Translations under genes and position numbers: made by a program
IMG/VR virus record: IMGVR_UViG_3300044859_001932
Location: 1 to 57,680 of that record
Source: a virus
DNA length: 57,680 bases
Reading direction: 5' to 3' (one strand)
Notes under the pieces: model-generated
The model's input: only the letters and a program-made list of their open reading frames with translations
Database searches by the model: none
What the model was told of the DNA's origin: nothing
In this document: in pieces, positions 1 to 57,680 of the stretch
How the letters are laid out: each line of letters begins with the position of its first letter
Numbering within the stretch: position 1 is the stretch's first letter

Positions 1-526
1 GTTGTTCCTCTCCATTAATGGCTGTACTTAGAAAAACTATCTTTTCTTCTCCATTATAATCAACAACTATAACATTACTGGGGTAGATAATCTCAACTAT
101 ATAAGTTACATGTGTCATAAATACCTTATCAAAGAATTTATACTTTTCTTTAAGTATTTCCATTCCCTTTTTTGCTTGTTCTGAAGTGAAGGATCCTTTA
201 GTAGCAAGATGCCATTCATCTTGGTAATAAAAAAGTATACCTAAAGATCCGTCCATTTTTTCTTGTACATAAACATAATCGGCTTTAACCGGAACTTGAT
301 CTGCGACTTCTTCATAGTTAAAGAACTTAGAAAAAGCAGAAGCAATAACATTGCCCTTATCGTCTATTATTGTGCCTCTCATATTTAGCGTAACGTTATC
401 CCAAGCCTCGCTGAATTGGCAATCCCTTGAATAGTTGTAGATATCAAGAGGCAGAGTTGGATGAGGATTCTTTAGCAGAAGTCCACGCTCGATATAGTCG
501 TTCAGTATGTTTAAATCATATTTCAT
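1..526 (-). CDS. T4 Rnl1-type RNA ligase, N-terminal part (runs off window start)
   Basis: About 175 residues are visible; the 3' end lies outside the window. The start is the ATG at 524-526, 2 bp after the stop of the upstream gene. The N-terminal half has the Rnl1 layout: a segment MRGTIIDDKG followed by ASAFSKFFNYEE, then the nucleotidyltransferase motif I QEKMDGSLG, with K90 as the expected AMP-accepting lysine. Family knowledge: such ligases seal broken RNA, typically tRNA anticodon nicks made by host defence nucleases, using ATP. The catalytic C-terminal motifs cannot be checked. A HAD phosphatase of the RNA-repair type lies at 19.7-20.3 kb and could supply the 3'-end healing step. The Rnl1 family assignment is confident; the substrate is inferred. 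Confidence 0.85.
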   Translation of the reverse strand, partial: MKYDLNILNDYIERGLLLKNPHPTLPLDIYNYSRDCQFSEAWDNVTLNMRGTIIDDKGNVIASAFSKFFNYEEVADQVPVKADYVYVQEKMDGSLGILFYYQDEWHLATKGSFTSEQAKKGMEILKEKYKFFDKVFMTHVTYIVEIIYPSNVIVVDYNGEEKIVFLSTAINGEEQ

Positions 527-528
527 CT

Positions 529-996
529 TTATAAGATCTTATTACCATTGTCAAGTTTTCTTTCTATGTGTGCTGCAATATCAATAATAGAATTGCTATC
601 AATCCAGTTGTAATTGACCCCATTAAATGTAACAGAGAAATCCCCATCAGTCCAATCATAAACAGCTGCATCAAACTTTTTAATTTCTGTTGTCTGTTTG
701 TTGATCTTATCTATTATCTTATTTAATATTTCGGAACGGCTTTTACCCCTCTTGCTCTTCGTTCCGAAATATTGTGTTCCTTCGTGATTGGCGCATCTCA
801 GCATAAGATTCAGTGTCTTATAGTCATTCACCTTTTTATAGTTGTCAATGATGTACATTTTTGCTGCTTCAACAATCGATCTGATCTCTGCTACAAATTC
901 GATATATTGAATCTCAAAGTTACCTTCTTTGTATTTTCTACTTTCTCTTATTCCTGAAAGAACTTTTTCTTCAGCTTTTGTTACGTCTACTAGCAT
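529..996 (-). CDS. Hypothetical protein, 155 aa, upstream of RNA ligase
   Basis: Not recognised. The protein is soluble, charged and mostly helical in its first 100 residues, with a Trp-containing C-terminal region (DWTDGDFSV, NYNWIDS). It has no signal peptide or membrane segment. It is the first gene after a 32-nt promoter-like module at 1020-1051 and ends 2 bp before the RNA ligase start, so the two are probably one transcript. A role linked to RNA repair would be a guess from context only. Confidence 0.7.
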   Translation of the reverse strand: MLVDVTKAEEKVLSGIRESRKYKEGNFEIQYIEFVAEIRSIVEAAKMYIIDNYKKVNDYKTLNLMLRCANHEGTQYFGTKSKRGKSRSEILNKIIDKINKQTTEIKKFDAAVYDWTDGDFSVTFNGVNYNWIDSNSIIDIAAHIERKLDNGNKIL

Positions 997-1019
997 AATT
1001 GGGTTTTATTATTCTACCG

Positions 1020-1051
1020 CAATTTTAAATAAATCTTTCGAAATAAAAAAA
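1020..1051 (-). promoter_or_regulatory. 32-nt phage promoter module P1
   Basis: Read on the minus strand: a run of seven T and an A, then a CG step, then the -7-like box TAAAATTG (1020-1027), which differs from the Bacteroidota consensus TAnnTTTG at one position. It has the same spacing as seven other copies in the window (32 nt from the first T to the last G). It lies 24 bp upstream of the 155-aa gene. It also forms the left member of a near-repeat whose right copy is at 4396-4427. Promoter activity is inferred. Confidence 0.55.
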
Positions 1052-1062
1052 TTAAATTGGAA
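1027..1062. repeat. Left boundary repeat of the integron-like island
   Basis: The segment shares AAATAAATCTTTCG exactly with 4403-4416, followed by a similar A-rich tract and TTGGAA versus TTAGAA. The two copies, in direct orientation, bracket the recombinase and all cassettes. Each also contains the 3' end of the adjacent minus-strand gene (recombinase here, dda at the right). They may be duplicated promoter sequence or footprints of insertion. Confidence 0.55.
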
Positions 1063-1852
1063 GTTTTACCTTACTTAAAAGACTATTTGAGACGTGTGTG
1101 TAAATTTCTGTTGTTTTAGAGCTAGAATGCCCTGCTATTTTTTGGATAATTCTTAAATCAGTTCCTGATTCTAATAGGTTAGTGAAAGAGGAATGCCTTA
1201 GTGTATGTATTGATGACCCGTCATCAATGTATTTTTTATAAATTTGCTGACAGCTTCGTATTGAATACCATGAAGAATTTTGCCCATTAAAAAGATAATC
1301 TGAAGGTTTATACTCTTTAAAATATTCTCTTAGCAAAGTTAAAACAGTTAATGACAGCGGAACTATCCTATCCTTTCGACCCTTTGCATTTTTAATGTGA
1401 ATTATCATTCGTTTGGAATCAATGTCCTCGATTTTTAAGTTTACGATTTCAGACACCCTTAGGCCAACCGAGTAGGTTAGGGTTAGTATAGCTCTGTGCT
1501 TAATGTTTTGTATTTTAGCAAGTTTGCTCTTAATAAACTCACCATCAATAACTCTGGGTAACTTCTTTTCCGATTTTGGTCTTTTAAACGAAACCTTGTC
1601 GTATTTCTTATCTAAACCAAACTTATATAAAAACCTTATAGCGTTAATCACTTGGTTCTGTTGAGAAACCGAAGTGAATTTATAGTTATCCAAATAAAAT
1701 TGGAAATCTTTGGAACTACAATGGATTATCTGTTTGTCATTAAGAGTATTAAGAAAATCCCTAATATGACACATATAATTGTCTTTTGTTCTTGGTGAGT
1801 AGTTTAAATATATAAACTTTTCTTCACAAATCTTTATAATTTTTTGGTTCAA
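1052..1852 (-). CDS. Tyrosine recombinase (integrase) next to an attC-like cassette array
   Basis: Site-specific recombinase of 266 aa. It has an N-terminal SAM-like core-binding domain (residues about 5-85, including YSPRTKDNYMCHI) and a C-terminal catalytic domain. All catalytic residues are visible: R132 in VGLRVSE, K160 in GRKDR, H216 and R219 in HTLRHS, H242 in GHSSS, and nucleophile Y251 in IYTHV. The distance between the K160 strand and HTLRH is short and Xer-like, so the extra segment that defines canonical integron IntI is not evident. Position is nevertheless integron-like: its start faces an attI-like GTTATGC core at 1899 and five attC-like sites to the right. It could be the cassette integrase, or an unrelated phage or mobile-element integrase that happens to sit beside the array. 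Family is certain; substrate is inferred. Confidence 0.92.
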   Translation of the reverse strand: MNQKIIKICEEKFIYLNYSPRTKDNYMCHIRDFLNTLNDKQIIHCSSKDFQFYLDNYKFTSVSQQNQVINAIRFLYKFGLDKKYDKVSFKRPKSEKKLPRVIDGEFIKSKLAKIQNIKHRAILTLTYSVGLRVSEIVNLKIEDIDSKRMIIHIKNAKGRKDRIVPLSLTVLTLLREYFKEYKPSDYLFNGQNSSWYSIRSCQQIYKKYIDDGSSIHTLRHSSFTNLLESGTDLRIIQKIAGHSSSKTTEIYTHVSNSLLSKVKLPI

Positions 1853-1898
1853 AGTATTAATTTTAAAGTGTTTAATCTATACTTGTTTATATATAATA

Positions 1899-1907
1899 GT
1901 TATGCTC
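1899..1907 (+). other. attI-like core site
   Basis: GTTATGCTC lies 46 bp upstream of the recombinase start. The leading core GTTATGC is the exact complement of the trailing core GCATAAC at 2085-2091, which bounds the first cassette on its other side. This pairing is what insertion of a circular cassette at attI would leave. Position next to the integrase supports an attI role; nothing else of the attI is recognisable. Confidence 0.5.
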
Positions 1908-2088
1908 AATTAATTTTTATTTTCCATTTCTTATGGTCTTTAATCAATTTATGACATTTGTGGCACACTTTAAAAAGCATCGTTAACTCGAATAAATAAA
2001 AATTAACTGTTACTTTTCTGAAAGTGTAATTGTCGTGGGAGCAATCATCCGTTGTTGTGAATGTGTATGTATTTGATTCTGTAAGCAT
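1906..2088 (-). CDS. Cassette 1 hypothetical protein, 60 aa
   Basis: Not recognised. The reading frame fills the cassette exactly: its ATG lies inside the attC-1 core (read on the minus strand, GTT-ATG-C) and its TGA stop abuts the attI-like core. The protein has a Cys/His cluster near the C terminus (VCHKCHKLIKDHKK) that could bind a metal. Coding status rests on the fit to cassette boundaries, so moderate confidence only. Confidence 0.4.
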   Translation of the reverse strand: MLTESNTYTFTTTDDCSHDNYTFRKVTVNFYLFELTMLFKVCHKCHKLIKDHKKWKIKIN

Positions 2089-2180
2089 AACAATATGTAT
2101 ATGTAATGTGGCTAATTAAATTTATCTGTAAATTGAAAGTATGTGCAAAGCCACACTACACATACATTCAAACGTTAGGC
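2085..2180 (+). other. attC-like site 1
   Basis: Left core GCATAAC (2085-2091) and right core GTTAGGC (2174-2180) enclose imperfect inverted arms, TGTATATGTAATGTGGCT on the left paired with AGCCACACTACACATACA on the right. The two mismatches, 5 bp apart, are A-C on the plus strand and T-G on the minus strand, so the minus strand folds better. TAACAA after the left core and CGTT at the right core match the usual attC orientation along the plus strand. Confidence 0.8.
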
Positions 2181-2181
2181 G

Positions 2182-2586
2182 TTATGCCAAGACCGACTTT
2201 GCGACAATCCAAAATCCACCATAATAACCATTGTGTTCATTGTGGTTTGCCATTTGAAAAACGCCATTACTTGTTTTGACATCTAAAAATTGTACTTCGT
2301 GGTCGCCATATTCATCTTCCATATTTGGAGCATTTTTTAGCTCAAAATCTAAAAGTGTAGTATTTGCATATTCGGTCAAGTCGTCTGCTGTTACCATATA
2401 TCTACTTTCGCAACAACTTTGACCATCATCAAACATTTTCAATCCAGAACCATCTGTAAATTTGAATACCAACTCATTGTTTTCTAAACTTACTTTTTCA
2501 ATTACTTTTCCAAGTGCTGATTTCACAGCTTCAACAGTTTCTTTATTACCACCAAGAGACTGTATCATTACGCCTAATCCTAACAT
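2182..2586 (-). CDS. Cassette 2 protein, DUF7448-like, 134 aa
   Basis: The sequence carries a pattern I recall from a widespread small-protein family of unknown function (recalled as DUF7448): FKFTDGSGLKMFDDGQSCCE, then RYMVTADDL, NAPN, HEVQFLDVKTS and a C-terminal HNEHNGYYGGF. The conserved Cys pair and His residues could be a metal or catalytic site, but no activity is known to me. The stop codon is 1 bp from the attC-1 right core and the start is 56 bp from attC-2, so the gene fills a cassette of about 594 bp. The first residues up to MIQSLGG may be extra; M7 is an alternative start. This is typical integron cargo rather than a core phage gene. Confidence 0.85.
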   Translation of the reverse strand: MLGLGVMIQSLGGNKETVEAVKSALGKVIEKVSLENNELVFKFTDGSGLKMFDDGQSCCESRYMVTADDLTEYANTTLLDFELKNAPNMEDEYGDHEVQFLDVKTSNGVFQMANHNEHNGYYGGFWIVAKSVLA

Positions 2587-2642
2587 ATTTTTTAATTTTA
2601 ATTGTTTACAAATTTTGACTTCCTACCGAGAAAGGCACAAAC

Positions 2643-2775
2643 GCCTAACATCGGTTTTGTGCAAGTGGGGCTGAACGATTAAATTCAACGGCAGTAATTC
2701 TATTTGGCTTTTGTGCTAACTTGAAACTTTTGTGTTCCAAATCCCCACCTGCACAAAGCCGTGAACCGTTATAAC
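2643..2775 (+). other. attC-like site 2
   Basis: Left core GCCTAAC (2643-2649), right core GTTATAAC (2768-2775). The inner arms CGGTTTTGTGCAAGTGGGG and CCCCACCTGCACAAAGCCG pair over 19 bp with two mismatches. The left core matches the right core of attC-1 (GTTAGGCGT, 9 bases) and not its own right core, as expected when neighbouring cassettes have different origins. Confidence 0.85.
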
Positions 2776-2933
2776 CCATTTTTGAGTTTAACCTTATTGT
2801 AGAGCCATAATTTTACTCCATTGGTAGGCTTATTTTTCCAATGTTCTTCAAGCAAATCAATGCTTTCTTTTGATACTTTATTCCACCTATGGAGTAAAAT
2901 ATATTTAACGTATGTTTTTAAAAAATCTATCAT
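2769..2933 (-). CDS. Cassette 3 small protein, 54 aa
   Basis: Too short for a standard ORF cut-off but convincing in context. The ATG is at 2931-2933, 10 bp from the attC-3 left core, and the TAA stop is formed by the GTTATAAC core of attC-2 itself. The protein is Lys- and Trp-rich (RWNKVSKESIDLLEEHW, NGVKLWLYNKVKLKNG) with no membrane segment. Not recognised. It is the only frame that fills this 303-bp cassette. Confidence 0.6.
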   Translation of the reverse strand: MIDFLKTYVKYILLHRWNKVSKESIDLLEEHWKNKPTNGVKLWLYNKVKLKNGL

Positions 2934-2943
2934 AATAAAACGG

Positions 2944-3077
2944 GTTATAACAAAGTATATAAGTAAGTGGCTTTTAACTAGTTTACCCCTATCGGCATTT
3001 ACTTTCTCATAGTCCGTAGTACTCCGTCTATAAGCAATAAGAAGTAAGCCACCTACTCATATACTCAACCGTTATGC
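2944..3077 (+). other. attC-like site 3
   Basis: Left core GTTATAAC (2944-2951), right core GTTATGC (3071-3077). The arms GTATATAAGTAAGTGGCTT and AAGCCACCTACTCATATAC pair over 19 bp with two mismatches 5 bp apart. Both mismatches are A-C on plus and T-G on minus, as in sites 1 and 4. The left core repeats the attC-2 right core over 10 bases (GTTATAACCC). Confidence 0.85.
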
Positions 3078-3146
3078 TCCATGCCTTAGTTCAGTGTTTC
3101 AAATTGAATTTTGTGATGAAAAACAAAAAGAATTTTCTCAACGCAT

Positions 3147-3707
3147 TTATAATCTTCTAATCCTTTTTATTACTGATGCATCCCAAATACAACCAGAATT
3201 TACATCAATAGTATTCATCCAGTAATATTCTTCTGATTTTTCATATAAATTTCTAACACCAAGTTCTTCATAATTTGGAAACTCAATACCTTTATATTCT
3301 TTTGAAACTAAATCCCAATTAATATTGTGTGGATAATTTTGACGTGTACTATATTTTTTTGTAAACTCTTTAAATAAATCTTCTGTATTCAGAATGATAA
3401 TTTCACTCAAATCAAAATATAATTTATAAACATAAACCTCACTATTCATCACACCCTTTAACGGTACGTTTTCCCCAGTGTCCCAAGTAACACCATGTTT
3501 TTTAAAATTAATCCAATTATCACCAAATCCATACCATAAACCAGAAGGTTTTCCATGAACATCTTGATTTTTAACTCTGATTTCAATTTTATCAATTGGC
3601 GTTTTACTTAGATGAATTCTTTCTTTGCTTCCTAATTCCAATCTTTCATTCACAAACTGTTTAAAGTTCTTAATTCTATCTATTTGTTCTCGCATTTCTT
3701 TTGACAT
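3147..3707 (-). CDS. Cassette 4 protein, 186 aa, unknown function
   Basis: Not recognised with confidence. Notable segments are KPSGLWYGFGDNWINF, a central YKLYFDLSEIIILNTEDL, GIEFPNYEEL and a C-terminal NSGCIWDASVIKRI. This pattern vaguely recalls ADP-ribosyltransferase-like folds (an early His/Arg strand, KPxGLWY, late aromatic and acidic residues), but no catalytic triad can be assigned. Residues 13-22 read KNFKQFVNER, the same style as the capsid-targeting peptides of phage proteins elsewhere in the window. It fills the largest cassette (829 bp), with 69 bp to attC-3 and 103 bp to attC-4, room for its own promoter. Confidence 0.8.
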   Translation of the reverse strand: MSKEMREQIDRIKNFKQFVNERLELGSKERIHLSKTPIDKIEIRVKNQDVHGKPSGLWYGFGDNWINFKKHGVTWDTGENVPLKGVMNSEVYVYKLYFDLSEIIILNTEDLFKEFTKKYSTRQNYPHNINWDLVSKEYKGIEFPNYEELGVRNLYEKSEEYYWMNTIDVNSGCIWDASVIKRIRRL

Positions 3708-3810
3708 AATATTTTCTTTATATATAAATATTAAGATTTAAAAAATCCACCCTAAAATTCTTTTTTTTTCGTGTTTCAAATCAACATTAGTACTTAATAA
3801 GTCGGCACGA

Positions 3811-3907
3811 GAGCATAACAAGGTGTATAAGAAAGTTTGCTATCAGCAGTTGTGGTAATTTGAAAGTTTATCCAAGCAAACCTTCTCATACACCCAATCG
3901 TTATATG
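3811..3907 (+). other. attC-like site 4
   Basis: Left core GAGCATAAC (3811-3819), right core GTTATATG (3900-3907). The arms GGTGTATAAGAAAGTTTGCT and AGCAAACCTTCTCATACACC pair over 20 bp with two mismatches 5 bp apart, again T-G on the minus strand. The left core complements the attC-3 right core over 9 bases (GTTATGCTC). Confidence 0.85.
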
Positions 3908-3917
3908 AAATGTTATT

Positions 3918-4226
3918 TTAGATTTTGAGTTTAATCATTTTACAAATCATATCAAATTCATCCATAGTATTACATTCACCATTAAACTTAACAGAGTGAT
4001 TTGGACCATCTTGGTTAAATCCATTATCTGTTGTTGTAAGTTTTACTATGTATGTATTGAATGAATGATTTTTACCATCCATTGTATATTCAGTTTTTTT
4101 AGTTTTTATATATAGAAAAGCACCTTGTCCATCATCTTTCCATACATCACCTTTTTCAAATTTCATTTCGTTGTCAAACTCAAAACTGAATTTCCAACCC
4201 TTTTGTTCAAAATCTTCTTTTTTCAT
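3918..4226 (-). CDS. Cassette 5 hypothetical protein, 102 aa
   Basis: Not recognised. The protein is beta-rich and soluble, with an early WKFSFEFDNEMKFEKGDVWK, a repeated-strand middle and a C-terminal CNTMDEFDMICKMIKLKI that looks like an amphipathic helix. No catalytic motif is seen. The stop lies 10 bp from attC-4 and the start 39 bp from attC-5, so it occupies the fifth cassette. Confidence 0.75.
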   Translation of the reverse strand: MKKEDFEQKGWKFSFEFDNEMKFEKGDVWKDDGQGAFLYIKTKKTEYTMDGKNHSFNTYIVKLTTTDNGFNQDGPNHSVKFNGECNTMDEFDMICKMIKLKI

Positions 4227-4265
4227 ATATTCTTCTTTTATTTGTAAAATCTAAAATAACACATT

Positions 4266-4320
4266 CATATAACAAATGATAAACAACATTAAAACGATTG
4301 TTTATCATCGGACGTTATAA
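4266..4320 (+). other. attC-like site 5 (short)
   Basis: Left core CATATAAC (4266-4273), right core GTTATAA (4314-4320), with perfect arms ATGATAAACAA and TTGTTTATCAT around an 11-nt loop. It is a compact 55-nt site, about the size of classical resistance-cassette attC sites. The left core complements the attC-4 right core over 10 bases (GTTATATGAA). It is the last site before the phage dda gene. Confidence 0.85.
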
Positions 4321-4362
4321 GTAATAAATTAGTTCTTCTTTTGTTATTTGTATCTTTTTCAT
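4315..4362 (-). pseudogene. 15-codon ORF cut by attC-5, possible cassette remnant
   Basis: MKKIQITKEELIYYL then TAA, with the stop supplied by the GTTATAA core of attC-5. It lies downstream of promoter module P2. It looks like the start of a gene truncated by cassette insertion, or a short leader peptide. Weak evidence on its own. Confidence 0.3.
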
Positions 4363-4395
4363 AATGTATAAATTTTAAAGTAACTAAATATAACA

Positions 4396-4427
4396 CAATA
4401 ATAAATAAATCTTTCGGGGTAAAAAAA
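4396..4427 (-). promoter_or_regulatory. 32-nt phage promoter module P2, facing the cassette array
   Basis: Minus-strand reading: seven T and A, CCCCG, then the -7-like box TATTATTG (4396-4403). Spacing is identical to the other seven modules. It points leftward into the cassettes, so it could transcribe cassettes 5 to 1 and perhaps the recombinase. That is opposite to a normal integron, where the promoter is at the integrase end. Confidence 0.55.
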
Positions 4428-4438
4428 TAAATTAGAAT
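4403..4438. repeat. Right boundary repeat of the integron-like island
   Basis: Direct copy of 1027-1062: 14 identical bases (AAATAAATCTTTCG) followed by the same A-rich tract. It overlaps the stop codon of dda and promoter module P2. Confidence 0.55.
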
Positions 4439-5880
4439 CTTTTTAGAACATAAAGCTTTCTACTGGCTCTAGTATAGGAGGTATAAAGTATTCTATTTTT
4501 TTCAATTATATTAAAATTTTGATTTATGTCATCCTCCAGAACAAATGTTGTATTGTATGTGCTTCCTTGCGATTTGTGGGCGGATATTGCGTAAGCGAAA
4601 TTCACATCAGCATACTTTCTAAGGAAGTTGTAGTACACCAACCAGCTTTTATCCTTTCCTTTTTTTTCTATAGCTCTAAGCTTTAGAATATTAGCTAGTT
4701 TTTTAAAATCTTCTTCACTGTCCTCGTGTAAGATTTGTATATTAACCCTTACTGTTTCATCCTCGTCATCAAGATAGCTAACAACAGTTTCATAATACTT
4801 TAGAGTTATCGAAAATGGTTCGGCATCGGGTTGATCTGATATGTGATATCTAAGATCATCGCTACCGATAGTAAAACTATCCACACTGAATTCGTCGTTG
4901 GTGTTCAGAACTATTGACTCACCTTGAATGATCGGATTGTTTGCGATTAGTTTTTCCCCAACCAATATCTTTGATCCTAATGCTTCGTCTCCGTAGATAA
5001 CTTTACGAATAACATCATTCATGGTTGCAACAGTTTTATTTCTCCATGCAATGATCTTTGCATACTCAGAATCTTTTTTAAATTCATCGGTGACAAAATA
5101 GCGTCTTAGTATTTCTGAGAATCCTTTTCTTGTCTCAGGAATATTGAGATTAAGAAATTCTATTCCTTCACCTTTCTCATTTAACTTTGTAACGGGTTCA
5201 ACTGGATTTTTAGCTCTACCTAATTCAGATCTAATAGCCACAGATGATTCGATAATAGCATTATCTTTCTTCTGACGCATGATCTGTTTGAGATTAAGTG
5301 TTTTAATTCTATAACCTGCAGCCAGCTCTTCTCTAAAAGGAATACAATCGGGTTTACCTACTGGAGGAATCTGTGCTGGATCTCCCATGCAGATAATTTT
5401 TATTCTGTCTCTGTATTTTAGTACTTCTTGAAACAGATCATCATTCAGCATCGAAACCTCGTCGATAATAAGTAGCTTTACCGTCTTTATCTTTGGTTGG
5501 AAATCCCCCTGATTAACAAATTCCTGTACACCTTCTTTGGTTATCCTTTCGGTTAGGCCAAGCATTTTATGAATGGTTTGAAACGAAACCCTAGGATTTT
5601 TCAGCCCGCTGGTTTTTTTAATAACCCTCACTGATTTATTGGTTGGTCCTGTAACTGCTATTCTATACCAATTATGAGCTGGGTGTATTACCTCGAGCAC
5701 ATATCTAACAAGCACACTCACACAATAGGTCTTTCCTGTTCCTGCCCAACCCTTCAGAACATAAACACTATCATCTCCCTTATCACAGATGAAATCTCTT
5801 AAATCTTCAAAAGCTGTCTTCTGATCTGAGTTAAGAGATTCTAAATCTATTATTGGTTTTCCTTTTTTAACTTTAGCCAT
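4432..5880 (-). CDS. dda: Dda-like SF1B DNA helicase
   Basis: A 482-aa superfamily 1B 5'-3' helicase. Motif I is GWAGTGKT (residues 44-51), motif Ia TGPTNKSVRV, motif II LLIIDEVSM, motif III MGDPAQIPPVG, and the C-terminal motifs AYAISAHKSQGSTY and LYTSYTRASRKLYVL match the RecD2/Dda family. Length is close to T4 Dda (439 aa), with room for the hook/SH3-type insertion. Family role: early replication, origin firing and moving proteins off DNA. It is followed after 5 bp by a small membrane gene, and its stop codon sits in the right boundary repeat of the integron-like island. Confidence 0.93.
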   Translation of the reverse strand: MAKVKKGKPIIDLESLNSDQKTAFEDLRDFICDKGDDSVYVLKGWAGTGKTYCVSVLVRYVLEVIHPAHNWYRIAVTGPTNKSVRVIKKTSGLKNPRVSFQTIHKMLGLTERITKEGVQEFVNQGDFQPKIKTVKLLIIDEVSMLNDDLFQEVLKYRDRIKIICMGDPAQIPPVGKPDCIPFREELAAGYRIKTLNLKQIMRQKKDNAIIESSVAIRSELGRAKNPVEPVTKLNEKGEGIEFLNLNIPETRKGFSEILRRYFVTDEFKKDSEYAKIIAWRNKTVATMNDVIRKVIYGDEALGSKILVGEKLIANNPIIQGESIVLNTNDEFSVDSFTIGSDDLRYHISDQPDAEPFSITLKYYETVVSYLDDEDETVRVNIQILHEDSEEDFKKLANILKLRAIEKKGKDKSWLVYYNFLRKYADVNFAYAISAHKSQGSTYNTTFVLEDDINQNFNIIEKNRILYTSYTRASRKLYVLKRF

Positions 5881-5885
5881 CTATT

Positions 5886-6095
5886 TTACTCTCCCTTTTT
5901 TAATCGATATAGATTTATAGCGATCACTAATATGTTCATTATTATTATAGGGTATGCCGACAAAAAAATTCCATATACAACAAACATTGAGCATGCTATG
6001 CTGTTTATGATTCTTAGTTTACTGAAATCCTTCATGGTCATTGAGTAAAGAACAACCAGCATTGATAGGTATCCGAATATTTCTATTTTAGTCAT
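5886..6095 (-). CDS. Small inner-membrane protein (YgjV-like), 69 aa
   Basis: The start is taken as the ATG at 6095, which overlaps the upstream stop (ATGACTAA), rather than the longer frame from 6131. There are two or three hydrophobic segments (GYLSMLVVLYSM, IACSMFVVYGIFL, IIIMNILVIAINLY). The spacing of LR, N, C, YG, YP and N residues resembles the half-length repeat of the Imp-YgjV membrane family. Function unknown; cytoplasmic membrane location is expected. Confidence 0.75.
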   Translation of the reverse strand: MTKIEIFGYLSMLVVLYSMTMKDFSKLRIINSIACSMFVVYGIFLSAYPIIIMNILVIAINLYRLKKGE

Positions 6096-6693
6096 GGCAG
6101 TATAAAAGCGTTGGGTTATCCCGGTGAACATCTATTTCAGGATATTGTGATTTGAATTTATTTAGATTGAAAGGTCCGGTTATGATATGAATCCCTCCTT
6201 TAGTTGGAATAAACTTCATCATCGGTTCCCTACCTGTTTCCCTTTGTAAATCCAATATGAGTTCTCTCATTTTATGTTGTTCCTCCGAATGGTTAAAAGT
6301 GTCGATAGAAATATTATCTATATCAACTATCCAAGTCTTATCCGGATCAGAATGGAATCTCCCAGCACAGGACGCAAAGGCGTTCTTAACTGCACGATAA
6401 TTTTCAGACATAATATGTTCTACTGTTATCTTTAAAACTTGCATAGCGACCTTCTTAGCATCCCTACGATTAAGTCTAAAGTATGCTCTGGCATTCTCTG
6501 AGTCACATTGATCTATGATTCTTTGTTTTATGCTATCAAACTGTTCCAGACTATAGATATAGTAGTCCGCAATGTGTATCATATCCTTCCCTAGATCAGG
6601 ATTATCCTTTCTCCTTTTAAGTACTTGTAGAAAATAGAAAGCGTTCTCGTCAGGAAAGCTTAGAATTTTTCTTATGAGATCAAAATTGTTCAT
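6088..6693 (-). CDS. Primase-like (AEP-type?) phage protein, 201 aa
   Basis: A conserved-looking soluble protein. The middle is ENARAYFRLNRRDAKKVAMQ, followed by WIVDIDNISID with a D-x-D pair, then FIPTKGGIHIITGPFNL. A D-x-D strand followed by a small-residue loop and His (here TKGGIH) is the arrangement of archaeo-eukaryotic primases, but the match is only by eye and the protein is short. Context (helicase downstream, small phage genes upstream) fits nucleic-acid metabolism. Alternative: a phage-specific RNA or nucleotide-binding protein. Confidence 0.7.
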   Translation of the reverse strand: MNNFDLIRKILSFPDENAFYFLQVLKRRKDNPDLGKDMIHIADYYIYSLEQFDSIKQRIIDQCDSENARAYFRLNRRDAKKVAMQVLKITVEHIMSENYRAVKNAFASCAGRFHSDPDKTWIVDIDNISIDTFNHSEEQHKMRELILDLQRETGREPMMKFIPTKGGIHIITGPFNLNKFKSQYPEIDVHRDNPTLLYCHD

Positions 6694-6696
6694 TTT

Positions 6697-6927
6697 TTAT
6701 TTAGTCTCAACTTTGCCATAAGTTTCTATCCAAACCTTGGCACCGCAAGAGAGCGGTTTATTCTGTGAATAAATTATCTTAGCAGCTGGGAGTCCGTCCT
6801 GTCCATATATCGTGACTTCGTTTGCATAAGTGTTTGTCTTATATGTCTTGCATGTGATAACAGGTTTGCTGTCCCCTTTAGAATTAGCCTTGATGTTATG
6901 CTGGTTTACGTGAATAATCGTTTTCAT
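6697..6927 (-). CDS. Conserved small phage protein, 76 aa
   Basis: The pattern MKTIIHVNQHNIKAN, PVITCKTYK, NTYANEVTIYG and the C-terminal PLSCGAKVWIET is one I know from many marine phage genomes, with no function assigned. It is beta-rich and soluble. It ends 3 bp before the primase-like gene and follows the HNH gene by 1 bp, so it is cotranscribed. Confidence 0.75.
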   Translation of the reverse strand: MKTIIHVNQHNIKANSKGDSKPVITCKTYKTNTYANEVTIYGQDGLPAAKIIYSQNKPLSCGAKVWIETYGKVETK

Positions 6928-6928
6928 G

Positions 6929-7294
6929 TCAGTCTTGTTTTACTATAGGGTTTCCTCTTAAATTTCTTTTTAAATTCTCTGCTCTTGATATTGCTTCAAG
7001 ATTACTTATGTCGTCGTTGTATCGATCTCCGTCAATGTGAATTACTATATGTCCAATAGGTATTTCGCCGTAGTGATTCTCGTAGATCTTCCTTGGTCTT
7101 CTAACTCTCTTACCATTTCCCTCCCACTCGTGAACACAGTCGCTTTTCATAACCTGTATTCCGCCTTTCCACGAAGGGTGTATTTCTCCAACCTTCTCTC
7201 TTGGTTTGAATTGGGTTTGCGGACTTGGATTAAATCCCTCCAGTCCTTTGTTCCAAGGTGTTGAGCCTTTCTTAAAGCACCCTTTATTTTTCAT
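6929..7294 (-). CDS. HNH endonuclease, 121 aa
   Basis: An N-terminal GCFKKGSTPWNKG motif, as in NUMOD3-type DNA-binding modules, is followed by a Lys/Arg-rich region and an HNH core: YENHYGEIPIGHIVIHIDGD, then NDDISNLEAISRAEN. The His/Asn ligands of the beta-beta-alpha metal site are present. Such free-standing HNH enzymes are usually homing endonucleases in phage genomes. It overlaps the upstream gene by 4 bp. Target unknown. Confidence 0.88.
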   Translation of the reverse strand: MKNKGCFKKGSTPWNKGLEGFNPSPQTQFKPREKVGEIHPSWKGGIQVMKSDCVHEWEGNGKRVRRPRKIYENHYGEIPIGHIVIHIDGDRYNDDISNLEAISRAENLKRNLRGNPIVKQD

Positions 7295-7503
7295 TTTTCT
7301 ACCAGATGTACATTGTGATTAATATCCCCGATAACAGCTACCTTTTTTAGATCTTCCCCTTGGATGTCATACCATCCATCAGAAAGCGGATCCTCTCCCA
7401 CCTTAACTGCATCAATTTTCCATATCGTGTTTTCCTTGCCGAAATAGATTGACATTGGCTCAAGCCATTGCTCATTTCTAGAGTCCCATATTTTTATGTT
7501 CAT
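7291..7503 (-). CDS. Hypothetical protein, 70 aa (YopX-like?)
   Basis: Short beta-rich protein starting MNIKIWDSRNEQWLEPM. The opening strand and WYDIQGEDLKKVAVIGDINHN recall YopX-type phage proteins, but the match is weak. It is the first gene after promoter module P3 and overlaps the HNH start by 4 bp. Confidence 0.6.
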   Translation of the reverse strand: MNIKIWDSRNEQWLEPMSIYFGKENTIWKIDAVKVGEDPLSDGWYDIQGEDLKKVAVIGDINHNVHLVEK

Positions 7504-7523
7504 AATACATAGCTTCTTTGAAG

Positions 7524-7555
7524 CAAAAGTAATATCTGTATGCGGATAAAAAAAA
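7524..7555 (-). promoter_or_regulatory. 32-nt phage promoter module P3
   Basis: Minus strand: eight T, A, TCCGC, then a perfect -7 box TACTTTTG (7524-7531), 20 bp before the ATG at 7503. Spacing equals the other modules. It would drive the 7503-4432 operon. Confidence 0.65.
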
Positions 7556-7564
7556 TGTTTTCAC

Positions 7565-7594
7565 AAAAAAAATCCAGACTACTGCCTGGATTTT
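7565..7594 (-). terminator. Rho-independent terminator
   Basis: Stem AAAATCCAG/CTGGATTTT with a T-run on the minus strand. It lies 22 bp after the stop of the 83-aa zinc-ribbon gene and just upstream of promoter P3, separating the two transcription units. Confidence 0.75.
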
Positions 7595-7616
7595 AATTAT
7601 AATAAAAATTTATTTC

Positions 7617-7868
7617 TTAGAATTTACTAAGTCTAGTAATCATATTCTCACTTAGTTTCTGGTTTGGCTGCATAACAGGGGAGTTCTGTAACCATTTAGA
7701 TATGCCTAAAGTTTTGGAAGCAGCTCTCTCGTGATAAGCCTTATGAGGAAATGCTCCGCATGTTGGGCATTCTTTTTCAGAATCCTCTATACCCTTTCCA
7801 CAACCAGAACAAACATCTTGTCTACTTCTTTCCGCTATGAATTCTGTTATTGGTTTAAGTTGTTTCAT
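7617..7868 (-). CDS. Zinc-ribbon protein with capsid-targeting-like N terminus, 83 aa
   Basis: The first residues MKQLKPITEFIAERS closely resemble the T4 internal-protein capsid-targeting peptide, which ends in EFIAE before the cleavage site. A zinc ribbon follows: CSGCGKGIEDSEKECPTC (CxxC-x10-CxxC). The remainder is basic and helical. Interpretation: a small protein packed in the prohead and trimmed by the prohead protease after E13; inferred from the peptide only. It ends a tight run of three genes (1-bp spacings) that all have similar N termini. Confidence 0.8.
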   Translation of the reverse strand: MKQLKPITEFIAERSRQDVCSGCGKGIEDSEKECPTCGAFPHKAYHERAASKTLGISKWLQNSPVMQPNQKLSENMITRLSKF

Positions 7869-7869
7869 A

Positions 7870-9117
7870 TTATACGTATCTTAATGCTCTAGAAACGTTG
7901 ATCAATCTCTTAGTTAATCCATCAATATCTTCAATCTTAGTTGCCATATCGACATACTGAGACATCTTATCGTTTCCTGTAATTAGACTTTTAATAGACA
8001 TTGATCCTTCTTTCAAAAGATACTTGATTAGAATAGCCTTAGCATTCTCGTGTACCGCTGTTGTGTCATGTTCTTTATCGAAGAAAACCGTTTGACTAAC
8101 TTCTGCAGCTGCATCGTGAAAATAATTTGAAAGAAGGCTGTTAAGTTCTTCCATTGTCTCCTTATCTTCTGCTGATGCTCTCCATCCAGGTATTACCAAT
8201 TTCTCGTCTAGTGATTTACCTTTTGCTCTTTTAAAAGTTCTTTTTGCAATAGCGATAAAAATCGCGTTAAACATCTCAATGTCTTCTAATCTACATCTTA
8301 GAGTGTTTTCTCCAGTTCTAAAGTTAACTGAGTTGATTGGCATTCTTTGAGTGTTAGTAACTGTCCAAGTTTCGTAATCTGTTTTCTGAATCATTTGACC
8401 GTACGTATCACCACCTACTAGATTTTTAATTAGATCCCCATAAAGTTCTTTAGCTCTTTCTAATGCTCTTAGATAGAAATAGTACTTAACTTTACCTCCT
8501 TTAGAAATATCTCTTACTAGGTTAACTGCTTTACTATTACTAGAGTATCTCTCAATCTTACCGATGAAATCAAGTTCGATCAACCTTTGCATTGTTGCAA
8601 GTTGCATTAACTCTGTATTAGTGGGATGAGCTAATTGATCTCCACCCATCATAGGTTTTAATCTCTCTCTAATTTGATCAAGAGTAAGTTGTTCGCCTGC
8701 AGGATACATCTTATCAAAATCAACTTTCTCGTTAACGTCTCTCTTGCTTATAAGTGAAGCGGGAATACCGTTCTTAACAATTCTAAGCCAGATGTGTCTG
8801 AAAAGTTCTTGTGGTGTATCGAAGCTAGCAAATCCGTATGTTTCTAATCCAGGTTTACTTGAGTAGTGTTCGCAACAGTAATTACCGTCCTCATTAACCC
8901 ACATAGCAGTTTTAGGCATTGAGCTTCCTCTGATTTCTAACCTGATCTTTTGATTATCTAATCTCTGAACCGTTACGTCTAGTCCTCTTTTAAGATCCCT
9001 TGCAGAAGGTAGATCGCTGTCAAAAGAATCTATTAATTCTCTTCCTGGAGGATTAAGCCAGCTTTTACTCCAATAGGCTTCTCCGATAAACTCAGAGTAA
9101 TTTGAAACTTTTTCCAT
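7870..9117 (-). CDS. Putative internal virion protein, 415 aa
   Basis: The N-terminal MEKVSNYSEFIGEAY again matches the capsid-targeting pattern, with a possible cut after E13. The rest is soluble and unlike any family I recognise: a CCEHYSS segment near residue 80, an alpha-helical middle, and a C-terminal helical region (residues about 300-415). There are no transmembrane segments. It is 1 bp from its neighbours on both sides, forming an operon with 9119-10660 and 7617-7868. Possibly delivered into the host with DNA. Function unknown. Confidence 0.8.
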   Translation of the reverse strand: MEKVSNYSEFIGEAYWSKSWLNPPGRELIDSFDSDLPSARDLKRGLDVTVQRLDNQKIRLEIRGSSMPKTAMWVNEDGNYCCEHYSSKPGLETYGFASFDTPQELFRHIWLRIVKNGIPASLISKRDVNEKVDFDKMYPAGEQLTLDQIRERLKPMMGGDQLAHPTNTELMQLATMQRLIELDFIGKIERYSSNSKAVNLVRDISKGGKVKYYFYLRALERAKELYGDLIKNLVGGDTYGQMIQKTDYETWTVTNTQRMPINSVNFRTGENTLRCRLEDIEMFNAIFIAIAKRTFKRAKGKSLDEKLVIPGWRASAEDKETMEELNSLLSNYFHDAAAEVSQTVFFDKEHDTTAVHENAKAILIKYLLKEGSMSIKSLITGNDKMSQYVDMATKIEDIDGLTKRLINVSRALRYV

Positions 9118-9118
9118 A

Positions 9119-10660
9119 TTATAATTTAGATTTAATTCTTTTAGCTATATTTTGCTCCTCTTTGATAACGTTTTTCATGCTTTCAACTTGAGCTGGTTTT
9201 AGGGGAAGATTCCCTTCTTCATTAAGTTCTAAAACGTACTTAATCTCTTCTATACCTTTTTCTGTTGCCTTTAATATATCTTCGATATCAGCTTTGTTGT
9301 AATCGTCACCAATAAGTCTGTCGAATACATTTAGAGTTGCTTCACTGAAGATACCATATTGTTTAAACTCGTTCATGAAGTCACTTTTCTTAAGACCTTT
9401 AACGTCGAAGATGATCTGAGCAACCAATCCCGAGATCTTCTCCCAGTCTTCTTGTGGCATGGCGCCAGCTAAAAAACCTTTTGAAGTTGCTATAAGAGAT
9501 TCGATGATGTTTCTAATAGTAAGACCTGATCCCTCTTTGTAATATCTTTCAAGAGCGATTTTAATATCAGTCTCCATTTTAATCTTTGACATCACGGTGT
9601 CAATAAGATCCTTAGGATAATCAAGTCCTTCTAAAGCATCTTTTAACGTTCTGAAATTGTTACCGTTTTTATCTCTTAATCTGTTATTGGGTCTTGTTGC
9701 ATCCGTGTGAATTGATCCGTCAGTGTTAACTGTGATTCCGATTAAACTGTGAATATCAGTAACAGGAACGTTTGAGTTAATGATGTTGATCTGTACCCTT
9801 CCTTGACCATATGACCAGAATGTTGAATCTGTTCTAATACACCAGTTGGTGTCTGCACATATTGCTCTTTGAGCTTCTGGTGTTCTTGCAGATTCCACGA
9901 TGTAACCGTTTTTAGCATAAAGAATACCTGCCATTGGACCTAGGTCCTTAAGCTTCTTAAGTAATCCAGATTCGTCTTGGTTCCAGCCTTCAACAAATTC
10001 CAATGCGTCTTTAATAACATCGGCGAAAGCCACCTTTTCATCTCTGTATTCGGGATAAGTTCTGGTGTCTTCATATTTCTTTAGACCTTTGGTGAATTCT
10101 TTCCAGGCATTTTTTCCATCCTTGTCTTTTAGTTGTTCTAATTGGTTGGAGATTTCTGTAAGGTCGTCAATTTGTTTGTCTGTTGCTTTTGCGAAAACCT
10201 TTCTCATTTTACCAGTTAATTCGCTGTAAAACTTTCTAAGTTTTCTTTTTCTCTCAATGTTTCTAAGGTCATCCCCTAAAACCTCATAACCTGGACGAAT
10301 ATCATCTTCAGTAGGTTCAACTTTAGCATAATCATTAATATCCATAGACAAATCCTGTTTTAGGTTTTGCTTATATTTCATAAGATTATCGAAAATCTCC
10401 TTTAATTCCTCCATGTGAGCTTTTTGTTCGAATCTGAATTTTACGAACATTGGAGTGTAACCAGGGAATTTTTCTGTTAAATCCTTAACCTCTTTAAATT
10501 TTGGATCTGCTAGGATCTTTTTCTTTGTTTCTTCGTCAATTTCAGAAGTTTTTATTTTTTTTTCTAGAGCATATCTCTTTAAAAGATAGTCCTTAGCAGC
10601 TTGGACATTTTCCATCAGAGCTTGTTTCTCTGAAAATGTGGGGAAACTATATTTCATCAT
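9119..10660 (-). CDS. Putative internal virion protein with WCI-type domain, 513 aa
   Basis: Large soluble protein. Residues 1-250 are charged and helical, partly coiled coil. The middle carries EAQRAICADTNWCIRTDSTF, then WSYGQGR and strands ending in DGSIHTDATRPNNRLRD; this Trp-Cys-Ile core recurs in phage proteins with a GTKWCI-like motif of unknown activity. The early FPTFSEKQALMEN could be a targeting peptide (LME before N). It is the first gene of the minus-strand unit starting from the palindromic ATATAT element at 10681. Confidence 0.75.
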   Translation of the reverse strand: MMKYSFPTFSEKQALMENVQAAKDYLLKRYALEKKIKTSEIDEETKKKILADPKFKEVKDLTEKFPGYTPMFVKFRFEQKAHMEELKEIFDNLMKYKQNLKQDLSMDINDYAKVEPTEDDIRPGYEVLGDDLRNIERKRKLRKFYSELTGKMRKVFAKATDKQIDDLTEISNQLEQLKDKDGKNAWKEFTKGLKKYEDTRTYPEYRDEKVAFADVIKDALEFVEGWNQDESGLLKKLKDLGPMAGILYAKNGYIVESARTPEAQRAICADTNWCIRTDSTFWSYGQGRVQINIINSNVPVTDIHSLIGITVNTDGSIHTDATRPNNRLRDKNGNNFRTLKDALEGLDYPKDLIDTVMSKIKMETDIKIALERYYKEGSGLTIRNIIESLIATSKGFLAGAMPQEDWEKISGLVAQIIFDVKGLKKSDFMNEFKQYGIFSEATLNVFDRLIGDDYNKADIEDILKATEKGIEEIKYVLELNEEGNLPLKPAQVESMKNVIKEEQNIAKRIKSKL

Positions 10661-10680
10661 AGGGTATAATTTTATATTAT

Positions 10681-10692
10681 GATATATATATC
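10681..10692. promoter_or_regulatory. Palindromic GATATATATATC, possible bidirectional late promoter
   Basis: It contains GATATATA on both strands, 18-30 bp from the starts of two divergent genes (10660 minus, 10711 plus). The same octamer precedes many putative virion genes here and resembles the T4 late -10 TATAAATA in position and composition. Inferred. Confidence 0.45.
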
Positions 10693-10710
10693 TAAATTAA
10701 AAAACCAACC

Positions 10711-10977
10711 ATGAAAGTTTTCACCAAAATAGAAGAGTTTTTGGCAACTAAGCCCCAAACAGCTCCTAGTCAGCCAACTACAAAGCCTGGAACTGCTCCA
10801 GGAACAAGGCCTACCCCTTCAAGACCGAGCCCAATCAGAAGGGATAAACCATCTGTTGAGCCAGCTCCTAAAGCTAAAGCAAGTAACGTTGTTGATAGAT
10901 TTATGAAGGAACTTAAGAAGGCCAATGCACCTATAAAATTTGACATCTCAAAATTAAAGACTAAATATGAATCTTAA
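10711..10977 (+). CDS. Pro/Thr-rich small protein, 88 aa
   Basis: MKVFTKIEEFLATKP resembles the targeting-type N termini of neighbouring proteins, though it lacks the usual Glu before a cut. A disordered Pro/Thr/Ala/Arg linker follows (residues 14-58), then a short basic helix VVDRFMKELKKANAP. It could be a tether or scaffold-like protein. It overlaps the next gene by 11 bp, suggesting coupled translation. Confidence 0.7.
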   Translation: MKVFTKIEEFLATKPQTAPSQPTTKPGTAPGTRPTPSRPSPIRRDKPSVEPAPKAKASNVVDRFMKELKKANAPIKFDISKLKTKYES

Positions 10978-12391
10978 ACCATTTACACAGCTAGTAGACG
11001 AAGCCTCTTTAAAAGATAATCCAGGAATACCTGGGGAAGGCGGAAAAGAAGGGGATTACCTTTCAAAAGTTGAAGGCAGAGCAAAAGAAAGACTTAATGC
11101 TCTTCAAAGAAGACACGGCGCTGATATTCCTAGATTCATGTCATTTGTTTCTAGAGTAAGACAAATTCAAGCAGGAAAAGAAAAGGAACTAGAAAAGCTT
11201 GCAGAAGATGCAATTAGAGCTTATTACGGGTCTATTCTAGAGGAAGTCACGTTAAACATTAAGTTTCCTAAGGATGATCAGATTAAGAAATCTATGGAAA
11301 ATGTTCCATCAGAACCCCCTGAAATGCCACAGCTTAAGGAACTTAAGGATGCTAACATCATTTCAGAAATTCAAAAAAGAAAGATAGCAAACAATATCAC
11401 TCAAGGTGAAGCTAAGAACACCAAGCTTTGTTTAAATTTACCTGAGGTTAGAGACGGTTTAACTAGAATTCTAGGACAAGAGCAAGGTACAGAGTATAGA
11501 GACCTACTTAATAAGATCACAGAAATTGCTGGATTCTTCGATTGGCAAATACCAATGGAAGTTCAGTTGGAGATGTGGACAAGAGATAAATCTGGATTCA
11601 GCGGATCAGTAACAGTTGAATGGAACACAGATAAAGACGAAGATTCAGAAGATCTTGCACAAAAGATCTTAGGTGAATTAGAAGACGACACAGAGGTACC
11701 GGAAGAAACTGAAGAACTATTCGATCAGACCCAACCTACTATTAATGCTTTAGGTACTGATTTTGCTATGTTACTTCATGAAACTGTTAAAGGAATCTAT
11801 GAACTTATAGCTGCAGTTGGTATTCCTGATGATGAGGAAACAGCAGAAACAGTCATCATGAACACTGATTCATTAGCAGATGAGATTGAAGATCTTAGAT
11901 ACGGGCCAGAAATTGCCGCAGATCTCAGAGACTTTATTAGTGCTTTCCCTGAATATGATAGCATTCCTAACTTAAGAGAACACGTTTTTGGCAAGATGAT
12001 GGCAATGGACGCTAAAGATTTCCTTGATCTTATGTATATGATACTTAATGATGATTCTAAAGCTAAACCAGTTGTACAAGAATTCATCGACGAGGTTGCA
12101 GAAGAGATTGGTAAATATGAACTAGGTCAAGCAGGAATTGATAGTGACGATGATTATGAGCCAAGTGAAGAAACACCAGGTAGAGCACCAGCAGAACCTG
12201 CACAAACAGCACCAGAAGAAATAGATTATTCGGAACTTTCTAAAAGAGAAATAGAAAAACTAATTGATAAAGCTTTAGATGCTAAAGATTTTGACACAGT
12301 TAGAGATCTTGCTAAATATTTAAAGGAATCAAAGCAACAAGATGTATTCGAAAGACTTCATAGAGAGTCTGGTTATCCATCCAATCCATAA
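10967..12391 (+). CDS. Acidic putative internal virion protein, 474 aa
   Basis: The N-terminal MNLKPFTQLVDEASLKD fits the capsid-targeting style, with a possible cut between E12 and A13. The body is strongly acidic and helical, with few aromatic residues and a Glu/Asp/Pro-rich segment near residues 385-425 that is probably disordered. No enzymatic motif is seen. Acidity and helicity would suit a scaffold-like or DNA-mimic role, but that is speculation. A strong terminator follows 17 bp after the stop. Confidence 0.75.
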   Translation: MNLKPFTQLVDEASLKDNPGIPGEGGKEGDYLSKVEGRAKERLNALQRRHGADIPRFMSFVSRVRQIQAGKEKELEKLAEDAIRAYYGSILEEVTLNIKFPKDDQIKKSMENVPSEPPEMPQLKELKDANIISEIQKRKIANNITQGEAKNTKLCLNLPEVRDGLTRILGQEQGTEYRDLLNKITEIAGFFDWQIPMEVQLEMWTRDKSGFSGSVTVEWNTDKDEDSEDLAQKILGELEDDTEVPEETEELFDQTQPTINALGTDFAMLLHETVKGIYELIAAVGIPDDEETAETVIMNTDSLADEIEDLRYGPEIAADLRDFISAFPEYDSIPNLREHVFGKMMAMDAKDFLDLMYMILNDDSKAKPVVQEFIDEVAEEIGKYELGQAGIDSDDDYEPSEETPGRAPAEPAQTAPEEIDYSELSKREIEKLIDKALDAKDFDTVRDLAKYLKESKQQDVFERLHRESGYPSNP

Positions 12392-12407
12392 CAGTAAATA
12401 ATATCAC

Positions 12408-12442
12408 AAAAAAAGCCTAGTATATTACACTAGGCTTTTTTA
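12408..12442 (+). terminator. Rho-independent terminator
   Basis: Stem AAAAGCCTAGT/ACTAGGCTTTT with a T-run, just after the 474-aa gene. Its GCCTAGT stem is reused in the terminators at 14903 and 18008. Confidence 0.85.
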
Positions 12443-12453
12443 TTTGCTTGTGT

Positions 12454-12545
12454 TTATAACCCGGCTAGAAAATAGATCATTGCTCCTGCTATAGCGATAC
12501 TATTTGAATCAAGGCCAATAGTGAAGCCTCACTTAATTTTTTCAT
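12454..12545 (-). pseudogene. Possible frameshifted mini membrane-protein gene
   Basis: From the ATG at 12545 the frame reads MKKLSEASLL and soon stops. In the neighbouring frame the same DNA reads GFTIGLDSNSIAIAGAMIYF then LAGL and stop, a sensible transmembrane helix. One extra base near 12529 would join MKKLSE to this helix in a 30-aa protein. It could be a broken gene, a sequencing error or a chance frame. Confidence 0.25.
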
Positions 12546-12550
12546 AGTTA

Positions 12551-12946
12551 TTAATAGAAGTTTGACATAAGGTTTCGATGATCAGCAGGTGTGGAAACTC
12601 TGAATGTTGTGGTATCGACATTACAAATAGTTCCGGTCTCTGTCGGTACCCCATATTTTTTTATAGCCTGTTTAATAGCTTCCTCTTCATAGAAAGCCAA
12701 TTCGGAATTCCAACCACCGCCTTTAAAATTAAAGAGATATTCTCTTCTATTATCTTTTAAGTCTTTAAGGTGCAGAAGTTCTTCTTCGGTCTCTTTGATG
12801 ATATTTTCTAAATTGTTTAGATGTGACTGGCCAAAGCTCATATGAATAGTTGGCTTAAGCTCATCTATAATAAGTATTAAACTATCTACTCTATTAATAA
12901 GGTCTGTATAACGTTGTAACATTTTATTTCTTTCCGCTTTTTTCAT
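12551..12946 (-). CDS. Hypothetical protein, 131 aa, coiled-coil N-terminal half
   Basis: Not recognised. Residues 1-75 are helical and charged (RYTDLINRVDSLILIIDELK, NLENIIKETEEELLHLK), likely a coiled coil. The C-terminal part has WNSELAFYEEEAIKQAIKKY and ends FRVSTPADHRNLMSNFY. It lies 7 bp after the 95-aa gene and may form an operon with the exonuclease. Confidence 0.7.
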   Translation of the reverse strand: MKKAERNKMLQRYTDLINRVDSLILIIDELKPTIHMSFGQSHLNNLENIIKETEEELLHLKDLKDNRREYLFNFKGGGWNSELAFYEEEAIKQAIKKYGVPTETGTICNVDTTTFRVSTPADHRNLMSNFY

Positions 12947-12953
12947 TATTGAG

Positions 12954-13241
12954 TTATTTAATTATAGGTTGGAACCAAGCTTCTTTCTGTATATAGGGTT
13001 TACTAACAGACATTAAATCAAACGAGAAGGACATTACCTCTGATTCTATAATAATAAACTCCATCCCTTCTAATACGTATCTGTCTATCTTCTTGTGTAC
13101 TCTACTTTCTTTATTAGGGAAATAAGGGCCGAAATTACCCATTGTCCGGTAGATACCTGCTTTAATAAGGGCTTCTTTAGCACGACGGAAGTCTGTTGGA
13201 CCTTCTGTTAGACCGTTTTGGTAAATCTTTGGTTGTCTCAT
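12954..13241 (-). CDS. Hypothetical protein, 95 aa
   Basis: The start is set at the ATG at 13241 (MRQPKIYQNGLTEGP) rather than the upstream extension, which would run into the exonuclease end. Features: DFRRAKEALIKAGIYRTMG, an FPNKESRVHKKIDRYVLEG stretch and a beta-rich C terminus. No motif recognised. Adjacent genes and spacing support cotranscription with the exonuclease. Confidence 0.65.
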   Translation of the reverse strand: MRQPKIYQNGLTEGPTDFRRAKEALIKAGIYRTMGNFGPYFPNKESRVHKKIDRYVLEGMEFIIIESEVMSFSFDLMSVSKPYIQKEAWFQPIIK

Positions 13242-13267
13242 AGTGATTATATAATTAACTAGAATTT

Positions 13268-13945
13268 TTAATATTGGGTTCTTAATAACTGTATAACGTC
13301 CCAAGCATCTTCTAAAGCATCGTGTGTAACTATGCCTTCTATCTTAGCTCTCTGTTTACATTCATATAAAGAAGGAATTGCTTTATCCTCAGTCCAATTG
13401 GTAAAGATCACAGATGGATCAATAATACGCTGTCTGATTCTAATAACTTGCTTCCATCTAGGTAATCTCTCTAAGAAGTGCTTGTCAAATGAAGCGAAGT
13501 TTTTTCCCGCCACGTTGATAGTAACTGGTTTCATCTTTGAGGTTAACGCAGGATAGCTCTTTCCATTTTCTAATTTAACCATCTGGCTCTTAAATTTCTC
13601 CATATCAAATTCGACTACACCGTTATCGAAAAGCCATCGATATAATCCTTCAACAGCCTGATCCTCCTGATAGAACTGCATGCCAGTCATCTGAACAATA
13701 TCATTCTTCTCGTCTTGATCTTCCGCTGTTTGATATTGCACAATAGCTTCAATAATCTTCTTGTTCATATTGAGTGCAAAAGGCGAACCTGTGATCTCGT
13801 TATGTAAGATAGCTGCGTGGAACTTAGGAATCTCTTCGAAACTAAGCTTCTTTGTTGTGTCTTCGAGAATTGCACCGATTGAAAGGATCTGATAGCGATC
13901 TTTTTCCAACCCTGTTGTTTCGACATCTATTGAAAGGTATACCAT
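13268..13945 (-). CDS. DnaQ-like DEDDh 3'-5' exonuclease, 225 aa
   Basis: The start is chosen at 13945, where MVYLSIDVETTGLEKDRYQ begins with the catalytic Exo I motif (D-x-E). Exo II is the NFASFDKHFLERL region and Exo III is HDALEDAWDVIQLL (H-D-A-x-x-D), so all four acidic residues and the general-base His are present. Family role: proofreading or RNA/DNA end trimming. It is separate from the PolB fragment at the window end. The first gene after promoter module P4. Confidence 0.88.
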   Translation of the reverse strand: MVYLSIDVETTGLEKDRYQILSIGAILEDTTKKLSFEEIPKFHAAILHNEITGSPFALNMNKKIIEAIVQYQTAEDQDEKNDIVQMTGMQFYQEDQAVEGLYRWLFDNGVVEFDMEKFKSQMVKLENGKSYPALTSKMKPVTINVAGKNFASFDKHFLERLPRWKQVIRIRQRIIDPSVIFTNWTEDKAIPSLYECKQRAKIEGIVTHDALEDAWDVIQLLRTQY

Positions 13946-13985
13946 ATTGTTTGTTAATTTATAGGAATTTATTCGTTTGTTGTTC

Positions 13986-14017
13986 CAAATGTAAGATAAA
14001 CACTCGGGTAAAAAAAA
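13986..14017 (-). promoter_or_regulatory. 32-nt phage promoter module P4
   Basis: Minus strand: eight T, A, CCCGAG, then a perfect -7 box TACATTTG (13986-13993), 40 bp upstream of the exonuclease start. Identical spacing to the other modules. Confidence 0.65.
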
Positions 14018-14028
14018 TAAAAGCGGGG

Positions 14029-14036
14029 GATATATA
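14029..14036 (+). promoter_or_regulatory. GATATATA element, possible late promoter of the endolysin
   Basis: Octamer 17 bp before the endolysin ATG. It sits back to back with the divergent module P4, so an early-type and a late-type promoter may share this intergenic region. Confidence 0.45.
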
Positions 14037-14053
14037 AAACAAAACAAAAAACT

Positions 14054-14884
14054 ATGCTATTAAAAAACGGATCTAAAGGAAAAGATGTAAAAAAACTCCA
14101 AGAAAAATTAGGCTTAGCAGCCGATGGCGCTTTTGGACCAGGCACCGAAGCAAAAGTAAAAGCGTGGCAAACAGCTAACGGATTAACAGCAGATGGTGTT
14201 GTAGGAGACGGAACTTGGGCTAAGATGTTTGGCTCAGCTCCAGTAGCAGCTCCAGTAGCAGCTCCTGTGGTTATACATCCTTCAGCTTTTAAACTAGAGG
14301 CTTTAAAAGGACACATTCCTGATGCAGTTATTGCACAAATCCCAGATACCGCAGTTAAATTCAACATCACAAACACATTAAGATTAGCTCACTTTTTAGC
14401 TCAGTGTGGACACGAATCAGGAAACTTCAAAGCAGTATCTGAAAACTTAAATTACTCAGCTGATGGTCTTAAAAAGATCTTCCCTAAATACTTCCCTGGA
14501 GCACTAAACGAATCTTATTCAAGAAATCCACAGAAGATTGCTAACAGAGTTTATTCTTCTAGAATGGGTAACGGAGACGAAGCATCTGGAGAAGGATTCA
14601 AATTCAGAGGTAGAGGTTTTATTCAGCTAACCGGAAAAAGCAACTATGCAGCATTTGATAAATTCGTTGAGGATGATATCATAGGAAACCCTGATTTGGT
14701 TGCTACTAAATACCCTTTAATGTCAGCAGCTTTCTTCTTCAATAACAATAAGCTTTGGACAATTTGCGATCAAGGGGCTACTGAAGATGTAGTAAAAAAA
14801 GTTACATTGAGAGTAAATGGTGGTCAAATTGGATTGCAAGACAGAATTAAACACTTTAAAGAATTCTATTCTCTTTTAGCATAA
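14054..14884 (+). CDS. Endolysin: peptidoglycan-binding domain plus GH19 lysozyme/chitinase-like domain
   Basis: 276 aa without a signal peptide. Residues 3-58 form a PG_binding_1 domain (GSKGKDVKKLQEKLGL, DGAFGPGTEAKVKAWQ, DGVVGDGTWAKM). After an Ala/Pro linker, residues about 80-276 are a glycoside hydrolase 19 domain: HFLAQCGHESGNFKAVSENL holds the catalytic Glu, and GFKFRGRGFIQLTGKSNY is the family signature. It would cleave the glycan strand of peptidoglycan at lysis and needs a holin or export route to cross the inner membrane; the 99-aa membrane protein at 15853 is a candidate partner. Lone gene with its own terminator. Confidence 0.92.
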   Translation: MLLKNGSKGKDVKKLQEKLGLAADGAFGPGTEAKVKAWQTANGLTADGVVGDGTWAKMFGSAPVAAPVAAPVVIHPSAFKLEALKGHIPDAVIAQIPDTAVKFNITNTLRLAHFLAQCGHESGNFKAVSENLNYSADGLKKIFPKYFPGALNESYSRNPQKIANRVYSSRMGNGDEASGEGFKFRGRGFIQLTGKSNYAAFDKFVEDDIIGNPDLVATKYPLMSAAFFFNNNKLWTICDQGATEDVVKKVTLRVNGGQIGLQDRIKHFKEFYSLLA

Positions 14885-14902
14885 TAATTCTCTTAATCTT
14901 AT

Positions 14903-14928
14903 AAAAGGCCTAGTAATCTAGGCCTTTT
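14903..14928 (+). terminator. Rho-independent terminator after endolysin
   Basis: AAAAGGCCTAG/CTAGGCCTTTT with a TAAT loop, 18 bp after the endolysin stop. Nearly symmetric, so it may work in both directions. Confidence 0.85.
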
Positions 14929-14946
14929 CTGTGAGGGCCAGAAAAA

Positions 14947-14954
14947 GATATATA
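14947..14954 (+). promoter_or_regulatory. GATATATA element, possible late promoter
   Basis: Octamer 19 bp before the TTG start of the PA14-type protein and directly after the endolysin terminator. Confidence 0.45.
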
Positions 14955-14973
14955 GTTCTAAAAACCCACTAAA

Positions 14974-15825
14974 TTGGCAACAGTTAGAACATTCGCATAC
15001 AACTCAGGAACAGGAGTAACCGGAACAACACAGGTTGGCTATATAGCAGCAGGTGCAACCGCTGCTGATTATGGTGCAGGACTCACGTGGTGGAAAGGTC
15101 CGGATGAGGATCCTGGTTATGTTATATGTCACACATCTGGAGCTAGAACAGCTGGGCAAAACTCGTATGTCGTACCTGCGCCAACAATAGGATTCTGGAG
15201 AAGTGCATTAAAAACGGAAGCAAGCTTTCTTTCGTTGTGTAATGGTCTATTTAATCAGGGATTTGTTAATGCCGGAACTGCTTTATCTTGGCTGAACGCG
15301 AATGGGTATTGGGCATCATATGCAGATCCACTTATTGCAGGTTTATATAAGACGACTTATTCAGGATATTTTGCAGATAACGTTAGTTTCTTTGCAACTG
15401 CAACCCCTGCTTCTGTAGGCGGAAATCCAGCTACTTCCGTACAAACTACTTCTATATTTGAACCGTCTCAAGACGACGGAGAAACTTTCAGTTGTCAATG
15501 GTTAGGATATTTCAAACCAACAACAAGTCAAACATATACATTTTATACATCATCGGATGATGCTTCGTATGTATGGGTTGGAGCAAATGCTATATCTGGA
15601 TTTAGTACAGCAAATGCAGTTGTTAACAATGGAGGTCTTCATGGAACCTTAGAAAAATCTGGGTCTATTGGATTAACTGCTGGTACCTATTATCCAATCA
15701 GAATACAATTTGGGGAATTAAGCGGTGGAGATGTAATGACTTTTAGTTTCTCAACATCAACTATAACAAAAACAACAAATGTAACGGGTTTGGTTTTCTA
15801 CAATAATACAACTAACGGATTCTAG
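14974..15825 (+). CDS. PA14/GLEYA-domain putative virion surface protein, 283 aa
   Basis: The start is a TTG (LATVRTFAYNSG), supported by position after the promoter-like octamer; no nearby in-frame ATG. The N-terminal 135 residues are Gly/Ala-rich with TTQVGYIAAG, GLTWWKGPDEDPGY and APTIGFWRS. The C-terminal part (about 165-283) has the PA14/GLEYA pattern: QWLGYFKPTTSQTYTFYTSS, DDASYVWVG, TAGTYYPIRIQFGELSGGD. Such domains bind carbohydrate or act as lectin-like modules, so a tail-fibre, decoration or host-receptor role is plausible. No signal peptide. Confidence 0.75.
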   Translation: MATVRTFAYNSGTGVTGTTQVGYIAAGATAADYGAGLTWWKGPDEDPGYVICHTSGARTAGQNSYVVPAPTIGFWRSALKTEASFLSLCNGLFNQGFVNAGTALSWLNANGYWASYADPLIAGLYKTTYSGYFADNVSFFATATPASVGGNPATSVQTTSIFEPSQDDGETFSCQWLGYFKPTTSQTYTFYTSSDDASYVWVGANAISGFSTANAVVNNGGLHGTLEKSGSIGLTAGTYYPIRIQFGELSGGDVMTFSFSTSTITKTTNVTGLVFYNNTTNGF

Positions 15826-15852
15826 ATTCGTATAAAAAAATAAATTAACAAC

Positions 15853-16152
15853 ATGGAAAAAAAAGAACCGCAAAATCAACAAAGTCCAATGAATGGATTT
15901 GCTGATACATTTCTTTCAAAACTCAAAGAACAATCATTCACCATTATAGTTATGGTTGGTATAATTTGGTACCAAGGTAAAATGATGGAAGAGCGAGTAG
16001 CATATTGGCAAAAACTATATGAAGACCAAAAAGCCTATATTGAACAAACGGCAAAAGAGGATAAAGCAATTATGCTAGGTAGAATAAACTATCTTCAGGA
16101 GCAAAGGGACAAGTATGTCGAGGATGCAATAAACGAATTAAAAACAAAATAA
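15853..16152 (+). CDS. Single-span membrane protein, 99 aa (holin-like candidate)
   Basis: A hydrophilic N terminus, one transmembrane helix (residues about 29-45, FTIIVMVGIIWYQG), then a charged helical tail likely to form a coiled coil. This BhlA/holin-like or Rz-like layout and its position near the endolysin make a lysis role possible, but no family is recognised. The next gene follows after 8 bp. Confidence 0.7.
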   Translation: MEKKEPQNQQSPMNGFADTFLSKLKEQSFTIIVMVGIIWYQGKMMEERVAYWQKLYEDQKAYIEQTAKEDKAIMLGRINYLQEQRDKYVEDAINELKTK

Positions 16153-16160
16153 ACTAAAAA

Positions 16161-17567
16161 ATGGCAAAGAAAAATAAAAAGCAACCAAATAAAGTTGAAT
16201 CAAAAAAGAAGGAAGTTAGTGCAGGTGCTAGCATTTCTGCAGAAGTTAGCGATAATGTTTCTGTTCAAACAGGAAACGAAGAAGTAGGTGCAAGTGCAAA
16301 CGCATCTTACGATGCTAGTGCAAGTGCAGGTGCACATGCAGAAGCAGGTATCGACGGAACAATGGCTTCCGCATCGGCAGAAGCTAATGTCCATGCTGAA
16401 GTTAATGCTGAAGCAAATGCAGAAGCTCATGCTAACCAAGATTTAGGCGGCGGGGTAAGTATAGGTGCAGAAGTAGATGCCCATGCTGAAGCTCATGCAA
16501 GTGCAGACGCAAGTGCGGAAGCTCATGCAGCAGCAGGATGGGACGGATCAGATGCTAAGGTGGAAGTCGGGGCAAGCGTTGAAGCTAGAGTAGAAGTAGA
16601 GGCAAGTGGAGAAGCAAGCGGCAAAGCTGGTATCGATACTCCAATAGGAGAGGTAGCAGTGGAAGCAAATGCAGAAGGACACGCAGGTGCTTATGCAGAA
16701 GCTCATGCTGGTGTTCATGCAGATGCTTCAGTAGGGGAACATGGAGTATCAGCTTCGGGTGGTGCAATGGCAGGTGCTAGTGTAGGTGTCGAAGCAGGTG
16801 GAAGCGTTGGTGTAGATACTCCTATCGGAGGTGCAGAGGCAAGCGGAGAAGTAGGAGCTAGCGTAGGATTACAAGTTGGAGCAGAAGGTGAAGGCCATGC
16901 AACATACAATGAAGGTGAGGTTAGTATCGGGATCAGCGGAGAAGCAGCTTTATTAGTTGGATTGGATGCTGATGTAGATTTAGATTTAGATCTAAATCCT
17001 GCTATTGATTTAGGTAATGCAATCACAAACGGTGAAGCTGAAGAAAAAGCTAGATTAGCTGCAGAAGCAGCACAAAAAGAAACTGAAAGATTGGCAATGG
17101 AAACTCAAGAAGCTGCAGAAGCTGCTCAAAGAGAATTTGACAGAAAAGCTAGAGAAGCTCAAGAAGCCGCAGAAGCAGCGCAAAGGGAATTAGATAGACA
17201 AGCTAAGGAAGCTGCAGAATCTGCTCAGAGAGAATTTGACAGAAAAGCTAGAGAAGCTCAGGAAGCTGCAGAAGCAGCACAAAGAGAATCGGATAGACAA
17301 GCTCAAGAGGCTAAAGAAGCTGCAGAAGCAGCACAAAGAGAATTGGATAGACAAGCTAAGGAAGCTGCAGAAGCTGCTCAGAGAGAATTAGATAGAAAAG
17401 CTAGGGAAACACAAGAAGCTGCAGAAGCAGCACAAAGAGAATTGGATAGACAAGCAAGAGCTGCTCAGGATGAATTAGATAGACAAGCAAGAGCTGCTCA
17501 AGACGAACTTAATAGAGCTGCTAATGAAGCTAGTAAATCTAAATGGAATCCTAAAAACTGGTTCTAA
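16161..17567 (+). CDS. Extreme Ala-rich two-part repeat protein, 468 aa
   Basis: Two low-complexity regions. Residues about 20-290 alternate Ala/Gly/Val with polar residues (ASANASYDASASAGAHAEAG, many HAEAHA, GVDTPIG twice), suggesting beta-strands or a solenoid. Residues about 290-455 are near-perfect repeats of the type EAAEAAQRELDRQAKEA, a long Ala/Glu/Arg coiled coil. A Lys-rich N terminus and an unusual WNPKNWF C-terminal tag end it. No signal peptide or membrane segment. Composition resembles desiccation/LEA-like, surface-fibre or colicin-like proteins, but no family can be named. It sits between a membrane protein and SpeD in a late region, so a structural fibre is one possibility. Confidence 0.8.
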   Translation: MAKKNKKQPNKVESKKKEVSAGASISAEVSDNVSVQTGNEEVGASANASYDASASAGAHAEAGIDGTMASASAEANVHAEVNAEANAEAHANQDLGGGVSIGAEVDAHAEAHASADASAEAHAAAGWDGSDAKVEVGASVEARVEVEASGEASGKAGIDTPIGEVAVEANAEGHAGAYAEAHAGVHADASVGEHGVSASGGAMAGASVGVEAGGSVGVDTPIGGAEASGEVGASVGLQVGAEGEGHATYNEGEVSIGISGEAALLVGLDADVDLDLDLNPAIDLGNAITNGEAEEKARLAAEAAQKETERLAMETQEAAEAAQREFDRKAREAQEAAEAAQRELDRQAKEAAESAQREFDRKAREAQEAAEAAQRESDRQAQEAKEAAEAAQRELDRQAKEAAEAAQRELDRKARETQEAAEAAQRELDRQARAAQDELDRQARAAQDELNRAANEASKSKWNPKNWF

Positions 17568-17596
17568 TTTAATATATACGATAAAAAATATAATCA

Positions 17597-18007
17597 ATGA
17601 AACAACATTTTGTTCCCAACCACCTTCACTTGATCGTGAAAGGTTTTGTTACTAATCCTCCAAAGGAAACCGAAGTATTAAATGACTGGCTTAAAAGGCT
17701 AGTTGAAAAAGTAAGAATGGTGGTTGTCTCCGGACCCTCATCCATTTACGTTGATGAACCAGGAAACGAGGGGATTACTGGAACTGTTACGTTAGCAACT
17801 TCACACGCAGCTATCCATGTTTGGGATCGCAATGTTCCTGCAATGTTTCAATTTGATATCTACTCATGCTCAGAGTTCACAGCAGAAGAGGTTTTAGAGC
17901 ATCTAGACGAGTTTGGTCTTATTTCTTGTGAATACATTCGCATCGACAGAAACGGTGAAAGTATGACAGTTATAGAACAAAAGAGGATAGAATATAAGAC
18001 ATCTTAA
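17597..18007 (+). CDS. speD: S-adenosylmethionine decarboxylase-like (SpeD)
   Basis: 136 aa, the size of class 1B bacterial AdoMetDC. The active-site region LATSHAAIHVWDRNVP keeps the serine that becomes the pyruvoyl group (S69), the following His (H74) and the proton-donor Cys (C91 in DIYSC). FTAEEVLEHLDEFGL matches the family C-terminal helix. Reaction: SAM to decarboxylated SAM for spermidine synthesis; known in some large marine phages, where polyamines may neutralise packaged DNA. No other polyamine gene is in the window. An AATATATA element lies 18 bp upstream of the start. Confidence 0.85.
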   Translation: MKQHFVPNHLHLIVKGFVTNPPKETEVLNDWLKRLVEKVRMVVVSGPSSIYVDEPGNEGITGTVTLATSHAAIHVWDRNVPAMFQFDIYSCSEFTAEEVLEHLDEFGLISCEYIRIDRNGESMTVIEQKRIEYKTS

Positions 18008-18045
18008 TAAAAAAAAGCCTAGTAATTTATTTTACTAGGCTTTTT
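18008..18045 (+). terminator. Rho-independent terminator after speD
   Basis: AAAAGCCTAGTAA with TTACTAGGCTTTTT, immediately after the speD stop. Third member of the GCCTAGT-stem terminators. Confidence 0.85.
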
Positions 18046-18175
18046 GTGAATTGTAATAATATTATTAGGATTCCGAATATTCTAATCTTTCTAATAAGGT
18101 TTGGCTTGTTTATGAACCCTTAATTTTACCTATATTTCACCATTCTTAATAATAATTACTTTTGTCATTTTTATA

Positions 18176-18973
18176 TTATTTATTATTTATTATTTTTGTA
18201 GCTTTCTTAGGAGCACTCTTAGATCTCATGTTAGGATTTTCTTTGTCTAATATGTCAATTGAAACCTGGTATGCTGGTTTAAAATCTGCACCTGTTATCT
18301 CATACCATCTTGTTTGACTATCATTTTTAGCTAACCAGTGATCATTTTCCACTTTATATTTATATTGATCTCCTGTTCTAGAAATAGTCTGGCTTGCTGC
18401 AGAGTTTCCTTTGCTTAGATCTGCCGGAGCAATATATCCTGATCGATTCGTTATCAAACCATCAATTTCCTTTGCTATTGTATCGTATACAGGTAAATTT
18501 GTGTGGGGATCTGTCACCTTTCCGATTGGAGGCTCGATCAAGGTAACCCCTTCAGCTTTAAATCTGTCATAGTATTTTTTAACCTTATCCTCTGTTACAG
18601 ATACATTATTTCCCCAACCCCAAGATCCTTGAACTACTGAGAATTTAGCCTGCGGAAAAACCCTTCTTAATTCAGTCATAAGGCCTTTGATGTCGTCATT
18701 AGGACTAAAAGCTCCATTAGTTCCGATGTTTATTACCACATCTTTAACTTTAGTGTCAACTGGATGTTTTGAAACAGCGGTCTTTAGCCATTTAACTCCC
18801 ATTCCACTTTTCCATAGGGTTTCTTCTGATCCTGTGTTACCCAACATCGTAAGGGTTTTAGCCCTCTTGAATATATTAGGCGTAACTGAATCCCCTATGA
18901 TGATGCTTGTTCCATCACTTTTAGCCTCATTTAGACTTATAAAAGATTTGAAATTATGTATTTGATTTTCCAT
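18176..18973 (-). CDS. SGNH/GDSL-type hydrolase with capsid-targeting-like N terminus
   Basis: 265 aa. The N-terminal IHNFKSFISLNEAKSDG fits the targeting pattern, with a likely cut between E16 and A17 (LNE/A). The SGNH core follows: IIIGDSVTP (S29 nucleophile in GDS), a Gly near residue 60, NIGTNGAF (N86) and TDPHTN (D155/H157) as the possible Asp-His pair. Family enzymes are esterases, lipases or deacetylases; in phages they often deacetylate surface polysaccharide. The C-terminal 80 residues (TRWYEITGADFKPAYQ) look like a separate small domain and resemble the C-terminus of the L,D-transpeptidase at 22153 (NWYNVTDKDI). Substrate unknown. Confidence 0.8.
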   Translation of the reverse strand: MENQIHNFKSFISLNEAKSDGTSIIIGDSVTPNIFKRAKTLTMLGNTGSEETLWKSGMGVKWLKTAVSKHPVDTKVKDVVINIGTNGAFSPNDDIKGLMTELRRVFPQAKFSVVQGSWGWGNNVSVTEDKVKKYYDRFKAEGVTLIEPPIGKVTDPHTNLPVYDTIAKEIDGLITNRSGYIAPADLSKGNSAASQTISRTGDQYKYKVENDHWLAKNDSQTRWYEITGADFKPAYQVSIDILDKENPNMRSKSAPKKATKIINNK

Positions 18974-18977
18974 GTAT

Positions 18978-18985
18978 TATATATC
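18978..18985 (-). promoter_or_regulatory. GATATATA element very close to the SGNH gene start
   Basis: Octamer on the minus strand ending only 4 bp before the ATG at 18973, closer than in other copies (17-25 bp). If active it would give a leaderless or nearly leaderless mRNA. Weak on its own. Confidence 0.35.
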
Positions 18986-18996
18986 ACCGGGAGATA

Positions 18997-19749
18997 TTAA
19001 AGCTCGCTCAAAAGCATCATCTCTTTATCCCAAGCACCTAATATTTGCCAGTAGAATCCAAATGGGCTTTGTACCAATAGGATCGGATCTCTTTTTTCGT
19101 ATGCCTTTCTGAATTTGTCCGGTTCTGCGATAACATAGAATACTGGTTTCTTTTTGCAAAGCTTCATCATGTTGTCGGTGTAGCTCTTCATCGTTTGAAT
19201 AGCAACATCAGGAAACTCAGGAACGAATAGATCTGAAGTATTCATAACTAGATCATACTTGTCTAGAAGATCATCTATCTTCTCGTCTGTTGTGTTCTGA
19301 TATCCATCAAAGAATTTTTTGAACTTGTCCCATTTCTTTCTGTTCTCCAGACGCTCTATCATAGCTTCAACTTCTCTTCTTGAATACTTCTGAGTAATCA
19401 AATCTCTCTTGTATTCAAGAATTTCAATCTTGTCCTGGAGGTTAGACAGCGTCCAAGGTGTAGGTATAGTTTCTAACTCGTTAACAACGTCGATAGGTTT
19501 AACCGCAATCTTCTTTGGCTTTTTGTCGGTCTGGTATGAACTACCTTTATCAGAACTTCCTGATATTCCTGACATTCCATCGAATGAAATGAATGTGCCT
19601 GTATTTCCACCTCCTATATAACCCGATTGGTAGTTTTTGAAATCAAATAGAAATGTTTCATCCAATCCATCAGAAGAAGATAATGTGAATGAACCACTAT
19701 CATTGTTCTTTTTTCTTTTTGTAAAAAAGTTTTTAATTGATTCTATCAT
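18997..19749 (-). CDS. Hypothetical phage protein, 250 aa
   Basis: Residues 1-85 are Ser/Gly/Asp-rich and probably disordered (SGSFTLSSSDGL, GGGNTGTFISFDGMSG). Residues about 90-170 are helical (WTLSNLQDKIEILEYKRDLI, EAMIERLENRKKWDKFKKF) and the C-terminal part is alpha/beta with KKPVFYVIAEPDKFRKAYEK and SPFGFYWQILGAWDKE. No family recognised. It overlaps the HAD gene by 4 bp. Confidence 0.75.
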   Translation of the reverse strand: MIESIKNFFTKRKKNNDSGSFTLSSSDGLDETFLFDFKNYQSGYIGGGNTGTFISFDGMSGISGSSDKGSSYQTDKKPKKIAVKPIDVVNELETIPTPWTLSNLQDKIEILEYKRDLITQKYSRREVEAMIERLENRKKWDKFKKFFDGYQNTTDEKIDDLLDKYDLVMNTSDLFVPEFPDVAIQTMKSYTDNMMKLCKKKPVFYVIAEPDKFRKAYEKRDPILLVQSPFGFYWQILGAWDKEMMLLSEL

Positions 19750-20312
19750 ATTAGGTAGTTTATAAGTTTTTCTTTTATCCCTGATTGTTTAATTCCCTCG
19801 TTAGATCTTGGGGTGAGTACAAAGTTTTTTAGACCATGCCCCTGGTTATATTCTGGTGACATGTTTAAATCGTCGATAGCAACCCAATGGGTAATCTCCG
19901 GATGTAGTTCAAGATATTTTTGTATTTCTAATATCCTCTCTTTTTCTTTCCAGCCTCTCCAATTATAAAGACCAGCAGCTCTCTCATCGAAGTCATAGAG
20001 ATCTGGTGTTGTTGCTATGGGTTTCTTTAAAATACCTTGAGATTCGTAATACTCACCAAGTCCTTCTAGATCAGCATGCAACTTCCAGTCAGACGATACA
20101 ACTATCTCCGCACCGGTTTCTTCCAGAACCTCATTGAGAACTGATATTGCTTTTTTATCAAAGTCATCAAATCTCACAGTAACTGGGGCATCTTTTAGTT
20201 CCCTGCTAGACTCTGGATTTTCGCTCCGATACCTAGACCATTTTTTGCTTCGTCCCCCCCAATTACTTGAGAGACAAAGTACTCCGTCATTATCTAAAAA
20301 TATTACTTTCAT
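19746..20312 (-). CDS. HAD-family phosphatase, RNA-repair (SAK) type
   Basis: 188 aa with HAD motif I FLDNDGVLC (D7/D9), motif II VVSSDWKLH and a C-terminal VAIDDLNM acidic motif. The short form with SSDW and IDDLN resembles the HAD domains described for Swiss-army-knife RNA-repair proteins. It would remove phosphates, plausibly from 3' or 2',3'-cyclic RNA ends, and could pair with the Rnl1 ligase at the window start. The aspartate pair N-D versus the usual D-x-D is intact in spacing. Substrate inferred. Confidence 0.78.
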   Translation of the reverse strand: MKVIFLDNDGVLCLSSNWGGRSKKWSRYRSENPESSRELKDAPVTVRFDDFDKKAISVLNEVLEETGAEIVVSSDWKLHADLEGLGEYYESQGILKKPIATTPDLYDFDERAAGLYNWRGWKEKERILEIQKYLELHPEITHWVAIDDLNMSPEYNQGHGLKNFVLTPRSNEGIKQSGIKEKLINYLI

Positions 20313-20316
20313 TTTA

Positions 20317-20508
20317 TTATTTGGTTACAGTAAACATATCAGCGTAATCGGATACCCTTTCATCCGCTATCTCCAAAGAAAATACTAGTTGTTTTTCTTT
20401 GTCTCCGTTTGGATATCTTTTTCTCATCAGTTCATAAAGTACAGTTCTTTCTTCTGAAGGTTCTCTTAGAAATCTCCGTTCTTCGTTTTCTTTTTGTTTA
20501 TTGGTCAT
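20317..20508 (-). CDS. Hypothetical protein, 63 aa
   Basis: The start is taken at ATG 20508 (MTNKQKENEERRFLREP), which overlaps the upstream stop by 11 bp, rather than the TTG at 20523. Charged, helical, with TVLYELMRKRYPNGDKEKQL and a C-terminal ADERVSDYADMFTVTK. Not recognised. 4 bp before the HAD gene. Confidence 0.65.
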   Translation of the reverse strand: MTNKQKENEERRFLREPSEERTVLYELMRKRYPNGDKEKQLVFSLEIADERVSDYADMFTVTK

Positions 20509-20839
20509 TGTTAGAATTTTCAAGCTTTTCTAAATCAGATTTAAGTCTTTTCATAAAAGACTCCTCCCCATCATCTCCACTCAAAAGCCAATCGACTCTA
20601 TGAGCGTAAATCTCTGCCACTCTAAGATGTTTAACTGCGTTCTTAAATTCTTCTATTACCTCGTTGGGATACTTATGGTAATTGAGATCCTCCGGATACT
20701 TCTCGTACCAGCTAGGATCCATCCAACTATCTTTAAGCTCCTCCTGAGTTTTTGGTCGTCCACTTCTTTCGATTTCATGCTCTATCTGATCAGCTATATA
20801 GCCGATCTTGTACTGGTTGTAATCAAATGCTCCGCCGCT
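20498..20839 (-). CDS. Conserved MSGGAFDY-type protein, 113 aa
   Basis: The start is placed at MSGGAFDYNQYKIGYIADQI (20839), the standard beginning of this widespread phage and bacterial family of unknown function; the upstream extension would overlap the previous gene. A WMDPSWYEKYPEDL segment and the C-terminal YAHRVDWLLSGDDGEESF match family members. Possible small soluble regulator; function unknown. Confidence 0.75.
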   Translation of the reverse strand, partial: SGGAFDYNQYKIGYIADQIEHEIERSGRPKTQEELKDSWMDPSWYEKYPEDLNYHKYPNEVIEEFKNAVKHLRVAEIYAHRVDWLLSGDDGEESFMKRLKSDLEKLENSNNDQ

Positions 20840-20843
20840 CATA

Positions 20844-21413
20844 TTAGGATGTCTTGGGTGTTCCGCAATCGAAACAAGTTTTAATGATAATAAAATAACC
20901 TCCCTCATTATACAGGTGTTGGTTTACTGTCATGTCATCGGATTTAACATACTTACTAGGTCTCAGATAAGTTCTTTCTACTGGTTTGATTTCTTTACAG
21001 AAATCACATGCGTCCATTTCTACGTCTCCGCTCATATTATTTAGTTCTATAGTTTTTTCTAGGTATTCCCAGGTTGATTTAACCGAGTAGAAAATAGGCT
21101 TTCCGTTTTCGTCCGTTGCGCCATATTTCTTTTTCTTTGATTTTTTTATCTTAACCATCTTACCGTCAATGATTTCGTATGAGTCTATATTTCCTTTATT
21201 CCAATCTTTCTCCCCGTACTCAGATTCGTAACAGAACCAGCTAAACCAATCAGCTCCTTTCTCTCCATATACCTCTTTGATAAGTATATTTATTATATGA
21301 TGTAGCCCATCCGCAAAATCATAAACATCTATTCCAACCTTATGTGCTTTTTGTACTGAAGAATCATACTCTTTTAGACGATCTATAATTTCAGAAAATT
21401 CTTTATATTCCAT
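20844..21413 (-). CDS. Phage protein with Cys4 zinc-site candidate, 189 aa
   Basis: Contains HHIINILIKEVYGEKGADWF then SWFCYESEYG, a pattern seen in several large-phage hypotheticals. A basic KIKKSKKKKYG loop follows, then CDFCKE and, about 45 residues on, CFDCG, which together could bind zinc. No catalytic residues can be named. Gap of 4 bp to the next gene. Confidence 0.7.
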   Translation of the reverse strand: MEYKEFSEIIDRLKEYDSSVQKAHKVGIDVYDFADGLHHIINILIKEVYGEKGADWFSWFCYESEYGEKDWNKGNIDSYEIIDGKMVKIKKSKKKKYGATDENGKPIFYSVKSTWEYLEKTIELNNMSGDVEMDACDFCKEIKPVERTYLRPSKYVKSDDMTVNQHLYNEGGYFIIIKTCFDCGTPKTS

Positions 21414-21434
21414 ATATTATATAGAGAACGCATC

Positions 21435-22043
21435 TTACTTTGTTTCATTGGCATTTGAAAAGGAGTATATCAAACTACCATTTTTGGTTAGATCTATAAC
21501 CTCCTTGTAATCTTCTTTAGGTATAGAGAAACACCCCCAGCTCCAAGGTGTTCTTTGTACTTCACTGTTATGGAACACTATTGACCTGTCTCTTACCCTA
21601 TTATTTCTCTTTTCTAGTCCATCTACTCTCATCGAATACCCGAATGATCCTTTATATGTCTCTGCTGTTTTCATAAATCCTAGTGAGGATTTTTTAGAAT
21701 CATTAACATTAGAAAATGCTGTAGGTATTGATGTTCTGCCTGATCCGTCTGAACCCATTCCGTGACAAACCTTTGTTGATTTGATGATCTTATTAGAATC
21801 AAGGTCAACTATAAAAAGTCTATCTTCTTCCATTGGCTTATTAAAATCAACTATGATAACTTTCCTGGTCGAAAGATTCTTCTTATATTTAGTGTATCCA
21901 GATTTAGCTAGCGATACAATGCTATCGTTATATTCTTGTGGTTTATTAACCTTATGGTTCACTCTAAGATCTTTATTTGTTTGCGCATCAGTACACGATA
22001 TAACTAATATGATTGCGGTTAAAATACTTAATAGATTTTTCAT
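21435..22043 (-). CDS. Lipoprotein L,D-transpeptidase-like (YkuD_2 type), 202 aa
   Basis: N-terminal lipoprotein signal with lipobox VISC (C17). The catalytic domain resembles the murein L,D-transpeptidase family with the YkuD_2 pattern: CHGMGSDGSGRTSIPTAFSN, SSLGFMKTAETYKGSFGYSM, and the active-site HN...WSWGCFSIP with the catalytic Cys in GC. Such enzymes cross-link peptidoglycan or tether proteins to it in the periplasm. A phage copy made during infection might remodel the wall or block superinfection. It has promoter module P5 and is separate from the second enzyme at 22153. Confidence 0.82.
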   Translation of the reverse strand: MKNLLSILTAIILVISCTDAQTNKDLRVNHKVNKPQEYNDSIVSLAKSGYTKYKKNLSTRKVIIVDFNKPMEEDRLFIVDLDSNKIIKSTKVCHGMGSDGSGRTSIPTAFSNVNDSKKSSLGFMKTAETYKGSFGYSMRVDGLEKRNNRVRDRSIVFHNSEVQRTPWSWGCFSIPKEDYKEVIDLTKNGSLIYSFSNANETK

Positions 22044-22062
22044 ATATTTTATTATTTATTTA

Positions 22063-22094
22063 CAAATATAATTCAAAGTTTCGGTAATAAAAAA
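22063..22094 (-). promoter_or_regulatory. 32-nt phage promoter module P5
   Basis: Minus strand: T-rich start, TTACCG, then a perfect -7 box TATATTTG (22063-22070), 19 bp before the lipoprotein gene. Same 32-nt spacing, though the T-run is interrupted by one A. Confidence 0.6.
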
Positions 22095-22102
22095 TATCCA
22101 AA

Positions 22103-22134
22103 AAAAAATCAGAAACAAAAGCTTCTGATTTTTT
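22103..22134 (-). terminator. Rho-independent terminator
   Basis: AAAAAATCAGAAG... on the minus strand pairs with CTTCTGATTTTTT, followed by a T-run. It ends the 22153-23238 gene and lies just upstream of module P5. Confidence 0.8.
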
Positions 22135-22152
22135 ATATTGTTTGAAATATCC

Positions 22153-23238
22153 TTAAGACCTTCTTTTCTTAAGAAGCTCTGGTTTAATAACTATTTTATC
22201 TTTCCCTAACGTGTCTGTGATATCCTTATCTGTTACATTATACCAATTGTTAGTATTAGTTTTTACGTTAATGGGCATTGTATACGGCTGTGATTCAACG
22301 TCAATTGCTCCATCCTTTTTAAATGTTGAATAATCAATTTTAACTTCTATTGTTTTATTACCTGTTTTCTCTTTCCACTTAGCATAATACTTAGCAAAAT
22401 CATCGCTATTTGTGATCAAATCTATACATCCGATAGATCCGGGTGCACTTCCCCCATGCAGATAGAAACTACTTCTACCGAATGTGTTTGTACCAGGTTT
22501 AGGGTTTAGTGCCCATCGGTAATCTCCCCAAGCAACTTTAGATGATGCGGTATTCTGATTAAACTCGTGACCTTCTGTATCTTTTACTGTAGACCCGGGT
22601 AATACAGAAACCGTTGATCTAGCAACAACTTTTTTAGCGTAGTTAGGATCCGTTTTCCATTTGGTGTCTATTTCCCTATGTTGGGTTGCACCTAGTGTGT
22701 ATAGTCCGGGAGGTGTTGGTCCTTCATTCTTAGCCTTAGACCATTCTGTGTGGGACACGGTATATCTTTTATTCCAGATAGCAGGTTTTATATACCAGTG
22801 GTAATAAGTTCTTCCTGATACAGCAGTCCAAGATTTAACCGCTTTACCGTTTTCTATAAATTGAAGCTTGTTACCGTTAAAAAGTAAATAATCCTTAGAT
22901 TTTTCTGCGGTATTATTATTAATTTTCTTTCCCCCAGTTTTTTTATCAAGATATTTCATAATCTTTGGAGTAAGAGCTTTACCATCTGTACCCTTTAGCT
23001 CTTTGCTAGTTTCAGCAACTTTTCTAATTGCCTTTTCTGTATTCCCCCCATAAAATCCATCTACCTCTATCTTTGGAGCGTCTTCAGGTAAAGCTAGATT
23101 CAACTTAGCCTGATATTCTTTGATTTTATCGTAATTTTCTCCAGATTTAGATAAATTTATTTTTTGTATTAAACCGGATTTAATTTCGTTTTCGCTCTCG
23201 TTAAGGCTAAAGTCATTGAAAAGTTTTAGGTTTTTCAT
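22153..23238 (-). CDS. L,D-transpeptidase-like protein with peptidoglycan-binding domain and capsid-targeting-like N terminus
   Basis: 361 aa, no signal peptide. The N terminus MKNLKLFNDFSLNESENE fits the targeting pattern (LNE/S). Residues about 35-95 resemble a PG_binding_1 repeat (KIKEYQAKLNL, EVDGFYGGNTEKAIRKVA). Residues about 115-290 are a YkuD/DUF2778-like catalytic domain ending in SSFYLHGGSAPGSIGCIDL, with H261 and C271 as catalytic pair. The last 60 residues form another small domain. A head-packaged wall enzyme could act on peptidoglycan during DNA entry. It has a GATATATA element upstream and a terminator downstream. Confidence 0.82.
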   Translation of the reverse strand: MKNLKLFNDFSLNESENEIKSGLIQKINLSKSGENYDKIKEYQAKLNLALPEDAPKIEVDGFYGGNTEKAIRKVAETSKELKGTDGKALTPKIMKYLDKKTGGKKINNNTAEKSKDYLLFNGNKLQFIENGKAVKSWTAVSGRTYYHWYIKPAIWNKRYTVSHTEWSKAKNEGPTPPGLYTLGATQHREIDTKWKTDPNYAKKVVARSTVSVLPGSTVKDTEGHEFNQNTASSKVAWGDYRWALNPKPGTNTFGRSSFYLHGGSAPGSIGCIDLITNSDDFAKYYAKWKEKTGNKTIEVKIDYSTFKKDGAIDVESQPYTMPINVKTNTNNWYNVTDKDITDTLGKDKIVIKPELLKKRRS

Positions 23239-23261
23239 TTATAATTTTTTTAAATTTAGTC

Positions 23262-23269
23262 TATATATC
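23262..23269 (-). promoter_or_regulatory. GATATATA element, possible late promoter
   Basis: Octamer 23 bp before the L,D-transpeptidase gene. On the other strand AATATATA follows at once (23272) and could serve the divergent 73-aa gene. Confidence 0.45.
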
Positions 23270-23285
23270 ACAATATATATAAGAT

Positions 23286-23507
23286 ATGATACCAAGTAAA
23301 GAATATTTAGATCACATAGCGAAAAGACTGGAAGCAATGAATCCCAATATAGTCAATGGGGTTAATATCATTCAGGAGCCATATAAAATGACAAGCTTTG
23401 AGGATCAATTAGGTCAAACTGCAATGGCTTATCTTGCAAACAAAAAAAATCAGGAACATATAGCCCCTGATCCTCTTTTCACTGATAGAAATACGTATCA
23501 ATACTGA
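23286..23507 (+). CDS. Hypothetical protein, 73 aa
   Basis: Isolated plus-strand gene. Residues 1-30 are a helix with KEYLDHIAKRLEAM, followed by EDQLGQTAMAYLANKK; the C terminus DPLFTDRNTYQY is short and polar. No family recognised. Soluble; possibly a structural or accessory protein given the late-type element upstream. Confidence 0.6.
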   Translation: MIPSKEYLDHIAKRLEAMNPNIVNGVNIIQEPYKMTSFEDQLGQTAMAYLANKKNQEHIAPDPLFTDRNTYQY

Positions 23508-23820
23508 TTACTTAACGTATAAGACAACATATTGGTAAACTTATAACTACTATAAGATTTCTTATTTATTCATTCTAGTGGCTTCTAATGAGCTACTAGG
23601 TATTGTTATTTTTCACCATACCAAACAAAGTTACCTAAATTATACATCATGTTTATTAAGAGGTTTTCCAATCCCATTTCGGTCTCATAATAGTTAATAA
23701 AAAAACCATTTTATTCTCTCCTTTTTTAGGAAGATTTCCGTCCGATTAGTTTTTTTATGATTTTTCTTCTACAAAAAGCGAACCGTATTTTATGTTAACA
23801 CATATTTTCATATTTTTATT
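23508..23820. other. 313-bp convergent intergenic region
   Basis: Contains a hairpin CTAGTGGCT/AGCTACTAG at 23576-23600 followed by a T-rich stretch on the plus strand, a likely terminator for the 73-aa gene. An 18-codon minus-strand frame (MKICVNIKYGSLFVEEKS, start 23811) begins 10 bp after the GT2 stop but is too short to support. Otherwise AT-rich sequence with nothing recognised. Confidence 0.4.
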
Positions 23821-24546
23821 TCATTCCCAGTATTTTTGATCCTCATAGAAGTGTTTCTTGTTACCCCTATTAAACCAATTTTTCATTACCATCCTAAGCA
23901 TTCTAAGATATCCGAATTTTTTAAATCTTCTATTATCCTGTGTTATTAAATTGGGAATAAGTTTAAAGTTCTTTGATTTTATTTGTCTGCTCAGTAACCA
24001 ATCTTCAGACTGGTGAACCATCTCATCAAATCCACCTAGCTCTACGAATTTTTTTCTAGAAATTAACATGAATGCACCTATGGCAAATGGATCAGTTATT
24101 GACATTATTCTAGCGGTTAATTTATTAAAAGAAAAGATCAGACTTGCTGCCAGATCAACTTCACCCATATATTCCGGTGTTGTTCCGATAAGCTCGAGGT
24201 TTGTATTTTCTTTAAGTGCATCAAATGCCATTTCTATTGCTACCAAATCGGTAAATGTTATATCAGCATCAAGGAATAATATGAAAGGGGTTTTAACCAG
24301 AGCAGCACCCCTATTTCTTCCTACCGAAACTGATCCACCTTCTATAACTTCTATATTTAGCTTGTTGTCTTCAGATTTTATGAATTCCTCTATTTTTTGA
24401 ATCGTAGAATCAGAGGATCCGCCATCGGCAATAATAACTCTAATTCCTTTTGTCCCTGATTGAATAGATATCTCATCAAGGGTTCTTTTAATGTAATTTT
24501 CCTCGTTTTTACAAGGAATAACGATGCTCAAATAATCCTTTATCAT
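23821..24546 (-). CDS. Family 2 glycosyltransferase, 241 aa
   Basis: GT-A fold with YLSIVIPCKNEENYIKRTL at the N terminus, IADGGSSDST, SVGRNRGAAL and the metal/nucleotide DxD motif FLDADITF. The C-terminal part includes DPFAIGAFMLISRKKF and GGFDEMVHQSEDW, the usual GT2 acceptor-side motif. No membrane segment except a weakly hydrophobic middle. Together with the LpxH-like gene it overlaps (38 bp), it suggests modification of lipid A or surface glycans of the host. Donor and acceptor unknown. Confidence 0.88.
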   Translation of the reverse strand: MIKDYLSIVIPCKNEENYIKRTLDEISIQSGTKGIRVIIADGGSSDSTIQKIEEFIKSEDNKLNIEVIEGGSVSVGRNRGAALVKTPFILFLDADITFTDLVAIEMAFDALKENTNLELIGTTPEYMGEVDLAASLIFSFNKLTARIMSITDPFAIGAFMLISRKKFVELGGFDEMVHQSEDWLLSRQIKSKNFKLIPNLITQDNRRFKKFGYLRMLRMVMKNWFNRGNKKHFYEDQKYWE

Positions 24547-25210
24547 AAACTATATAGCTATTATTTTCAATCCAGTCACCACAGTTAAGATAGTGAATTC
24601 CATCGATGTGGGTATCAGCCACTGTGTGTATGTGACCGCAGATAACTCCAGAGCATCCTCTTTTTTTAGCCTGGAATACTAATTGCTTTTCGAAAGAGGT
24701 TATAAATTTTATAGCCCCTTTAACTTTATTTTTTAAATACTTACTTAGAGATCTTTTATATCCTATACTTTTAAGAAATCTATCTAGCGATATTGCCATC
24801 TCGTATCCAACAGATCCTAGCATGCCAAGCCACTTTAACTTAACAACGCCATCATAAAGATCCCCGTGTGTTATATAGTACCCTTTAAATTTAGCCTCGT
24901 TAACTACTTTTATATTATCGCCAAGAAATAGCGGAACATAATGTCTTAGAAATTCGTCATGATTTCCTGCTATGTAAGTTACATTAGTTCCGTTTTTGCT
25001 GTATGATAATATTTTTCTAATGAGGTTGGTGTTCTGCTGTGTCCAATAGTGTCTTTTCTTAAGAAGCCATCCATCAATAAAATCCCCAACTATAAAGAGT
25101 TCCTCAGGATCGTACATTTTTAGTGTTTCTAAAAGTTTTCCTGAATTCGATCCCTTGCTGCCCAAATGGACATCTGATATAAATAGGGCTTTTACTTTTT
25201 CTGCTTTCAT
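24509..25210 (-). CDS. LpxH-like metallophosphoesterase (UDP-2,3-diacylglucosamine hydrolase type)
   Basis: 233 aa calcineurin-like phosphoesterase. Motifs: FISDVHLGSKGSN, VGDFIDGW, YIAGNHDEFLRHY, YITHGDLYD and CGHIHTVAD, all metal ligands present. The order, GDFIDGW, and length fit the LpxH/UDP-2,3-diacylglucosamine pyrophosphatase group, an enzyme of lipid A synthesis in the cytoplasm. A phage copy is unusual; adjacent GT2 and thioesterase genes hint at envelope-lipid remodelling. A general phosphoesterase is the alternative. Confidence 0.82.
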   Translation of the reverse strand: MKAEKVKALFISDVHLGSKGSNSGKLLETLKMYDPEELFIVGDFIDGWLLKKRHYWTQQNTNLIRKILSYSKNGTNVTYIAGNHDEFLRHYVPLFLGDNIKVVNEAKFKGYYITHGDLYDGVVKLKWLGMLGSVGYEMAISLDRFLKSIGYKRSLSKYLKNKVKGAIKFITSFEKQLVFQAKKRGCSGVICGHIHTVADTHIDGIHYLNCGDWIENNSYIVYDKGLFEHRYSL

Positions 25211-25572
25211 TACTTTTTCATTAGGCTATTGTCATAGTACTCGGTTAAAGATTTAGATAGCTCAATACCGCCATCATAAAAGAATTTAACTGCATATCTA
25301 TCTACTTTAGGTTTATCCTCATTTTCAAATCTTCCGTCCATCTCATAGAGAACATAAAGATCCTCACTTAAAATAAATGCTAAATCAGCTATAAAAGTTT
25401 GCTTTAGTGTGACGTCCAAATCTCCCCACCAGATCTTTTCATCCTTAGTACAAATGTTTGCGTTGAAGATGGATAGATTTTCAGGATGTCTTTCCCTGTA
25501 ACCACTTTTTGAATGAGAGATAATAGCTCCCAGCGAACCTATTATTGATTGTGCTTTTTGTTCTTTGTTCAT
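25210..25572 (-). CDS. Conserved phage/bacterial hypothetical protein, 120 aa
   Basis: The pattern NANICTKDEKIWWGDLDVTL, LAFILSEDLYVLYEMDGRFE and NEDKPKVDRYAVKFF recalls a conserved small family of unknown function. The YVLYEMDGRFENE stretch is its most typical part. It shares one base with the LpxH-like start and is cotranscribed. Confidence 0.72.
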   Translation of the reverse strand: MNKEQKAQSIIGSLGAIISHSKSGYRERHPENLSIFNANICTKDEKIWWGDLDVTLKQTFIADLAFILSEDLYVLYEMDGRFENEDKPKVDRYAVKFFYDGGIELSKSLTEYYDNSLMKK

Positions 25573-25576
25573 GCTA

Positions 25577-26041
25577 TTACTTTGTTTTTATTGATTCAAT
25601 AAATTCTTTATTTGACTCTATCATTCGGCCAACTGAGTTTCTGCCCTTCTCCCCGATAGGAATTGGATTTCCCTCCTCGTCGATATGAACGAACTTAATG
25701 TGTGTTTTAAGAACTAGTGCCTGTCTACCTGTGTAAACATTATGTGCTCTGGCCTCGATGTATAAAGTTATTGATGTGTGACCTATGTCAGTAGGTATTC
25801 CATACACCTTAACAAGCTGTCCTTCTTTCGCTGGTTTTTCAAAATAACACTTATCGATAAGTATTGTGACCATTCTTGGTGTATCACATAGCTGCATAGA
25901 ATACCCAGCAGCAGCTGCATCGATCCATTTTAATAATTGACCTCCAAAAAGATTCCCATGAAATCCAAGATCTGACTTTTTAATTGGATGGAAAGTTAAA
26001 ATATCCATTTCCGTTTGGTTTTGATTTACAGTTTTTTCCAT
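25577..26041 (-). CDS. Hotdog-fold acyl-CoA thioesterase, 154 aa
   Basis: Motifs of the YciA/BFIT group: HPIKKSDLGFHGNLFGGQLL, then KWIDAAAAGYSMQL with the catalytic Asp/Asn region, MVTILIDKCYFEKPAKEGQL and SITLYIEARAHNVYTGR. It would hydrolyse acyl-CoA to free acid and CoA in the cytoplasm. Rare in phage genomes; here it sits in an operon with MgsA, the LpxH-like enzyme and ThyA, so it is probably an auxiliary metabolic gene. Chain-length preference cannot be read. Confidence 0.88.
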   Translation of the reverse strand: MEKTVNQNQTEMDILTFHPIKKSDLGFHGNLFGGQLLKWIDAAAAGYSMQLCDTPRMVTILIDKCYFEKPAKEGQLVKVYGIPTDIGHTSITLYIEARAHNVYTGRQALVLKTHIKFVHIDEEGNPIPIGEKGRNSVGRMIESNKEFIESIKTK

Positions 26042-26051
26042 GCCATCTGTA

Positions 26052-26423
26052 TTAAATTATTTTTAATTTTAATCCTTCTATAACTAATGATGCTGTCATA
26101 TAGTTTGTTGCCAATGGCGTGTTATAAACGTTGCAGATACGAAGCAACATGTTAACATCAACCTGATGTGGATGAACCTCCAGAGGATCAATAAAGAAAA
26201 TAACAGCATCTATTTCTCCATCAGAAACCATAGATGCAATCTGTGCGTCACCACCTAAAGGTCCAGACTTTAAACAGTTCACTTCAAGACCAGCATGCGT
26301 GATATGCTTACCCGTTGTACCTGTTGCAAGTATATCAACCTTCTTAAAGAAATCAAGTCTCTTCATTACAAAGGCAACTATGTCTGCCTTTTTTCCGTCA
26401 TGTGCAATAACTGCTATCTTCAT
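26052..26423 (-). CDS. mgsA: Methylglyoxal synthase
   Basis: 123 aa. Family motifs AVIAHDGKK, ILATGTTGK, SGPLGGDAQI (D59 as the catalytic acid region), FFIDPLEVHPHQVDV (D79, H86, D89) and PLATNYMTASLV are all present. The enzyme converts dihydroxyacetone phosphate to methylglyoxal plus phosphate, bypassing lower glycolysis and releasing inorganic phosphate. In a phage it may relieve phosphate limitation or redirect carbon; this is inference. It overlaps the upstream gene by 4 bp. Confidence 0.92.
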   Translation of the reverse strand: MKIAVIAHDGKKADIVAFVMKRLDFFKKVDILATGTTGKHITHAGLEVNCLKSGPLGGDAQIASMVSDGEIDAVIFFIDPLEVHPHQVDVNMLLRICNVYNTPLATNYMTASLVIEGLKLKII

Positions 26424-26641
26424 TTTAATTCTCCGTATTCCTGGTTATAGTATTCTTCCGCAGTTCCGTTACATCCTTGATTGAATTCACCCTTATCATA
26501 GGCATCCATTATTTTTTCCTTCTCCTTAGGTAAGCTGTTTTCTAACATAATTACAATCCCATTCATGGTTAAAGTTATTCCCCTAGATTCTATTTCTATG
26601 ACAGATTCTATTAGGTGTTGAAGTGTTGTTTTATTTCTCAT
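26420..26641 (-). CDS. Conserved small phage protein, 73 aa
   Basis: Helical N-terminal part (LQHLIESVIEIESRGITLTM) followed by KEKIMDAYDKGEFNQGCNGT and AEEYYNQEYGELK. The DAYDKGE...AEEYYN pattern is typical of T4-like phage hypotheticals. Function unknown. It overlaps both neighbours (4 bp with mgsA, 4 bp with the upstream 45-aa gene). Confidence 0.7.
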   Translation of the reverse strand: MRNKTTLQHLIESVIEIESRGITLTMNGIVIMLENSLPKEKEKIMDAYDKGEFNQGCNGTAEEYYNQEYGELK

Positions 26642-26775
26642 ATGGATATTGCGAGTTGATAATTAATCCATCCGATTATAAACTCGTAGTTACCGTTTAA
26701 GCACCTGTCGTGTGTTATCTTAATATATGGGATAATATACATCTGGTACATTACCTCGTCTATCCGTATCTTCAT
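26638..26775 (-). CDS. Small protein, 45 aa, between thyA and the 73-aa gene
   Basis: ATG at 26775, 2 bp after the thyA stop; TGA stop overlaps the next ATG (ATGA). Sequence MKIRIDEVMYQMYIIPYIK continues to HDRCLNGNYEFIIGWINYQL. It fills the only gap in this operon exactly. No match known; mildly hydrophobic, no clear membrane helix. Confidence 0.65.
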   Translation of the reverse strand: MKIRIDEVMYQMYIIPYIKITHDRCLNGNYEFIIGWINYQLAISI

Positions 26776-26777
26776 GG

Positions 26778-27917
26778 TTAGTTTGATAAAGGTGCTTTAA
26801 TTGTTGGGTGTGATTGATAATTTTCAACAACAAAATCAGTATTATCCAAATGTGTTATTAAACTTAAATCTTCACCTAAGGATTTATAAAACTCATCTGT
26901 TTTCATATGTTTTAATGTTGGTAATGGAAATGGCTCCCTAGTTTTTATTCTCGGAATATCCCATTGGTCAATTTCAGAATGTGATAGTGTGCTACTGTCT
27001 CCAGCATTATAAATTTGATTAAACATTTCTTGTGTAACCATTTTTCTTCTTTCTTCTAAACTTAATTCTCTTCCAATTTGTTCTTTAGCCTGTTCAATAT
27101 GGTTCAAATACAAATGTACATCACCTAAGTTACCAATCAATTCATCAGGAACCATATTTACTTCTTTTGCAATTATTTCTAATAACAATCCATAAGAAGC
27201 AATGTTGAATGGTAAACCTAAGAATGTATCTACTGAACGTTGATTCCACATTAAAGAGATTGCTCTATATTTTCCAGGATTAACAATCTTTTCATCTCTT
27301 GTGGTTGGACGTGTATAAACTTGAAATCCATAATGACAAGGCGGAAGAACCATTTGGTCTAACTCTCCAACATTCCAGCTGTTTACCATTAATCGTCTTG
27401 AGTCTGGGTTTGTTTTAAGGTCGTTGATTAGGTTTTGGATTTGGTCTACACCATCATATCCTTCTTGTTCATTTGTTGGGTGATTAAAATTCCTCCATTG
27501 TTTACCATAGATAGGACCTAATTCACCAAACGTTTTAGCATGCCATTTATCAAGACCTATTGCCTTAATCAACTCATCTTTTGTAAATTTTTTTGGCACT
27601 TCAAATGGTGTAGTTTTACTCATGTTTTCATACCATTTCTCATATGCTTTATAAGCATCTCCATCCCAGATGTGGCAATCGTTATCAATAAGATATTTGA
27701 TGTTTGTATCACCTCGAAGGAACCACAGTAATTCAGTCACCATAGTTTTCCAAGCTATCCTCTTAGTTGTAAGCAACGGAAATCCATCCTTCATGGTATG
27801 ACGGATACTGTAACCGAAAATTGATTTAGTTCCGGTGCCTGTACGGTCTTTCTTTTCTATTCCATAATCCAAAATAGATTGGAGAAGATCTGTGTATTGT
27901 TTATCTAAACTATTCAT
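26778..27917 (-). CDS. thyA: Thymidylate synthase
   Basis: 379 aa, longer than the usual 264-280 because of an insertion near residues 90-145. Motifs: DRTGTGTKSIFG, FPLLTTKRIAWKTMVTELLW, YGKQWRNF, DSRRLMVNSWN, the catalytic MVLPPCHYGFQ and RSVDTFLGLPFNIASYGLLL, then GDVHLYLNH. It methylates dUMP to dTMP using methylene-tetrahydrofolate, supplying thymine for phage DNA. It overlaps the flavoprotein gene by 4 bp. A divergent second member of this superfamily is encoded at 45164. Confidence 0.95.
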   Translation of the reverse strand: MNSLDKQYTDLLQSILDYGIEKKDRTGTGTKSIFGYSIRHTMKDGFPLLTTKRIAWKTMVTELLWFLRGDTNIKYLIDNDCHIWDGDAYKAYEKWYENMSKTTPFEVPKKFTKDELIKAIGLDKWHAKTFGELGPIYGKQWRNFNHPTNEQEGYDGVDQIQNLINDLKTNPDSRRLMVNSWNVGELDQMVLPPCHYGFQVYTRPTTRDEKIVNPGKYRAISLMWNQRSVDTFLGLPFNIASYGLLLEIIAKEVNMVPDELIGNLGDVHLYLNHIEQAKEQIGRELSLEERRKMVTQEMFNQIYNAGDSSTLSHSEIDQWDIPRIKTREPFPLPTLKHMKTDEFYKSLGEDLSLITHLDNTDFVVENYQSHPTIKAPLSN

Positions 27918-28480
27918 TTCTTTAGATCTTTTTTAATATCTTTTTCTACTGTTTTTAAATATGATTCTCTCTTTTCTTGCGAAACAAAAGGCACACTCCA
28001 AAACTGCCTTGTTTTTGTCTTAAACCAACCAAAGACAAATGAATAAACACCCATTACTAATCTCAATTTAACCGAGTTAAAATACAATGTTTGAACAGGA
28101 AGAGCTGGTGCTCCGTGTGTTAAATATGTTCTAACTTTTTTATCACTTAATAGTGGTTTTGGATAACCGTACAATTTAGTTAGTGGTATAAAATTATATG
28201 CAAATCCCGGTGTGAAAACTTCATCAAAAAATGTTTCCATTTTTGGGGTTAATCTAAACCACCAAACGGGGGATACTATATAAATTCTATCTGACCAGGT
28301 AACTGTGTCCTTATAAGATTTTACTAAATCGAGTTTAGTACTGGTAAAATCATCGCCATATAAATCTATCACCCTAATTGATTCGTTTGCCTCTTGTAGT
28401 GTTTTATGGATTGTTTTATGTATACCGTTATAACAAAAAGACCCTGTGTTTGGGTGTGCTATTATTATTAGGTTATTCAT
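27914..28480 (-). CDS. Flavodoxin-like NAD(P)H:quinone oxidoreductase
   Basis: 188 aa of the Flavodoxin_2 family: LIIIAHPNTGSFCYNGIHKT at the N terminus (FMN/FAD phosphate loop), WSDRIYIVSPVWWFRLTPKM then ETFFDEVFTPGFAY, and YLTHGAPALP. These two-electron reductases use FAD and NAD(P)H in the cytoplasm. Overlap with thyA suggests a coupled role in redox or folate balance, or protection from quinone/oxidative stress; inferred. Confidence 0.85.
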   Translation of the reverse strand: MNNLIIIAHPNTGSFCYNGIHKTIHKTLQEANESIRVIDLYGDDFTSTKLDLVKSYKDTVTWSDRIYIVSPVWWFRLTPKMETFFDEVFTPGFAYNFIPLTKLYGYPKPLLSDKKVRTYLTHGAPALPVQTLYFNSVKLRLVMGVYSFVFGWFKTKTRQFWSVPFVSQEKRESYLKTVEKDIKKDLKK

Positions 28481-28688
28481 TATCGAAATATTTTTTAATC
28501 ATCTCTAATCTATCCTCAGCTTCGGCTAAAAGTTGTAACGATTCTGTTGCATCCTTAAGGAAATCGTTTGCCGTGTGATCGCCGATACCAACCCCTTTAT
28601 TTTCTAATAGATCTAAAGACATTAAAGCCTTTTCCCTGTCTGCTAATGCCTGAGCTTTTAGCGCTAATATTACCCTTGTTTTTTTCAT
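28473..28688 (-). CDS. Hypothetical helical protein, 71 aa
   Basis: Starts MKKTRVILALKAQALADREK and continues as amphipathic helix to EDRLEMIKKYFDNE. Probably a short coiled coil. Not recognised. It overlaps the flavoprotein gene by 8 bp and starts 1 bp after the T9SS-tagged gene. Confidence 0.65.
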   Translation of the reverse strand: MKKTRVILALKAQALADREKALMSLDLLENKGVGIGDHTANDFLKDATESLQLLAEAEDRLEMIKKYFDNE

Positions 28689-28689
28689 T

Positions 28690-29280
28690 TTATTTTATAA
28701 TGTATATTCTATTTATTGAATTACCAAATTTAATTGTAAAAAAACCTGGAGACCATAACTCTATATTAATTTGGTTTTGAGTACTATTCCCCTCATAAAC
28801 AACTTTCCCTAAGTAATTGTAAATAATCACTTCTACTACTTCTCCTTCATATTCAAATGATAATTCATTTGACGTAGGATTTGGATAAAAAATTATTGGG
28901 GTTTGTTTTACAATATTTACTCTATTAATTTCCCCTATTTCTGGTTCTTTACAAGTGACACGAATTTCTTCATATATAAAGGTATCACAATTTGTACATT
29001 TATTTTTGAATATGGATTTAATTAAAAACACCCCAGAATCTTGAAAAACATGTTTAAATATTCTTCCTTCATGGTTTTTTTGAGGATAATCTTTAATCCT
29101 TAAATTTTTTATGTAAGTAATGTATGAAACACAAGTATCTTTTGAACCTAATTCAAAAGTGTAAGTATTACACTTATTTGAATAATATATTCCTTGTTTG
29201 GACCAATCACATTTTGAAGTTTGACCCCATGTAAAAAATGATATTAAAATCATTACCGTTGTTAAAATTGTTTTTTTCAT
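28690..29280 (-). CDS. Secreted protein with type IX secretion (Por) C-terminal domain, 196 aa
   Basis: Signal peptide at residues 1-20 (ILTTVMILISFFTWGQ). The middle (about 35-112) is a Cys-containing beta domain with six or more Cys and a PKD-like DSGVFLIKSIFKNK segment. The last 70 residues are a type A T9SS C-terminal domain: IIFYPNPTSNELSFEYEGE, VVEVIIYNYLGKVVYEG, then WSPGFFTIKFGNSINRIYIIK. In Bacteroidota this domain directs proteins through the PorKLMN/Sov outer-membrane machinery. A phage-encoded substrate of the host T9SS is unusual. It could be displayed on the infected cell (e.g. superinfection exclusion, receptor masking) or be transferred host cargo. Confidence 0.88.
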   Translation of the reverse strand: MKKTILTTVMILISFFTWGQTSKCDWSKQGIYYSNKCNTYTFELGSKDTCVSYITYIKNLRIKDYPQKNHEGRIFKHVFQDSGVFLIKSIFKNKCTNCDTFIYEEIRVTCKEPEIGEINRVNIVKQTPIIFYPNPTSNELSFEYEGEVVEVIIYNYLGKVVYEGNSTQNQINIELWSPGFFTIKFGNSINRIYIIK

Positions 29281-29347
29281 ATTTTTTTATTTTTTATTTA
29301 AAATTTAGTACCATTCATTTCTATAGCATGAAATAATTCCTTTCTAA

Positions 29348-29521
29348 TCAGATTATTTTTCCATAAAAAACACTGAATTTGTTTGTAGACATTACGGAAT
29401 TATATTTTATTTCTCTGTGTGAACAACAAGTATGTTTGCAAGCAATACTTACTGCTATAGATTCACATTTCATTTTTTTAGTAATATAATCATGAATTTG
29501 TTGTGTTAATGATTCTTGCAT
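29348..29521 (-). CDS. Small Cys-containing protein, 57 aa
   Basis: Frame from ATG 29521: MQESLTQQIHDYITKKMKCE, then SIACKHTCCSHREIKYNS. The CKHTCCSH cluster could bind metal or form disulphides. Below the usual ORF length cut-off; support is codon use and the absence of any better frame. Not recognised. Confidence 0.4.
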   Translation of the reverse strand: MQESLTQQIHDYITKKMKCESIAVSIACKHTCCSHREIKYNSVMSTNKFSVFYGKII

Positions 29522-29578
29522 TTAAGGCCGACGAGCAAACCATTTAACAATACGTCCCAAATAATTCCACCGTACCCC

Positions 29579-29680
29579 CTACAAAATACAATTAACTACT
29601 ATAATAGTTAAAATACTTACCACCCACAAAATCATGTAGGTGAGTTGATTGGATAATACATTAATTAGAATGTTTTTCAT
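29579..29680 (-). CDS. Mini membrane protein, 33 aa
   Basis: MKNILINVLSNQLTYMILWV followed by VSILTIIVVNCIL: one hydrophobic helix covering most of the protein. Its start codon lies inside the end of the 54-aa gene (20-bp overlap). One of four consecutive overlapping mini genes. Confidence 0.45.
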   Translation of the reverse strand: MKNILINVLSNQLTYMILWVVSILTIIVVNCIL

Positions 29681-29825
29681 ATTTTATTGTTTTTAAATTT
29701 GTTGTGTCTGATGATTTATATTGATGCTTTTCTTTGTTGTGTTGACGCTTTTCTTTTATAACCGCCGTTGTTGTTACTAATACAGGAATGACCCAACTAA
29801 TAATAAATATTATTTTTACAATCAT
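29661..29825 (-). CDS. Small membrane protein, 54 aa
   Basis: MIVKIIFIISWVIPVLVTTT then a basic tail KEKRQHNKEKHQYK. One transmembrane helix with a positively charged cytoplasmic tail. Its ATG overlaps the stop of the 35-aa gene (ATGA). Not recognised. Confidence 0.5.
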   Translation of the reverse strand: MIVKIIFIISWVIPVLVTTTAVIKEKRQHNKEKHQYKSSDTTNLKTIKYEKHSN

Positions 29826-29929
29826 TTTGTCATAATATTAGATACTACAACTATTGCTACCGCAATTAACACTAATACAAAGGCCAGCACTGTGGCTCCT
29901 ATTGCTGCTTTAATCATTAATTTATACAT
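29822..29929 (-). CDS. Mini membrane protein, 35 aa
   Basis: MYKLMIKAAIGATVLAFVLV followed by LIAVAIVVVSNIMTK: a single long hydrophobic helix. ATG overlaps the upstream stop by 8 bp (ATGTATAA), so translation is probably coupled. A small holin-like or regulatory membrane peptide is possible. Confidence 0.5.
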   Translation of the reverse strand: MYKLMIKAAIGATVLAFVLVLIAVAIVVVSNIMTK

Positions 29930-30068
29930 TGAAATTTATTAATTGGTTTAGCCGTTGGATTTCTTCAATTACATCATCACCTAATTCAATTTTAGAAATT
30001 ATCGATAAGTCAATTACTTGACTGTATAATACTTTGATTAACTGGTCTTTTGCTTCCTCTTTATTCAT
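29922..30068 (-). CDS. Small protein, 48 aa
   Basis: MNKEEAKDQLIKVLYSQVID then IISKIELGDDVIEEIQRLNQ: an amphipathic helical protein. It starts 17 bp after the next gene and overlaps the 35-aa membrane protein by 8 bp. Not recognised. Confidence 0.5.
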   Translation of the reverse strand: MNKEEAKDQLIKVLYSQVIDLSIISKIELGDDVIEEIQRLNQLINFNV

Positions 30069-30085
30069 GATTTTATTTTTACTTA

Positions 30086-30319
30086 TTAATAAATTTTAAG
30101 GTGTGGGTATTCTGTTATCTCTACGAATCTTTTATCAACTTTATAATACTTTTCTAATACTTCATCTAACAATTTCTCTTTCGAATCTTGGAAATAAAGA
30201 TAACGAGCTGATCCATATCCCATATCAACTATGTAGCCAATGTATTTCCAACTCATGAATGATCTTCTTTGGATTAGATAATTATTCTTCCCTTTTACGA
30301 ATCTTATTTTAATTCTCAT
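30086..30319 (-). CDS. Hypothetical protein, 77 aa
   Basis: The start is placed at the ATG at 30319 (MRIKIRFVKGKNNYLIQRRS), which overlaps the upstream stop by 11 bp; ATG 30328 is an alternative. Beta-rich with YIGYIVDMGYGSARYLYFQD and a basic helix. Not recognised. Confidence 0.6.
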   Translation of the reverse strand: MRIKIRFVKGKNNYLIQRRSFMSWKYIGYIVDMGYGSARYLYFQDSKEKLLDEVLEKYYKVDKRFVEITEYPHLKIY

Positions 30320-30503
30320 TTTCCTCATTATTAATTTCACCGGTTTCTAAATCAAACCAAACTGTTTCTGGTCCTTCGTTACCCATCTGTGATAGAGCTT
30401 TCTGCAGCATTGGTCCTAAAACTTGATTCATCCATTGGTCCTGTGTCAGATCCGAATCTGGATTATTCTTTAGGTAATTTTTGTACTGTAATTCTAATGT
30501 CAT
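30309..30503 (-). CDS. Hypothetical protein, 64 aa
   Basis: MTLELQYKNYLKNNPDSDLT, QDQWMNQVLGPMLQKAL, then a C-terminal WFDLETGEINNEENEN. Soluble, helical, acidic tail. Not recognised. It lies 18 bp after the AAA+ gene, likely the same transcript. Confidence 0.65.
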   Translation of the reverse strand: MTLELQYKNYLKNNPDSDLTQDQWMNQVLGPMLQKALSQMGNEGPETVWFDLETGEINNEENEN

Positions 30504-30521
30504 GTTGATTTATTTTTAATA

Positions 30522-31514
30522 TTAATGCGACCCAAAGCCAATCTCTTTCTGCTTTTTACCTTTCGGTGTTTTTTTCATACCTTTAAGATGCTCTATTGCA
30601 TTTTCGTATTTGTTGTCTAGCAACACAACCGAAATAAAGAGTTCTTTTAAATGAGAAATAGAAAGATCCTCTGTATCATCTAACCATTTCTCTATATTTA
30701 TATCGATTTTATTATCCCCTATTTTATTTTCTAGGTAGGATTTTCTAACCTCTCTAGAAGGTGGAGCAACATAATATCTTCGGTCAAAACGGGAAGGTCT
30801 ATTAGTAATCCTTTCCTCTAGTTTTTCTGGGTAGTTCGTTGTTGCTATATAAACAACATTTTCGATTTGTTTAATTCCATCAAGAATATTAAGTAACACT
30901 GAAGTTGAATAATTGCTATCCCCTGCAACGCTATCGATATCTTCGATAATAACAACTAGTGGACGATCAGGTTCAATCTGTCTTAACTTTGGAACCATTT
31001 CAACATATGCTTTGATAGAGTCTTCGTTTTTAATATTGATAACAACACCTGATAACTCCTTGATGATGTGCATCATGCAAAGCTGTAAAATACCTGACTT
31101 ACCACATCCAGGATCCCCATATAAAAGAATACCCCTTTTGTGCATAAGATTATATGATTTATAAAGTTCTGCTTTTTTCCAGAATAATTTTATATCAGTC
31201 AGGATTTCGTGAATCTCAACTGTGGGAAGCTCGTATAACTCATCAGTGTTAATGGTTTGTCCCATTACGCACCACTCATTAGCTCTGTTGTTCCATTCAA
31301 ATTCATACAGACCCGCAGGAAGTTGTTTCTCTGCTTTAGGAGCTGCGATATAACTACCGTCACCCATAATAGACCATTGGGCAAAATCACTCTTTTTCTC
31401 TTCATCCCCCGAGTGATAAATCACTTCATCAGTAAGATAGTCGTCAGCTTCTATTTCAATATTTCGCATGCCTAAATCTGCCATTATTTTTTCTCTAATT
31501 TTTCTTCTTGACAT
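30522..31514 (-). CDS. AAA+ ATPase, FtsH/BCS1-like core, 330 aa
   Basis: Residues 1-95 form a specific N-terminal domain. The AAA core has Walker A GILLYGDPGCGKSG (133-140), Walker B PLVVIIEDID, sensor 1 VYIATTNYPEKLEERI, and an arginine-finger region NRPSRFDRRYYVAPP. The lid has ISHLKELFISVVLLD. It is a single-ring AAA ATPase without protease or helicase domain. Possible roles are protein unfolding, replication-clamp handling or takeover of host complexes; none can be chosen from sequence. It ends with a short basic tail. Confidence 0.88.
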   Translation of the reverse strand: MSRRKIREKIMADLGMRNIEIEADDYLTDEVIYHSGDEEKKSDFAQWSIMGDGSYIAAPKAEKQLPAGLYEFEWNNRANEWCVMGQTINTDELYELPTVEIHEILTDIKLFWKKAELYKSYNLMHKRGILLYGDPGCGKSGILQLCMMHIIKELSGVVINIKNEDSIKAYVEMVPKLRQIEPDRPLVVIIEDIDSVAGDSNYSTSVLLNILDGIKQIENVVYIATTNYPEKLEERITNRPSRFDRRYYVAPPSREVRKSYLENKIGDNKIDINIEKWLDDTEDLSISHLKELFISVVLLDNKYENAIEHLKGMKKTPKGKKQKEIGFGSH

Positions 31515-31563
31515 TTTATGTAGATTATATTATTTTATATTTTCTAATATTATTTAGTTTCAT

Positions 31564-32301
31564 TTAGCTTAAATAATTTGACATGTTAATAGCGGCTTGT
31601 TCAGCTTCTCCCCATGTACTTATCGTTATATTTCCTCTTCTATTAAATGGTATAATCGATGCTATTTCAAACTCTTTACCCTCATCTAGCCATCCCTCTT
31701 TTCTGTTTCTGATTTCCCTCTTATTAGCTAATTTTTTATACTTGTCCCATTCTTCTTTTAAGTAATCGGATTCATCAGGAACATAATTTTCATTAAATAA
31801 CCTATCGCCCAATCTAAATATATTTCCCCCTCTGTGGCTGTATCCATAATATCCTTTTACGAAAGATGAAAAGTAATCCTCAACTACGCCATTCCTTTCT
31901 GCTGGTATATGGAAAAAATCCTTCTCTAAAACTAGTGCAACCCCATTAGGCTTTTTCTGGGTTACAATCATCTGGTTTCTGTAATATCTCCATCCATCAG
32001 ATAGATTCCCGATGTATGTTCCGTCTGGGGCTAAGAAAGAATTTTCTAAAATGTATTCGTCATTAATGAATTTATGCTCTCCTATAATTCCCCCAGTATA
32101 CAGATTGATGAGTTTAACCTTTTCCGGATCAGGGATAAACCCATTAAGATTCCTTCTGACATAAATCCTAGAAACCAACTTGGTGAATCCCAGATTTAAG
32201 TGGACCTTATTAAGTTTGTTGTTTCCTGAAGAATACCAAGGGGACTTCTCAAATTTCAATCGGATCTTTCCTAAATAAGGGGTTTGATTTTTTATTAACA
32301 T
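31564..32301 (-). CDS. Hypothetical phage protein, 245 aa
   Basis: Not recognised. Beta-rich with many aromatic residues: YSSGNNKLNKVHLNLGFTKL, YVRRNLNGFIPDPEKVKLIN, DGWRYYRNQMIV and SFVKGYYGYSHRGGN. The C terminus FNRRGNITISTWGEAEQAAI ends in a helix. No signal peptide. Possibly a structural or host-takeover protein. 1 bp from the preceding membrane gene. Confidence 0.7.
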   Translation of the reverse strand: MLIKNQTPYLGKIRLKFEKSPWYSSGNNKLNKVHLNLGFTKLVSRIYVRRNLNGFIPDPEKVKLINLYTGGIIGEHKFINDEYILENSFLAPDGTYIGNLSDGWRYYRNQMIVTQKKPNGVALVLEKDFFHIPAERNGVVEDYFSSFVKGYYGYSHRGGNIFRLGDRLFNENYVPDESDYLKEEWDKYKKLANKREIRNRKEGWLDEGKEFEIASIIPFNRRGNITISTWGEAEQAAINMSNYLS

Positions 32302-32302
32302 T

Positions 32303-32635
32303 TTATAATAGATAATTAACTAATAGACATGATAATTTATAACCAGTAAATGCTCCCAATGCAGAGGGTATCGGGAACACAATAAGTTTCCCCAGATCGG
32401 TCACATACTTTGGACGATTTACTATTCTACCAAGATAAAAATAGTAAACAAAATAACCAATAAACACAGCAAAATCAACTTTGGTTGATATGAAAACAAC
32501 CAAGGTAGCACCAATAAATCCGTAAAGAAAATTATCTCTAACCCCTTCCCAGATCTCCGCCGTGGTAGCATCTTTATATTCCTTAACTATTTTATCGATC
32601 CGGATAATCCCTTTACCGCGTTTCCCTATTTCCAT
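32303..32635 (-). CDS. Membrane protein, 110 aa
   Basis: Two to three hydrophobic helices: FLYGFIGATLVVFI, FAVFIGYFVYYFYLG and IPSALGAFTGYKLSCLL. The start is taken as ATG 32635; a GTG two codons upstream (32641) falls on the -7 box. The nearness of promoter module P6 means the transcript could begin at or almost at the start codon. Function unknown. Confidence 0.65.
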   Translation of the reverse strand: MEIGKRGKGIIRIDKIVKEYKDATTAEIWEGVRDNFLYGFIGATLVVFISTKVDFAVFIGYFVYYFYLGRIVNRPKYVTDLGKLIVFPIPSALGAFTGYKLSCLLVNYLL

Positions 32636-32640
32636 TTCCA

Positions 32641-32672
32641 CAAATATAATGTTTGACTACGCATTAAAAAAA
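32641..32672 (-). promoter_or_regulatory. 32-nt phage promoter module P6, possible leaderless start
   Basis: Minus strand: seven T, A, ATGCG, then a perfect -7 box TATATTTG (32641-32648). It ends only 5 bp before the ATG at 32635, so transcription would start near the start codon. Its T-run also overlaps the stop of the upstream gene at 32673. Confidence 0.6.
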
Positions 32673-33278
32673 TTAAATACGGGATTCTTTTAGATTTTTT
32701 ATTTGAGCTTCATATAACCTATTCTGATCCTCAATCAGGACAAGGCTGCTTCTTGCATTTTTCCAGTAGTAGTAGAATTTATCACAGAGTTTTTTTGTTA
32801 GCTCTATTTTCTCTTTATGTAGGAATCTTGGTTCTTTTATGGTGGTAACCACACCGTAAGAATTTACGTACATTAGCCCTGCATAATCAGGAACTTCGTC
32901 TGCCTTAATTAACCCCTCTGGAACGCAATAATAAAACTTATTAGGCCTAAATTTCCATTCGACCGGAGCGTAATAATGTTCTGATATTCTTTTCTTTGTT
33001 TCAGTGTCATTATGATATCTATACTTCTTCTTCATATAGATGCCCTCATTTAATATAAGGTGCTTATTCTTCTTTTTGAAATCATTTAAGAAATCAGATC
33101 TGCTGATTTTTATTTCTATCTCATAACAGTACCCGCTTTTCTGAACTACCAGAAAATCTGTCTCCCAATCTTCTTTAAAAAGATAAAGATTACCTGCGGT
33201 ATATTTAATATTTCCGCTATCGAATCTTTTCTCTAGATTTTTCTGAATGGTTTTTTCGCTGTGCTTGATATCTGCCAT
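32673..33278 (-). CDS. PD-(D/E)XK-like (MmcB-type) putative nuclease, 201 aa
   Basis: The core reads WETDFLVVQKSGYCYEIEIK then ISRSDFLNDFKKKNKH, matching the D...E-x-K nuclease pattern (D at TDF, E-I-K) followed by the SRxDFxxDxKxxKH signature that I associate with MmcB-like DNA-repair proteins. The N-terminal SEKTIQKNLEKRF helix and the C-terminal NKFYYCVPEGLIKADEVPDY strand-turn are also typical. It may cut DNA or RNA; substrate unknown. Confidence 0.68.
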   Translation of the reverse strand: MADIKHSEKTIQKNLEKRFDSGNIKYTAGNLYLFKEDWETDFLVVQKSGYCYEIEIKISRSDFLNDFKKKNKHLILNEGIYMKKKYRYHNDTETKKRISEHYYAPVEWKFRPNKFYYCVPEGLIKADEVPDYAGLMYVNSYGVVTTIKEPRFLHKEKIELTKKLCDKFYYYWKNARSSLVLIEDQNRLYEAQIKNLKESRI

Positions 33279-33287
33279 TTCTATTAG

Positions 33288-33944
33288 TTAATCCCACCAC
33301 CCACGAAGACCTGTACCATCAAACCATTCGTAGTAATGGTCACGTTCTCTCTGTTCTTCCTCTGTTAATGATTCTGATAGCTTTTGATATTCTTCGTGAT
33401 TCTGACCTTGTAGAATCCTAAATAATTCTTTCCATTCTTGCTCTCCTATTTCACGAGCTCTTTCAAACACCTTTCTATTATGAGCTTTTTCTTCGTCAGT
33501 GTCTTTATCAACTAATCTAGAATATCCTGGTTTATCTTCAACTTCCTTAAATTCCAATTCGTGATGTATAACCTCTCCCAATTCTGCTTCTGCCATTTCA
33601 ATGTACAGATCTTCATTGTAGTTCCTCATAAGCTCCGCAGCTCTCTTCATCGCTTTGACTTTTTTTAGTCTGCTGATGTCAACCTCATTACCGTGTGTTT
33701 CTATTTTGTCGCTCATATCGGAAATCCCTATTTCCAGAAATTTTAGTAAAGCGTGATGATCCCACCAGTAGTGATTTGCTAGCGGCTTTCTGAATTTCCA
33801 AACGTTCTTTATGAATCTGGGAATATCATATCTGAATAGCGAGTATGTTTTATACCACCATGTATTGTGTCTTATCAATCTTTTGATGCTATCACCAAAT
33901 GTGTCTGCGAATCCTATTACCATAAAAAATGATTTGTTTTTCAT
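33288..33944 (-). CDS. Hypothetical phage protein, 218 aa
   Basis: Aromatic- and Arg-rich N-terminal part (IRHNTWWYKTYSLFRYDIPR, FIKNVWKFRKPLANHYWWDH, HALLKFLEIGISDM) and a charged helical C-terminal part with an acidic stretch and final FDGTGLRGWWD. A pattern seen in other jumbo-phage hypotheticals. No catalytic motif identified; soluble or membrane-associated. Confidence 0.7.
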   Translation of the reverse strand: MKNKSFFMVIGFADTFGDSIKRLIRHNTWWYKTYSLFRYDIPRFIKNVWKFRKPLANHYWWDHHALLKFLEIGISDMSDKIETHGNEVDISRLKKVKAMKRAAELMRNYNEDLYIEMAEAELGEVIHHELEFKEVEDKPGYSRLVDKDTDEEKAHNRKVFERAREIGEQEWKELFRILQGQNHEEYQKLSESLTEEEQRERDHYYEWFDGTGLRGWWD

Positions 33945-33974
33945 AGATTACGATCAAAGCAAAGTTTCACAAAA

Positions 33975-34001
33975 AAAGCCAGATAAACTATATCTGGCTT
34001 T
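33975..34001 (-). terminator. Rho-independent terminator
   Basis: AAAGCCAGATA/TATCTGGCTTT followed by a T-run on the minus strand, 19 bp after the stop of the acidic 134-aa gene. Confidence 0.82.
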
Positions 34002-34020
34002 AAATATTATAAGGTTTTAA

Positions 34021-34425
34021 TTATTCTTCGTCTTCTTCACCTTCTTCTTTCTCATCATCTTCAACCTCTGGCTTTTCCTCATCTTCAACTTCAACCTCAA
34101 ACTCTATGTTCTCAGGCTCGATCATTTCTTCTCCTGATTCTTCTGATGATCCTGCACCTTCAATTTCGTTTCTGATCCAATCAGCAACTTCTTGAATATC
34201 GTCTTTAGACGTAGCAATATGATCAGCAGCCCAATCGTGACCATTCCTAAGATGGTTATCAACTTCTTCCGGATCCATTTTAAGAATTTCTTCTATGTAA
34301 TGTTTAATTGAAGTTAAGTTTGCAAAAAACATGTAGTGCTGTTTTCCACCTTCCATGTTATTGTCGTCTTCCGCTATTTCCATAGCTTTTTTCTTAAAGT
34401 CGTCAAATGATACTATTCTTTCCAT
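34021..34425 (-). CDS. Acidic protein with targeting-like N terminus, 134 aa
   Basis: N-terminal MERIVSFDDFKKKAMEIAED resembles the FxxF...E targeting peptides but is longer. Residues 28-90 are helical (FANLTSIKHYIEEILKMD, NHLRNGHDWAADHIATSKDD), and the last 40 residues are almost all Glu/Asp. DNA-mimic or capsid-internal roles are possible. It has a GATATATA element upstream and a terminator downstream, so it is a single-gene unit. Confidence 0.72.
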   Translation of the reverse strand: MERIVSFDDFKKKAMEIAEDDNNMEGGKQHYMFFANLTSIKHYIEEILKMDPEEVDNHLRNGHDWAADHIATSKDDIQEVADWIRNEIEGAGSSEESGEEMIEPENIEFEVEVEDEEKPEVEDDEKEEGEEDEE

Positions 34426-34447
34426 TTTTTAAATTTTTATGTTTATG

Positions 34448-34455
34448 TATATATC
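34448..34455 (-). promoter_or_regulatory. GATATATA element, possible late promoter
   Basis: Octamer on the minus strand 22 bp before the acidic 134-aa gene, overlapping no coding sequence. Confidence 0.45.
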
Positions 34456-34463
34456 TATTTTAA

Positions 34464-35051
34464 TTATCTAATTGAGTAATCAGTGTATTTAGTCTTGACC
34501 GGGGTCTCATTAGGAAAATAGTACTTTATAGTCTTTTTAGACCTTTCTAAGTAGATTGTTTTATAAAATCCGGTAGGAACGGTAGCTCCTGAGGGCAATA
34601 AGATAGATTTTTTGTCAAAAACAAGAGTTACTGTAACTATAACATTTTCAGTCTTAGCCAATTCTCTCTCATATTTTTCTAGCATTTTCCATACACCTCT
34701 GTTTAAATATTGATTCTGTAAAGCGCAGTTTAAGTAGCTAAAAGTTTGATATAAAAGCTCTTTGGTGCAATTAAAATCAGCTGCTGGAGCTAAATGACCC
34801 TTGTCATATATGTTATTCGCATAATCAGCTGCATCGGAGGTTTTAATCGAGTCATTTGTATAAAAGTCCATACCTTCTCTAGAAGCTGTTCCTTCCGTGC
34901 ATTGCACAGTGTATCTTATCCATGTTGGCTGCTCTAGCTTTTCGTTGTATATTACTTCGTAAATCTGTGTTTTTACCTTAACCGATTCTCTAAGTTTCTG
35001 TCCAAATAATAAGGTCGGTAATAATGCTATTAAGAATATTAATTTTTTCAT
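34464..35051 (-). CDS. Secreted DNA/RNA non-specific endonuclease (NUC1/EndA type)
   Basis: 195 aa with a signal peptide (KLIFLIALLPTLLFGQ). The beta-beta-alpha-metal core has NIYDKGHLAPAADFN, where the usual DRGH is DKGH (H86 general base), and LNCALQNQYLNRGVWKMLE with the metal-binding Asn. These nucleases degrade single- or double-stranded DNA and RNA, here after export to the periplasm or medium. It could clear competing phage DNA, or feed nucleotide salvage. Single gene between an acidic protein and a glycosyltransferase. Confidence 0.87.
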   Translation of the reverse strand: MKKLIFLIALLPTLLFGQKLRESVKVKTQIYEVIYNEKLEQPTWIRYTVQCTEGTASREGMDFYTNDSIKTSDAADYANNIYDKGHLAPAADFNCTKELLYQTFSYLNCALQNQYLNRGVWKMLEKYERELAKTENVIVTVTLVFDKKSILLPSGATVPTGFYKTIYLERSKKTIKYYFPNETPVKTKYTDYSIR

Positions 35052-35090
35052 TAACTTTTTTTACTACTATTTATCTTCGACCTGCCTATT

Positions 35091-37442
35091 TTATTTGGAC
35101 CAGCCCCTAGCCTCTATAGCATCCATTACCTGTTTTGCAGAGATTCTCTTGGTGCACTCAAATTGTCTGGGGGTTCCTTTATGCTCAGGACACCAGAACC
35201 AATCTCCTGGGTCAAATGGGAATCTCTCAGGTGTATTAAAGCAGGAATTACAAACGTCATCCCTGTGAATTCTAATGCAGTCCTCATCAAACTCGTTATC
35301 CTTTGTGGTTACCCCTGATATCACAGCCACTTTTTTACCTAGAGCATGTGCTACCCAAGATAATCCGCTGGAAAGTCCTACGAAGAATTCGCAATGTTCT
35401 ATCCAGTGCATCATTTCAGTAAGTTCCATACCTGTCTTGTTCATGCAGTTCTTTGGGATCTCGTTCCAGTTTCCCTCCGTACCAAAGCTATAATATCGAT
35501 CTATGCAAACTGGGGTTAGTCCCTTCTTAGTAAGCATGTCGCATAATTTTTCCCAGGAATTGTTATTGTTCCAATGCTTAGCCTGTGCAGTACTGTGACT
35601 GGAAAAGCAAACATATTTCTTATTTAGTGGGGAAGGTTTTCCTGATGTCTTTAGCTGTGGTCTAACTTTGCCCATATCACCTAATCCTAGCTGTTTAGCG
35701 AAGCCTATTTGTAAAGGTAAGTCATAGATATAGTCACAGCATATAATGTCCGTATAAGCGCTTAAATCACCCGGCATTTGTATCAGATTTACATTGGGAT
35801 ATAATTCTTTGTAAAGAAATCCAAAATTAGATACCACATCACACACTTTGCCCAATCTTCTAGCATATTCTTCTGCATAGGGCATGAAAGATATAGTGTC
35901 ACCCAATGCCGCAGTTTTTAAAATTATAAGTGGGTTGTTTTCTTTAACATGGTTTGGACTAAAGTAAGATATTATCTGATCCGTGTTTAAAACCCGATAA
36001 AATCCAGACTCGTCATCACCATTATATTTAAAATGCGGTAAGTAGATGTCTTCAAGAAACCTTGATTTTTCTGATATAGACGGGATGCACTTAGTTAGAG
36101 ACACAAAGTCCTTAATAATGTCCTTAATATCATCTCTTCTTATGTTTCCGTCCTCTATCAAAACATGCTGATCTGTTAGATCCATCTTGATTGTTTTCAG
36201 AACCTCTGAGCCATCTTTTATAACGATTTCCCAGTCAATATACTCGTTTTTATTATCAGGGACTGTCGACCAAGCTCTTCTGCTTTTTCCAACATTTAAA
36301 AATGATTTAATCGATCCTGTTCTGGCATCTCTAAAAAATATAGCCTGTCCTTCGCCTTCAGGATATGAGCATTTATAAAAATGCGGATCCCTTTTAAACC
36401 AAGAGTAAAATCCATGATCCTCTCTCTTTTCTATTCTCTTAGGAATTGACAGGTAGTCATTAAGTATAAGGCTCTTCTGTGATATCTTACCGAATGAAGC
36501 ATAATCCATAAGCATTCTTGAAACAACAACTTCCCATGATATTAAACTTCTTTTATCTTTACATTCAAGAACATATTGGGGATATCTTTGGAGAACTTCA
36601 GAAACACCATCAACTAGATCTACAGTGTTTGCGGTGTCTACTCTTTTCATCCCTTTTAGATCAGCCTCCATTAAACCAACAACAGGAATACCCATCGCTA
36701 TACTTTCAGTAACTGTTAGGTTAGGATGTCCTGCTTCGATAGCTCCTGGATTTAAAAAGACGTGATGTTTTCTTATTTCAGCAAGCGAATCCTCATAATT
36801 CATGTCGTATATCACATTGAGTCTTATGTACGATGCTATCACATCATTCTTTTCGAAAAACTCCTTGTTGTTTTTACTAGGGCATATTATCGTTATGTGT
36901 AAATTCAGTACTGCTGCACACTCTATGCCTGGAATAAATCCCTTTCTGTCGAATAATGGATCTCCTAAAAGACCATTGTTTGCCATCATGACTAAACTTG
37001 GGCCTTTTTCAATAAGATCTTTGGATCTATCCTCAAAATAATAATCTTCTAAATTAGCCCCGTGGCTAAGGTATCTTAATTGTGGTAAAGAACCAAAATA
37101 ATCAACAAGATATTTAGCATGGACAAATGACAGAACAGATCCTTTTATAGCTTCCAGATTTTGTTTGTAAACATCAGAATCCTTTCCTAAATGATGTGCA
37201 TGGTGATCGTGATGGGAAAAAACGTAAGGAATACCTCTCTCTTTTAAAAGTAAAGCTAGATTAGCCATGTGTACATGGACAATGTCCCATTCACCTAACC
37301 TAACATCATCTGTGTAAATTATTTCAACCTCATGGCCAAGACCTCTTAATACCTTTGTGTATTCCCAGATTATTTTTTCTACTGCTCCCCATCCGTTAGG
37401 TGGTATCGGAATTACCCCTGGTGTGATTTGTGCTATTCTCAT
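35091..37442 (-). CDS. GT4 + GT9-like fusion glycosyltransferase (heptosyltransferase type), 783 aa
   Basis: The N-terminal half (1-330) is GT-B GT4-like: RIAQITPGVIPIPPNGWGAV, VFSHHDHHAHHLG and PNLTVTESIAMGIPVVGLME. The C-terminal half (500-783) resembles GT9 and the autotransporter O-heptosyltransferase TibC/Aah type: LIILKTAALGDTISFMPYAE, FSSHSTAQAKHWNNN, FFVGLSSGLSWVAHALGKK, then a four-Cys tail VCNSCF, FWCPEHKGT and FECTKRIS that probably binds iron or zinc. The middle (330-470) is an extra domain. It may glycosylate phage virion proteins or host surface structures. It follows the GT4/FkbM gene by 3 bp. Confidence 0.83.
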   Translation of the reverse strand: MRIAQITPGVIPIPPNGWGAVEKIIWEYTKVLRGLGHEVEIIYTDDVRLGEWDIVHVHMANLALLLKERGIPYVFSHHDHHAHHLGKDSDVYKQNLEAIKGSVLSFVHAKYLVDYFGSLPQLRYLSHGANLEDYYFEDRSKDLIEKGPSLVMMANNGLLGDPLFDRKGFIPGIECAAVLNLHITIICPSKNNKEFFEKNDVIASYIRLNVIYDMNYEDSLAEIRKHHVFLNPGAIEAGHPNLTVTESIAMGIPVVGLMEADLKGMKRVDTANTVDLVDGVSEVLQRYPQYVLECKDKRSLISWEVVVSRMLMDYASFGKISQKSLILNDYLSIPKRIEKREDHGFYSWFKRDPHFYKCSYPEGEGQAIFFRDARTGSIKSFLNVGKSRRAWSTVPDNKNEYIDWEIVIKDGSEVLKTIKMDLTDQHVLIEDGNIRRDDIKDIIKDFVSLTKCIPSISEKSRFLEDIYLPHFKYNGDDESGFYRVLNTDQIISYFSPNHVKENNPLIILKTAALGDTISFMPYAEEYARRLGKVCDVVSNFGFLYKELYPNVNLIQMPGDLSAYTDIICCDYIYDLPLQIGFAKQLGLGDMGKVRPQLKTSGKPSPLNKKYVCFSSHSTAQAKHWNNNNSWEKLCDMLTKKGLTPVCIDRYYSFGTEGNWNEIPKNCMNKTGMELTEMMHWIEHCEFFVGLSSGLSWVAHALGKKVAVISGVTTKDNEFDEDCIRIHRDDVCNSCFNTPERFPFDPGDWFWCPEHKGTPRQFECTKRISAKQVMDAIEARGWSK

Positions 37443-37445
37443 TTC

Positions 37446-39380
37446 TTAACCTTTTCTTTTTGCAAATATTACTCCGTGATCTGCATTGTTGTCAACCTCT
37501 TTCTGTATTAATTCATCATAAAGCTTAACCACAAAATCAGCGCTAACTAATTTTTCTATTAATGAATTGACTCTTCCGCCTTTATTGTCATGGAATTCTA
37601 AAATTATATTATTAGCTTTAGCTAGCGATTCAATATTAGTTTTATCCAGCAAATCATATTCAGCACCCTCTATATCAATCTTTAATAGATCAACTGAATC
37701 ATGATCAGACATCAGAGAGTTTAGTGTTTTCGATTTAACCAAAACCGTATTTTCGCTTATAGTTTTTGCAATGCTAGAAACTAAAGTGTTCTCTGGATTT
37801 ACACTAAGGTTAACATCTTCACCATCACCTGTTAATGCGATCTCGCTGAAAATAACATTTGGATTTTTTGAGTGCATCTTTCTGAATTCATTAGCAGCTA
37901 AAGGATTTGGCTCTATTGAGATGATCTTTTCGAACCCCACATCTAAACAATACTCTGTAAATAATCCAACATTAGCACCAACGTCAATAGCAACTTTCTT
38001 TCTGAATATGCTATCCGTCATAATGTCATATATTCGGTCAGTGAAGAACTCTTCATAATTTCTAAATATAGGATCTTTTGTATCCAATCTGCAAGCCCTC
38101 TTTGTTACGTTTCTAAATCTTATTACTGATTCAGAAATCACTTCCTCTCCCTGCTTATATTCAATTAAGAATCCACCAAAATTTGGGTTATTTTGGAAAT
38201 CATAAATATGGATGGGTACTGGAATTATCCAATAGGATCCACCTAAACTAAAGTTTATAGTGCAATGGAATATATTAGAACCACTGTCCACGTCCTTAAC
38301 ATAAACATCACAATTAAGTTCCTTTATGTTTCTTGAATCCCCTCTATAAACTATATCAAGTTTATTATCCCAAGGGGAAAATTTGTGGATAAACATATCG
38401 CTTTTATTATTCATAACTAATTCTTTTTTAGGGTTTAGTATTTCTCTTATTTGGTTTGCTATCTCTGTCATATCATCACTTCTAAAAAACTTTAGAGTGT
38501 TCGATTCCTGATACATGTCAACATAAACAGAAAGATTTCTTAGAAGCAATGTGGATTTCCAAGATATTGCTTCTTTGATAACGAGTGGACTTGTTTCCTT
38601 ATCATTGAATAAAGGAATTGAGGGGAATATAACAAGATCCGCTGCCTGATAGAATAAATCTACGTCATCTCTTTCCCCCCATACCTTACAATTGGGAGGG
38701 AGATTACTTGTGATAGGATTCCAATACCATTTAAAATTATCAGCCATTGTACCGATAAAATGGAATTCAACTTCCGGTAGCAATCTTGCAATCTCTGCGG
38801 TTTCTCTTTGATTTTTTCTTGGAGTAAATATACCTATCTGGATTATGTGTTTCTTATTAGGATCCAGTCCAAGTTTTGTCCTGCTATCTAAATAATCTCT
38901 TACTGGTTTCTTAGCTATCCCGTGTTCAATAACTTCAATTGGTACTTTAAGATCTCTTAATAAGTTAACCTGCCAAGGACTAACGACAACAAATTTATCG
39001 GGGAGATATATTTTTTCTTTAGGAGAAACTGACGAATCGTGCATGGTCTCAAATATTTTATATTCTCTGGCGTCATAGAATATAATATCCAGAAGATGGT
39101 GGCTTAAGAATTGCTCGCAAGGTTCTTCGAAATGTATAATATCAGGCTTCATCTCCTTGATTGCCTTAATGAGAATATCTTCTGGTTTATCGCCCCATGT
39201 TATTATTCTCTCTGAACCAAGTATGGATTGGATTCTTTTCCTAATTGTGTTGTAGGAAGACTCATGTCTTTTTTCAAAGACCCAAACTTCCGCTTCGTCT
39301 TTGATTTTGTCTATTTTATTCTTTAAATATTCCGGCATTCCTCCGGTAGACAGGTAAGGTACAATATAAAAAACTCTCAA
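37446..39380 (-). CDS. Glycosyltransferase (GT4-like) + FkbM methyltransferase fusion, 644 aa
   Basis: Residues 1-320: GT-B fold with YIVPYLSTGGMPEYL, PDIIHFEEPCEQF, IQIGIFTPRKNQRETAEIAR, ERDDVDLFYQAADLVIFPSI. Residues about 330-430 form a beta-rich linker. Residues about 440-644: FkbM SAM-dependent methyltransferase with AIDVGANVGLFTEYCLD, IISIEPNPLAANEF and LLKIDIEGAEYDLLD. It would transfer a sugar and O-methylate it. The pair with the next gene suggests a dedicated glycan pathway. Confidence 0.85.
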   Translation of the reverse strand: MRVFYIVPYLSTGGMPEYLKNKIDKIKDEAEVWVFEKRHESSYNTIRKRIQSILGSERIITWGDKPEDILIKAIKEMKPDIIHFEEPCEQFLSHHLLDIIFYDAREYKIFETMHDSSVSPKEKIYLPDKFVVVSPWQVNLLRDLKVPIEVIEHGIAKKPVRDYLDSRTKLGLDPNKKHIIQIGIFTPRKNQRETAEIARLLPEVEFHFIGTMADNFKWYWNPITSNLPPNCKVWGERDDVDLFYQAADLVIFPSIPLFNDKETSPLVIKEAISWKSTLLLRNLSVYVDMYQESNTLKFFRSDDMTEIANQIREILNPKKELVMNNKSDMFIHKFSPWDNKLDIVYRGDSRNIKELNCDVYVKDVDSGSNIFHCTINFSLGGSYWIIPVPIHIYDFQNNPNFGGFLIEYKQGEEVISESVIRFRNVTKRACRLDTKDPIFRNYEEFFTDRIYDIMTDSIFRKKVAIDVGANVGLFTEYCLDVGFEKIISIEPNPLAANEFRKMHSKNPNVIFSEIALTGDGEDVNLSVNPENTLVSSIAKTISENTVLVKSKTLNSLMSDHDSVDLLKIDIEGAEYDLLDKTNIESLAKANNIILEFHDNKGGRVNSLIEKLVSADFVVKLYDELIQKEVDNNADHGVIFAKRKG

Positions 39381-39433
39381 TGTTTTGTATTTATAGGTTC
39401 TACTATAAAAGTCAAATAAAATTTCGGGTAAAA

Positions 39434-39456
39434 GTATTGAAGGGGTGCCTTTGTAC
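39434..39456 (+). repeat. Inverted repeat, left copy
   Basis: GTATTGAAGGGGTGCCTTTG followed by TAC. Its reverse complement matches 40353-40375 with one inserted and one deleted base. The pair encloses the zinc-ribbon gene at 39462-40274. Confidence 0.7.
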
Positions 39457-39461
39457 GAAAT

Positions 39462-40274
39462 TTATTGATCTAGAGATTCGCCACAGTTAGGGCAAAATTT
39501 CCATGTTTTTTTCTTGGATCTTGTTCCACATCCTGTACAATAATCTCTAATCTCAGTAACCTCTACAGGCTTAACTGATCTTGGAAGAATTTGATACTCC
39601 GATGTGTAACTGCAATACCAGGAGTAACTACCTGAATCTTTCCCAAAGTCCTGATCAGATTTTTCTCCTTTTTCCACTCTACCAGTTTCAAGTGAATCCG
39701 CAACTGAGCAGTTAACAGATCCGGATAAACTATTAGAAGAGTAGCTGATTGGATTACCCCCTATCAATAAAGTACTATTGAAGTAAACATTGTTGGTTGG
39801 GGTTTCTCCGAAAATAATAGGATTTACTGTTTCTGAATTGTTTGTCCATGTTTGGTGATAAGGAACATAGGTTGTTCCAGTTGAAAGCGTGCTCCAACCG
39901 TAATTTGTGTGTTCTGGGTAGAACTCAACCTTTACCTTACCGTTGTTTTTGATTGCCTCTTTAACCTCCTCTACATCATCAACATCGTAAGTCGAAAATA
40001 AGAATTTCTTCTTTTCATCGATGAAACGATCCAAGAAGTATCTTTGTCCAGGTCTAAGTACTAAACCAGAGCTACTGATAATCTTGTCGTTGAGATAGAT
40101 TTTAGCTAAATAAGATGTTGATGTTGGATTATAGAGCTCGATTTGAAACTCTTGTCCATTGTCTAGATAAACTAGATCATCCTTTGCGCCGTAGATTTTT
40201 TGTCTGTTGTTGGATACGGCTACCCAAGCTTGTGGTTTTGGAGTACTGTGTACTCCGATTGTGTTGTTTTTCAT
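39462..40274 (-). CDS. Beta-rich protein with C-terminal zinc ribbon, 270 aa
   Basis: The N-terminal WVAVSNNRQKIYGAKDDLVY, LDNGQEFQIELYNPTSTSYL and SSSGLVLRPGQRYFLDRF pattern is one I know from large-phage and giant-virus hypotheticals. The middle is Gly/Asn/Thr-rich and beta-like. The C terminus has DYCTGCGTRSKKKTWKFCPN then CGESLD, a CxxC-x12-CxxC zinc ribbon. No enzymatic activity can be assigned. The whole gene lies between the two inverted repeats. Confidence 0.78.
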   Translation of the reverse strand: MKNNTIGVHSTPKPQAWVAVSNNRQKIYGAKDDLVYLDNGQEFQIELYNPTSTSYLAKIYLNDKIISSSGLVLRPGQRYFLDRFIDEKKKFLFSTYDVDDVEEVKEAIKNNGKVKVEFYPEHTNYGWSTLSTGTTYVPYHQTWTNNSETVNPIIFGETPTNNVYFNSTLLIGGNPISYSSNSLSGSVNCSVADSLETGRVEKGEKSDQDFGKDSGSYSWYCSYTSEYQILPRSVKPVEVTEIRDYCTGCGTRSKKKTWKFCPNCGESLDQ

Positions 40275-40352
40275 TTACCTTTTTCTTTTTTTTTAAAATC
40301 CCATTGCTGCTATTGCTAACAACTCTAAGGCCATTTTGACCCGGGACACTAA

Positions 40353-40375
40353 GTACGAAAGGCACCCTTCAATAC
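40353..40375 (-). repeat. Inverted repeat, right copy
   Basis: GTACGAAAGGCACCCTTCAA followed by TAC, complementary to 39434-39456. It lies 79 bp upstream of the zinc-ribbon gene. Could be a recombination site pair, an operator pair or terminal repeats of a small mobile segment. Confidence 0.7.
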
Positions 40376-40399
40376 ATTCTATATATAATCACTGGTTTA

Positions 40400-40861
40400 T
40401 TACCAGAAATCATCTCCTTCTTGTCCATTTGAAAGATCGTTATAACCTCCGAATGAATTATCGTAGTCATCATCCTCAAATTCTTCATTACTAAAGAATT
40501 TTCTTTCTGATTCAGTAATTCTTTCAAACCAATCGCCATTATCCTTATACCAAACAGTGTTTATAGCAGGTGTTCCCGTTGTCCACTCTATTTTTGAATC
40601 ACTTGATAAACCACCAGGTATAATTGAATCTAAATCATTTACTACTTTTTTTAAATCGTTTTGTAGATCTGTGTCTAATTCTACATCCTCAACGTATATT
40701 TCTAAACATCCATTAAAGTTAGGTTCCATACAATCAATAAAGATGTTATATAAAATAATAAAATCTTCACTTGATTCCATTAGTAATTTAATATCCAATA
40801 TTTCGCTAGCTGTGAACTTGTTATTGGTTATTAGCTCTGCATTTAAAATATAATTTTTCAT
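40400..40861 (-). CDS. Hypothetical acidic protein, 153 aa
   Basis: Not recognised. Helical N-terminal part (NAELITNNKFTASEILDIKL), a middle with NDLDSIIPGGLSSDSKIEWT, and a C-terminal Asp/Glu/Gly-rich tail. No signal peptide. It is the first gene after the inverted repeat. Confidence 0.65.
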   Translation of the reverse strand: MKNYILNAELITNNKFTASEILDIKLLMESSEDFIILYNIFIDCMEPNFNGCLEIYVEDVELDTDLQNDLKKVVNDLDSIIPGGLSSDSKIEWTTGTPAINTVWYKDNGDWFERITESERKFFSNEEFEDDDYDNSFGGYNDLSNGQEGDDFW

Positions 40862-40894
40862 TATTTTTTAGCTGTATATACCATACATGCTTCC

Positions 40895-41176
40895 CTATTT
40901 TATTTGACTTCCCCTGATTTTTACAGTTTCCTCTGTTATTGGACGAGAATAAAGGCTCATTACCTTAGTTCCCCCTATATTAGTAAAAGTGATTCTACTT
41001 TTCTCGTTTGGCTTAAGAGTAATGGTAACATCACCAGGTTCTTCTGAGCTGTCGCTCCATGCAAATACCACAGGAGCTTCATCATCGAATTGGAAAACCC
41101 ATTCAGCTTCTTTGAAATTTTCGGATCCTGCTATTGTAGCGGATTCCCCTTTTAATTCTGTGTTATTATCTTCCAT
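40895..41176 (-). CDS. Small beta-rich protein, 93 aa
   Basis: The start is chosen at ATG 41176 (MEDNNTELKGESATI), 1 bp after the RNase HII stop; the longer frame overlaps that gene in full. Strands WVFQFDDEAPVVFAWSD, DVTITLKPNEKSRITFTNIG and VMSLYSRPI suggest an Ig-like or capsid-decoration fold. Not recognised. Confidence 0.65.
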   Translation of the reverse strand: MEDNNTELKGESATIAGSENFKEAEWVFQFDDEAPVVFAWSDSSEEPGDVTITLKPNEKSRITFTNIGGTKVMSLYSRPITEETVKIRGSQIK

Positions 41177-41177
41177 G

Positions 41178-41756
41178 TTATATAAAGTTTTGGCAAAATG
41201 TTTTTCTGTGGTGTTTCGATAAACCAACTTCTCTTATAACTGAAATGTGTTCAGGTGTTCCATAGCCAACATTCTTTTCCCATAGGTAGTGGGAAAATTC
41301 TGGACTGATAGATTTCATTAGTCTATCCCTATGAACTTTAGCTAAGATAGATGCTGCAGAGATACAGGGTACTTTAGAATCCCCTTTTATCACGCACTCG
41401 TAATCTATCCCTTCATGTCCAGGGAATTTATCTCCGTCGACATAAAGAAAATCAGGAACTATTTTACAAGAATCGATAGCTCTTTTCATAGCTAGAAATG
41501 TTGCTTGCAAAATATTCATCTGGTCTATCTCTTGAGGTGATGCTGCACCTATTCCCCATGCTATTGCATTTTCTTTTATTAATGCTTCTGCTTCTTCTCT
41601 TTTCTTTAAACTTTTTATTGTTTTACTATCCTTAATCCTGGGATCAAAAAAATCTTTTGGCATGATAACTACTGCAGCAACTACTGGTCCTGAAATGGAT
41701 CCACGGCCTACCTCGTCTACCCCGGCGATAAAATTATATTTTGACAAGTCTAACAT
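41178..41756 (-). CDS. rnhB: Ribonuclease HII
   Basis: 192 aa from ATG 41756. Motifs FIAGVDEVGRGSISGPVVAA (catalytic Asp-Glu), FLYVDGDKFPG (third Asp), SAASILAKVHRDRLM (fourth) and the C-terminal KNVGYGTPEHISVIREVG are all present. It removes RNA from RNA-DNA hybrids and single ribonucleotides, e.g. Okazaki primers. The longer ORF to 41819 overlaps the phosphoesterase gene and is rejected as a start. 1 bp from both neighbours. Confidence 0.93.
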   Translation of the reverse strand: MLDLSKYNFIAGVDEVGRGSISGPVVAAVVIMPKDFFDPRIKDSKTIKSLKKREEAEALIKENAIAWGIGAASPQEIDQMNILQATFLAMKRAIDSCKIVPDFLYVDGDKFPGHEGIDYECVIKGDSKVPCISAASILAKVHRDRLMKSISPEFSHYLWEKNVGYGTPEHISVIREVGLSKHHRKTFCQNFI

Positions 41757-41757
41757 A

Positions 41758-43314
41758 TTATGGTTTAAGTGTGGTGAATTCACCCTTAATGAAATTGATG
41801 TGCTGAGCTTTACCATCATGGTGGATTATCACGTGTGACTGAAGCCATCCGCTAGGACCAATGTTATAGTTAACCCTTAGCTTAGTTGATGTACCTACTG
41901 CAAGTGCTCCATCTCTTCTACCTGGTGAGTGATAGTGGCCAACTACTATTTTAGTATTTAGTTTCCTGAACTGTAATAAAGATCCTCTAGATCCATTAGA
42001 TCCAATATCACCATGTTGAGCTAATTCCCAACCGTTAACTACTAAACTGTCACTTCTTCCCAGAGTTTTATATTTAGGATATTTAGCGTTTATTAAATAA
42101 GGTATAACTCCGTTTGGCGCAGCACCTTTAAGAAGTAATGCACTGTATTCCATATACTCGATGGAATTTTTCATGGTTGAAGCTTTTCTCCAGTCAGTTC
42201 CTTTTAACCACCTGTCCAAAAAGTCATCATGATTACTTCTAACAATCACAACGTTATAATTTTCAAAGCTTTTTAATCCATCAAGCATCGCATCAACTTC
42301 ACCCTTAAGTGAATTAGTTCCGTCTAATTCTCTTTGATATTGTATGAAAGGATCTTTTGATTCGTGGTGGTTGATAGAAAGTCCATCAAAGACATCATGC
42401 AGAACTACGTGATCTGGTTTTAGATTCTTGAATAGATCAAGTGTTTTTAAAATGACTCTCTCGTCATGTTGTCCGTAGTGGATATCACCTAATACAGCAG
42501 CTGCAATCGAATCAATCTTAGAAACTTCTCCTTCTTCAACTTTATAGTATAAGTCGCAGAAATCACCATCTTCGGTAGCTGTAACCTGTCTGGCAAAGAA
42601 TGTATTTGCATCTTTTATCTCCACAACAACAAAACCTAATGTGTGGTGGAATTCACCCTTCTTGCCTGATTTTGAATCGGTGTAGTTTTTAAGAGTACAT
42701 GCTCCGGTGGTCATCATCATCTTAGGAAGATTTCCTTCGAGGACAGGGATTGTTTCCATGTGAACCCTTGGGGATCCGAAGACGCAAGAATTAATTCCGC
42801 TCATACCTTGTAGTCCTGTCATTGGATCTACCGCAGTAGGCTGGATTTTAACATCCGACATGATCCACATATGTTTATGAACCTCATGACGATTTGCATC
42901 AAGATATATTGCTATTCTATTTGACCATTCGTCGTAACTTTTGTCAGAGAAAACTGAAGTTGGATTTTTATATCTCCCCGCGATGACGTGAATGTCTGCA
43001 GCTATCTCTTTTGCATAAGCCTCTATGTTCACTATAAAATCATCATGAACTGGAGTATCATTTTGTGCCCAAGTAATTATAAACCTTTTCTTCTTCTTAT
43101 CGAATTTTTTTTCCTTTGCCCTTATGTACTGAGGTGATTCGCTTAGTGCTTTTTCTGTTATACCTAATTTGGAAATCCAGTTTTGAATAGTCCTTTCTGA
43201 TTTTCCTATGAGATCACTTAGACTTTTCATTCTCTGATCCCATGTCAAATCTCTATTCCAGTAAATATCCGACATTTTAGATATTTGCTCGTCGTTTAAT
43301 TCTTCAAACTTCAT
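41758..43314 (-). CDS. A1-like metallophosphoesterase with N-terminal helix-turn-helix, 518 aa
   Basis: ATG 43314 is used; the upstream TTG adds two codons. Residues 30-60 look like an HTH (MKSLSDLIGKSERTIQNWIS). Residues about 265-500 form a calcineurin-like phosphoesterase: VLGDIHYGQHDERVI, VVLHDVFDGLSINHH, VVIVRSNHDDFLDRWL, ELAQHGDIGSNGSRGS, KIVVGHYHSPGRR. The arrangement recalls the phage T5 A1 protein, which takes part in host DNA degradation and shut-off; my identification rests on the overall pattern. Middle residues 75-260 are of unknown role. Confidence 0.78.
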   Translation of the reverse strand: MKFEELNDEQISKMSDIYWNRDLTWDQRMKSLSDLIGKSERTIQNWISKLGITEKALSESPQYIRAKEKKFDKKKKRFIITWAQNDTPVHDDFIVNIEAYAKEIAADIHVIAGRYKNPTSVFSDKSYDEWSNRIAIYLDANRHEVHKHMWIMSDVKIQPTAVDPMTGLQGMSGINSCVFGSPRVHMETIPVLEGNLPKMMMTTGACTLKNYTDSKSGKKGEFHHTLGFVVVEIKDANTFFARQVTATEDGDFCDLYYKVEEGEVSKIDSIAAAVLGDIHYGQHDERVILKTLDLFKNLKPDHVVLHDVFDGLSINHHESKDPFIQYQRELDGTNSLKGEVDAMLDGLKSFENYNVVIVRSNHDDFLDRWLKGTDWRKASTMKNSIEYMEYSALLLKGAAPNGVIPYLINAKYPKYKTLGRSDSLVVNGWELAQHGDIGSNGSRGSLLQFRKLNTKIVVGHYHSPGRRDGALAVGTSTKLRVNYNIGPSGWLQSHVIIHHDGKAQHINFIKGEFTTLKP

Positions 43315-43329
43315 TAGCAAGTGTTAAGG

Positions 43330-43386
43330 TTATTTGTTGTTATATCCTTTTTTAATCAAATGTTTCGATTATATAACAACGAATAA
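43330..43386. repeat. 16-bp inverted repeat upstream of the A1-like gene
   Basis: TTATTTGTTGTTATAT (43330-43345) pairs with ATATAACAACGAATAA (43371-43386) with one mismatch. It lies 16 bp upstream of the A1-like start codon, a place for an operator or mRNA hairpin. No terminator-like T-run. Confidence 0.5.
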
Positions 43387-43495
43387 GGGGTTAAAAATTA
43401 TAAGCTGCATCGAAGAAATTTTCTTGGGTAGCTCTTATAATATCTTTATATATTTTAGATACTTAAAATTATCTTTCTATCTCTTGAAAGAATTT

Positions 43496-43618
43496 TTATA
43501 TAATTACATTTCTTAAATTCCCAGATAAACTCATAGTATACAAGAAGGGATTCCCTGATGCTTTCTTTCTCGGACTATATCTTTGCCGACAATATGCTAC
43601 CGACTCTATATTTTTCAT
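43496..43618 (-). CDS. Small ORF, 40 aa, doubtful
   Basis: From ATG 43618: MKNIESVAYCRQRYSPRKKA then SGNPFLYTMSLSGNLRN. It is basic and lies in a 350-bp gap between the 61-aa gene and the inverted repeat, where nothing else is visible. Coding status weak. Confidence 0.25.
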   Translation of the reverse strand: MKNIESVAYCRQRYSPRKKASGNPFLYTMSLSGNLRNVII

Positions 43619-43667
43619 GGTAGCTATGGAATTTTCAAATACCACTTTATCTATTTTTTCCAAATCT

Positions 43668-43853
43668 TTATGTTGTTGGGTTATCTATCTCTTTTATTAT
43701 ACTCAAAAGACGATTACATTTTTCATAGTCCTCAAAATATTCGAGTAATTTTATGCAATCTAATATTTTATTTTTATCACGGATTCTTTCCCTTACTATC
43801 GCAGAATAGATTATTAGATTGTTATTGTATATTTCCTTTTCGTTTTCTTTCAT
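43668..43853 (-). CDS. Hypothetical helical protein, 61 aa
   Basis: KENEKEIYNNNLIIYSAIVR, then DCIKLLEYFEDYEKCNRLLS. Charged, helical, soluble. Not recognised. Preceded by an AT-rich 70-bp leader and the terminator of the 128-aa gene. Confidence 0.5.
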   Translation of the reverse strand: MKENEKEIYNNNLIIYSAIVRERIRDKNKILDCIKLLEYFEDYEKCNRLLSIIKEIDNPTT

Positions 43854-43929
43854 AAGACCATCATCCTAATATTATTTAATTTACAAAAATCGTAGTATTT
43901 GCAAATAACTGGGTTCCGTTTTTACAAAC

Positions 43930-43970
43930 AAAAAACCCTCATACTATATATTAACATGAGGGTCGTTTTT
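43930..43970 (-). terminator. Rho-independent terminator
   Basis: Stem ACCCTCAT/ATGAGGGT with poly-T on either side, 15 bp after the stop of the 128-aa gene. It may be bidirectional. Confidence 0.8.
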
Positions 43971-43984
43971 AAGTAGTTATTCTC

Positions 43985-44371
43985 TTATGGATCTACCCCA
44001 AAAATAACTTTTAATGCAATAGCCAATATAGCTCCGAATATAATCCATAAAGCCTTATTAACTCCACTTTGCCATTTCTTAAGTGAATCTACGTCAATGC
44101 TAAATTTCATATAATCCTCATATCTATTTTCTTCAGATAATCTAAATTTAGTATTCTCGTTAACCTTAACAACAACACCAGTTTCAGGATCAAGAAGTTT
44201 TTTCTTCATATCCGAAATATCATCTTTCATTGACCTTTGATCTTTTTTAAGATCTTCCATTGTTGTTTGTAAATGTTTTAGTTCGCCATTAGGCATATTG
44301 GTTTTAAGATGACCCAGTTCATCTAAGATCTGTTTCATCAAAAAATTGCTCGTTATATCCTTTTCTTCCAT
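43985..44371 (-). CDS. Coiled-coil protein with C-terminal membrane anchor, 128 aa
   Basis: Long N-terminal coiled coil (residues 5-60, including LQTTMEDLKKDQRSMKDDIS), a DPETGVVVKVNENTKFRLSE segment, and one transmembrane helix near the C terminus (KALWIIFGAILAIALKVIF). This looks like a tail-anchored phage membrane protein of the holin or superinfection-exclusion type, but no family is certain. GATATATA element upstream, terminator downstream. Confidence 0.72.
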   Translation of the reverse strand: MEEKDITSNFLMKQILDELGHLKTNMPNGELKHLQTTMEDLKKDQRSMKDDISDMKKKLLDPETGVVVKVNENTKFRLSEENRYEDYMKFSIDVDSLKKWQSGVNKALWIIFGAILAIALKVIFGVDP

Positions 44372-44413
44372 GTTTTTTGGTTAATTTTGCCCAATTACCA
44401 AAAGATAACTGAT

Positions 44414-44421
44414 TATATATC
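44414..44421 (-). promoter_or_regulatory. GATATATA element
   Basis: Minus-strand octamer 42 bp before the 128-aa gene, further away than the other copies. Intergenic. Confidence 0.35.
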
Positions 44422-44457
44422 TAGCGGGGATATAAGAATCTAAAGGATTTCTAAAAA

Positions 44458-44682
44458 TTATCTGAGTGTTTTTCCTTGAGGATATTCAACTGTTATTCCG
44501 ATTGAGAATTCACTAAATACCTCAAATGCATCCTCTGATGTCTTCACGTAAAACACACCATAAAAAGGCTCATCCTTTTCACACACCTTATCCTTTATTA
44601 TTTCACAGTTAAAGTAGTTTATAAGGGAGCAAGCCTCTATGTGGGATTTTGGATCATGTGTTTTTACGTAAAATTCAACCAT
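44458..44682 (-). CDS. Hypothetical protein, 74 aa
   Basis: MVEFYVKTHDPKSHIEACSL, NYFNCEIIKDKVCEKDEPFY, then GVFYVKTSEDAFEVFSEFSI. Two similar FYVKT strands hint at an internal duplication. Not recognised. Shares one base with the upstream gene's stop. Confidence 0.65.
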   Translation of the reverse strand: MVEFYVKTHDPKSHIEACSLINYFNCEIIKDKVCEKDEPFYGVFYVKTSEDAFEVFSEFSIGITVEYPQGKTLR

Positions 44683-44966
44683 TATTTCTTACCCGTTACT
44701 ATTTCTGATATGGTATTACAATCCATTCTATAGTAATTTTCTTCTGAATCCTTAACTAACATCAATACCTGGTCTATAGTACCCATTAATTTCATATTTT
44801 TTTCCTTGAACACAAATTCTGAACCCAGATGACTAACCTCTAAAGAGGCTCTACGGATCCATTTGGTTTGGTTTCTTCTATAAAGATCTTCATAGTGTTT
44901 AAGCATCTCCTTACTGGGAGCTTTAAATGGGATTAGTTCTGATTTTTTATTTTTCTTATTTTCCAT
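44682..44966 (-). CDS. Hypothetical protein, 94 aa
   Basis: Basic N-terminal part (MENKKNKKSELIPFKAPSKE), helix EMLKHYEDLYRRNQTKWIRR, then beta strands FVFKEKNMKLMGTIDQVLML. Not recognised. In an operon with flanking small genes (1-bp spacings). Confidence 0.65.
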   Translation of the reverse strand: MENKKNKKSELIPFKAPSKEMLKHYEDLYRRNQTKWIRRASLEVSHLGSEFVFKEKNMKLMGTIDQVLMLVKDSEENYYRMDCNTISEIVTGKK

Positions 44967-44967
44967 A

Positions 44968-45144
44968 TTAGATTAAGTTCTTACTGAGTTCTTTAATATC
45001 TAGGAGTTTATTGTCTTTTAGCGAGCTTGCTATTTTTCTCATTTTAACACCTAATGCCATGTCGTTTGGTGTTTCTCTAGTGATCGTGAGAATTAAATCT
45101 TTTAGATCCTCGTAGTTTTTTGGTGCTTGTAGTTCATCGCTCAT
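44968..45144 (-). CDS. Conserved small phage protein, 58 aa
   Basis: Below the usual length cut-off. ATG 45144, TAA ends 1 bp before the next ATG. MSDELQAPKNYEDLKDLILT, then ITRETPNDMALGVKMRKIAS and DIKELSKNLI. The TPNDMALGVKMRKI core resembles small conserved proteins of T4-like phages. Operon position is convincing; function unknown. Confidence 0.65.
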   Translation of the reverse strand: MSDELQAPKNYEDLKDLILTITRETPNDMALGVKMRKIASSLKDNKLLDIKELSKNLI

Positions 45145-45163
45145 TGTGAATTTAGTTATTTTT

Positions 45164-45958
45164 TTACATATTAGACTGCTTCAATATGCCTTTCTCACTA
45201 TTAAAGCAATGTAACGAAGTTATGTGCATAACAAAGTAACCTGGGGTAACATCTGACCATCTTTCAGGATCTCTTTGTTTTAGGTTGTCTAATAACCACA
45301 TAAGTTTTCTGCATGCCATATAAACATCGTCTCTAAAGTGTCTTATATAATCGCATGACCTTATGTAATATGTCATATGTAACCAATTTCCTCTTCGAAT
45401 AAACTGATACCCTAAAGTACATGGTACACGTTCTCCGTGAACCGTTCCAGTATCTTCGGGAAACCAAATAGGTAAAAATGCTTGTCTGGTAAAAGGTTCT
45501 CTCTCCATAAGATCTAGTACATCTCCAAAATCTCCATATTCGTATCTAATCCCTTTATTGGGTTCATCTATATGTTCGAATTTATCACCAGCAAATTTAG
45601 GCCAGATTCTCTCTGGATATGTATGGGAGAATTCACTATGTCCACCAAATTGAGCATTATTCTTCTGAGCAAAAGGCCATCTAACATGTGAAGGTGGTGG
45701 ATTTAAAGGCTGGCCCCCAATTCTTTCTTCGAAATGTTCATCTGCCCAGGGAAGATTTGGTCTGATCTCAGTTACTAGCTCATCTATGGTGTGTGGCATA
45801 AAAAACTGGAAAGAATGGTTCATGGTCTCCCACATATCATCAGGAGATTCTATCCCCTGCCATTTTTCTGTTTTGACTACATAACCGTGATTAAATAATT
45901 GATCCTTGGTCCATTTAATCGATTCATTCGGTTTGAAAAAAGTTTTTATGCCTCCCAT
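45164..45958 (-). CDS. Thymidylate synthase/hydroxymethylase superfamily protein, 264 aa
   Basis: A divergent member of the ThyA fold. The catalytic cysteine is in GERVPCTLGYQFIRRGNWLH (C180), followed by MTYYIRSCDYIRHFRDD (R200, S201, D203), the nucleotide-phosphate and folate region. Earlier SHTYPERIWPKFAGDK and FTRQAFLPIWFPED take the place of YGxQWR and SRR. It differs strongly from the canonical ThyA at 26778, so it may be a dCMP/dUMP hydroxymethylase-like enzyme used for modified bases in phage DNA, or a non-standard synthase. No kinase specific for modified nucleotides is in the window. Activity inferred. Confidence 0.8.
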   Translation of the reverse strand: MGGIKTFFKPNESIKWTKDQLFNHGYVVKTEKWQGIESPDDMWETMNHSFQFFMPHTIDELVTEIRPNLPWADEHFEERIGGQPLNPPPSHVRWPFAQKNNAQFGGHSEFSHTYPERIWPKFAGDKFEHIDEPNKGIRYEYGDFGDVLDLMEREPFTRQAFLPIWFPEDTGTVHGERVPCTLGYQFIRRGNWLHMTYYIRSCDYIRHFRDDVYMACRKLMWLLDNLKQRDPERWSDVTPGYFVMHITSLHCFNSEKGILKQSNM

Positions 45959-46004
45959 TTTTTAGTTTATAAAGGTTTTAGAATAAAGTGAGAAATAAAT
46001 TTCA

Positions 46005-46664
46005 CTATACGTGTAAAATTACTGGAGAATTTCTAACTTCATAATAGAAATCCAGAACGCTAGCATTTACGTAGATTATATTATCCTTTTCGGCTATGCC
46101 CGAAGCCTCGTGGATATGACCAAAAACATGAATCTTTAAATCCGAAAGATCCTTTATTTTATTGGCTAATCTAGGGCATCCAACTCTAAGTCCCGTTTTA
46201 GTAGCATCGAGTGTTAGGTATGGAGGACCGTGGGTTATCAGAACATTGATGTTATTAGGTATAAGATCCCAATGTCTATTTATTTCATCCTCGACTCTAT
46301 TGAATGCCCAATTATGAAACCAAGGTGTTACTGGGCTACCCCAGAATTTTAAACCTTCCAATTCCACCCCGCTATCATTAAGGTATATGATGTCAGAGCC
46401 TATCCTATCTAAGATCTCTTTCGATTTCTCAGGATCCTGCTCAAACAAAAAATCATGATTGCCTGCAATCATGATTTTATTCTTAAACGGTAAACTTTTA
46501 TACCACTCGATAAATTCTTCAACTTCCCAAACTTTCCCCCTGTATGAAATGTCACCCGCATGAACTATTATTGAATCCGGATAATCGTTGTATATTTGTT
46601 TTAAATCGGCATCTATCTCAAGGTGTTTGGTGTGGGTATCCGAGATTAAAACTAAAGTTGACAT
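46005..46664 (-). CDS. Metallophosphoesterase, 219 aa
   Basis: Start at ATG 46664 (MSTLVLISDTHTKHLEID). Motifs LISDTHTKH, VHAGDISYRG, MIAGNHDFLF, LITHGPPYLTLD and VFGHIHEASG give a full calcineurin-like metal site. This small single-domain form is common in eukaryotes, bacteria and large phages (YfcE/MPPED-like). Substrate unknown; third phosphoesterase in the window, not similar in detail to the LpxH-like or A1-like ones. Confidence 0.85.
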   Translation of the reverse strand: MSTLVLISDTHTKHLEIDADLKQIYNDYPDSIIVHAGDISYRGKVWEVEEFIEWYKSLPFKNKIMIAGNHDFLFEQDPEKSKEILDRIGSDIIYLNDSGVELEGLKFWGSPVTPWFHNWAFNRVEDEINRHWDLIPNNINVLITHGPPYLTLDATKTGLRVGCPRLANKIKDLSDLKIHVFGHIHEASGIAEKDNIIYVNASVLDFYYEVRNSPVILHV

Positions 46665-46677
46665 AGATTTATATTTC

Positions 46678-47001
46678 CTAGTTAGTTGATCCGCTGGCAT
46701 TATTAGTGTCATTTACATTTTTTAAAGATTCAGATACTATTGGCTTTTTATCAACGTTAACGTGTTTTCTGTTGCAAGCCTGTGGGGGCTTTACATAGGT
46801 TGTATCATGGACGTAAACCTTCTCTGGCTTAGGACAAACGTGTTCTACCATTACTTGATTTACCTTGACAGATACGCTATCTTTCTTTTTCAATGTCGCA
46901 TATAAAGTTCCGACAATAAACATGGTAATAATAAAAAATATTAACGATAATGGGATAACACCTGTCCAAAATACTTTTCTAAAGTTATTGCTCTTTTTCA
47001 T
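46678..47001 (-). CDS. Single-span membrane protein with Cys-containing outer part, 107 aa
   Basis: One transmembrane helix (IPLSLIFFIITMFIVGTLYA), then a polar domain with HVCPKPEKVYVHDTTYVKPP and QACNRKH, and a Ser/Asn-rich end. The topology (short cytoplasmic N terminus, periplasmic C-terminal part with two Cys and Pro) resembles an inner-membrane spanin or signal-anchored protein. Not recognised. Confidence 0.6.
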   Translation of the reverse strand: MKKSNNFRKVFWTGVIPLSLIFFIITMFIVGTLYATLKKKDSVSVKVNQVMVEHVCPKPEKVYVHDTTYVKPPQACNRKHVNVDKKPIVSESLKNVNDTNNASGSTN

Positions 47002-47407
47002 TTAGTTTTTTTATGATTTCTTTAAGACTATGTTGAACATTATTTCTATACTCCCTTTCCATTTGGGTTCTTCTTTTTTCTACCTCCTCTATAAAAGTTT
47101 CAGTTAGCATTTTTTCAGATTTTTGTGAAAGCGGAACGTTATATCCATAGACATGATTTACTATCGATATCTGATTGTTTCCTAAAACTAAAAGCATTGA
47201 CTTATCATGAGCTCTTATGTAGTATTTACCTGACAGTGGTGAGGTAAGAAGCTCTGACTCAGGCTCCTTTAAAAGTTTCCTAAATATGGCTGATGTTTCT
47301 TTTTCGCTCTCGTCCATTTTGGAGTAATTTAAAGGATTCATCAGACGAGAAAATTTAATTCCTATTTTCTGGGTAATTCTTTTTAGAGTATGAATTCGGT
47401 TGTCCAT
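46985..47407 (-). CDS. Hypothetical protein, 140 aa
   Basis: Basic N terminus (RIHTLKRITQKIGIKFSRLM), a beta-rich middle (LTSPLSGKYYIRAHDKSMLL, VNHVYGYNVPLSQKSEKM), and a helical Glu/Lys-rich C terminus. Not recognised. It overlaps the membrane protein start by 17 bp and follows promoter module P7. Confidence 0.65.
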   Translation of the reverse strand: MDNRIHTLKRITQKIGIKFSRLMNPLNYSKMDESEKETSAIFRKLLKEPESELLTSPLSGKYYIRAHDKSMLLVLGNNQISIVNHVYGYNVPLSQKSEKMLTETFIEEVEKRRTQMEREYRNNVQHSLKEIIKKLNEKEQ

Positions 47408-47445
47408 TTTTTTAATTTATTGATTATTACTTTTTTTATTTTATG

Positions 47446-47477
47446 CAAATTTATATAGTGACCGCGGATAAAAAAAA
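47446..47477 (-). promoter_or_regulatory. 32-nt phage promoter module P7
   Basis: Minus strand: eight T, A, TCCGCGG, then a perfect -7 box TAAATTTG (47446-47453), 38 bp before the 140-aa gene. Spacing exactly as the other modules. Confidence 0.65.
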
Positions 47478-47486
47478 TATTTCCAT

Positions 47487-47525
47487 AAAAAAACCTGCTA
47501 ATTTATAATATTAGCAGGTTTTTTA
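47487..47525 (-). terminator. Rho-independent terminator
   Basis: AAAAAACCTGCTAAT/ATTAGCAGGTTTTTT, a strong symmetric stem, 18 bp after the stop of the 100-aa gene and just upstream of module P7. Confidence 0.85.
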
Positions 47526-47543
47526 ATATAGTTTCGCTATCGA

Positions 47544-47846
47544 TTAGCTTAAAAGCATATCGTTTCCTTTATCCTTTGGCTTTCTTTCTTTCTTAATTGA
47601 AATTTCTTTTTTAACTGGCTTAGCTTTAGGCTTCTTTACCGCTTTTGGTTTCACCTGTTTTTCTTTAGTTTCGGATTTTTTCAATTTCTGTGTAGGTAAA
47701 GGTTCTTCCAATATAACGTGGGATTCTTTCTCGGTAACCTCTGATACTGTTACTTCTGGTTCTGTTAATTCTTTTTTTCTGTTAAATAATAAATATCCAA
47801 TATAGGAAACTGCCAATAGGATTAATAAGACGATTAAGGTTTGCAT
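47544..47846 (-). CDS. Membrane-anchored Lys/Pro-rich protein, 100 aa
   Basis: N-terminal transmembrane helix (MQTLIVLLILLAVSYIGYLLF), an acidic segment, then a long Lys-rich disordered tail (KKPKAKPVKKEISIKKERKP). The orientation would put the basic tail in the cytoplasm, where it might bind nucleic acid at the membrane. Not recognised. GATATATA element upstream, terminator downstream. Confidence 0.7.
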   Translation of the reverse strand: MQTLIVLLILLAVSYIGYLLFNRKKELTEPEVTVSEVTEKESHVILEEPLPTQKLKKSETKEKQVKPKAVKKPKAKPVKKEISIKKERKPKDKGNDMLLS

Positions 47847-47871
47847 AAATTTAGTTTTTTAATTTGGTTAT

Positions 47872-47879
47872 TATATATC
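47872..47879 (-). promoter_or_regulatory. GATATATA element, possible late promoter
   Basis: Minus-strand octamer 25 bp before the 100-aa membrane-anchored protein gene. Confidence 0.45.
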
Positions 47880-47933
47880 GATTACGCTGATTTGTTTCAA
47901 AAATTATTCTTCCGATTGAAGTAATTTTATGCT

Positions 47934-48776
47934 TTAATTCAACCTGTTTAAATTAACGTGGGTCCAGGTATCACCCCGATTTATTCTTCTAATTGTTGTT
48001 ATTGATGTTTGAAAAATTTTAGCTATTTCGGATACCCTGATATTACAAGATAACATATTTTTTATTTCAATAACTTGAGATTCTATCAATTTAACAGTAG
48101 ATCCAGCTGAATCTGGGAATCTTCCCCCTTCCCATCCTAAATCTATATACTTTTCATATTCAGATGAATCTATTTTTATACATTCCATAGTTTCTATATT
48201 CTTTATCCATTTCTTCCCGAATTGGGAATTTTTATTACCTACTCCATTCAATTTCTTTGATTCCCTCATCTTTAAAATAGTTTCATGTGTATGTGTTTTA
48301 TCTTTAAAAAAACCCATTTTAAGAACTCCGGATTCTTGCAATTCTTTGCATCTAGCAACTCCCTTTTCTCTACATTTTTTCGTGTTATCGATAAAATTAT
48401 CTCTATACTCTTTATCTTTCAGTTTTTCCTGGAATGCTTTATTTCCAGCTTCGCAAAAATCCTTTAGATGCTTTTCGTTTATTATTCCCCCGCCTCCCCC
48501 TGGTTGTATATTCATACACATAGGGTCGTTAATTAATTCCTCATTAACCAATTGGATTTCTCTATTTCTTAAATCCTCTCTAGTTTCAAGGAATTCCAAA
48601 ATATTCTTTCTGTGTGCATCTTTACCGTGCTTCTTAACAGAATTTTTGATTCTTTTTCCGCCACCCATATAACCGTCATTCAGATTATCTGTTGAGTGCA
48701 TTCCAATATAATATCTTTGATTTTTAATACACGTAATCATGTAGATGTAGTGATATTTGTGGGTTTCCCTTGCCAT
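47934..48776 (-). CDS. GIY-YIG homing endonuclease, 280 aa
   Basis: Residues 8-95 are a GIY-YIG nuclease domain (HKYHYIYMITCIKNQRYYIG, then GYMGGGKRIKNSVKKHG and the catalytic Glu region RDLRNREIQL is replaced by EDLRNREIQLVNEELI). The C-terminal part has NUMOD-like DNA-binding modules (KKWIKNIETMECIKI) and a helix-turn-helix IRVSEIAKIFQTSITTIRRI. This is the SegA-type of T4-like phages. It sits 54 bp from the tmRNA gene, typical of a homing enzyme beside a conserved RNA locus. Confidence 0.88.
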   Translation of the reverse strand: MARETHKYHYIYMITCIKNQRYYIGMHSTDNLNDGYMGGGKRIKNSVKKHGKDAHRKNILEFLETREDLRNREIQLVNEELINDPMCMNIQPGGGGGIINEKHLKDFCEAGNKAFQEKLKDKEYRDNFIDNTKKCREKGVARCKELQESGVLKMGFFKDKTHTHETILKMRESKKLNGVGNKNSQFGKKWIKNIETMECIKIDSSEYEKYIDLGWEGGRFPDSAGSTVKLIESQVIEIKNMLSCNIRVSEIAKIFQTSITTIRRINRGDTWTHVNLNRLN

Positions 48777-48797
48777 ATTCGTAACCTTTATTTAGAC

Positions 48798-48805
48798 TAT
48801 ATATC
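48798..48805 (-). promoter_or_regulatory. GATATATA element
   Basis: Minus-strand octamer 21 bp before the GIY-YIG gene, 24 bp from the tmRNA 3' end. Confidence 0.4.
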
Positions 48806-48829
48806 TAAACAAAGGTACGAAATGGGGGC

Positions 48830-49295
48830 GGTGGATCCGCAGGGAGTCGAACCCTGGTCTCCTTCAGTTAACTCAAAGAATTCATTCACAGGCTTAGAAA
48901 GTTTTTTATAAACTTACAAACTAATCGGGTTTATGACACCAGCAAACATTTTGCTGTCTTTTAGTGACTTACAGCGTCAGTCAGAGAACTTACGTTAACA
49001 GCGATCTTAAGGGTATTGATGTTATCTCAGGGTTACTGATCATAAGCTCTACTTTTTTTGGTACTGTTAACCCTTTTTCCCAACGTCACATTTTTTTAAA
49101 CGGAGTAAGTGAGACTCCGGAGGTTATGCAGCGTAAGCGTACTCAACCTCAGTTACAGGAGTACCAAACGAGTTGATAGCGTCCCAAACTGATTTTTTGC
49201 CATTTATAGCTTTATATAGGTTATTAAAGTGTTTCCAATACTAACACTGCCTGCATTCAAAGAACTACGCCTGCGGATCAATTCCGGTCGGACCC
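48830..49295 (-). ncRNA. ssrA: tmRNA (trans-translation RNA)
   Basis: About 466 nt on the minus strand. The ends pair as a tRNA acceptor: GGGTCCG at the 5' end (49295 downward) with CGGATCC, then A and CC at the 3' end (48839-48830); CC is encoded but the terminal A is not. A T-arm with CAGGGTTCGACTCCCTG precedes the 3' end. The tag reading frame ends GTTGAGTACGCTTACGCTGC then ATAA, giving VEYAYAA before the stop, like the YALAA/AYAA tags of bacteria. Upstream in the same frame stands FGTPVTE; the resume codon cannot be fixed. A GTGTT/AACAC hairpin fits pseudoknot 1. It would rescue stalled ribosomes with an altered tag. Confidence 0.9.
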
Positions 49296-49350
49296 ATTTA
49301 TTATGTATCTATAGATTAAGCTGGATTATTTGTTTCGGTGACATATCACT

Positions 49351-50163
49351 CTATAAATAACCCTTTATATTATTGTACGTAGCCAACGCCTTATACTTTC
49401 TCACATCTTCTGGTGGTAGATTAGTCATTTGTTTATACATTAACCCCCTATCCTCATGCACCATCTCCGGCCAGTGTTCTTCTAGAGCCTGCTGATAACC
49501 TATTCCGCTTTTCATTAGCGCAAAGATGGCGTCTAAAGTTGTTTCAGAGACTGGATTGTCATAACAATAGAAACCCCCGTCAACACTCTTAGGTGCTCCC
49601 TCCAGTGAGGTGAGCTGATTACCATCACACCAGAAATCCCCAACAACGCTCTGAGGTGCTCCCTCCAGTGAGGTGAGCTGATTGCCATCACACCAGAAAT
49701 TCCCACCAACGCTCTGAGGTGCTCCCTCCAGTGAGGTGAGCTGATTGTTACGACACCAGAAATCCCCACCAACGCTCTGAGGTGCTCCCACCAGTGAGGT
49801 GAGCTGATTACCATCACACGAGAAACCCCGGCCAACGGTCTGAGGTGCTCCCACCAGTGTGGTGAGTCGATTACCACTACACCAGAAATTCCCAACAACG
49901 CTCTGAGGTGCTCCCTCCAGTGTGGTGAGCTGATTGTTACGACACCAGAAACCCCCACTCACGTCTCCGAACTTAACACCTTTAAAATCTGTCAGACCCT
50001 GGTCGCTACAATCGAAATTCCCATCCACATCAACAAAACCTGTAGATGAATTAAGCTTCCAGCTCCCATCTGCACATTCATCCAGCCAGCTGATCTGATC
50101 TTCAGTGAACACAGTTTTAATAGGTTCAGATTCAAATATTTGATACTCCCTAATGTACTTCAT
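49351..50163 (-). CDS. Leucine-rich-repeat-like protein with targeting-like N terminus, 270 aa
   Basis: The start is at ATG 50163 (MKYIREYQIFESEPIKTV), where the pattern IFE/S fits a capsid-targeting cut. Residues about 55-200 are repeats of 21 aa of the type FWCDGNQLTSLEGAPQSVGG, six near-identical copies plus divergent end copies; such repeats form an LRR-like solenoid and occur in T4-like phages. The C-terminal 70 residues are helical (LMKSGIGYQQALEEHWPEMV). The DNA copies are 63 bp and nearly identical, so copy number can change by slippage. Possibly an adhesin-like or injected protein. Confidence 0.82.
   Translation of the reverse strand: MKYIREYQIFESEPIKTVFTEDQISWLDECADGSWKLNSSTGFVDVDGNFDCSDQGLTDFKGVKFGDVSGGFWCRNNQLTTLEGAPQSVVGNFWCSGNRLTTLVGAPQTVGRGFSCDGNQLTSLVGAPQSVGGDFWCRNNQLTSLEGAPQSVGGNFWCDGNQLTSLEGAPQSVVGDFWCDGNQLTSLEGAPKSVDGGFYCYDNPVSETTLDAIFALMKSGIGYQQALEEHWPEMVHEDRGLMYKQMTNLPPEDVRKYKALATYNNIKGYL
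49588..49965. repeat. 63-bp tandem repeat, six copies
   Basis: Units such as CTCCAGTGAGGTGAGCTGAT recur at 63-bp steps through the repeat-protein gene, with few base changes. Because 63 is a multiple of three, alternative frames also stay open, which explains the 141-codon shadow frame at 49533-49958. Confidence 0.85.
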
Positions 50164-50291
50164 GCTTTTATATATTCGCAAAAACAAATTAATCAGATCT
50201 TCTTTCAAAATATTTATAGTGTTCTTTAGTCGTTTCTGTACACTTATCTTATAAGCTCATCAACATTTCTATATAATGCGAGCTAAAACTA

Positions 50292-50330
50292 TGATCTATT
50301 AGATCAGCATTCGTATAATTTAGCGGATGC
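50292..50330. repeat. Two consecutive hairpins downstream of the 305-aa gene
   Basis: TGATCTATTAGATCA (15-bp palindrome at 50292-50306) is directly followed by GCATTCGTATAATTTAGCGG then ATGC (50307-50330), which folds with GCATTCG/CGGATGC. Minus-strand side has no T-run, so this is not a classic terminator. Role unknown. Confidence 0.4.
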
Positions 50331-50338
50331 TCAATCTT

Positions 50339-51256
50339 TTATTTTGATCCGTATAATTCTCTGTTCTTAATGACACATTCTATTATATGATCCTTCAGAT
50401 TTAATCTCGATGATATCAGATTAGCAAACAACGACTGTTCTTCCTCTTCTATGTTAAATATTCTTTTCTTAAACCCCCATACATGGAGAAATCCCCTTTC
50501 GCTAATTTCATCTATATCGGAATCCTCAAAATAGCATTTGGTTTTTCTTAGCTTATCCTCAGGCTGATATATTCCACTTATGAGCGAAGCAACTTTAAGC
50601 TCTTTCTCTTTAGCGAACTCGTATAGAAATCTTTGCTCGGGTAGCAATATGTAACCCAATTCAAATGCTGGATTTATTTTGTCCGTGCCGTGAATAAAAT
50701 TCAAGGCCTCTGTAGCATATTCTTTTGCGATTTGGATGTCTCTAAAGTAAAGTAAACTGGTGTTATAAGCTCTTTTATCCCATCTAAATCCATATCTGCT
50801 TGTAAAGTAACCCTTTGTGTCCACTAATTCAGGATCCGGATAATGAACAAGATCGTGATCTAGTATTGCTTCTGCATGCGCACAGAATACGTCACAATCG
50901 GAAAAATCAATCTCAAATCTAACTTCGGCGTCAAGATCAATCATTAAAAATTTTTCTTCCATATCATTTATAGCCATAAATTTCCCTGCTGACCAAAATA
51001 TGGATGGATCAAATTCTGGATTGGTTGGTAAGATGGGTCTTATCTCATCGAAGCATTTATCTAATCCAACCTCCTTGTAATACTCGTGGATTTCTGGGTC
51101 GCAATATAAAATGGGACTTAGGCTATTGTACTCCTTGCAAAAATTCGTTGATCTCACAATCATAGCAATCTCCCAAGGCTTTTTGAACTTGCTAATCGCT
51201 CCTCTTTTTTTTCTTGGCATAAACCAATCAACATATATTGATTTAGTTGGTCTCAT
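50339..51256 (-). CDS. Glycosyltransferase-like protein (DUF6734-like), 305 aa
   Basis: Starts SIYVDWFMPRKKRGAISKFK and has KPWEIAMIVRSTNFCKEYN, IFWSAGKFMAINDMEEKFL, then MIDLDAEVRFEIDF with a D-x-D motif and FTSRYGFRWDKRAYNTSLLY. The layout (a D-x-D strand, later HVWGFKKRIF) resembles a GT-A-like family of the Bacteroidota that I recall as DUF6734. No membrane helix. It may add to the glycan pathway coded at 35-39 kb. Moderate confidence. Confidence 0.65.
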   Translation of the reverse strand: MRPTKSIYVDWFMPRKKRGAISKFKKPWEIAMIVRSTNFCKEYNSLSPILYCDPEIHEYYKEVGLDKCFDEIRPILPTNPEFDPSIFWSAGKFMAINDMEEKFLMIDLDAEVRFEIDFSDCDVFCAHAEAILDHDLVHYPDPELVDTKGYFTSRYGFRWDKRAYNTSLLYFRDIQIAKEYATEALNFIHGTDKINPAFELGYILLPEQRFLYEFAKEKELKVASLISGIYQPEDKLRKTKCYFEDSDIDEISERGFLHVWGFKKRIFNIEEEEQSLFANLISSRLNLKDHIIECVIKNRELYGSK

Positions 51257-51272
51257 TAATTAAAATTATCTG

Positions 51273-51341
51273 TTACTTTTCTTCCTCAAGTAGCCAAAAT
51301 GCAATAACGAAAAGGCAGGCTAACAATAAAACTTCCACCAT
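51273..51341 (-). CDS. 22-aa membrane peptide, doubtful
   Basis: MVEVLLLACLFVIAFWLLEE then EK: one hydrophobic helix with an acidic end. It sits 3 bp after the transglycosylase gene. Too short to be certain; similar in style to small toxic or regulatory membrane peptides. Confidence 0.3.
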   Translation of the reverse strand: MVEVLLLACLFVIAFWLLEEEK

Positions 51342-51344
51342 AAT

Positions 51345-51866
51345 TTATCTTACTTTATAATTGTAAACATCCAAAGCATACTGATTCACCATCGGTCTTC
51401 CTGTATTATAAGCACCAAATACTAATTTCCAATCACCATAGTTTTTATATAGGTGTTTCAGTAATTTCATACTAGTTTCAATATTAAACCTTATGTCGGT
51501 TTTAAGATTGTTTTTATTGATAACCTTATCTTTCCACATCATTCTAGCAGTTGCAGGCATTATTTGCATTGGACCTACTGCTCCGACACAGCTTTCTTGG
51601 CTCGGATTGTATTTCCATTGAAATGGTCCTTCGTATCTCGTTTCTTTCCATGCTACACCAAAAGCGTAGTTTCTTGGTATTCCGTATTGTTCGGAATATT
51701 TTTCAATGTAATAATACATTTGAAGGCAAGGAGGGGATTGAGAATTTATAGGATTCCCCTTTACTGCTATCTCTGCTTCGTTCTCTATCTCTTTTGTTTC
51801 AAAGTAAAAGAACGTAAGTATTGACAGCATAATTGCACCCAAGAGTGTGTATATCCACCTTAACAT
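51345..51866 (-). CDS. Membrane-anchored lytic transglycosylase (SLT domain), 173 aa
   Basis: One N-terminal transmembrane helix (WIYTLLGAIMLSILTFFYF), then an SLT/goose-lysozyme-like domain: GVAWKETRYEGP with the catalytic Glu, CVGAVGPMQIMPATARMMW, NIETSMKLLKHLYKNYGDW and VFGAYNTGRP. It cleaves the glycan strand of peptidoglycan in the periplasm. In phages such enzymes open the wall for DNA entry or assembly. It shares one base with the upstream gene. Confidence 0.9.
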   Translation of the reverse strand: MLRWIYTLLGAIMLSILTFFYFETKEIENEAEIAVKGNPINSQSPPCLQMYYYIEKYSEQYGIPRNYAFGVAWKETRYEGPFQWKYNPSQESCVGAVGPMQIMPATARMMWKDKVINKNNLKTDIRFNIETSMKLLKHLYKNYGDWKLVFGAYNTGRPMVNQYALDVYNYKVR

Positions 51867-52192
51867 TATTTACCTTTTTGATCATTATAGATCTGATTAG
51901 CACGTTGTGTGAAGATGATGTCCATTATATCTTTACTGTATAGCTGGTAAGAACCTGATTTAATGTCCATCAACATTAATTCATTATCATTAACATATAC
52001 CTTAGTCTCCTTAGCAGTTTTTGGAGTCTGCATCTTATGAGTTTTTAGAGTCATCTCGTATCTGTGATAGATCTCTGATGTTGCATAACCTGAAGCCATC
52101 GCGGTAAAGATAACAGCTACTCTACCTAAATTGTTAAAGAATTTTTTTAAATGCTCAGTAAAGGTCTTGAAGTTAAAATTTTGCTTTTCCAT
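51866..52192 (-). CDS. Hypothetical membrane protein, 108 aa
   Basis: An N-terminal NFNFKTFTEHLKKFFNNLGR amphipathic segment, one hydrophobic segment (AVIFTAMASGYATSEIY), then a soluble C-terminal part. The start resembles the targeting-type F-x-x-F pattern but lacks the cut site. Not recognised. First gene after promoter module P8. Confidence 0.6.
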   Translation of the reverse strand: MEKQNFNFKTFTEHLKKFFNNLGRVAVIFTAMASGYATSEIYHRYEMTLKTHKMQTPKTAKETKVYVNDNELMLMDIKSGSYQLYSKDIMDIIFTQRANQIYNDQKGK

Positions 52193-52212
52193 ATTTTTTT
52201 TAAAGATTTAAG

Positions 52213-52244
52213 CAAATATAAGACCAGTACTCGGGATAAAAAAA
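52213..52244 (-). promoter_or_regulatory. 32-nt phage promoter module P8
   Basis: Minus strand: seven T, A, TCCCGAG, then a perfect -7 box TATATTTG (52213-52220), 20 bp before the ATG at 52192. The best-preserved of the eight modules with P4. Confidence 0.68.
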
Positions 52245-52301
52245 TTTTTCAAATATTATTCATATCAAGGTATAAATCTCCAATCTCTAAGATCAATAGT
52301 G

Positions 52302-52361
52302 ACATCTAAAAGTTCCGGCGGCAATAGCTAATTGATGTCAGCTATTTTAATATTTAGATGT
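52302..52361. other. Nested hairpin in a 328-bp non-coding region
   Basis: The outer stem ACATCTAAA (52302-52310) pairs with TTTAGATGT (52353-52361), and the inner stem AATAGCT (52323-52329) with AGCTATT (52340-52346). The region 52193-52520 has no ORF above 30 codons. It could be a small RNA, a leader structure or a terminator (plus-strand T-rich tail). The rest of the region, apart from module P8, shows nothing recognisable. Confidence 0.4.
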
Positions 52362-52520
52362 GCTAGGTTAGATAGCTGTACTTTAGCCATAACGTATCCA
52401 AGCTCGGTTAAATAAATGTCAACTTTTTTCCTTGGCTATGAATCTAATAATTGTTCTATTTATGATATATTGTTGGTTTAGTATTCCAAAGTATATCGTT
52501 AGCAAATAAAAAAACTAGGT

Positions 52521-52838
52521 TTAATACTGAAATCTTTGAACCTGGTCTATACCATTGTAATTAATCTCGGGATTCGGTGCCATTATAACAGAAATACCAT
52601 CGGATAGATCATATATGCTCTCTATATAGCTTTGAACCTCATCTTTCTTAGATTTGTCTATTCCTAGCTGATTAAGTGCATCATTGGTAATCTGATCAAC
52701 CGAATCCATGAAGTTTCCGCTATCATGAAAGTTGAAGTATTTTTCATATTTTTTTAGCCAGTTCCTAATCTCTGCTTGTTGTTCAGGATTAAGATCTAAG
52801 TCTTCCATATAGTCGGAGAATTCTAGTATTTTTTTCAT
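52521..52838 (-). CDS. Small helical protein with targeting-like N terminus, 105 aa
   Basis: MKKILEFSDYMEDLDLNPEQ resembles the capsid-targeting group (EFSDYMED) but without a clear cut. The rest is helical: EIRNWLKKYEKYFNFHDSGN, MDSVDQITNDALNQLGIDKS, KKDEVQSYIESIYD. Not recognised. A palindromic ATATAT element lies immediately upstream. Confidence 0.65.
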   Translation of the reverse strand: MKKILEFSDYMEDLDLNPEQQAEIRNWLKKYEKYFNFHDSGNFMDSVDQITNDALNQLGIDKSKKDEVQSYIESIYDLSDGISVIMAPNPEINYNGIDQVQRFQY

Positions 52839-52841
52839 ACA

Positions 52842-52852
52842 ATATATATATC
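52842..52852. promoter_or_regulatory. Bidirectional ATATATATATC element
   Basis: Plus strand AATATATA (52842-52849) is 20 bp before the plus gene at 52870; minus strand GATATATA (52845-52852) is 6 bp before the minus gene at 52838. Divergent promoters similar to those at 10681. Confidence 0.4.
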
Positions 52853-52869
52853 ATCTAAATTATATTCAA

Positions 52870-53187
52870 ATGCAAGAAGAACAACAATTATCAGGAGACG
52901 AGATATCTACAGATGCGTTTCGATTAAATCAAGAAATAGGGAGAGAAGAAGGACAAGGGTCTTGGGACCAGTTTGAAATTGAATCTGAAAATGATTCTAA
53001 TACTGAAATCGAGGCCGGAGAAGAAACTGACACTGAAAAAACTACCGATGTTCAGGACACACCAGAAGAACCCGCTACTGTGGGGATCAATGAGCCTGAG
53101 GAAGAGGAAGAGACCGAGCAAAAAAATACCCTGCAAGGCGAACCAAACAGAGTATTATCTTTTAAAGACTTCTTTAATCAGAATTAA
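52870..53187 (+). CDS. Acidic disordered protein with C-terminal FxxFF motif, 105 aa
   Basis: Glu/Asp/Thr-rich, low complexity (DEISTDAFRLNQEIGREEGQ, TEIEAGEETDTEKTTDVQDT, EPEEEEETEQKNTLQGEPN), with a final RVLSFKDFFNQN that mirrors the N-terminal targeting motifs of other proteins. Possibly a scaffold or chaperone-like protein carrying the signal at its C terminus. It overlaps the convergent gene by 4 bp. Confidence 0.65.
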   Translation: MQEEQQLSGDEISTDAFRLNQEIGREEGQGSWDQFEIESENDSNTEIEAGEETDTEKTTDVQDTPEEPATVGINEPEEEEETEQKNTLQGEPNRVLSFKDFFNQN

Positions 53188-53366
53188 TCTTCTGAAGTAG
53201 TTTTACCTAAATCTCTTCTAATTAGTTTTCTAACATAGTGAGATATGGATACTGGTACATCACCTTTAGCCAATGCATTTTTTGCGATTTTTCTACTAAG
53301 ATCGGTTAAATCCTCTTCAGATAGAAGTACCTGTATTTTTTCTGTTTTTTCTTGTTGACCGCTCAT
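53184..53366 (-). CDS. Ribbon-helix-helix-like protein, 60 aa
   Basis: TEKIQVLLSEEDLTDLSRKI looks like the RHH beta strand and first helix; VSISHYVRKLIRRDLGK is the second helix with basic residues. The size and the IQVLLSEEDLTDLSRKIAKN pattern suggest a CopG/Arc-type DNA-binding regulator. It would bind operators as a dimer. 10 bp after the ATP-grasp gene. Confidence 0.68.
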   Translation of the reverse strand: MSGQQEKTEKIQVLLSEEDLTDLSRKIAKNALAKGDVPVSISHYVRKLIRRDLGKTTSED

Positions 53367-53376
53367 ATTGTTTTAT

Positions 53377-54831
53377 TTATTTTTCAAAGTATATACCTGA
53401 ATGTGGTTTACCTTTTGCTTTACCTGGACTATATTTATCTTCAGGCTCTTCGGTAACCACAAATGCCTTATTAGGGTTTACTATTAACCCCATTCTTCTC
53501 ATTAGGGCTCTATTTGCTAAGAATGGCGTGCTTTTATCTGTTCTTCCAACAGGGGAAACCTTAACATTAGGTATTAGGCTTCCGTTAAATTCAAGGTTAA
53601 TTTCTATAATAGGTCTAGTGTGTGTATCCCTTCCGATTTCAGCATCGGAATATCCGACAATATCATTAACAAACTTCTTATCACCAACAGTCCAAAGAAG
53701 CTTTTTACCATTCTCTTCAATTTCGTCTGCATGAAGTGTGCAGGATTTTGCTCCATTACCAGTGTCGAATTTAGCTATCATATTGCCAATTCCTGGTATA
53801 TATATTTGCTCAAGATAACCAATTTCTAGATTAGCATAGCTCCAATTATCCTTATCCAGTATGTAATCCAGTACATCATTAACGATTGGTTTACCTATAG
53901 CCTTAGAAATACCTTCTGTCCCCGGAGATGAATTAACCTCTAGTATGTAGGGTTTCTTGGTTTTCTTATCTATCATTATATCAACTCCACACCAGTGACA
54001 TCCAACTGCGTTAGCTGCTTTGCAAGCTATTTCTACTAGATCCTCCGGAATTTCGTAATTTGATACTGATCCACCTAAAGAATAGTTAGTTCTAAAATCT
54101 TTATCTACTGCCTCTCTTTTCATCGATCCTAAGATGATACAGTTGTCAGAAGAAGGATTAATAGGATCGAATTTTTTAACTATAACCTGTATTCTAAGAT
54201 CGAAGTTTGAATCAATTTTTTCTTGTACTAATATCTCGCTGCTTTCGTCTAGTTTTCTTATAGTTTGGTATACAGATTTTAGAGATGCATAAGAATCCAC
54301 AATAGAAACGCCAATACCTTGGGTTCCTGATAGAAGTTTCATAATAATGGGGAATTTACCCCCAATTTTTTCTAAAGCTTCATCTAAGAATTCCTCATTA
54401 GGGACTAAAGCATATTTAGGAACTGGTAATCCAGCTTCCTCCATATATTGTGATGTAATGTACTTGTTCTCGCAAACCTCGATGGATTCCAGAGTATTTA
54501 CTGTAAAATATCTATCAGCTTCTAATTGGGTTAGAATCTGCTTAGTGTAAGAGTTTTCTATCACGCCTCTTCTTGGTATGATTATTGTTGAATTAGGATC
54601 AATAAGGATCCCTTCTTCCCCAGTTTTTAATAGATGTCCATTATAGACTTTTTCTATAACTACGTGGTTTACATCAACTACGTAGCATTCAACACCTCTT
54701 TTTTCACACTGTTCTGCAAAAGACTTAGAGGTCTTACTTCCCTGGGTATTCCCAGTCAGAACTATAACTTTAGTGGTTTCACCCTTTGCCTCATTTAAAA
54801 AGGTCCAAAAATCCAATACTTTACCGGCCAT
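53377..54831 (-). CDS. RimK-type ATP-grasp ligase fused to retropepsin-like (RimK-zinc protease) domain, with capsid-targeting-like N terminus
   Basis: 484 aa. N-terminal KVLDFWTFLNEAKGETTK fits the targeting peptide (LNE/A at 14/15). Residues about 20-335 are an ATP-grasp domain: GGKFPIIMKLLSGTQGIGV, QEKIDSNFDLRIQVIVKK, GCHWCGVDIMIDKKTKKPYI then LEVNSSPG. Residues about 345-484 are a RimK-associated protease-like domain: IAKFDTGNGAKSCTLHADEI (D-T-G motif) and KVSPVGRTDKSTPFLANRAL. RimK ligases add amino acids (e.g. Glu) to proteins; the protease may remove tails. If packaged and injected, it could modify host translation or other proteins at once. GATATATA element upstream. Confidence 0.87.
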   Translation of the reverse strand: MAGKVLDFWTFLNEAKGETTKVIVLTGNTQGSKTSKSFAEQCEKRGVECYVVDVNHVVIEKVYNGHLLKTGEEGILIDPNSTIIIPRRGVIENSYTKQILTQLEADRYFTVNTLESIEVCENKYITSQYMEEAGLPVPKYALVPNEEFLDEALEKIGGKFPIIMKLLSGTQGIGVSIVDSYASLKSVYQTIRKLDESSEILVQEKIDSNFDLRIQVIVKKFDPINPSSDNCIILGSMKREAVDKDFRTNYSLGGSVSNYEIPEDLVEIACKAANAVGCHWCGVDIMIDKKTKKPYILEVNSSPGTEGISKAIGKPIVNDVLDYILDKDNWSYANLEIGYLEQIYIPGIGNMIAKFDTGNGAKSCTLHADEIEENGKKLLWTVGDKKFVNDIVGYSDAEIGRDTHTRPIIEINLEFNGSLIPNVKVSPVGRTDKSTPFLANRALMRRMGLIVNPNKAFVVTEEPEDKYSPGKAKGKPHSGIYFEK

Positions 54832-54854
54832 TAATATTCTATTATTTTTATAAG

Positions 54855-55127
54855 CTATATATCACTTATCTGATCTCTTAAAAAGTGCTTGATCATTATT
54901 GCCTTCTTTAATTCATTCAATTCATGAACAATTTCATGTTCTTCTTCCAGATAGAATAGGTCAATCATTTGATCAAGGTTAAATAGCTTGGTTATAGACC
55001 CTATTGAATTGGTCTGGATATACCTCTTTTTGCCCTTTAGGACTAATTCGGTCTCTTCTAATATGAATCTACGATATAAATCATAGTTATCAAGTATGTT
55101 TTCCTGTGGTGCGTTTTCTTTTTCCAT
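54855..55127 (-). CDS. Hypothetical protein, 90 aa
   Basis: DNYDLYRRFILEETELVLKG, KKRYIQTNSIGSITKLFNLD, then FYLEEEHEIVHELNELKKA. Helical, soluble, acidic. Not recognised. Its stop codon overlaps the GATATATA element of the next gene and its start overlaps the upstream gene by 38 bp. Confidence 0.65.
   Translation of the reverse strand: MEKENAPQENILDNYDLYRRFILEETELVLKGKKRYIQTNSIGSITKLFNLDQMIDLFYLEEEHEIVHELNELKKAIMIKHFLRDQISDI
54856..54863 (-). promoter_or_regulatory. GATATATA element, possible late promoter
   Basis: Minus-strand octamer 24 bp before the ATP-grasp gene; it overlaps the stop codon of the 90-aa gene. Confidence 0.45.
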
Positions 55128-55299
55128 GGGATTTTATTTTTTCGTAAAGTGAATCTATGTAGTCCATAGATTCCTTTGATCCTATTAGTGCATCGGATTT
55201 TCCCACAACTGCATTCAAAAATTCCGCATCTGAATTATAATCCTTTCTTCTTTCCTCCAGTACTTCTATCTCCTGAATATATCTTTTGTTGAATCCCAT
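55090..55299 (-). CDS. Hypothetical protein, 69 aa
   Basis: FNKRYIQEIEVLEERRKDYN, SDAEFLNAVVGKSDALIGSK, then MDYIDSLYEKIKSHGKRKR. Charged, helical, basic C terminus. Not recognised. It lies 4 bp after the polymerase gene and overlaps the 90-aa gene. Confidence 0.65.
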   Translation of the reverse strand: MGFNKRYIQEIEVLEERRKDYNSDAEFLNAVVGKSDALIGSKESMDYIDSLYEKIKSHGKRKRTTGKHT

Positions 55300-55303
55300 A
55301 TTA

Positions 55304-56974
55304 TTAAAATAAAGCGTTTATTAAGAATAAATTTGGGCTTATCGTGTTATAGCCCATAACCTCGATGAATCTATTAATAGGGTCCAAAATTGTTTTGGTA
55401 AATTGCATGTCATGGTCTATTGGTGGTGCGTATTCATAAGGATAAGTTCCCTGTGCATAAGCAAAAACGTTATTGTCCATAATGGACTTAGTCTTAACAA
55501 AATAATAGTTTATTTTCTCTCCGCTTCTAATTAAAGGGTATTTATCCTTATATTTTGATCTGTTTAGCAAAAGATTATGATAAGCTGCTGCTCTAACTTG
55601 AATAGGACATCCTTTTGTTACTTCTAAGGCACTTACATCGTTAAGGATATACTTTTCATAGTTATTAATTGCTATTGCAGCAGAGATGTTCCTAGGCTCC
55701 TGTATTTTAAAGTCTCTCTTAATATCCTTAAGCTCTCTTACAAATTCTCTTATATCGAATGCACGTCCTTTAGCAAAGATGAATTTTGTCAGATAAATTA
55801 GTTTCTCCCTAACAAAAGGCGGTGTTCCCCCTTTAATCATTTCTACGCCTACAGTCTTTATTTGTGAAAGCGGCTCCATGTGGATACCGTCAGAATAAAC
55901 TAGGTTGGTAACATACTTCTTCTTACCTAAGAATATACCATTTATTGCAAGATTCTCCATCTCGAAGTCCTGGTAGTTTTGGGTATCCCATTTTTTGGAG
56001 TATTTCTCGAAACATGTCTTAAGATATTCTGCTAGCCTATGTTCGTTTATCTGTAGGATAAGATCTTTAGGATCACCTTTCCAATCACAAGAATCTACTA
56101 CTTCTTGGAAGGTCACATAATTAGAATTATGCACCAATATGTCATTAGCAAAAAAAGTTTGATTATCATAACCCTCCTCATCTATTTCTAGATCGTATAC
56201 ATACTCGTCCTCAAATTCACCAATTTGTTCGCATGATACTATTTTTGAAAATCTGGTTGTTGCTTTTATTTCTTTATCGACAGAAACCTCTAAAACTAGA
56301 TCGGTATCAATATTAATTTCGCTTGCCTTTATGTGGATCTTAATCCCGTCTCTAAATACAGTAAGAGAATGGTCATTAGTTACTATTACTTCCTTACCCG
56401 TTCCAGTAACAAGTTTCCATTTTGGTTTTTTAACTTTATGCCTTATTATTTTTTTGATCGGTGAAAATGTTAATGCAGAATCAACATAATTAAGTGAATC
56501 TATACCATCAGGCTCTATTATTTCATTACCTCTATTATCAGTATGGTATCCGCAGGATCCGCTAAATGTTGAAAATAACTCATCAAATCTAATTTTTGAA
56601 TGATTTTCGCCATATTTAATACAAACAAGGGAGTCACCTAGCAGGCTGTCAGTGTCACCATAGATTACGAGAGGTTTGGCAACTCTTTTAACAGTAGTTA
56701 ATCCTAGCTTTTCGTGGAGATCCTTGTCAACATGCCAATACTCATGGAAGTATTTATGTAGAGCTTTTTCTGAATATTTAATCAGATCTTGACCCTGTAA
56801 TGTAACAGCCTCTGCAACTTCGGGATTAAAGCAAACAAACCATTGGTTTCCTAGGGCCCCGTAGATGGAGTTCATAGTTAATTTTATAGCCTGTTCCTCG
56901 TTCTTTAACTCGTTCTTTAGAGAAGTGAGTTTTTCTATTCTTTCTTCTATTTCATCAATTTCTTCCTTATTCAT
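55304..56974 (-). CDS. Family B DNA polymerase, C-terminal fragment with an intein
   Basis: 556 aa beginning at a region just before polymerase motif B: QAIKLTMNSIYGALGNQWFV (residues 28-47). Motif C is YGDTD-S, interrupted by an intein, then SNYVTFQEVVDSCDWKGD continues the extein, followed by palm/thumb sequence (GIFLGKKKYVTNLV, LSQIKTVGVEMIKGGTPPFV). The exonuclease domain and motif A (D-x-x-S-L-Y-P) are absent, so this is a split polymerase whose N-terminal part must lie elsewhere. The ATG follows the stop of a glycosyltransferase gene with no gap (TAAATG). The C terminus is intact (SPNLFLINALF). Confidence 0.92.
   Translation of the reverse strand: MNKEEIDEIEERIEKLTSLKNELKNEEQAIKLTMNSIYGALGNQWFVCFNPEVAEAVTLQGQDLIKYSEKALHKYFHEYWHVDKDLHEKLGLTTVKRVAKPLVIYGDTDSLLGDSLVCIKYGENHSKIRFDELFSTFSGSCGYHTDNRGNEIIEPDGIDSLNYVDSALTFSPIKKIIRHKVKKPKWKLVTGTGKEVIVTNDHSLTVFRDGIKIHIKASEINIDTDLVLEVSVDKEIKATTRFSKIVSCEQIGEFEDEYVYDLEIDEEGYDNQTFFANDILVHNSNYVTFQEVVDSCDWKGDPKDLILQINEHRLAEYLKTCFEKYSKKWDTQNYQDFEMENLAINGIFLGKKKYVTNLVYSDGIHMEPLSQIKTVGVEMIKGGTPPFVREKLIYLTKFIFAKGRAFDIREFVRELKDIKRDFKIQEPRNISAAIAINNYEKYILNDVSALEVTKGCPIQVRAAAYHNLLLNRSKYKDKYPLIRSGEKINYYFVKTKSIMDNNVFAYAQGTYPYEYAPPIDHDMQFTKTILDPINRFIEVMGYNTISPNLFLINALF
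56126..56647 (-). other. Mini-intein in DNA polymerase motif C
   Basis: 174 residues starting at the Ser of YGDTD/S (residue 110) and ending VHN before the +1 Ser of SNYVTF. The N-terminal block is SLLGDSLVCIKYG. Block B is VTGTGKEVIVTNDHSLTVF (T-x-x-H). Blocks F and G are VYDLEIDEEG...FFANDILVHN. No LAGLIDADG or HNH endonuclease domain fits in this length, so it is a mini-intein. It would splice itself out to give YGDTDSNYV, restoring the catalytic motif. Confidence 0.9.
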
Positions 56975-57680
56975 TTATCTTAAATTTGTTGGGTCACTCG
57001 TTACTTTAACTATATTTTCAGGATTTCTTGGTGATTTTAGATAAACCCAATTGCTTCCGTCGAATGTATTCCAGTAAATATAATCACTTGGCCCTTGGTT
57101 AGTTTCAATGAAATCATATCCAAAATTTCTTCTGCAGAAATTTAAAAAATTAAATCCTCCTGGATTTTTAACTATTTTCCCGTTCAAATCATTTATAAGC
57201 AATCCGGAGATAGATTGATCGTGTCTGTGCCCAACCTTACCGCAGTTTCCCACATCAACTCCATAAAAATCCCTTATGGGTTCGTCCAATGATGATAAAC
57301 TAGCACACTCATCTATAAGATTCCATTTTAACCACTCTGATACAAAATCTAGGGTTTTCTTGGATTTTTGAAAGACTATCATACCTGAAGCATGCTGTAT
57401 AGAATGGCGATACTTTTGCATATCCATTCTATTCATACAGGACTCTGTGGTAAAGTTCTCGTGTGTATGTGGAGCAACTTCGTTATTAACCATCCAAACA
57501 CTTTCAGTGCTAAGTATACCACCATTTGAGTTGCACAGTTCTTTTATAACATCAAGACTAAACACCGAAGAATCGAATGATAGATTAGTCCAATGCTCGG
57601 GTGAAACGTCATTGTAGATTAAAAAATCTCCATCTCCTATTGACTTTAAAGCTTCCAGAATAGTGAATGGTTTATAGCAT
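56975..57680 (-). CDS. Glycosyltransferase-like protein, partial (runs off window end)
   Basis: The frame is open to the window end; visible residues start CYKPFTILEALKSIGDGDFL, then IYNDVSPEHW, a GT-A-like D-x-D-style strand (KPF.I...AL..I.DGD.L.Y.D). Later MNRMDMQKYRHSIQHASGMI, then GHRHDQSISGLLINDL, the R-x-D-Q-S motif of several glycosyltransferases, and GSNWVYLKSPRN at the end. The donor and acceptor are unknown. It directly precedes the polymerase fragment with TAA-ATG junction. Confidence 0.72.
   Translation of the reverse strand, partial: CYKPFTILEALKSIGDGDFLIYNDVSPEHWTNLSFDSSVFSLDVIKELCNSNGGILSTESVWMVNNEVAPHTHENFTTESCMNRMDMQKYRHSIQHASGMIVFQKSKKTLDFVSEWLKWNLIDECASLSSLDEPIRDFYGVDVGNCGKVGHRHDQSISGLLINDLNGKIVKNPGGFNFLNFCRRNFGYDFIETNQGPSDYIYWNTFDGSNWVYLKSPRNPENIVKVTSDPTNLR

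Follow-up and report, generated by a model that had tools for sequence, protein, structure and literature searches.

Phage-encoded cargo for the type IX secretion system (T9SS) is already described as a concept, together with the suggestion of superinfection exclusion, in publications from 2019–2020. Cryophage carries three T9SS-tagged genes for which superinfection exclusion was proposed, and its cargo bearing a type A sorting domain comprises endoglucanase, GH39, and PA14-domain proteins (Bellas et al. 2020, PMC7468147). In crAss-BACON cluster 2 phages, a BACON ORF bears a T9SS sorting domain and other proteins with T9SS sorting domains are encoded nearby (de Jonge et al. 2019, PMC6949934). 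The T9SS route begins with Sec export; the C-terminal domain (CTD) is then recognised, the protein crosses the SprA/Sov-PorV translocon, PorU removes the CTD, and the product is anchored or released. Solved type A CTDs have seven strands (PMC10202324 for both the route and the fold).

Here we describe P0001, a putative T9SS cargo protein of 196 aa encoded on a virus sequence of 57,680 nucleotides, the whole of which is referred to as the window. P0001 is probably a phage-encoded substrate of the host T9SS. It resembles the Cryophage proteins as phage-encoded type A cargo that varies between related phages (PMC7468147), but Cryophage cargo consists of enzymes and PA14 proteins, whereas that of P0001 is small, Ig-like, rich in cysteine (six residues), and common to two distant phages. 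With the crAss-BACON phages it shares a T9SS tag on phage proteins, although the tagged genes there lie near head genes, carry BACON domains, and have no known relation to the P0001 cargo. A family of ∼640-aa proteins that includes those of Immutovirus likewise combines a signal peptide with a PF18962 tag in phages, but its cargo is large, contains a cohesin domain, is encoded beside endolysin and holin-like genes, and has no homology to that of P0001. The Bacteroidota type A substrates (RgpB, PorZ, and Hbp35 CTDs; PDB 8glj chain D) have an Ig-like seven-strand C-terminal sorting domain, as P0001 is predicted to have, but they are encoded by the bacterium and their cargo domains differ. Within the literature searched, two elements are new: a six-cysteine cargo common to distant phages, and how widely the cohesin-type family is spread.

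Sorting tag and cargo domain of P0001

P0001 (28690–29280, minus strand) was identified by ORF prediction, with an ATG start, and by profile matches. Its N-terminus (MKKTILTTVMILISFFTWG, then Q), read by eye, shows the succession of n, h, and c regions typical of Sec signal peptides; residues 1–20 (MKKTILTTVMILISFFTWGQ; 29221–29280, minus strand) form the apparent signal peptide, and the relative encoded on virus contig G001 has the same layout. The mature cargo domain (residues 21–118; 28927–29220, minus strand) precedes the type A CTD (residues 129–196; 28693–28896, minus strand), which contains a YPNP motif and seven predicted strands and ends in YIIK.

The initial annotation had proposed a signal peptide and a type A T9SS CTD for this product. 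The signal peptide is apparent by eye, and the CTD passes the curated cut-offs of Pfam (PF18962 Por_Secre_tail, residues 132–189 of 196, 32.4 bits against 27, E 1.1e-7) and NCBIfam (TIGR04183 “T9SS type A sorting domain”, at the C-terminus, 26.8 bits against 23, E 3.7e-6). P0001 is the sole PF18962 match in the window, which holds ∼70–80 genes, and the CTD match is therefore not due to chance. The best solved-structure sequence match of a profile of P0001 paired with its G001 relative was 8glj_D (E 2.6e-4, residues 131–188), a 75-aa chain named “Por secretion system C-terminal sorting domain-containing protein”, and the same profile retrieved CTDs of bacterial proteins across Bacteroidota. The YPNP motif, a late glycine, and the domain end are kept in an alignment with 20 bacterial CTDs, and a low-confidence structural model (pLDDT 54.5) separates into two beta domains, residues 129–195 contributing seven strands, as many as solved type A CTDs have. 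Judged by these profiles and alignments, the tag is a genuine T9SS type A CTD. The Bacteroidota −7 type consensus TAnnTTTG, the one consensus tried, was not found in the 420 nt upstream of P0001.

All six cysteines of the cargo half (residues 24, 37, 50, 95, 98, and 110) are kept in the G001 copy, and none lies in the CTD. The low-confidence model folds this half as an Ig/FN3/PKD-like beta sandwich. Its residues 23–112 gave FN3/Ig-type matches in Foldseek/VIA up to Z 8.6 (6msv_A, 2.9 Å, 84 aligned), among them entries for surface glycan-binding protein B of Bacteroides (7kv7_AAA, Z 7.5, 3.2 Å, 74 aligned; 7kwb_A, Z 6.7, 3.3 Å, 80 aligned); for such a model, these matches are at the level of the common beta-sandwich and say nothing on function. 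No T9SS CTD chain was among the Foldseek/VIA matches listed. Sequence matches of the paired profile to Fc-gamma receptor III (E about 0.007) were taken as chance resemblance between Ig folds. P0001 gave no cohesin match in a profile scan and has no family in PHROGs, and its sequence shows no sign of an anchor or of a target. In a profile search of 395 Bacteroidota genomes, the cargo half was without a match and essentially only the CTD half was matched; the cargo half therefore looks phage-borne, and P0001 looks like a tag of the usual bacterial type joined to a cargo found only in phages so far.

Genomic setting, selection, and probable arrival

IMG/VR lists the window as a virus record, and the flanks of P0001 are syntenic in jumbo phages. 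Because relatives with roughly 80–92% identical neighbours sit on contigs of 126–349 kb, we read it as a fragment of a jumbo phage genome. Neighbouring genes have their best matches in phages of Maribacter, Cellulophaga, Flavobacterium, Prevotella, and Tenacibaculum; a host in the Bacteroidota, presumably with a T9SS, is supported.

A phage operon next to thyA had also been claimed in the initial annotation and is borne out, as P0001 heads a tight cluster two genes before thyA. On the minus strand, a 71-aa protein (28473–28688) is encoded 1 nt downstream, followed by a flavodoxin-fold NAD(P)H/quinone reductase-like protein (27914–28480; PF02525) and the thymidylate synthase ThyA (26778–27917; PF00303), the successive junctions being a 1-nt gap, an overlap, and an overlap. 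Other jumbo phages, without P0001, have a 93% identical copy of the 71-aa gene ahead of thyA. An MGS-like domain protein of the methylglyoxal synthase type (26052–26423, minus strand) belongs to the same phage gene cluster as the thyA region, and a 4HBT thioesterase (25577–26041) lies in the cluster with it.

Other features of the window include a phage-encoded tmRNA (48829–49295, minus strand; Rfam RF00023, 63.5 bits; ARAGORN tag EVEYAYAA) and two large glycosyltransferase fusions on the minus strand, one matching the autotransporter strand-loop-strand O-heptosyltransferase (35091–37442; 215.9 against an NCBIfam cut-off of 200) and one with an FkbM methyltransferase domain (37446–39380). Two further minus-strand products are apparently exported: a DNA/RNA non-specific endonuclease (34464–35051), which has a signal peptide, and an L,D-transpeptidase (YkuD_2; 21435–22043), whose start resembles that of a lipoprotein.

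A full-length relative of P0001 (L002 8001–8582, G001 23195–23776; 51% identity) is encoded on G001, a 93.7 kb virus contig with 26.2% GC, and has its own signal peptide by eye and its own PF18962 match over the cut-off (36.9 bits). Other ORFs of G001 resemble GroEL, clamp-loader, queuosine-pathway, and tail/capsid genes (translations judged by eye), and the P0001 copy stands between a 174-aa ORF, with a 4-nt overlap, and queC, 3 nt downstream. Both copies are set among phage genes with gaps or overlaps of 1–4 nt, and the gene is not confined to a single genome; confinement to one genome, as a recent host insert, was among the outcomes that the initial annotation had named as refuting. G001 and the window otherwise have almost no proteins in common; by gene content, the two phages are at most distantly related and largely unrelated. 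Bacterial GroELs closest to that of G001 come from many phyla at 47–53% and are uninformative on its host.

Identity between the two copies is 57/102 in the cargo half, which includes a 16-residue identical block, and 36/68 in the tag half. A codon comparison gave dN 0.40 and dS 1.06 (dN/dS about 0.4), and in neutral simulations with an equal number of changes aa identity stayed at or below 41%, compared with the observed 53%, and a stop arose every time. P0001 has therefore been maintained as a protein, and its status as a translated phage gene under purifying selection is supported by these comparisons. The window and G001 hold the two known copies of the cargo domain. No further copy was found in IMG/VR (protein and paired-profile queries), in 25 related virus records (paired profile), in 50,697 phage records (tblastn), or in the genome contig collection (sequence patterns). 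Two degenerate DNA patterns for the cargo domain recovered only G001; among the nine matches of the second, one was G001 and seven lay inside unrelated proteins, and L324 was rejected separately.

Among the 67 genes in the window that encode at least 90 aa (mean GC 35.0%), P0001 is the poorest in GC (25.2%, z −2.7); the non-coding DNA upstream of it has 27% GC. Alongside lies a folE remnant (29348–29521, minus strand), the C-terminal part of a GTP cyclohydrolase I gene with internal deletions, 65–69% identical to G001 FolE. The slot between an 84-aa ORF (30086–30340) and thyA measures 0 to about 4.5 kb among relatives. P0001 is dispensable, because the four closest jumbo phages (L089–L092, flanking genes roughly 80–92% identical) lack both it and the flavodoxin gene here. 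Given the lowest GC, a hypervariable slot empty of P0001 in relatives, and the decayed folE, the simplest reading is a recent horizontal arrival from an AT-rich, G001-like phage, a direction and route that we infer. Block transfer of P0001 with folE was considered and rejected: folE lies upstream of P0001 here and 4.8 kb downstream of it in G001, so that only a loose link between the two is claimed.

Tagged proteins in other phages

Besides the full-length relative in G001, related phages carry the same tag, as the initial annotation had led us to look for: PF18962 was over its cut-off in 16 of 66 related virus records, gathered through the window thyA and an AAA ATPase and in some cases near-identical to one another. 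The tagged proteins examined in those records belong mostly to the ∼640-aa family (A2/A3), with a layout of signal peptide, cohesin domain, and tag, and a weak dockerin-like match in some. Representatives matched the tag profile in 31/31 cases and the cohesin profile in 25/31 at E ≤ 0.01. The family is common in large aquatic phages, with at least 179 IMG/VR stretches encoding it, and the 75 full-length members among the best 80 of these at least 179 loci all have a signal-peptide-like start (by eye) and the tag motif. The gene adjoins endolysin and holin-like genes (L116 and L117, where examined); one member lies at L117 7241–9163, with relatives in L235–L313. The matching endolysin/holin locus of the window phage (14054–16152) is without the ∼640-aa gene.

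In cultured Immutovirus phages the protein is split into two ORFs, each with a signal-peptide-like start (in MW353176, immuto35A_15, a cohesin-domain protein, and immuto35A_14 upstream). In these phages the gene for the tagged protein has one for endonuclease G in its vicinity. The UniProt/BFVD entry A0A6J5M064, also of the family, is named “Secretion system C-terminal sorting domain [uncultured Caudovirales phage]”. PHROGs holds no family for the ∼640-aa protein, and a comparison with 296 Bacteroidota genomes matched its C-terminal part only, among the matches listed. A search with the P0001 profile of 25 records, several holding ∼640-aa proteins, found none of those proteins; by profile comparison, P0001 is not a member of this cohesin/T9SS family.

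Small tagged proteins occur in huge uncultured phages as well, over the cut-off in LR756502 and LR745206 and at 26.9 against 27 in LR756501. The CTD consensus, compared with 50,697 phage records, matched only Flavobacterium and uncultured phages. A DUF4874/DUF4832 protein of a jumbo phage (L120 6465–7952, G007) carries a T9SS tag that scored 27.2 bits in a genome search and 22.9 against 27 in a single-protein scan.

Proposed role and implications

The tag, together with what is known of the T9SS (PMC10202324), is the reason for the export route and CTD removal proposed here, and export of P0001 through the host T9SS is likely. P0001 would be made from the phage operon during infection, exported through Sec by its signal peptide, and folded with disulphide formation in the periplasm. 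Its type A CTD would be recognised, the protein would pass the SprA/Sov-PorV translocon, and a PorU-type sortase would cut off the CTD, so that the ∼110-residue Ig/FN3-like six-cysteine domain would be left either at the exterior of the infected cell or free in the medium. There the domain could act as a binder that alters the infected-cell surface, masking a receptor or other surface structure, with superinfection exclusion or attachment control as the outcome. We offer this surface-masking role, which is close to the surface coat suggested in the initial annotation, as a tentative conjecture; it is our best guess, with the odds somewhat against it. Its support is indirect: phage-resistant Flavobacterium columnare has mutations in T9SS and gliding genes (sprA, gldK/M/N; PMC9233685), and the T9SS/gliding surface therefore matters to phage adsorption.

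P0001 could instead be a chance arrival in a hypervariable slot, exported if expressed, and either useless to the phage or, as a moron, helpful only to the host population. Its low GC, the variable slot length, the adjoining decayed folE, and the closest relatives without P0001 fit such an origin, but the ORF is intact in two diverged phages with a dN/dS of about 0.4, lies 1 nt from the downstream phage gene, and belongs to a kind of cargo that phages carry recurrently, which makes this account unlikely. Less likely still is that P0001 competes for PorV/SprA/PorU as a decoy and lowers the display of host T9SS adhesins (phage receptors and gliding adhesins), so that superinfection exclusion would come from an occupied machine and not from a surface coat. 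The phage resistance of T9SS/gliding mutants in F. columnare (PMC9233685) fits this account too; the P0001 cargo is also very small relative to its tag, and other huge phages encode unrelated small tagged proteins (136–199 aa). A mere decoy, however, would not need the identical block and six invariant cysteines of a cargo half as conserved as the tag, and the cargo met more often in phages is a large protein of several domains.

Structural proteins of phages often contain Ig-like domains, and the C-terminal domain of P0001 could be an ordinary one, in a virion or periplasmic protein that the T9SS does not read. Both P0001 copies nevertheless have an apparent signal peptide, the match is specific to sorting-domain profiles and to CTDs that end bacterial proteins, and the gene lies in a metabolic operon, not in a structural module. 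We consider this the least likely account, improbable even beside the chance-arrival and decoy accounts.

Returning to P0001 as a T9SS substrate, it is conceivable, though we lean slightly against it, that large Bacteroidota phages widely exploit the host T9SS as a strategy. A number of unrelated cargo families, including P0001, which is passed between phages, and the ∼640-aa cohesin-type protein encoded beside the lysis genes, would then be displayed on infected cells or released from them to control superinfection, adhesion, or aggregation. The cultured Immutovirus phages on Flavobacterium sp. LMO8, whose tagged protein belongs to the ∼640-aa family, are suggested as a direct test system. 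If phages routinely export proteins via the T9SS, infected Bacteroidota would show a virus-defined surface or secretome, which, if true, would be relevant to superinfection, to how biofilms and aggregates form, and to the enzymes dissolved in fresh water and in the gut.

What the first reader, a model, noticed from the sequence alone, without database searches (positions are those of the whole stretch)
55304..57680. Split family B DNA polymerase with a mini-intein, next to a glycosyltransferase
The gene begins just before motif B and lacks the exonuclease and motif A, so the polymerase is encoded in at least two pieces. Its start codon directly abuts a glycosyltransferase gene that does not belong to the polymerase. 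A mini-intein without endonuclease interrupts the catalytic YGDTDS. Split gp43 homologues are known in some T4-like phages, but the combination with an intein in the second piece and an unrelated gene directly upstream is unusual.
Basis: partly seen in the sequence, partly recalled or inferred. Interest (0 to 1): 0.7.

Follow-up and report, generated by a model that had tools for sequence, protein, structure and literature searches.

The report
Split phage polymerase with re-fused mini-intein
This phage makes its DNA polymerase as two separate proteins, and the second one carries a self-excising insert that was probably two separate halves in its recent ancestors and has been joined again; each part is known from other phages, but the apparent two-way switching between broken and joined inserts is less expected.

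Summary
The minus-strand ORF 56974..55304 is the C-terminal piece of a T4-type family B DNA polymerase: motifs B and C, no exonuclease, no motif A. A 174-aa mini-intein sits at YGDTD^S, and the ORF's ATG directly abuts an upstream ORF.
The window is a whole 57,680-base IMG/VR record, so the N-terminal piece simply lies outside it. In six close relatives a 465-467-aa exonuclease + motif A protein lies about 14-17 kb upstream on the same strand. No complete polymerase was found in them, and both pieces are under strong purifying selection. The break is in the fingers domain, as in Aeromonas gp43A/gp43B.
The combination is not new: Aeromonas Aes123/Aes516 and Tenacibaculum PTm1 already show split polB plus an intein in the second part. 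There the intein is itself split, usually by a Vsr-type endonuclease gene.
The distinctive point is that the window's intein is contiguous while its closest relatives (L002, L003, L060) are fractured at the same codon. Among 78 related polB inteins, contiguous and fractured states interchange at least 15 times. Models without fusion fit much worse, so the window most likely holds a recently re-fused intein. The glycosyltransferase label is unconfirmed, and that gene is absent from several relatives.

The parts
55304..56974 (-). gp43B precursor: C-terminal piece of family B DNA polymerase, 556 aa with intein, 382 aa after splicing
   Evidence: relatives L002-L008
56648..56974 (-). N-extein, 109 codons: second fingers helix region, motif B (KLTMNSIYG, 56884..56858), first half of motif C (YGDTD, 56662..56648)
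56126..56647 (-). 174-aa mini-intein, S1 ... TNDHS (block B) ... VYDLEI ... HN, contiguous, no endonuclease
   Evidence: PF14890; best PDB match: Aes123 PolB1 split intein, 9hth
56273..56278 (-). codons D|K of VSVD|KEI: the point at which L002, L003 and L060 carry about 1.17 kb with a stop codon, a free-standing endonuclease gene and a new start codon
56540..56647 (-). first 108 nt of the intein: 93.5% identical to L060 but about 50% to L002/L003 (mosaic boundary)
55304..56125 (-). C-extein, from Ser+1 (SNYVTF) to stop: rest of palm and thumb
   Evidence: no family match

Best explanation
The ORF encodes the second subunit (gp43B) of a working two-subunit T4-type family B polymerase. The first subunit (gp43A: exonuclease and motif A, ending in the first fingers helix) is encoded about 14-17 kb upstream, beyond the end of this record. 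The two chains probably associate through the fingers, where the break lies (inferred). A Ser1/Asn/Ser+1 mini-intein splices itself out of gp43B in cis and restores the catalytic YGDTDS (inferred from intact residues). This intein belongs to the phage polB 'YGDTD' inteins, most of which are fractured by a free-standing Vsr-type endonuclease gene. In the window it is contiguous, most likely because the endonuclease gene was lost and the two intein halves were re-joined in frame at the fracture point.
For: Partner: every close relative with enough sequence has one 465-467-aa gp43A and one gp43B, and no third polymerase locus. Same-strand spacing is about 14-17 kb. dN/dS is 0.014-0.017 for 43A and 0.02-0.10 for 43B exteins. 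Break: 43A aligns to PF00136 positions 16-142 and 43B from 133-147 onward, and 43A reaches residue 478 of the 1tgo polymerase. Intein: PF14890 above cut-off; best fold match is the fused Aes123 PolB1 split intein. Re-fusion: window intein C-half is 98% identical to L002 and N-start 93.5% to L060, both fractured at the same codon. On a 30-row tree the four contiguous inteins fall in four places, each near a split one. On 78 rows at least 15 changes are forced by well-supported branches. A 3-state model without fusion loses 21.8 log-likelihood units; a 2-state version loses at least 21.8 under random roots and at least 11.8 on bootstrap topologies. HEG divergence tracks intein (r 0.79) and C-extein (r 0.89) divergence.
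Against: gp43A of this very phage was not seen. No splicing or subunit assembly was tested. Both directions of change are supported: models without fracture also lose 6-11 log-likelihood units. A persistent contiguous allele, with endonuclease gained by the relatives, is therefore not excluded for this one case. The intein is a recombinant mosaic, so a single tree is only approximate. The tree sample comes from pattern scans and may be biased.
Confidence: 0.72

Rival explanations
1. The contiguous mini-intein is the older state. The endonuclease gene invaded it by homing in the relatives, always at the same point, so the window shows the state before fracture.
For: Models allowing gain of the endonuclease fit better than those without. 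Identical insertion points are expected from homing. Aes516 shows how the endonuclease is trimmed while the intein stays split.
Against: Models with gain only are rejected much more strongly (11.8-22 log-likelihood units). Endonuclease and intein divergence track each other. The window's nearest alleles on both sides of its mosaic boundary are fractured.
Confidence: 0.28
2. The fragment is a relic and a complete polymerase elsewhere does the work.
For: Only one polymerase piece lies in the record.
Against: Six relatives have only the two pieces. Both pieces are under strong purifying selection. Motifs and intein catalytic residues are intact.
Confidence: 0.03
3. The split is an artefact of assembly or sequencing at 56975.
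For: It lies near the record end.
Against: The same stop/start junction occurs in five other contigs, and 43B starts without the upstream ORF in L008, L061 and L064.
Confidence: 0.01

Closest known systems
Aeromonas phages Aes123, Aes509 and Aes516 gp43A / gp43B1 / gp43B2 with PolB1 split intein (JN377899, JN377902, JN377905)
   Same: Two-piece T4-type polymerase broken just before motif B; intein at the DTD^S site of the second piece; Ser1 and Ser+1; same fold
   Different: Their intein is split (with a VSR endonuclease gene in Aes123, without one in Aes516); 43A and 43B are adjacent; exteins are only about 27% identical. The window's intein is contiguous, and in its relatives 43A lies about 14-17 kb away
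Tenacibaculum phages PTm1/PTm5 split, intein-containing polymerase with VSR endonuclease (AP019524, AP019525)
   Same: Bacteroidota-phage polymerase in pieces with an intein at the same site
   Different: Intein fractured by the endonuclease gene
Two-subunit gp43A/gp43B of Aeromonas phages 44RR and 25 (Petrov et al. 2010, as cited in PMC2988022)
   Same: Two separately encoded parts reported to co-purify with polymerase activity
   Different: Split by an untranslated insert and a seg endonuclease; the second cistron carries an intron rather than an intein
Fractured genes (split intein with free-standing endonuclease; Dassa et al. 2009, own knowledge, paper not held)
   Same: The relatives L002, L003, L060, L064 and L010-L014 have exactly this layout in polB
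   Different: The window lacks both the split and the endonuclease
Campylobacter phages CC_R7 (contiguous polB intein), F379/CP21 (fractured), CPt10/CP220 (empty)
   Same: The same three states at the same site within one phage group
   Different: Their polymerase is not split into 43A and 43B

Membership tests
Family B DNA polymerase (PF00136) | Profile match with motifs B and C | tested here: met
   E 1e-17 over cut-off; KLTMNSIYG and YGDTD/S
Two-piece gp43A/gp43B polymerase | C-piece starts between motif A and motif B in the fingers | tested here: met
   30 residues from Met to motif B, no motif A
Two-piece gp43A/gp43B polymerase | Separate N-piece gene in the same genome | tested here: inconclusive
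   Present in all six near relatives searched; the window record ends before that point
Two-piece gp43A/gp43B polymerase | The two proteins form one active enzyme | not testable with these tools
   Needs co-expression and an activity assay
Intein (PF14890) | Splicing-domain profile and nucleophiles: Ser1, block B TxxH, penultimate His, last Asn, Ser+1 | tested here: met
   E 1.7e-11 over cut-off; residues read directly; best fold match 9hth
Intein (PF14890) | Splices in fact | not testable with these tools
   Needs expression and mass spectrometry
Fractured gene with split intein and free-standing endonuclease | Intein encoded in two ORFs with an endonuclease gene between | tested here: not met
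   Contiguous ORF; no relative of the endonuclease in the record at E<0.1
Cysteine-less Aes123-type PolB split intein | No cysteine and naturally split | tested here: not met
   Three non-catalytic cysteines and contiguous, though the fold and site are the same
Glycosyltransferase (upstream ORF) | Match to a glycosyltransferase profile or fold | tested here: inconclusive
   No Pfam or PHROG match; model pLDDT 42, unusable; a remote homologue lies in a sugar-gene cluster

The most novel reading that the evidence does not exclude
Fracture of phage polB inteins is a fast two-way switch. Free-standing Vsr-type endonuclease genes split the intein, and their loss re-fuses the halves into a cis-splicing mini-intein. 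The window holds a re-fused copy whose C-half is only 2% away in DNA from a fractured relative.
Probability: 0.55. Interest if true: 0.6.

Novelty: new variant of a known kind. Interest (0 to 1): 0.45.

Why it matters
Naturally split inteins are usually explained as endonuclease-bearing or contiguous inteins that broke. This locus and its relatives give close pairs of fused, fractured and empty alleles of one intein in one essential gene, so the direction and cost of splitting and re-joining can be tested directly. It also gives matched cis and trans versions of one intein for splicing work. Finally, it shows that two-subunit family B replicases with non-adjacent genes are common in a group of large phages (Bacteroidota phages among them), where a search for one complete polymerase gene would fail.

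Tried and rejected
Relic and assembly-break readings were rejected. A split intein joining 43A to 43B was considered and rejected: 43A ends and 43B starts without intein motifs. Structure of the upstream ORF: pLDDT 42, not used. 43B precursor model: pLDDT 59, used only for the intein part. Dassa 2009 is not held. Junction microhomology or an endonuclease scar in the window: none clear. L061's linker DNA (GATATAATACATAAAGAAATAG) resembles the leader after the stop of fractured alleles, but reads equally well in either direction.

Full report
WHAT IS THERE. The window is the whole of a 57,680-base IMG/VR record classed as linear and probably a fragment. At its right end, on the minus strand, ORF 56974..55304 encodes 556 aa. 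Pfam finds DNA_pol_B (E 1e-17) and Intein_splicing (E 1.7e-11), both over the curated cut-offs. The protein starts 30 residues before motif B, has no motif A and no exonuclease domain, and the record has none elsewhere. The catalytic YGDTDS is interrupted after YGDTD by 174 residues that begin with Ser and end with His-Asn before Ser+1. Without them the ORF is 382 codons, exactly the length in L004, L005 and L007, which have no intein. The start codon directly follows the stop codon of the upstream ORF. That junction recurs in L002-L005 and L007, so it is real.

THE MISSING PIECE. A scan of viral contigs with the window protein gave 23 loci, seven of them close relatives (L002-L008). In all six of these records searched for the exonuclease profile, a separate 465-467-aa protein with exonuclease and motif A (DFASLYP) lies on the same strand, about 14-17 kb upstream of the C-piece. 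Each record has these two polymerase loci and no other. The pieces abut on the PF00136 profile: 43A covers 16-142 and 43B starts at 133-147. 43A aligns up to residue 478 of the archaeal polymerase 1tgo and 43B resumes from RB69 gp43 residue 555. From my own knowledge of these structures the break is at the tip of the fingers, between its two long helices; the pairing of those helices is a plausible way for the subunits to hold together (inference). dN/dS is 0.014-0.017 for 43A pairs and 0.02-0.10 for 43B exteins, so both are functional genes. Huge phage LR756500 has the same two pieces about 13 kb apart, and Lak-A2 has them more than 200 kb apart. On a C-extein tree the two-piece state changes three times, against 11 in shuffles, so it is mostly inherited.

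PRECEDENTS. A review of T4 mobile elements reports that split gene 43 products of Aeromonas phages co-purify and have polymerase activity (PMC2988022, citing Petrov et al. 2010). GenBank records of Aes123 and Aes516 annotate gp43A, gp43B1 with N-intein and gp43B2 with C-intein, with a VSR endonuclease gene between the halves in Aes123. Tenacibaculum PTm1 is similar. The Aes123 PolB1 split intein is a studied cysteine-less split intein (PMC11923092), and its crystal structure is the best fold match of the window's intein (9hth, E 8e-13; also best by sequence). So a split polymerase with an intein in the second part is known.

WHAT DIFFERS: THE INTEIN IS JOINED. In L002, L003 and L060 the same intein is broken after VSVDI or VDIDI by a stop codon, a 383-385-aa free-standing endonuclease ORF, and a new ATG that resumes at MYREEI. 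The endonuclease matches PHROG 22677 and, weakly, a homing-endonuclease PHROG. The window reads VSVD-KEI straight through at that point. It is a mosaic: its first 108 nt are 93.5% identical to L060 but about 50% to L002/L003, and its last 147 nt are 98% identical to L002 but 80% to L060. Its nearest relatives on both sides of the mosaic boundary are therefore fractured. Exteins differ more (C-extein 86-90% to L002/L003), which fits recent horizontal movement of the intein.

DIRECTION OF CHANGE. On a tree of 30 polB inteins the four contiguous ones lie in four places, each near a split one. Endonuclease divergence tracks that of intein (Mantel r 0.79) and C-extein (r 0.89), as expected for co-inheritance. 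A wider scan gave 78 distinct polB inteins at this site: 41 fractured with an endonuclease-sized gap, 11 split with a short gap, 26 contiguous. The contiguous state needs 21 changes, at least 15 forced by well-supported branches, hardly fewer than the 21.9 of shuffled labels. A three-state model without fusion loses 21.8 log-likelihood units and one without endonuclease gain loses 7.6. Two-state versions lose at least 21.8 and 6.3 under random roots, and at least 11.8 and 10.3 on bootstrap topologies. Both directions occur. Aes516 gives a physical scar: its N-intein ORF ends in the last residues of the Aes123 endonuclease, so the endonuclease gene was there and was deleted. Campylobacter phages show the same three states at this site: CC_R7 contiguous, F379 and CP21 fractured, CPt10 and CP220 empty. 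For the window itself re-fusion is the better reading, not a proven one, because no scar is left in its linker.

THE NEIGHBOUR. The abutting ORF is the end of a 306-310-aa protein that is conserved in L002-L005 and L007. It matches no Pfam or PHROG family, and its model is too poor to use. A 52% identical homologue in L098 sits among an epimerase-like gene and other glycosyltransferase-like genes, judged by eye from their translations, so a sugar-transfer role is possible. In L008, L061 and L064 another ORF precedes 43B directly, so the neighbour is not part of the polymerase system.

LIMITS. No splicing, assembly or endonuclease activity was tested. gp43A of this very phage was not seen. Trees rest on about 170 columns of recombining sequence. 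The sample comes from pattern scans and is not random.

Noticed in passing
L002:3633-6382: A second fractured gene in the same phage: topoisomerase subunit A-like gene with N-intein, a free-standing 300-aa ORF (weak DUF7487 match), and C-intein plus the rest. It is uninterrupted in L003-L005, L007 and L008.
   Followed up: partly
L074:3890-8007: An endonuclease gene of the same family sits in a polB gene just before GGDTD with no intein: the polymerase is split into a 657-aa and a 303-aa piece, that is, a split without splicing.
   Followed up: no
L065:5677, L072:5280, L073:5344 (ORF openings before motif B): The second polymerase ORF opens without an evident start codon just before motif B (KLVLNGSYGAF), which suggests an intron at the 43A/43B boundary.
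   Followed up: no
window 56540..56647 and L002/L003/L060 equivalents: The first 36 residues of the intein are about 50% identical in DNA between alleles whose remainder is 83-98% identical. The second half of the endonuclease gene diverges likewise (about 60% against 89-98% elsewhere, L002 vs L003). Possible module exchange linked to target recognition.
   Followed up: partly
L083:4163-4588 (Aes516): The N-intein ORF ends with about 30 residues of the neighbouring endonuclease, a clear deletion scar of the VSR gene.
   Followed up: yes
window 47934..48776 (-): Free-standing homing endonuclease gene (PHROG 314, E 1.6e-33) about 7 kb downstream of the polymerase piece; a similar 280-aa ORF lies in L006 at 8378-9220.
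   Followed up: no
window 35091..39380 (-): Two long sugar-modification proteins: a 783-aa protein with a GT9-like domain and a 644-aa protein with GT4-like and FkbM methyltransferase domains.
   Followed up: no
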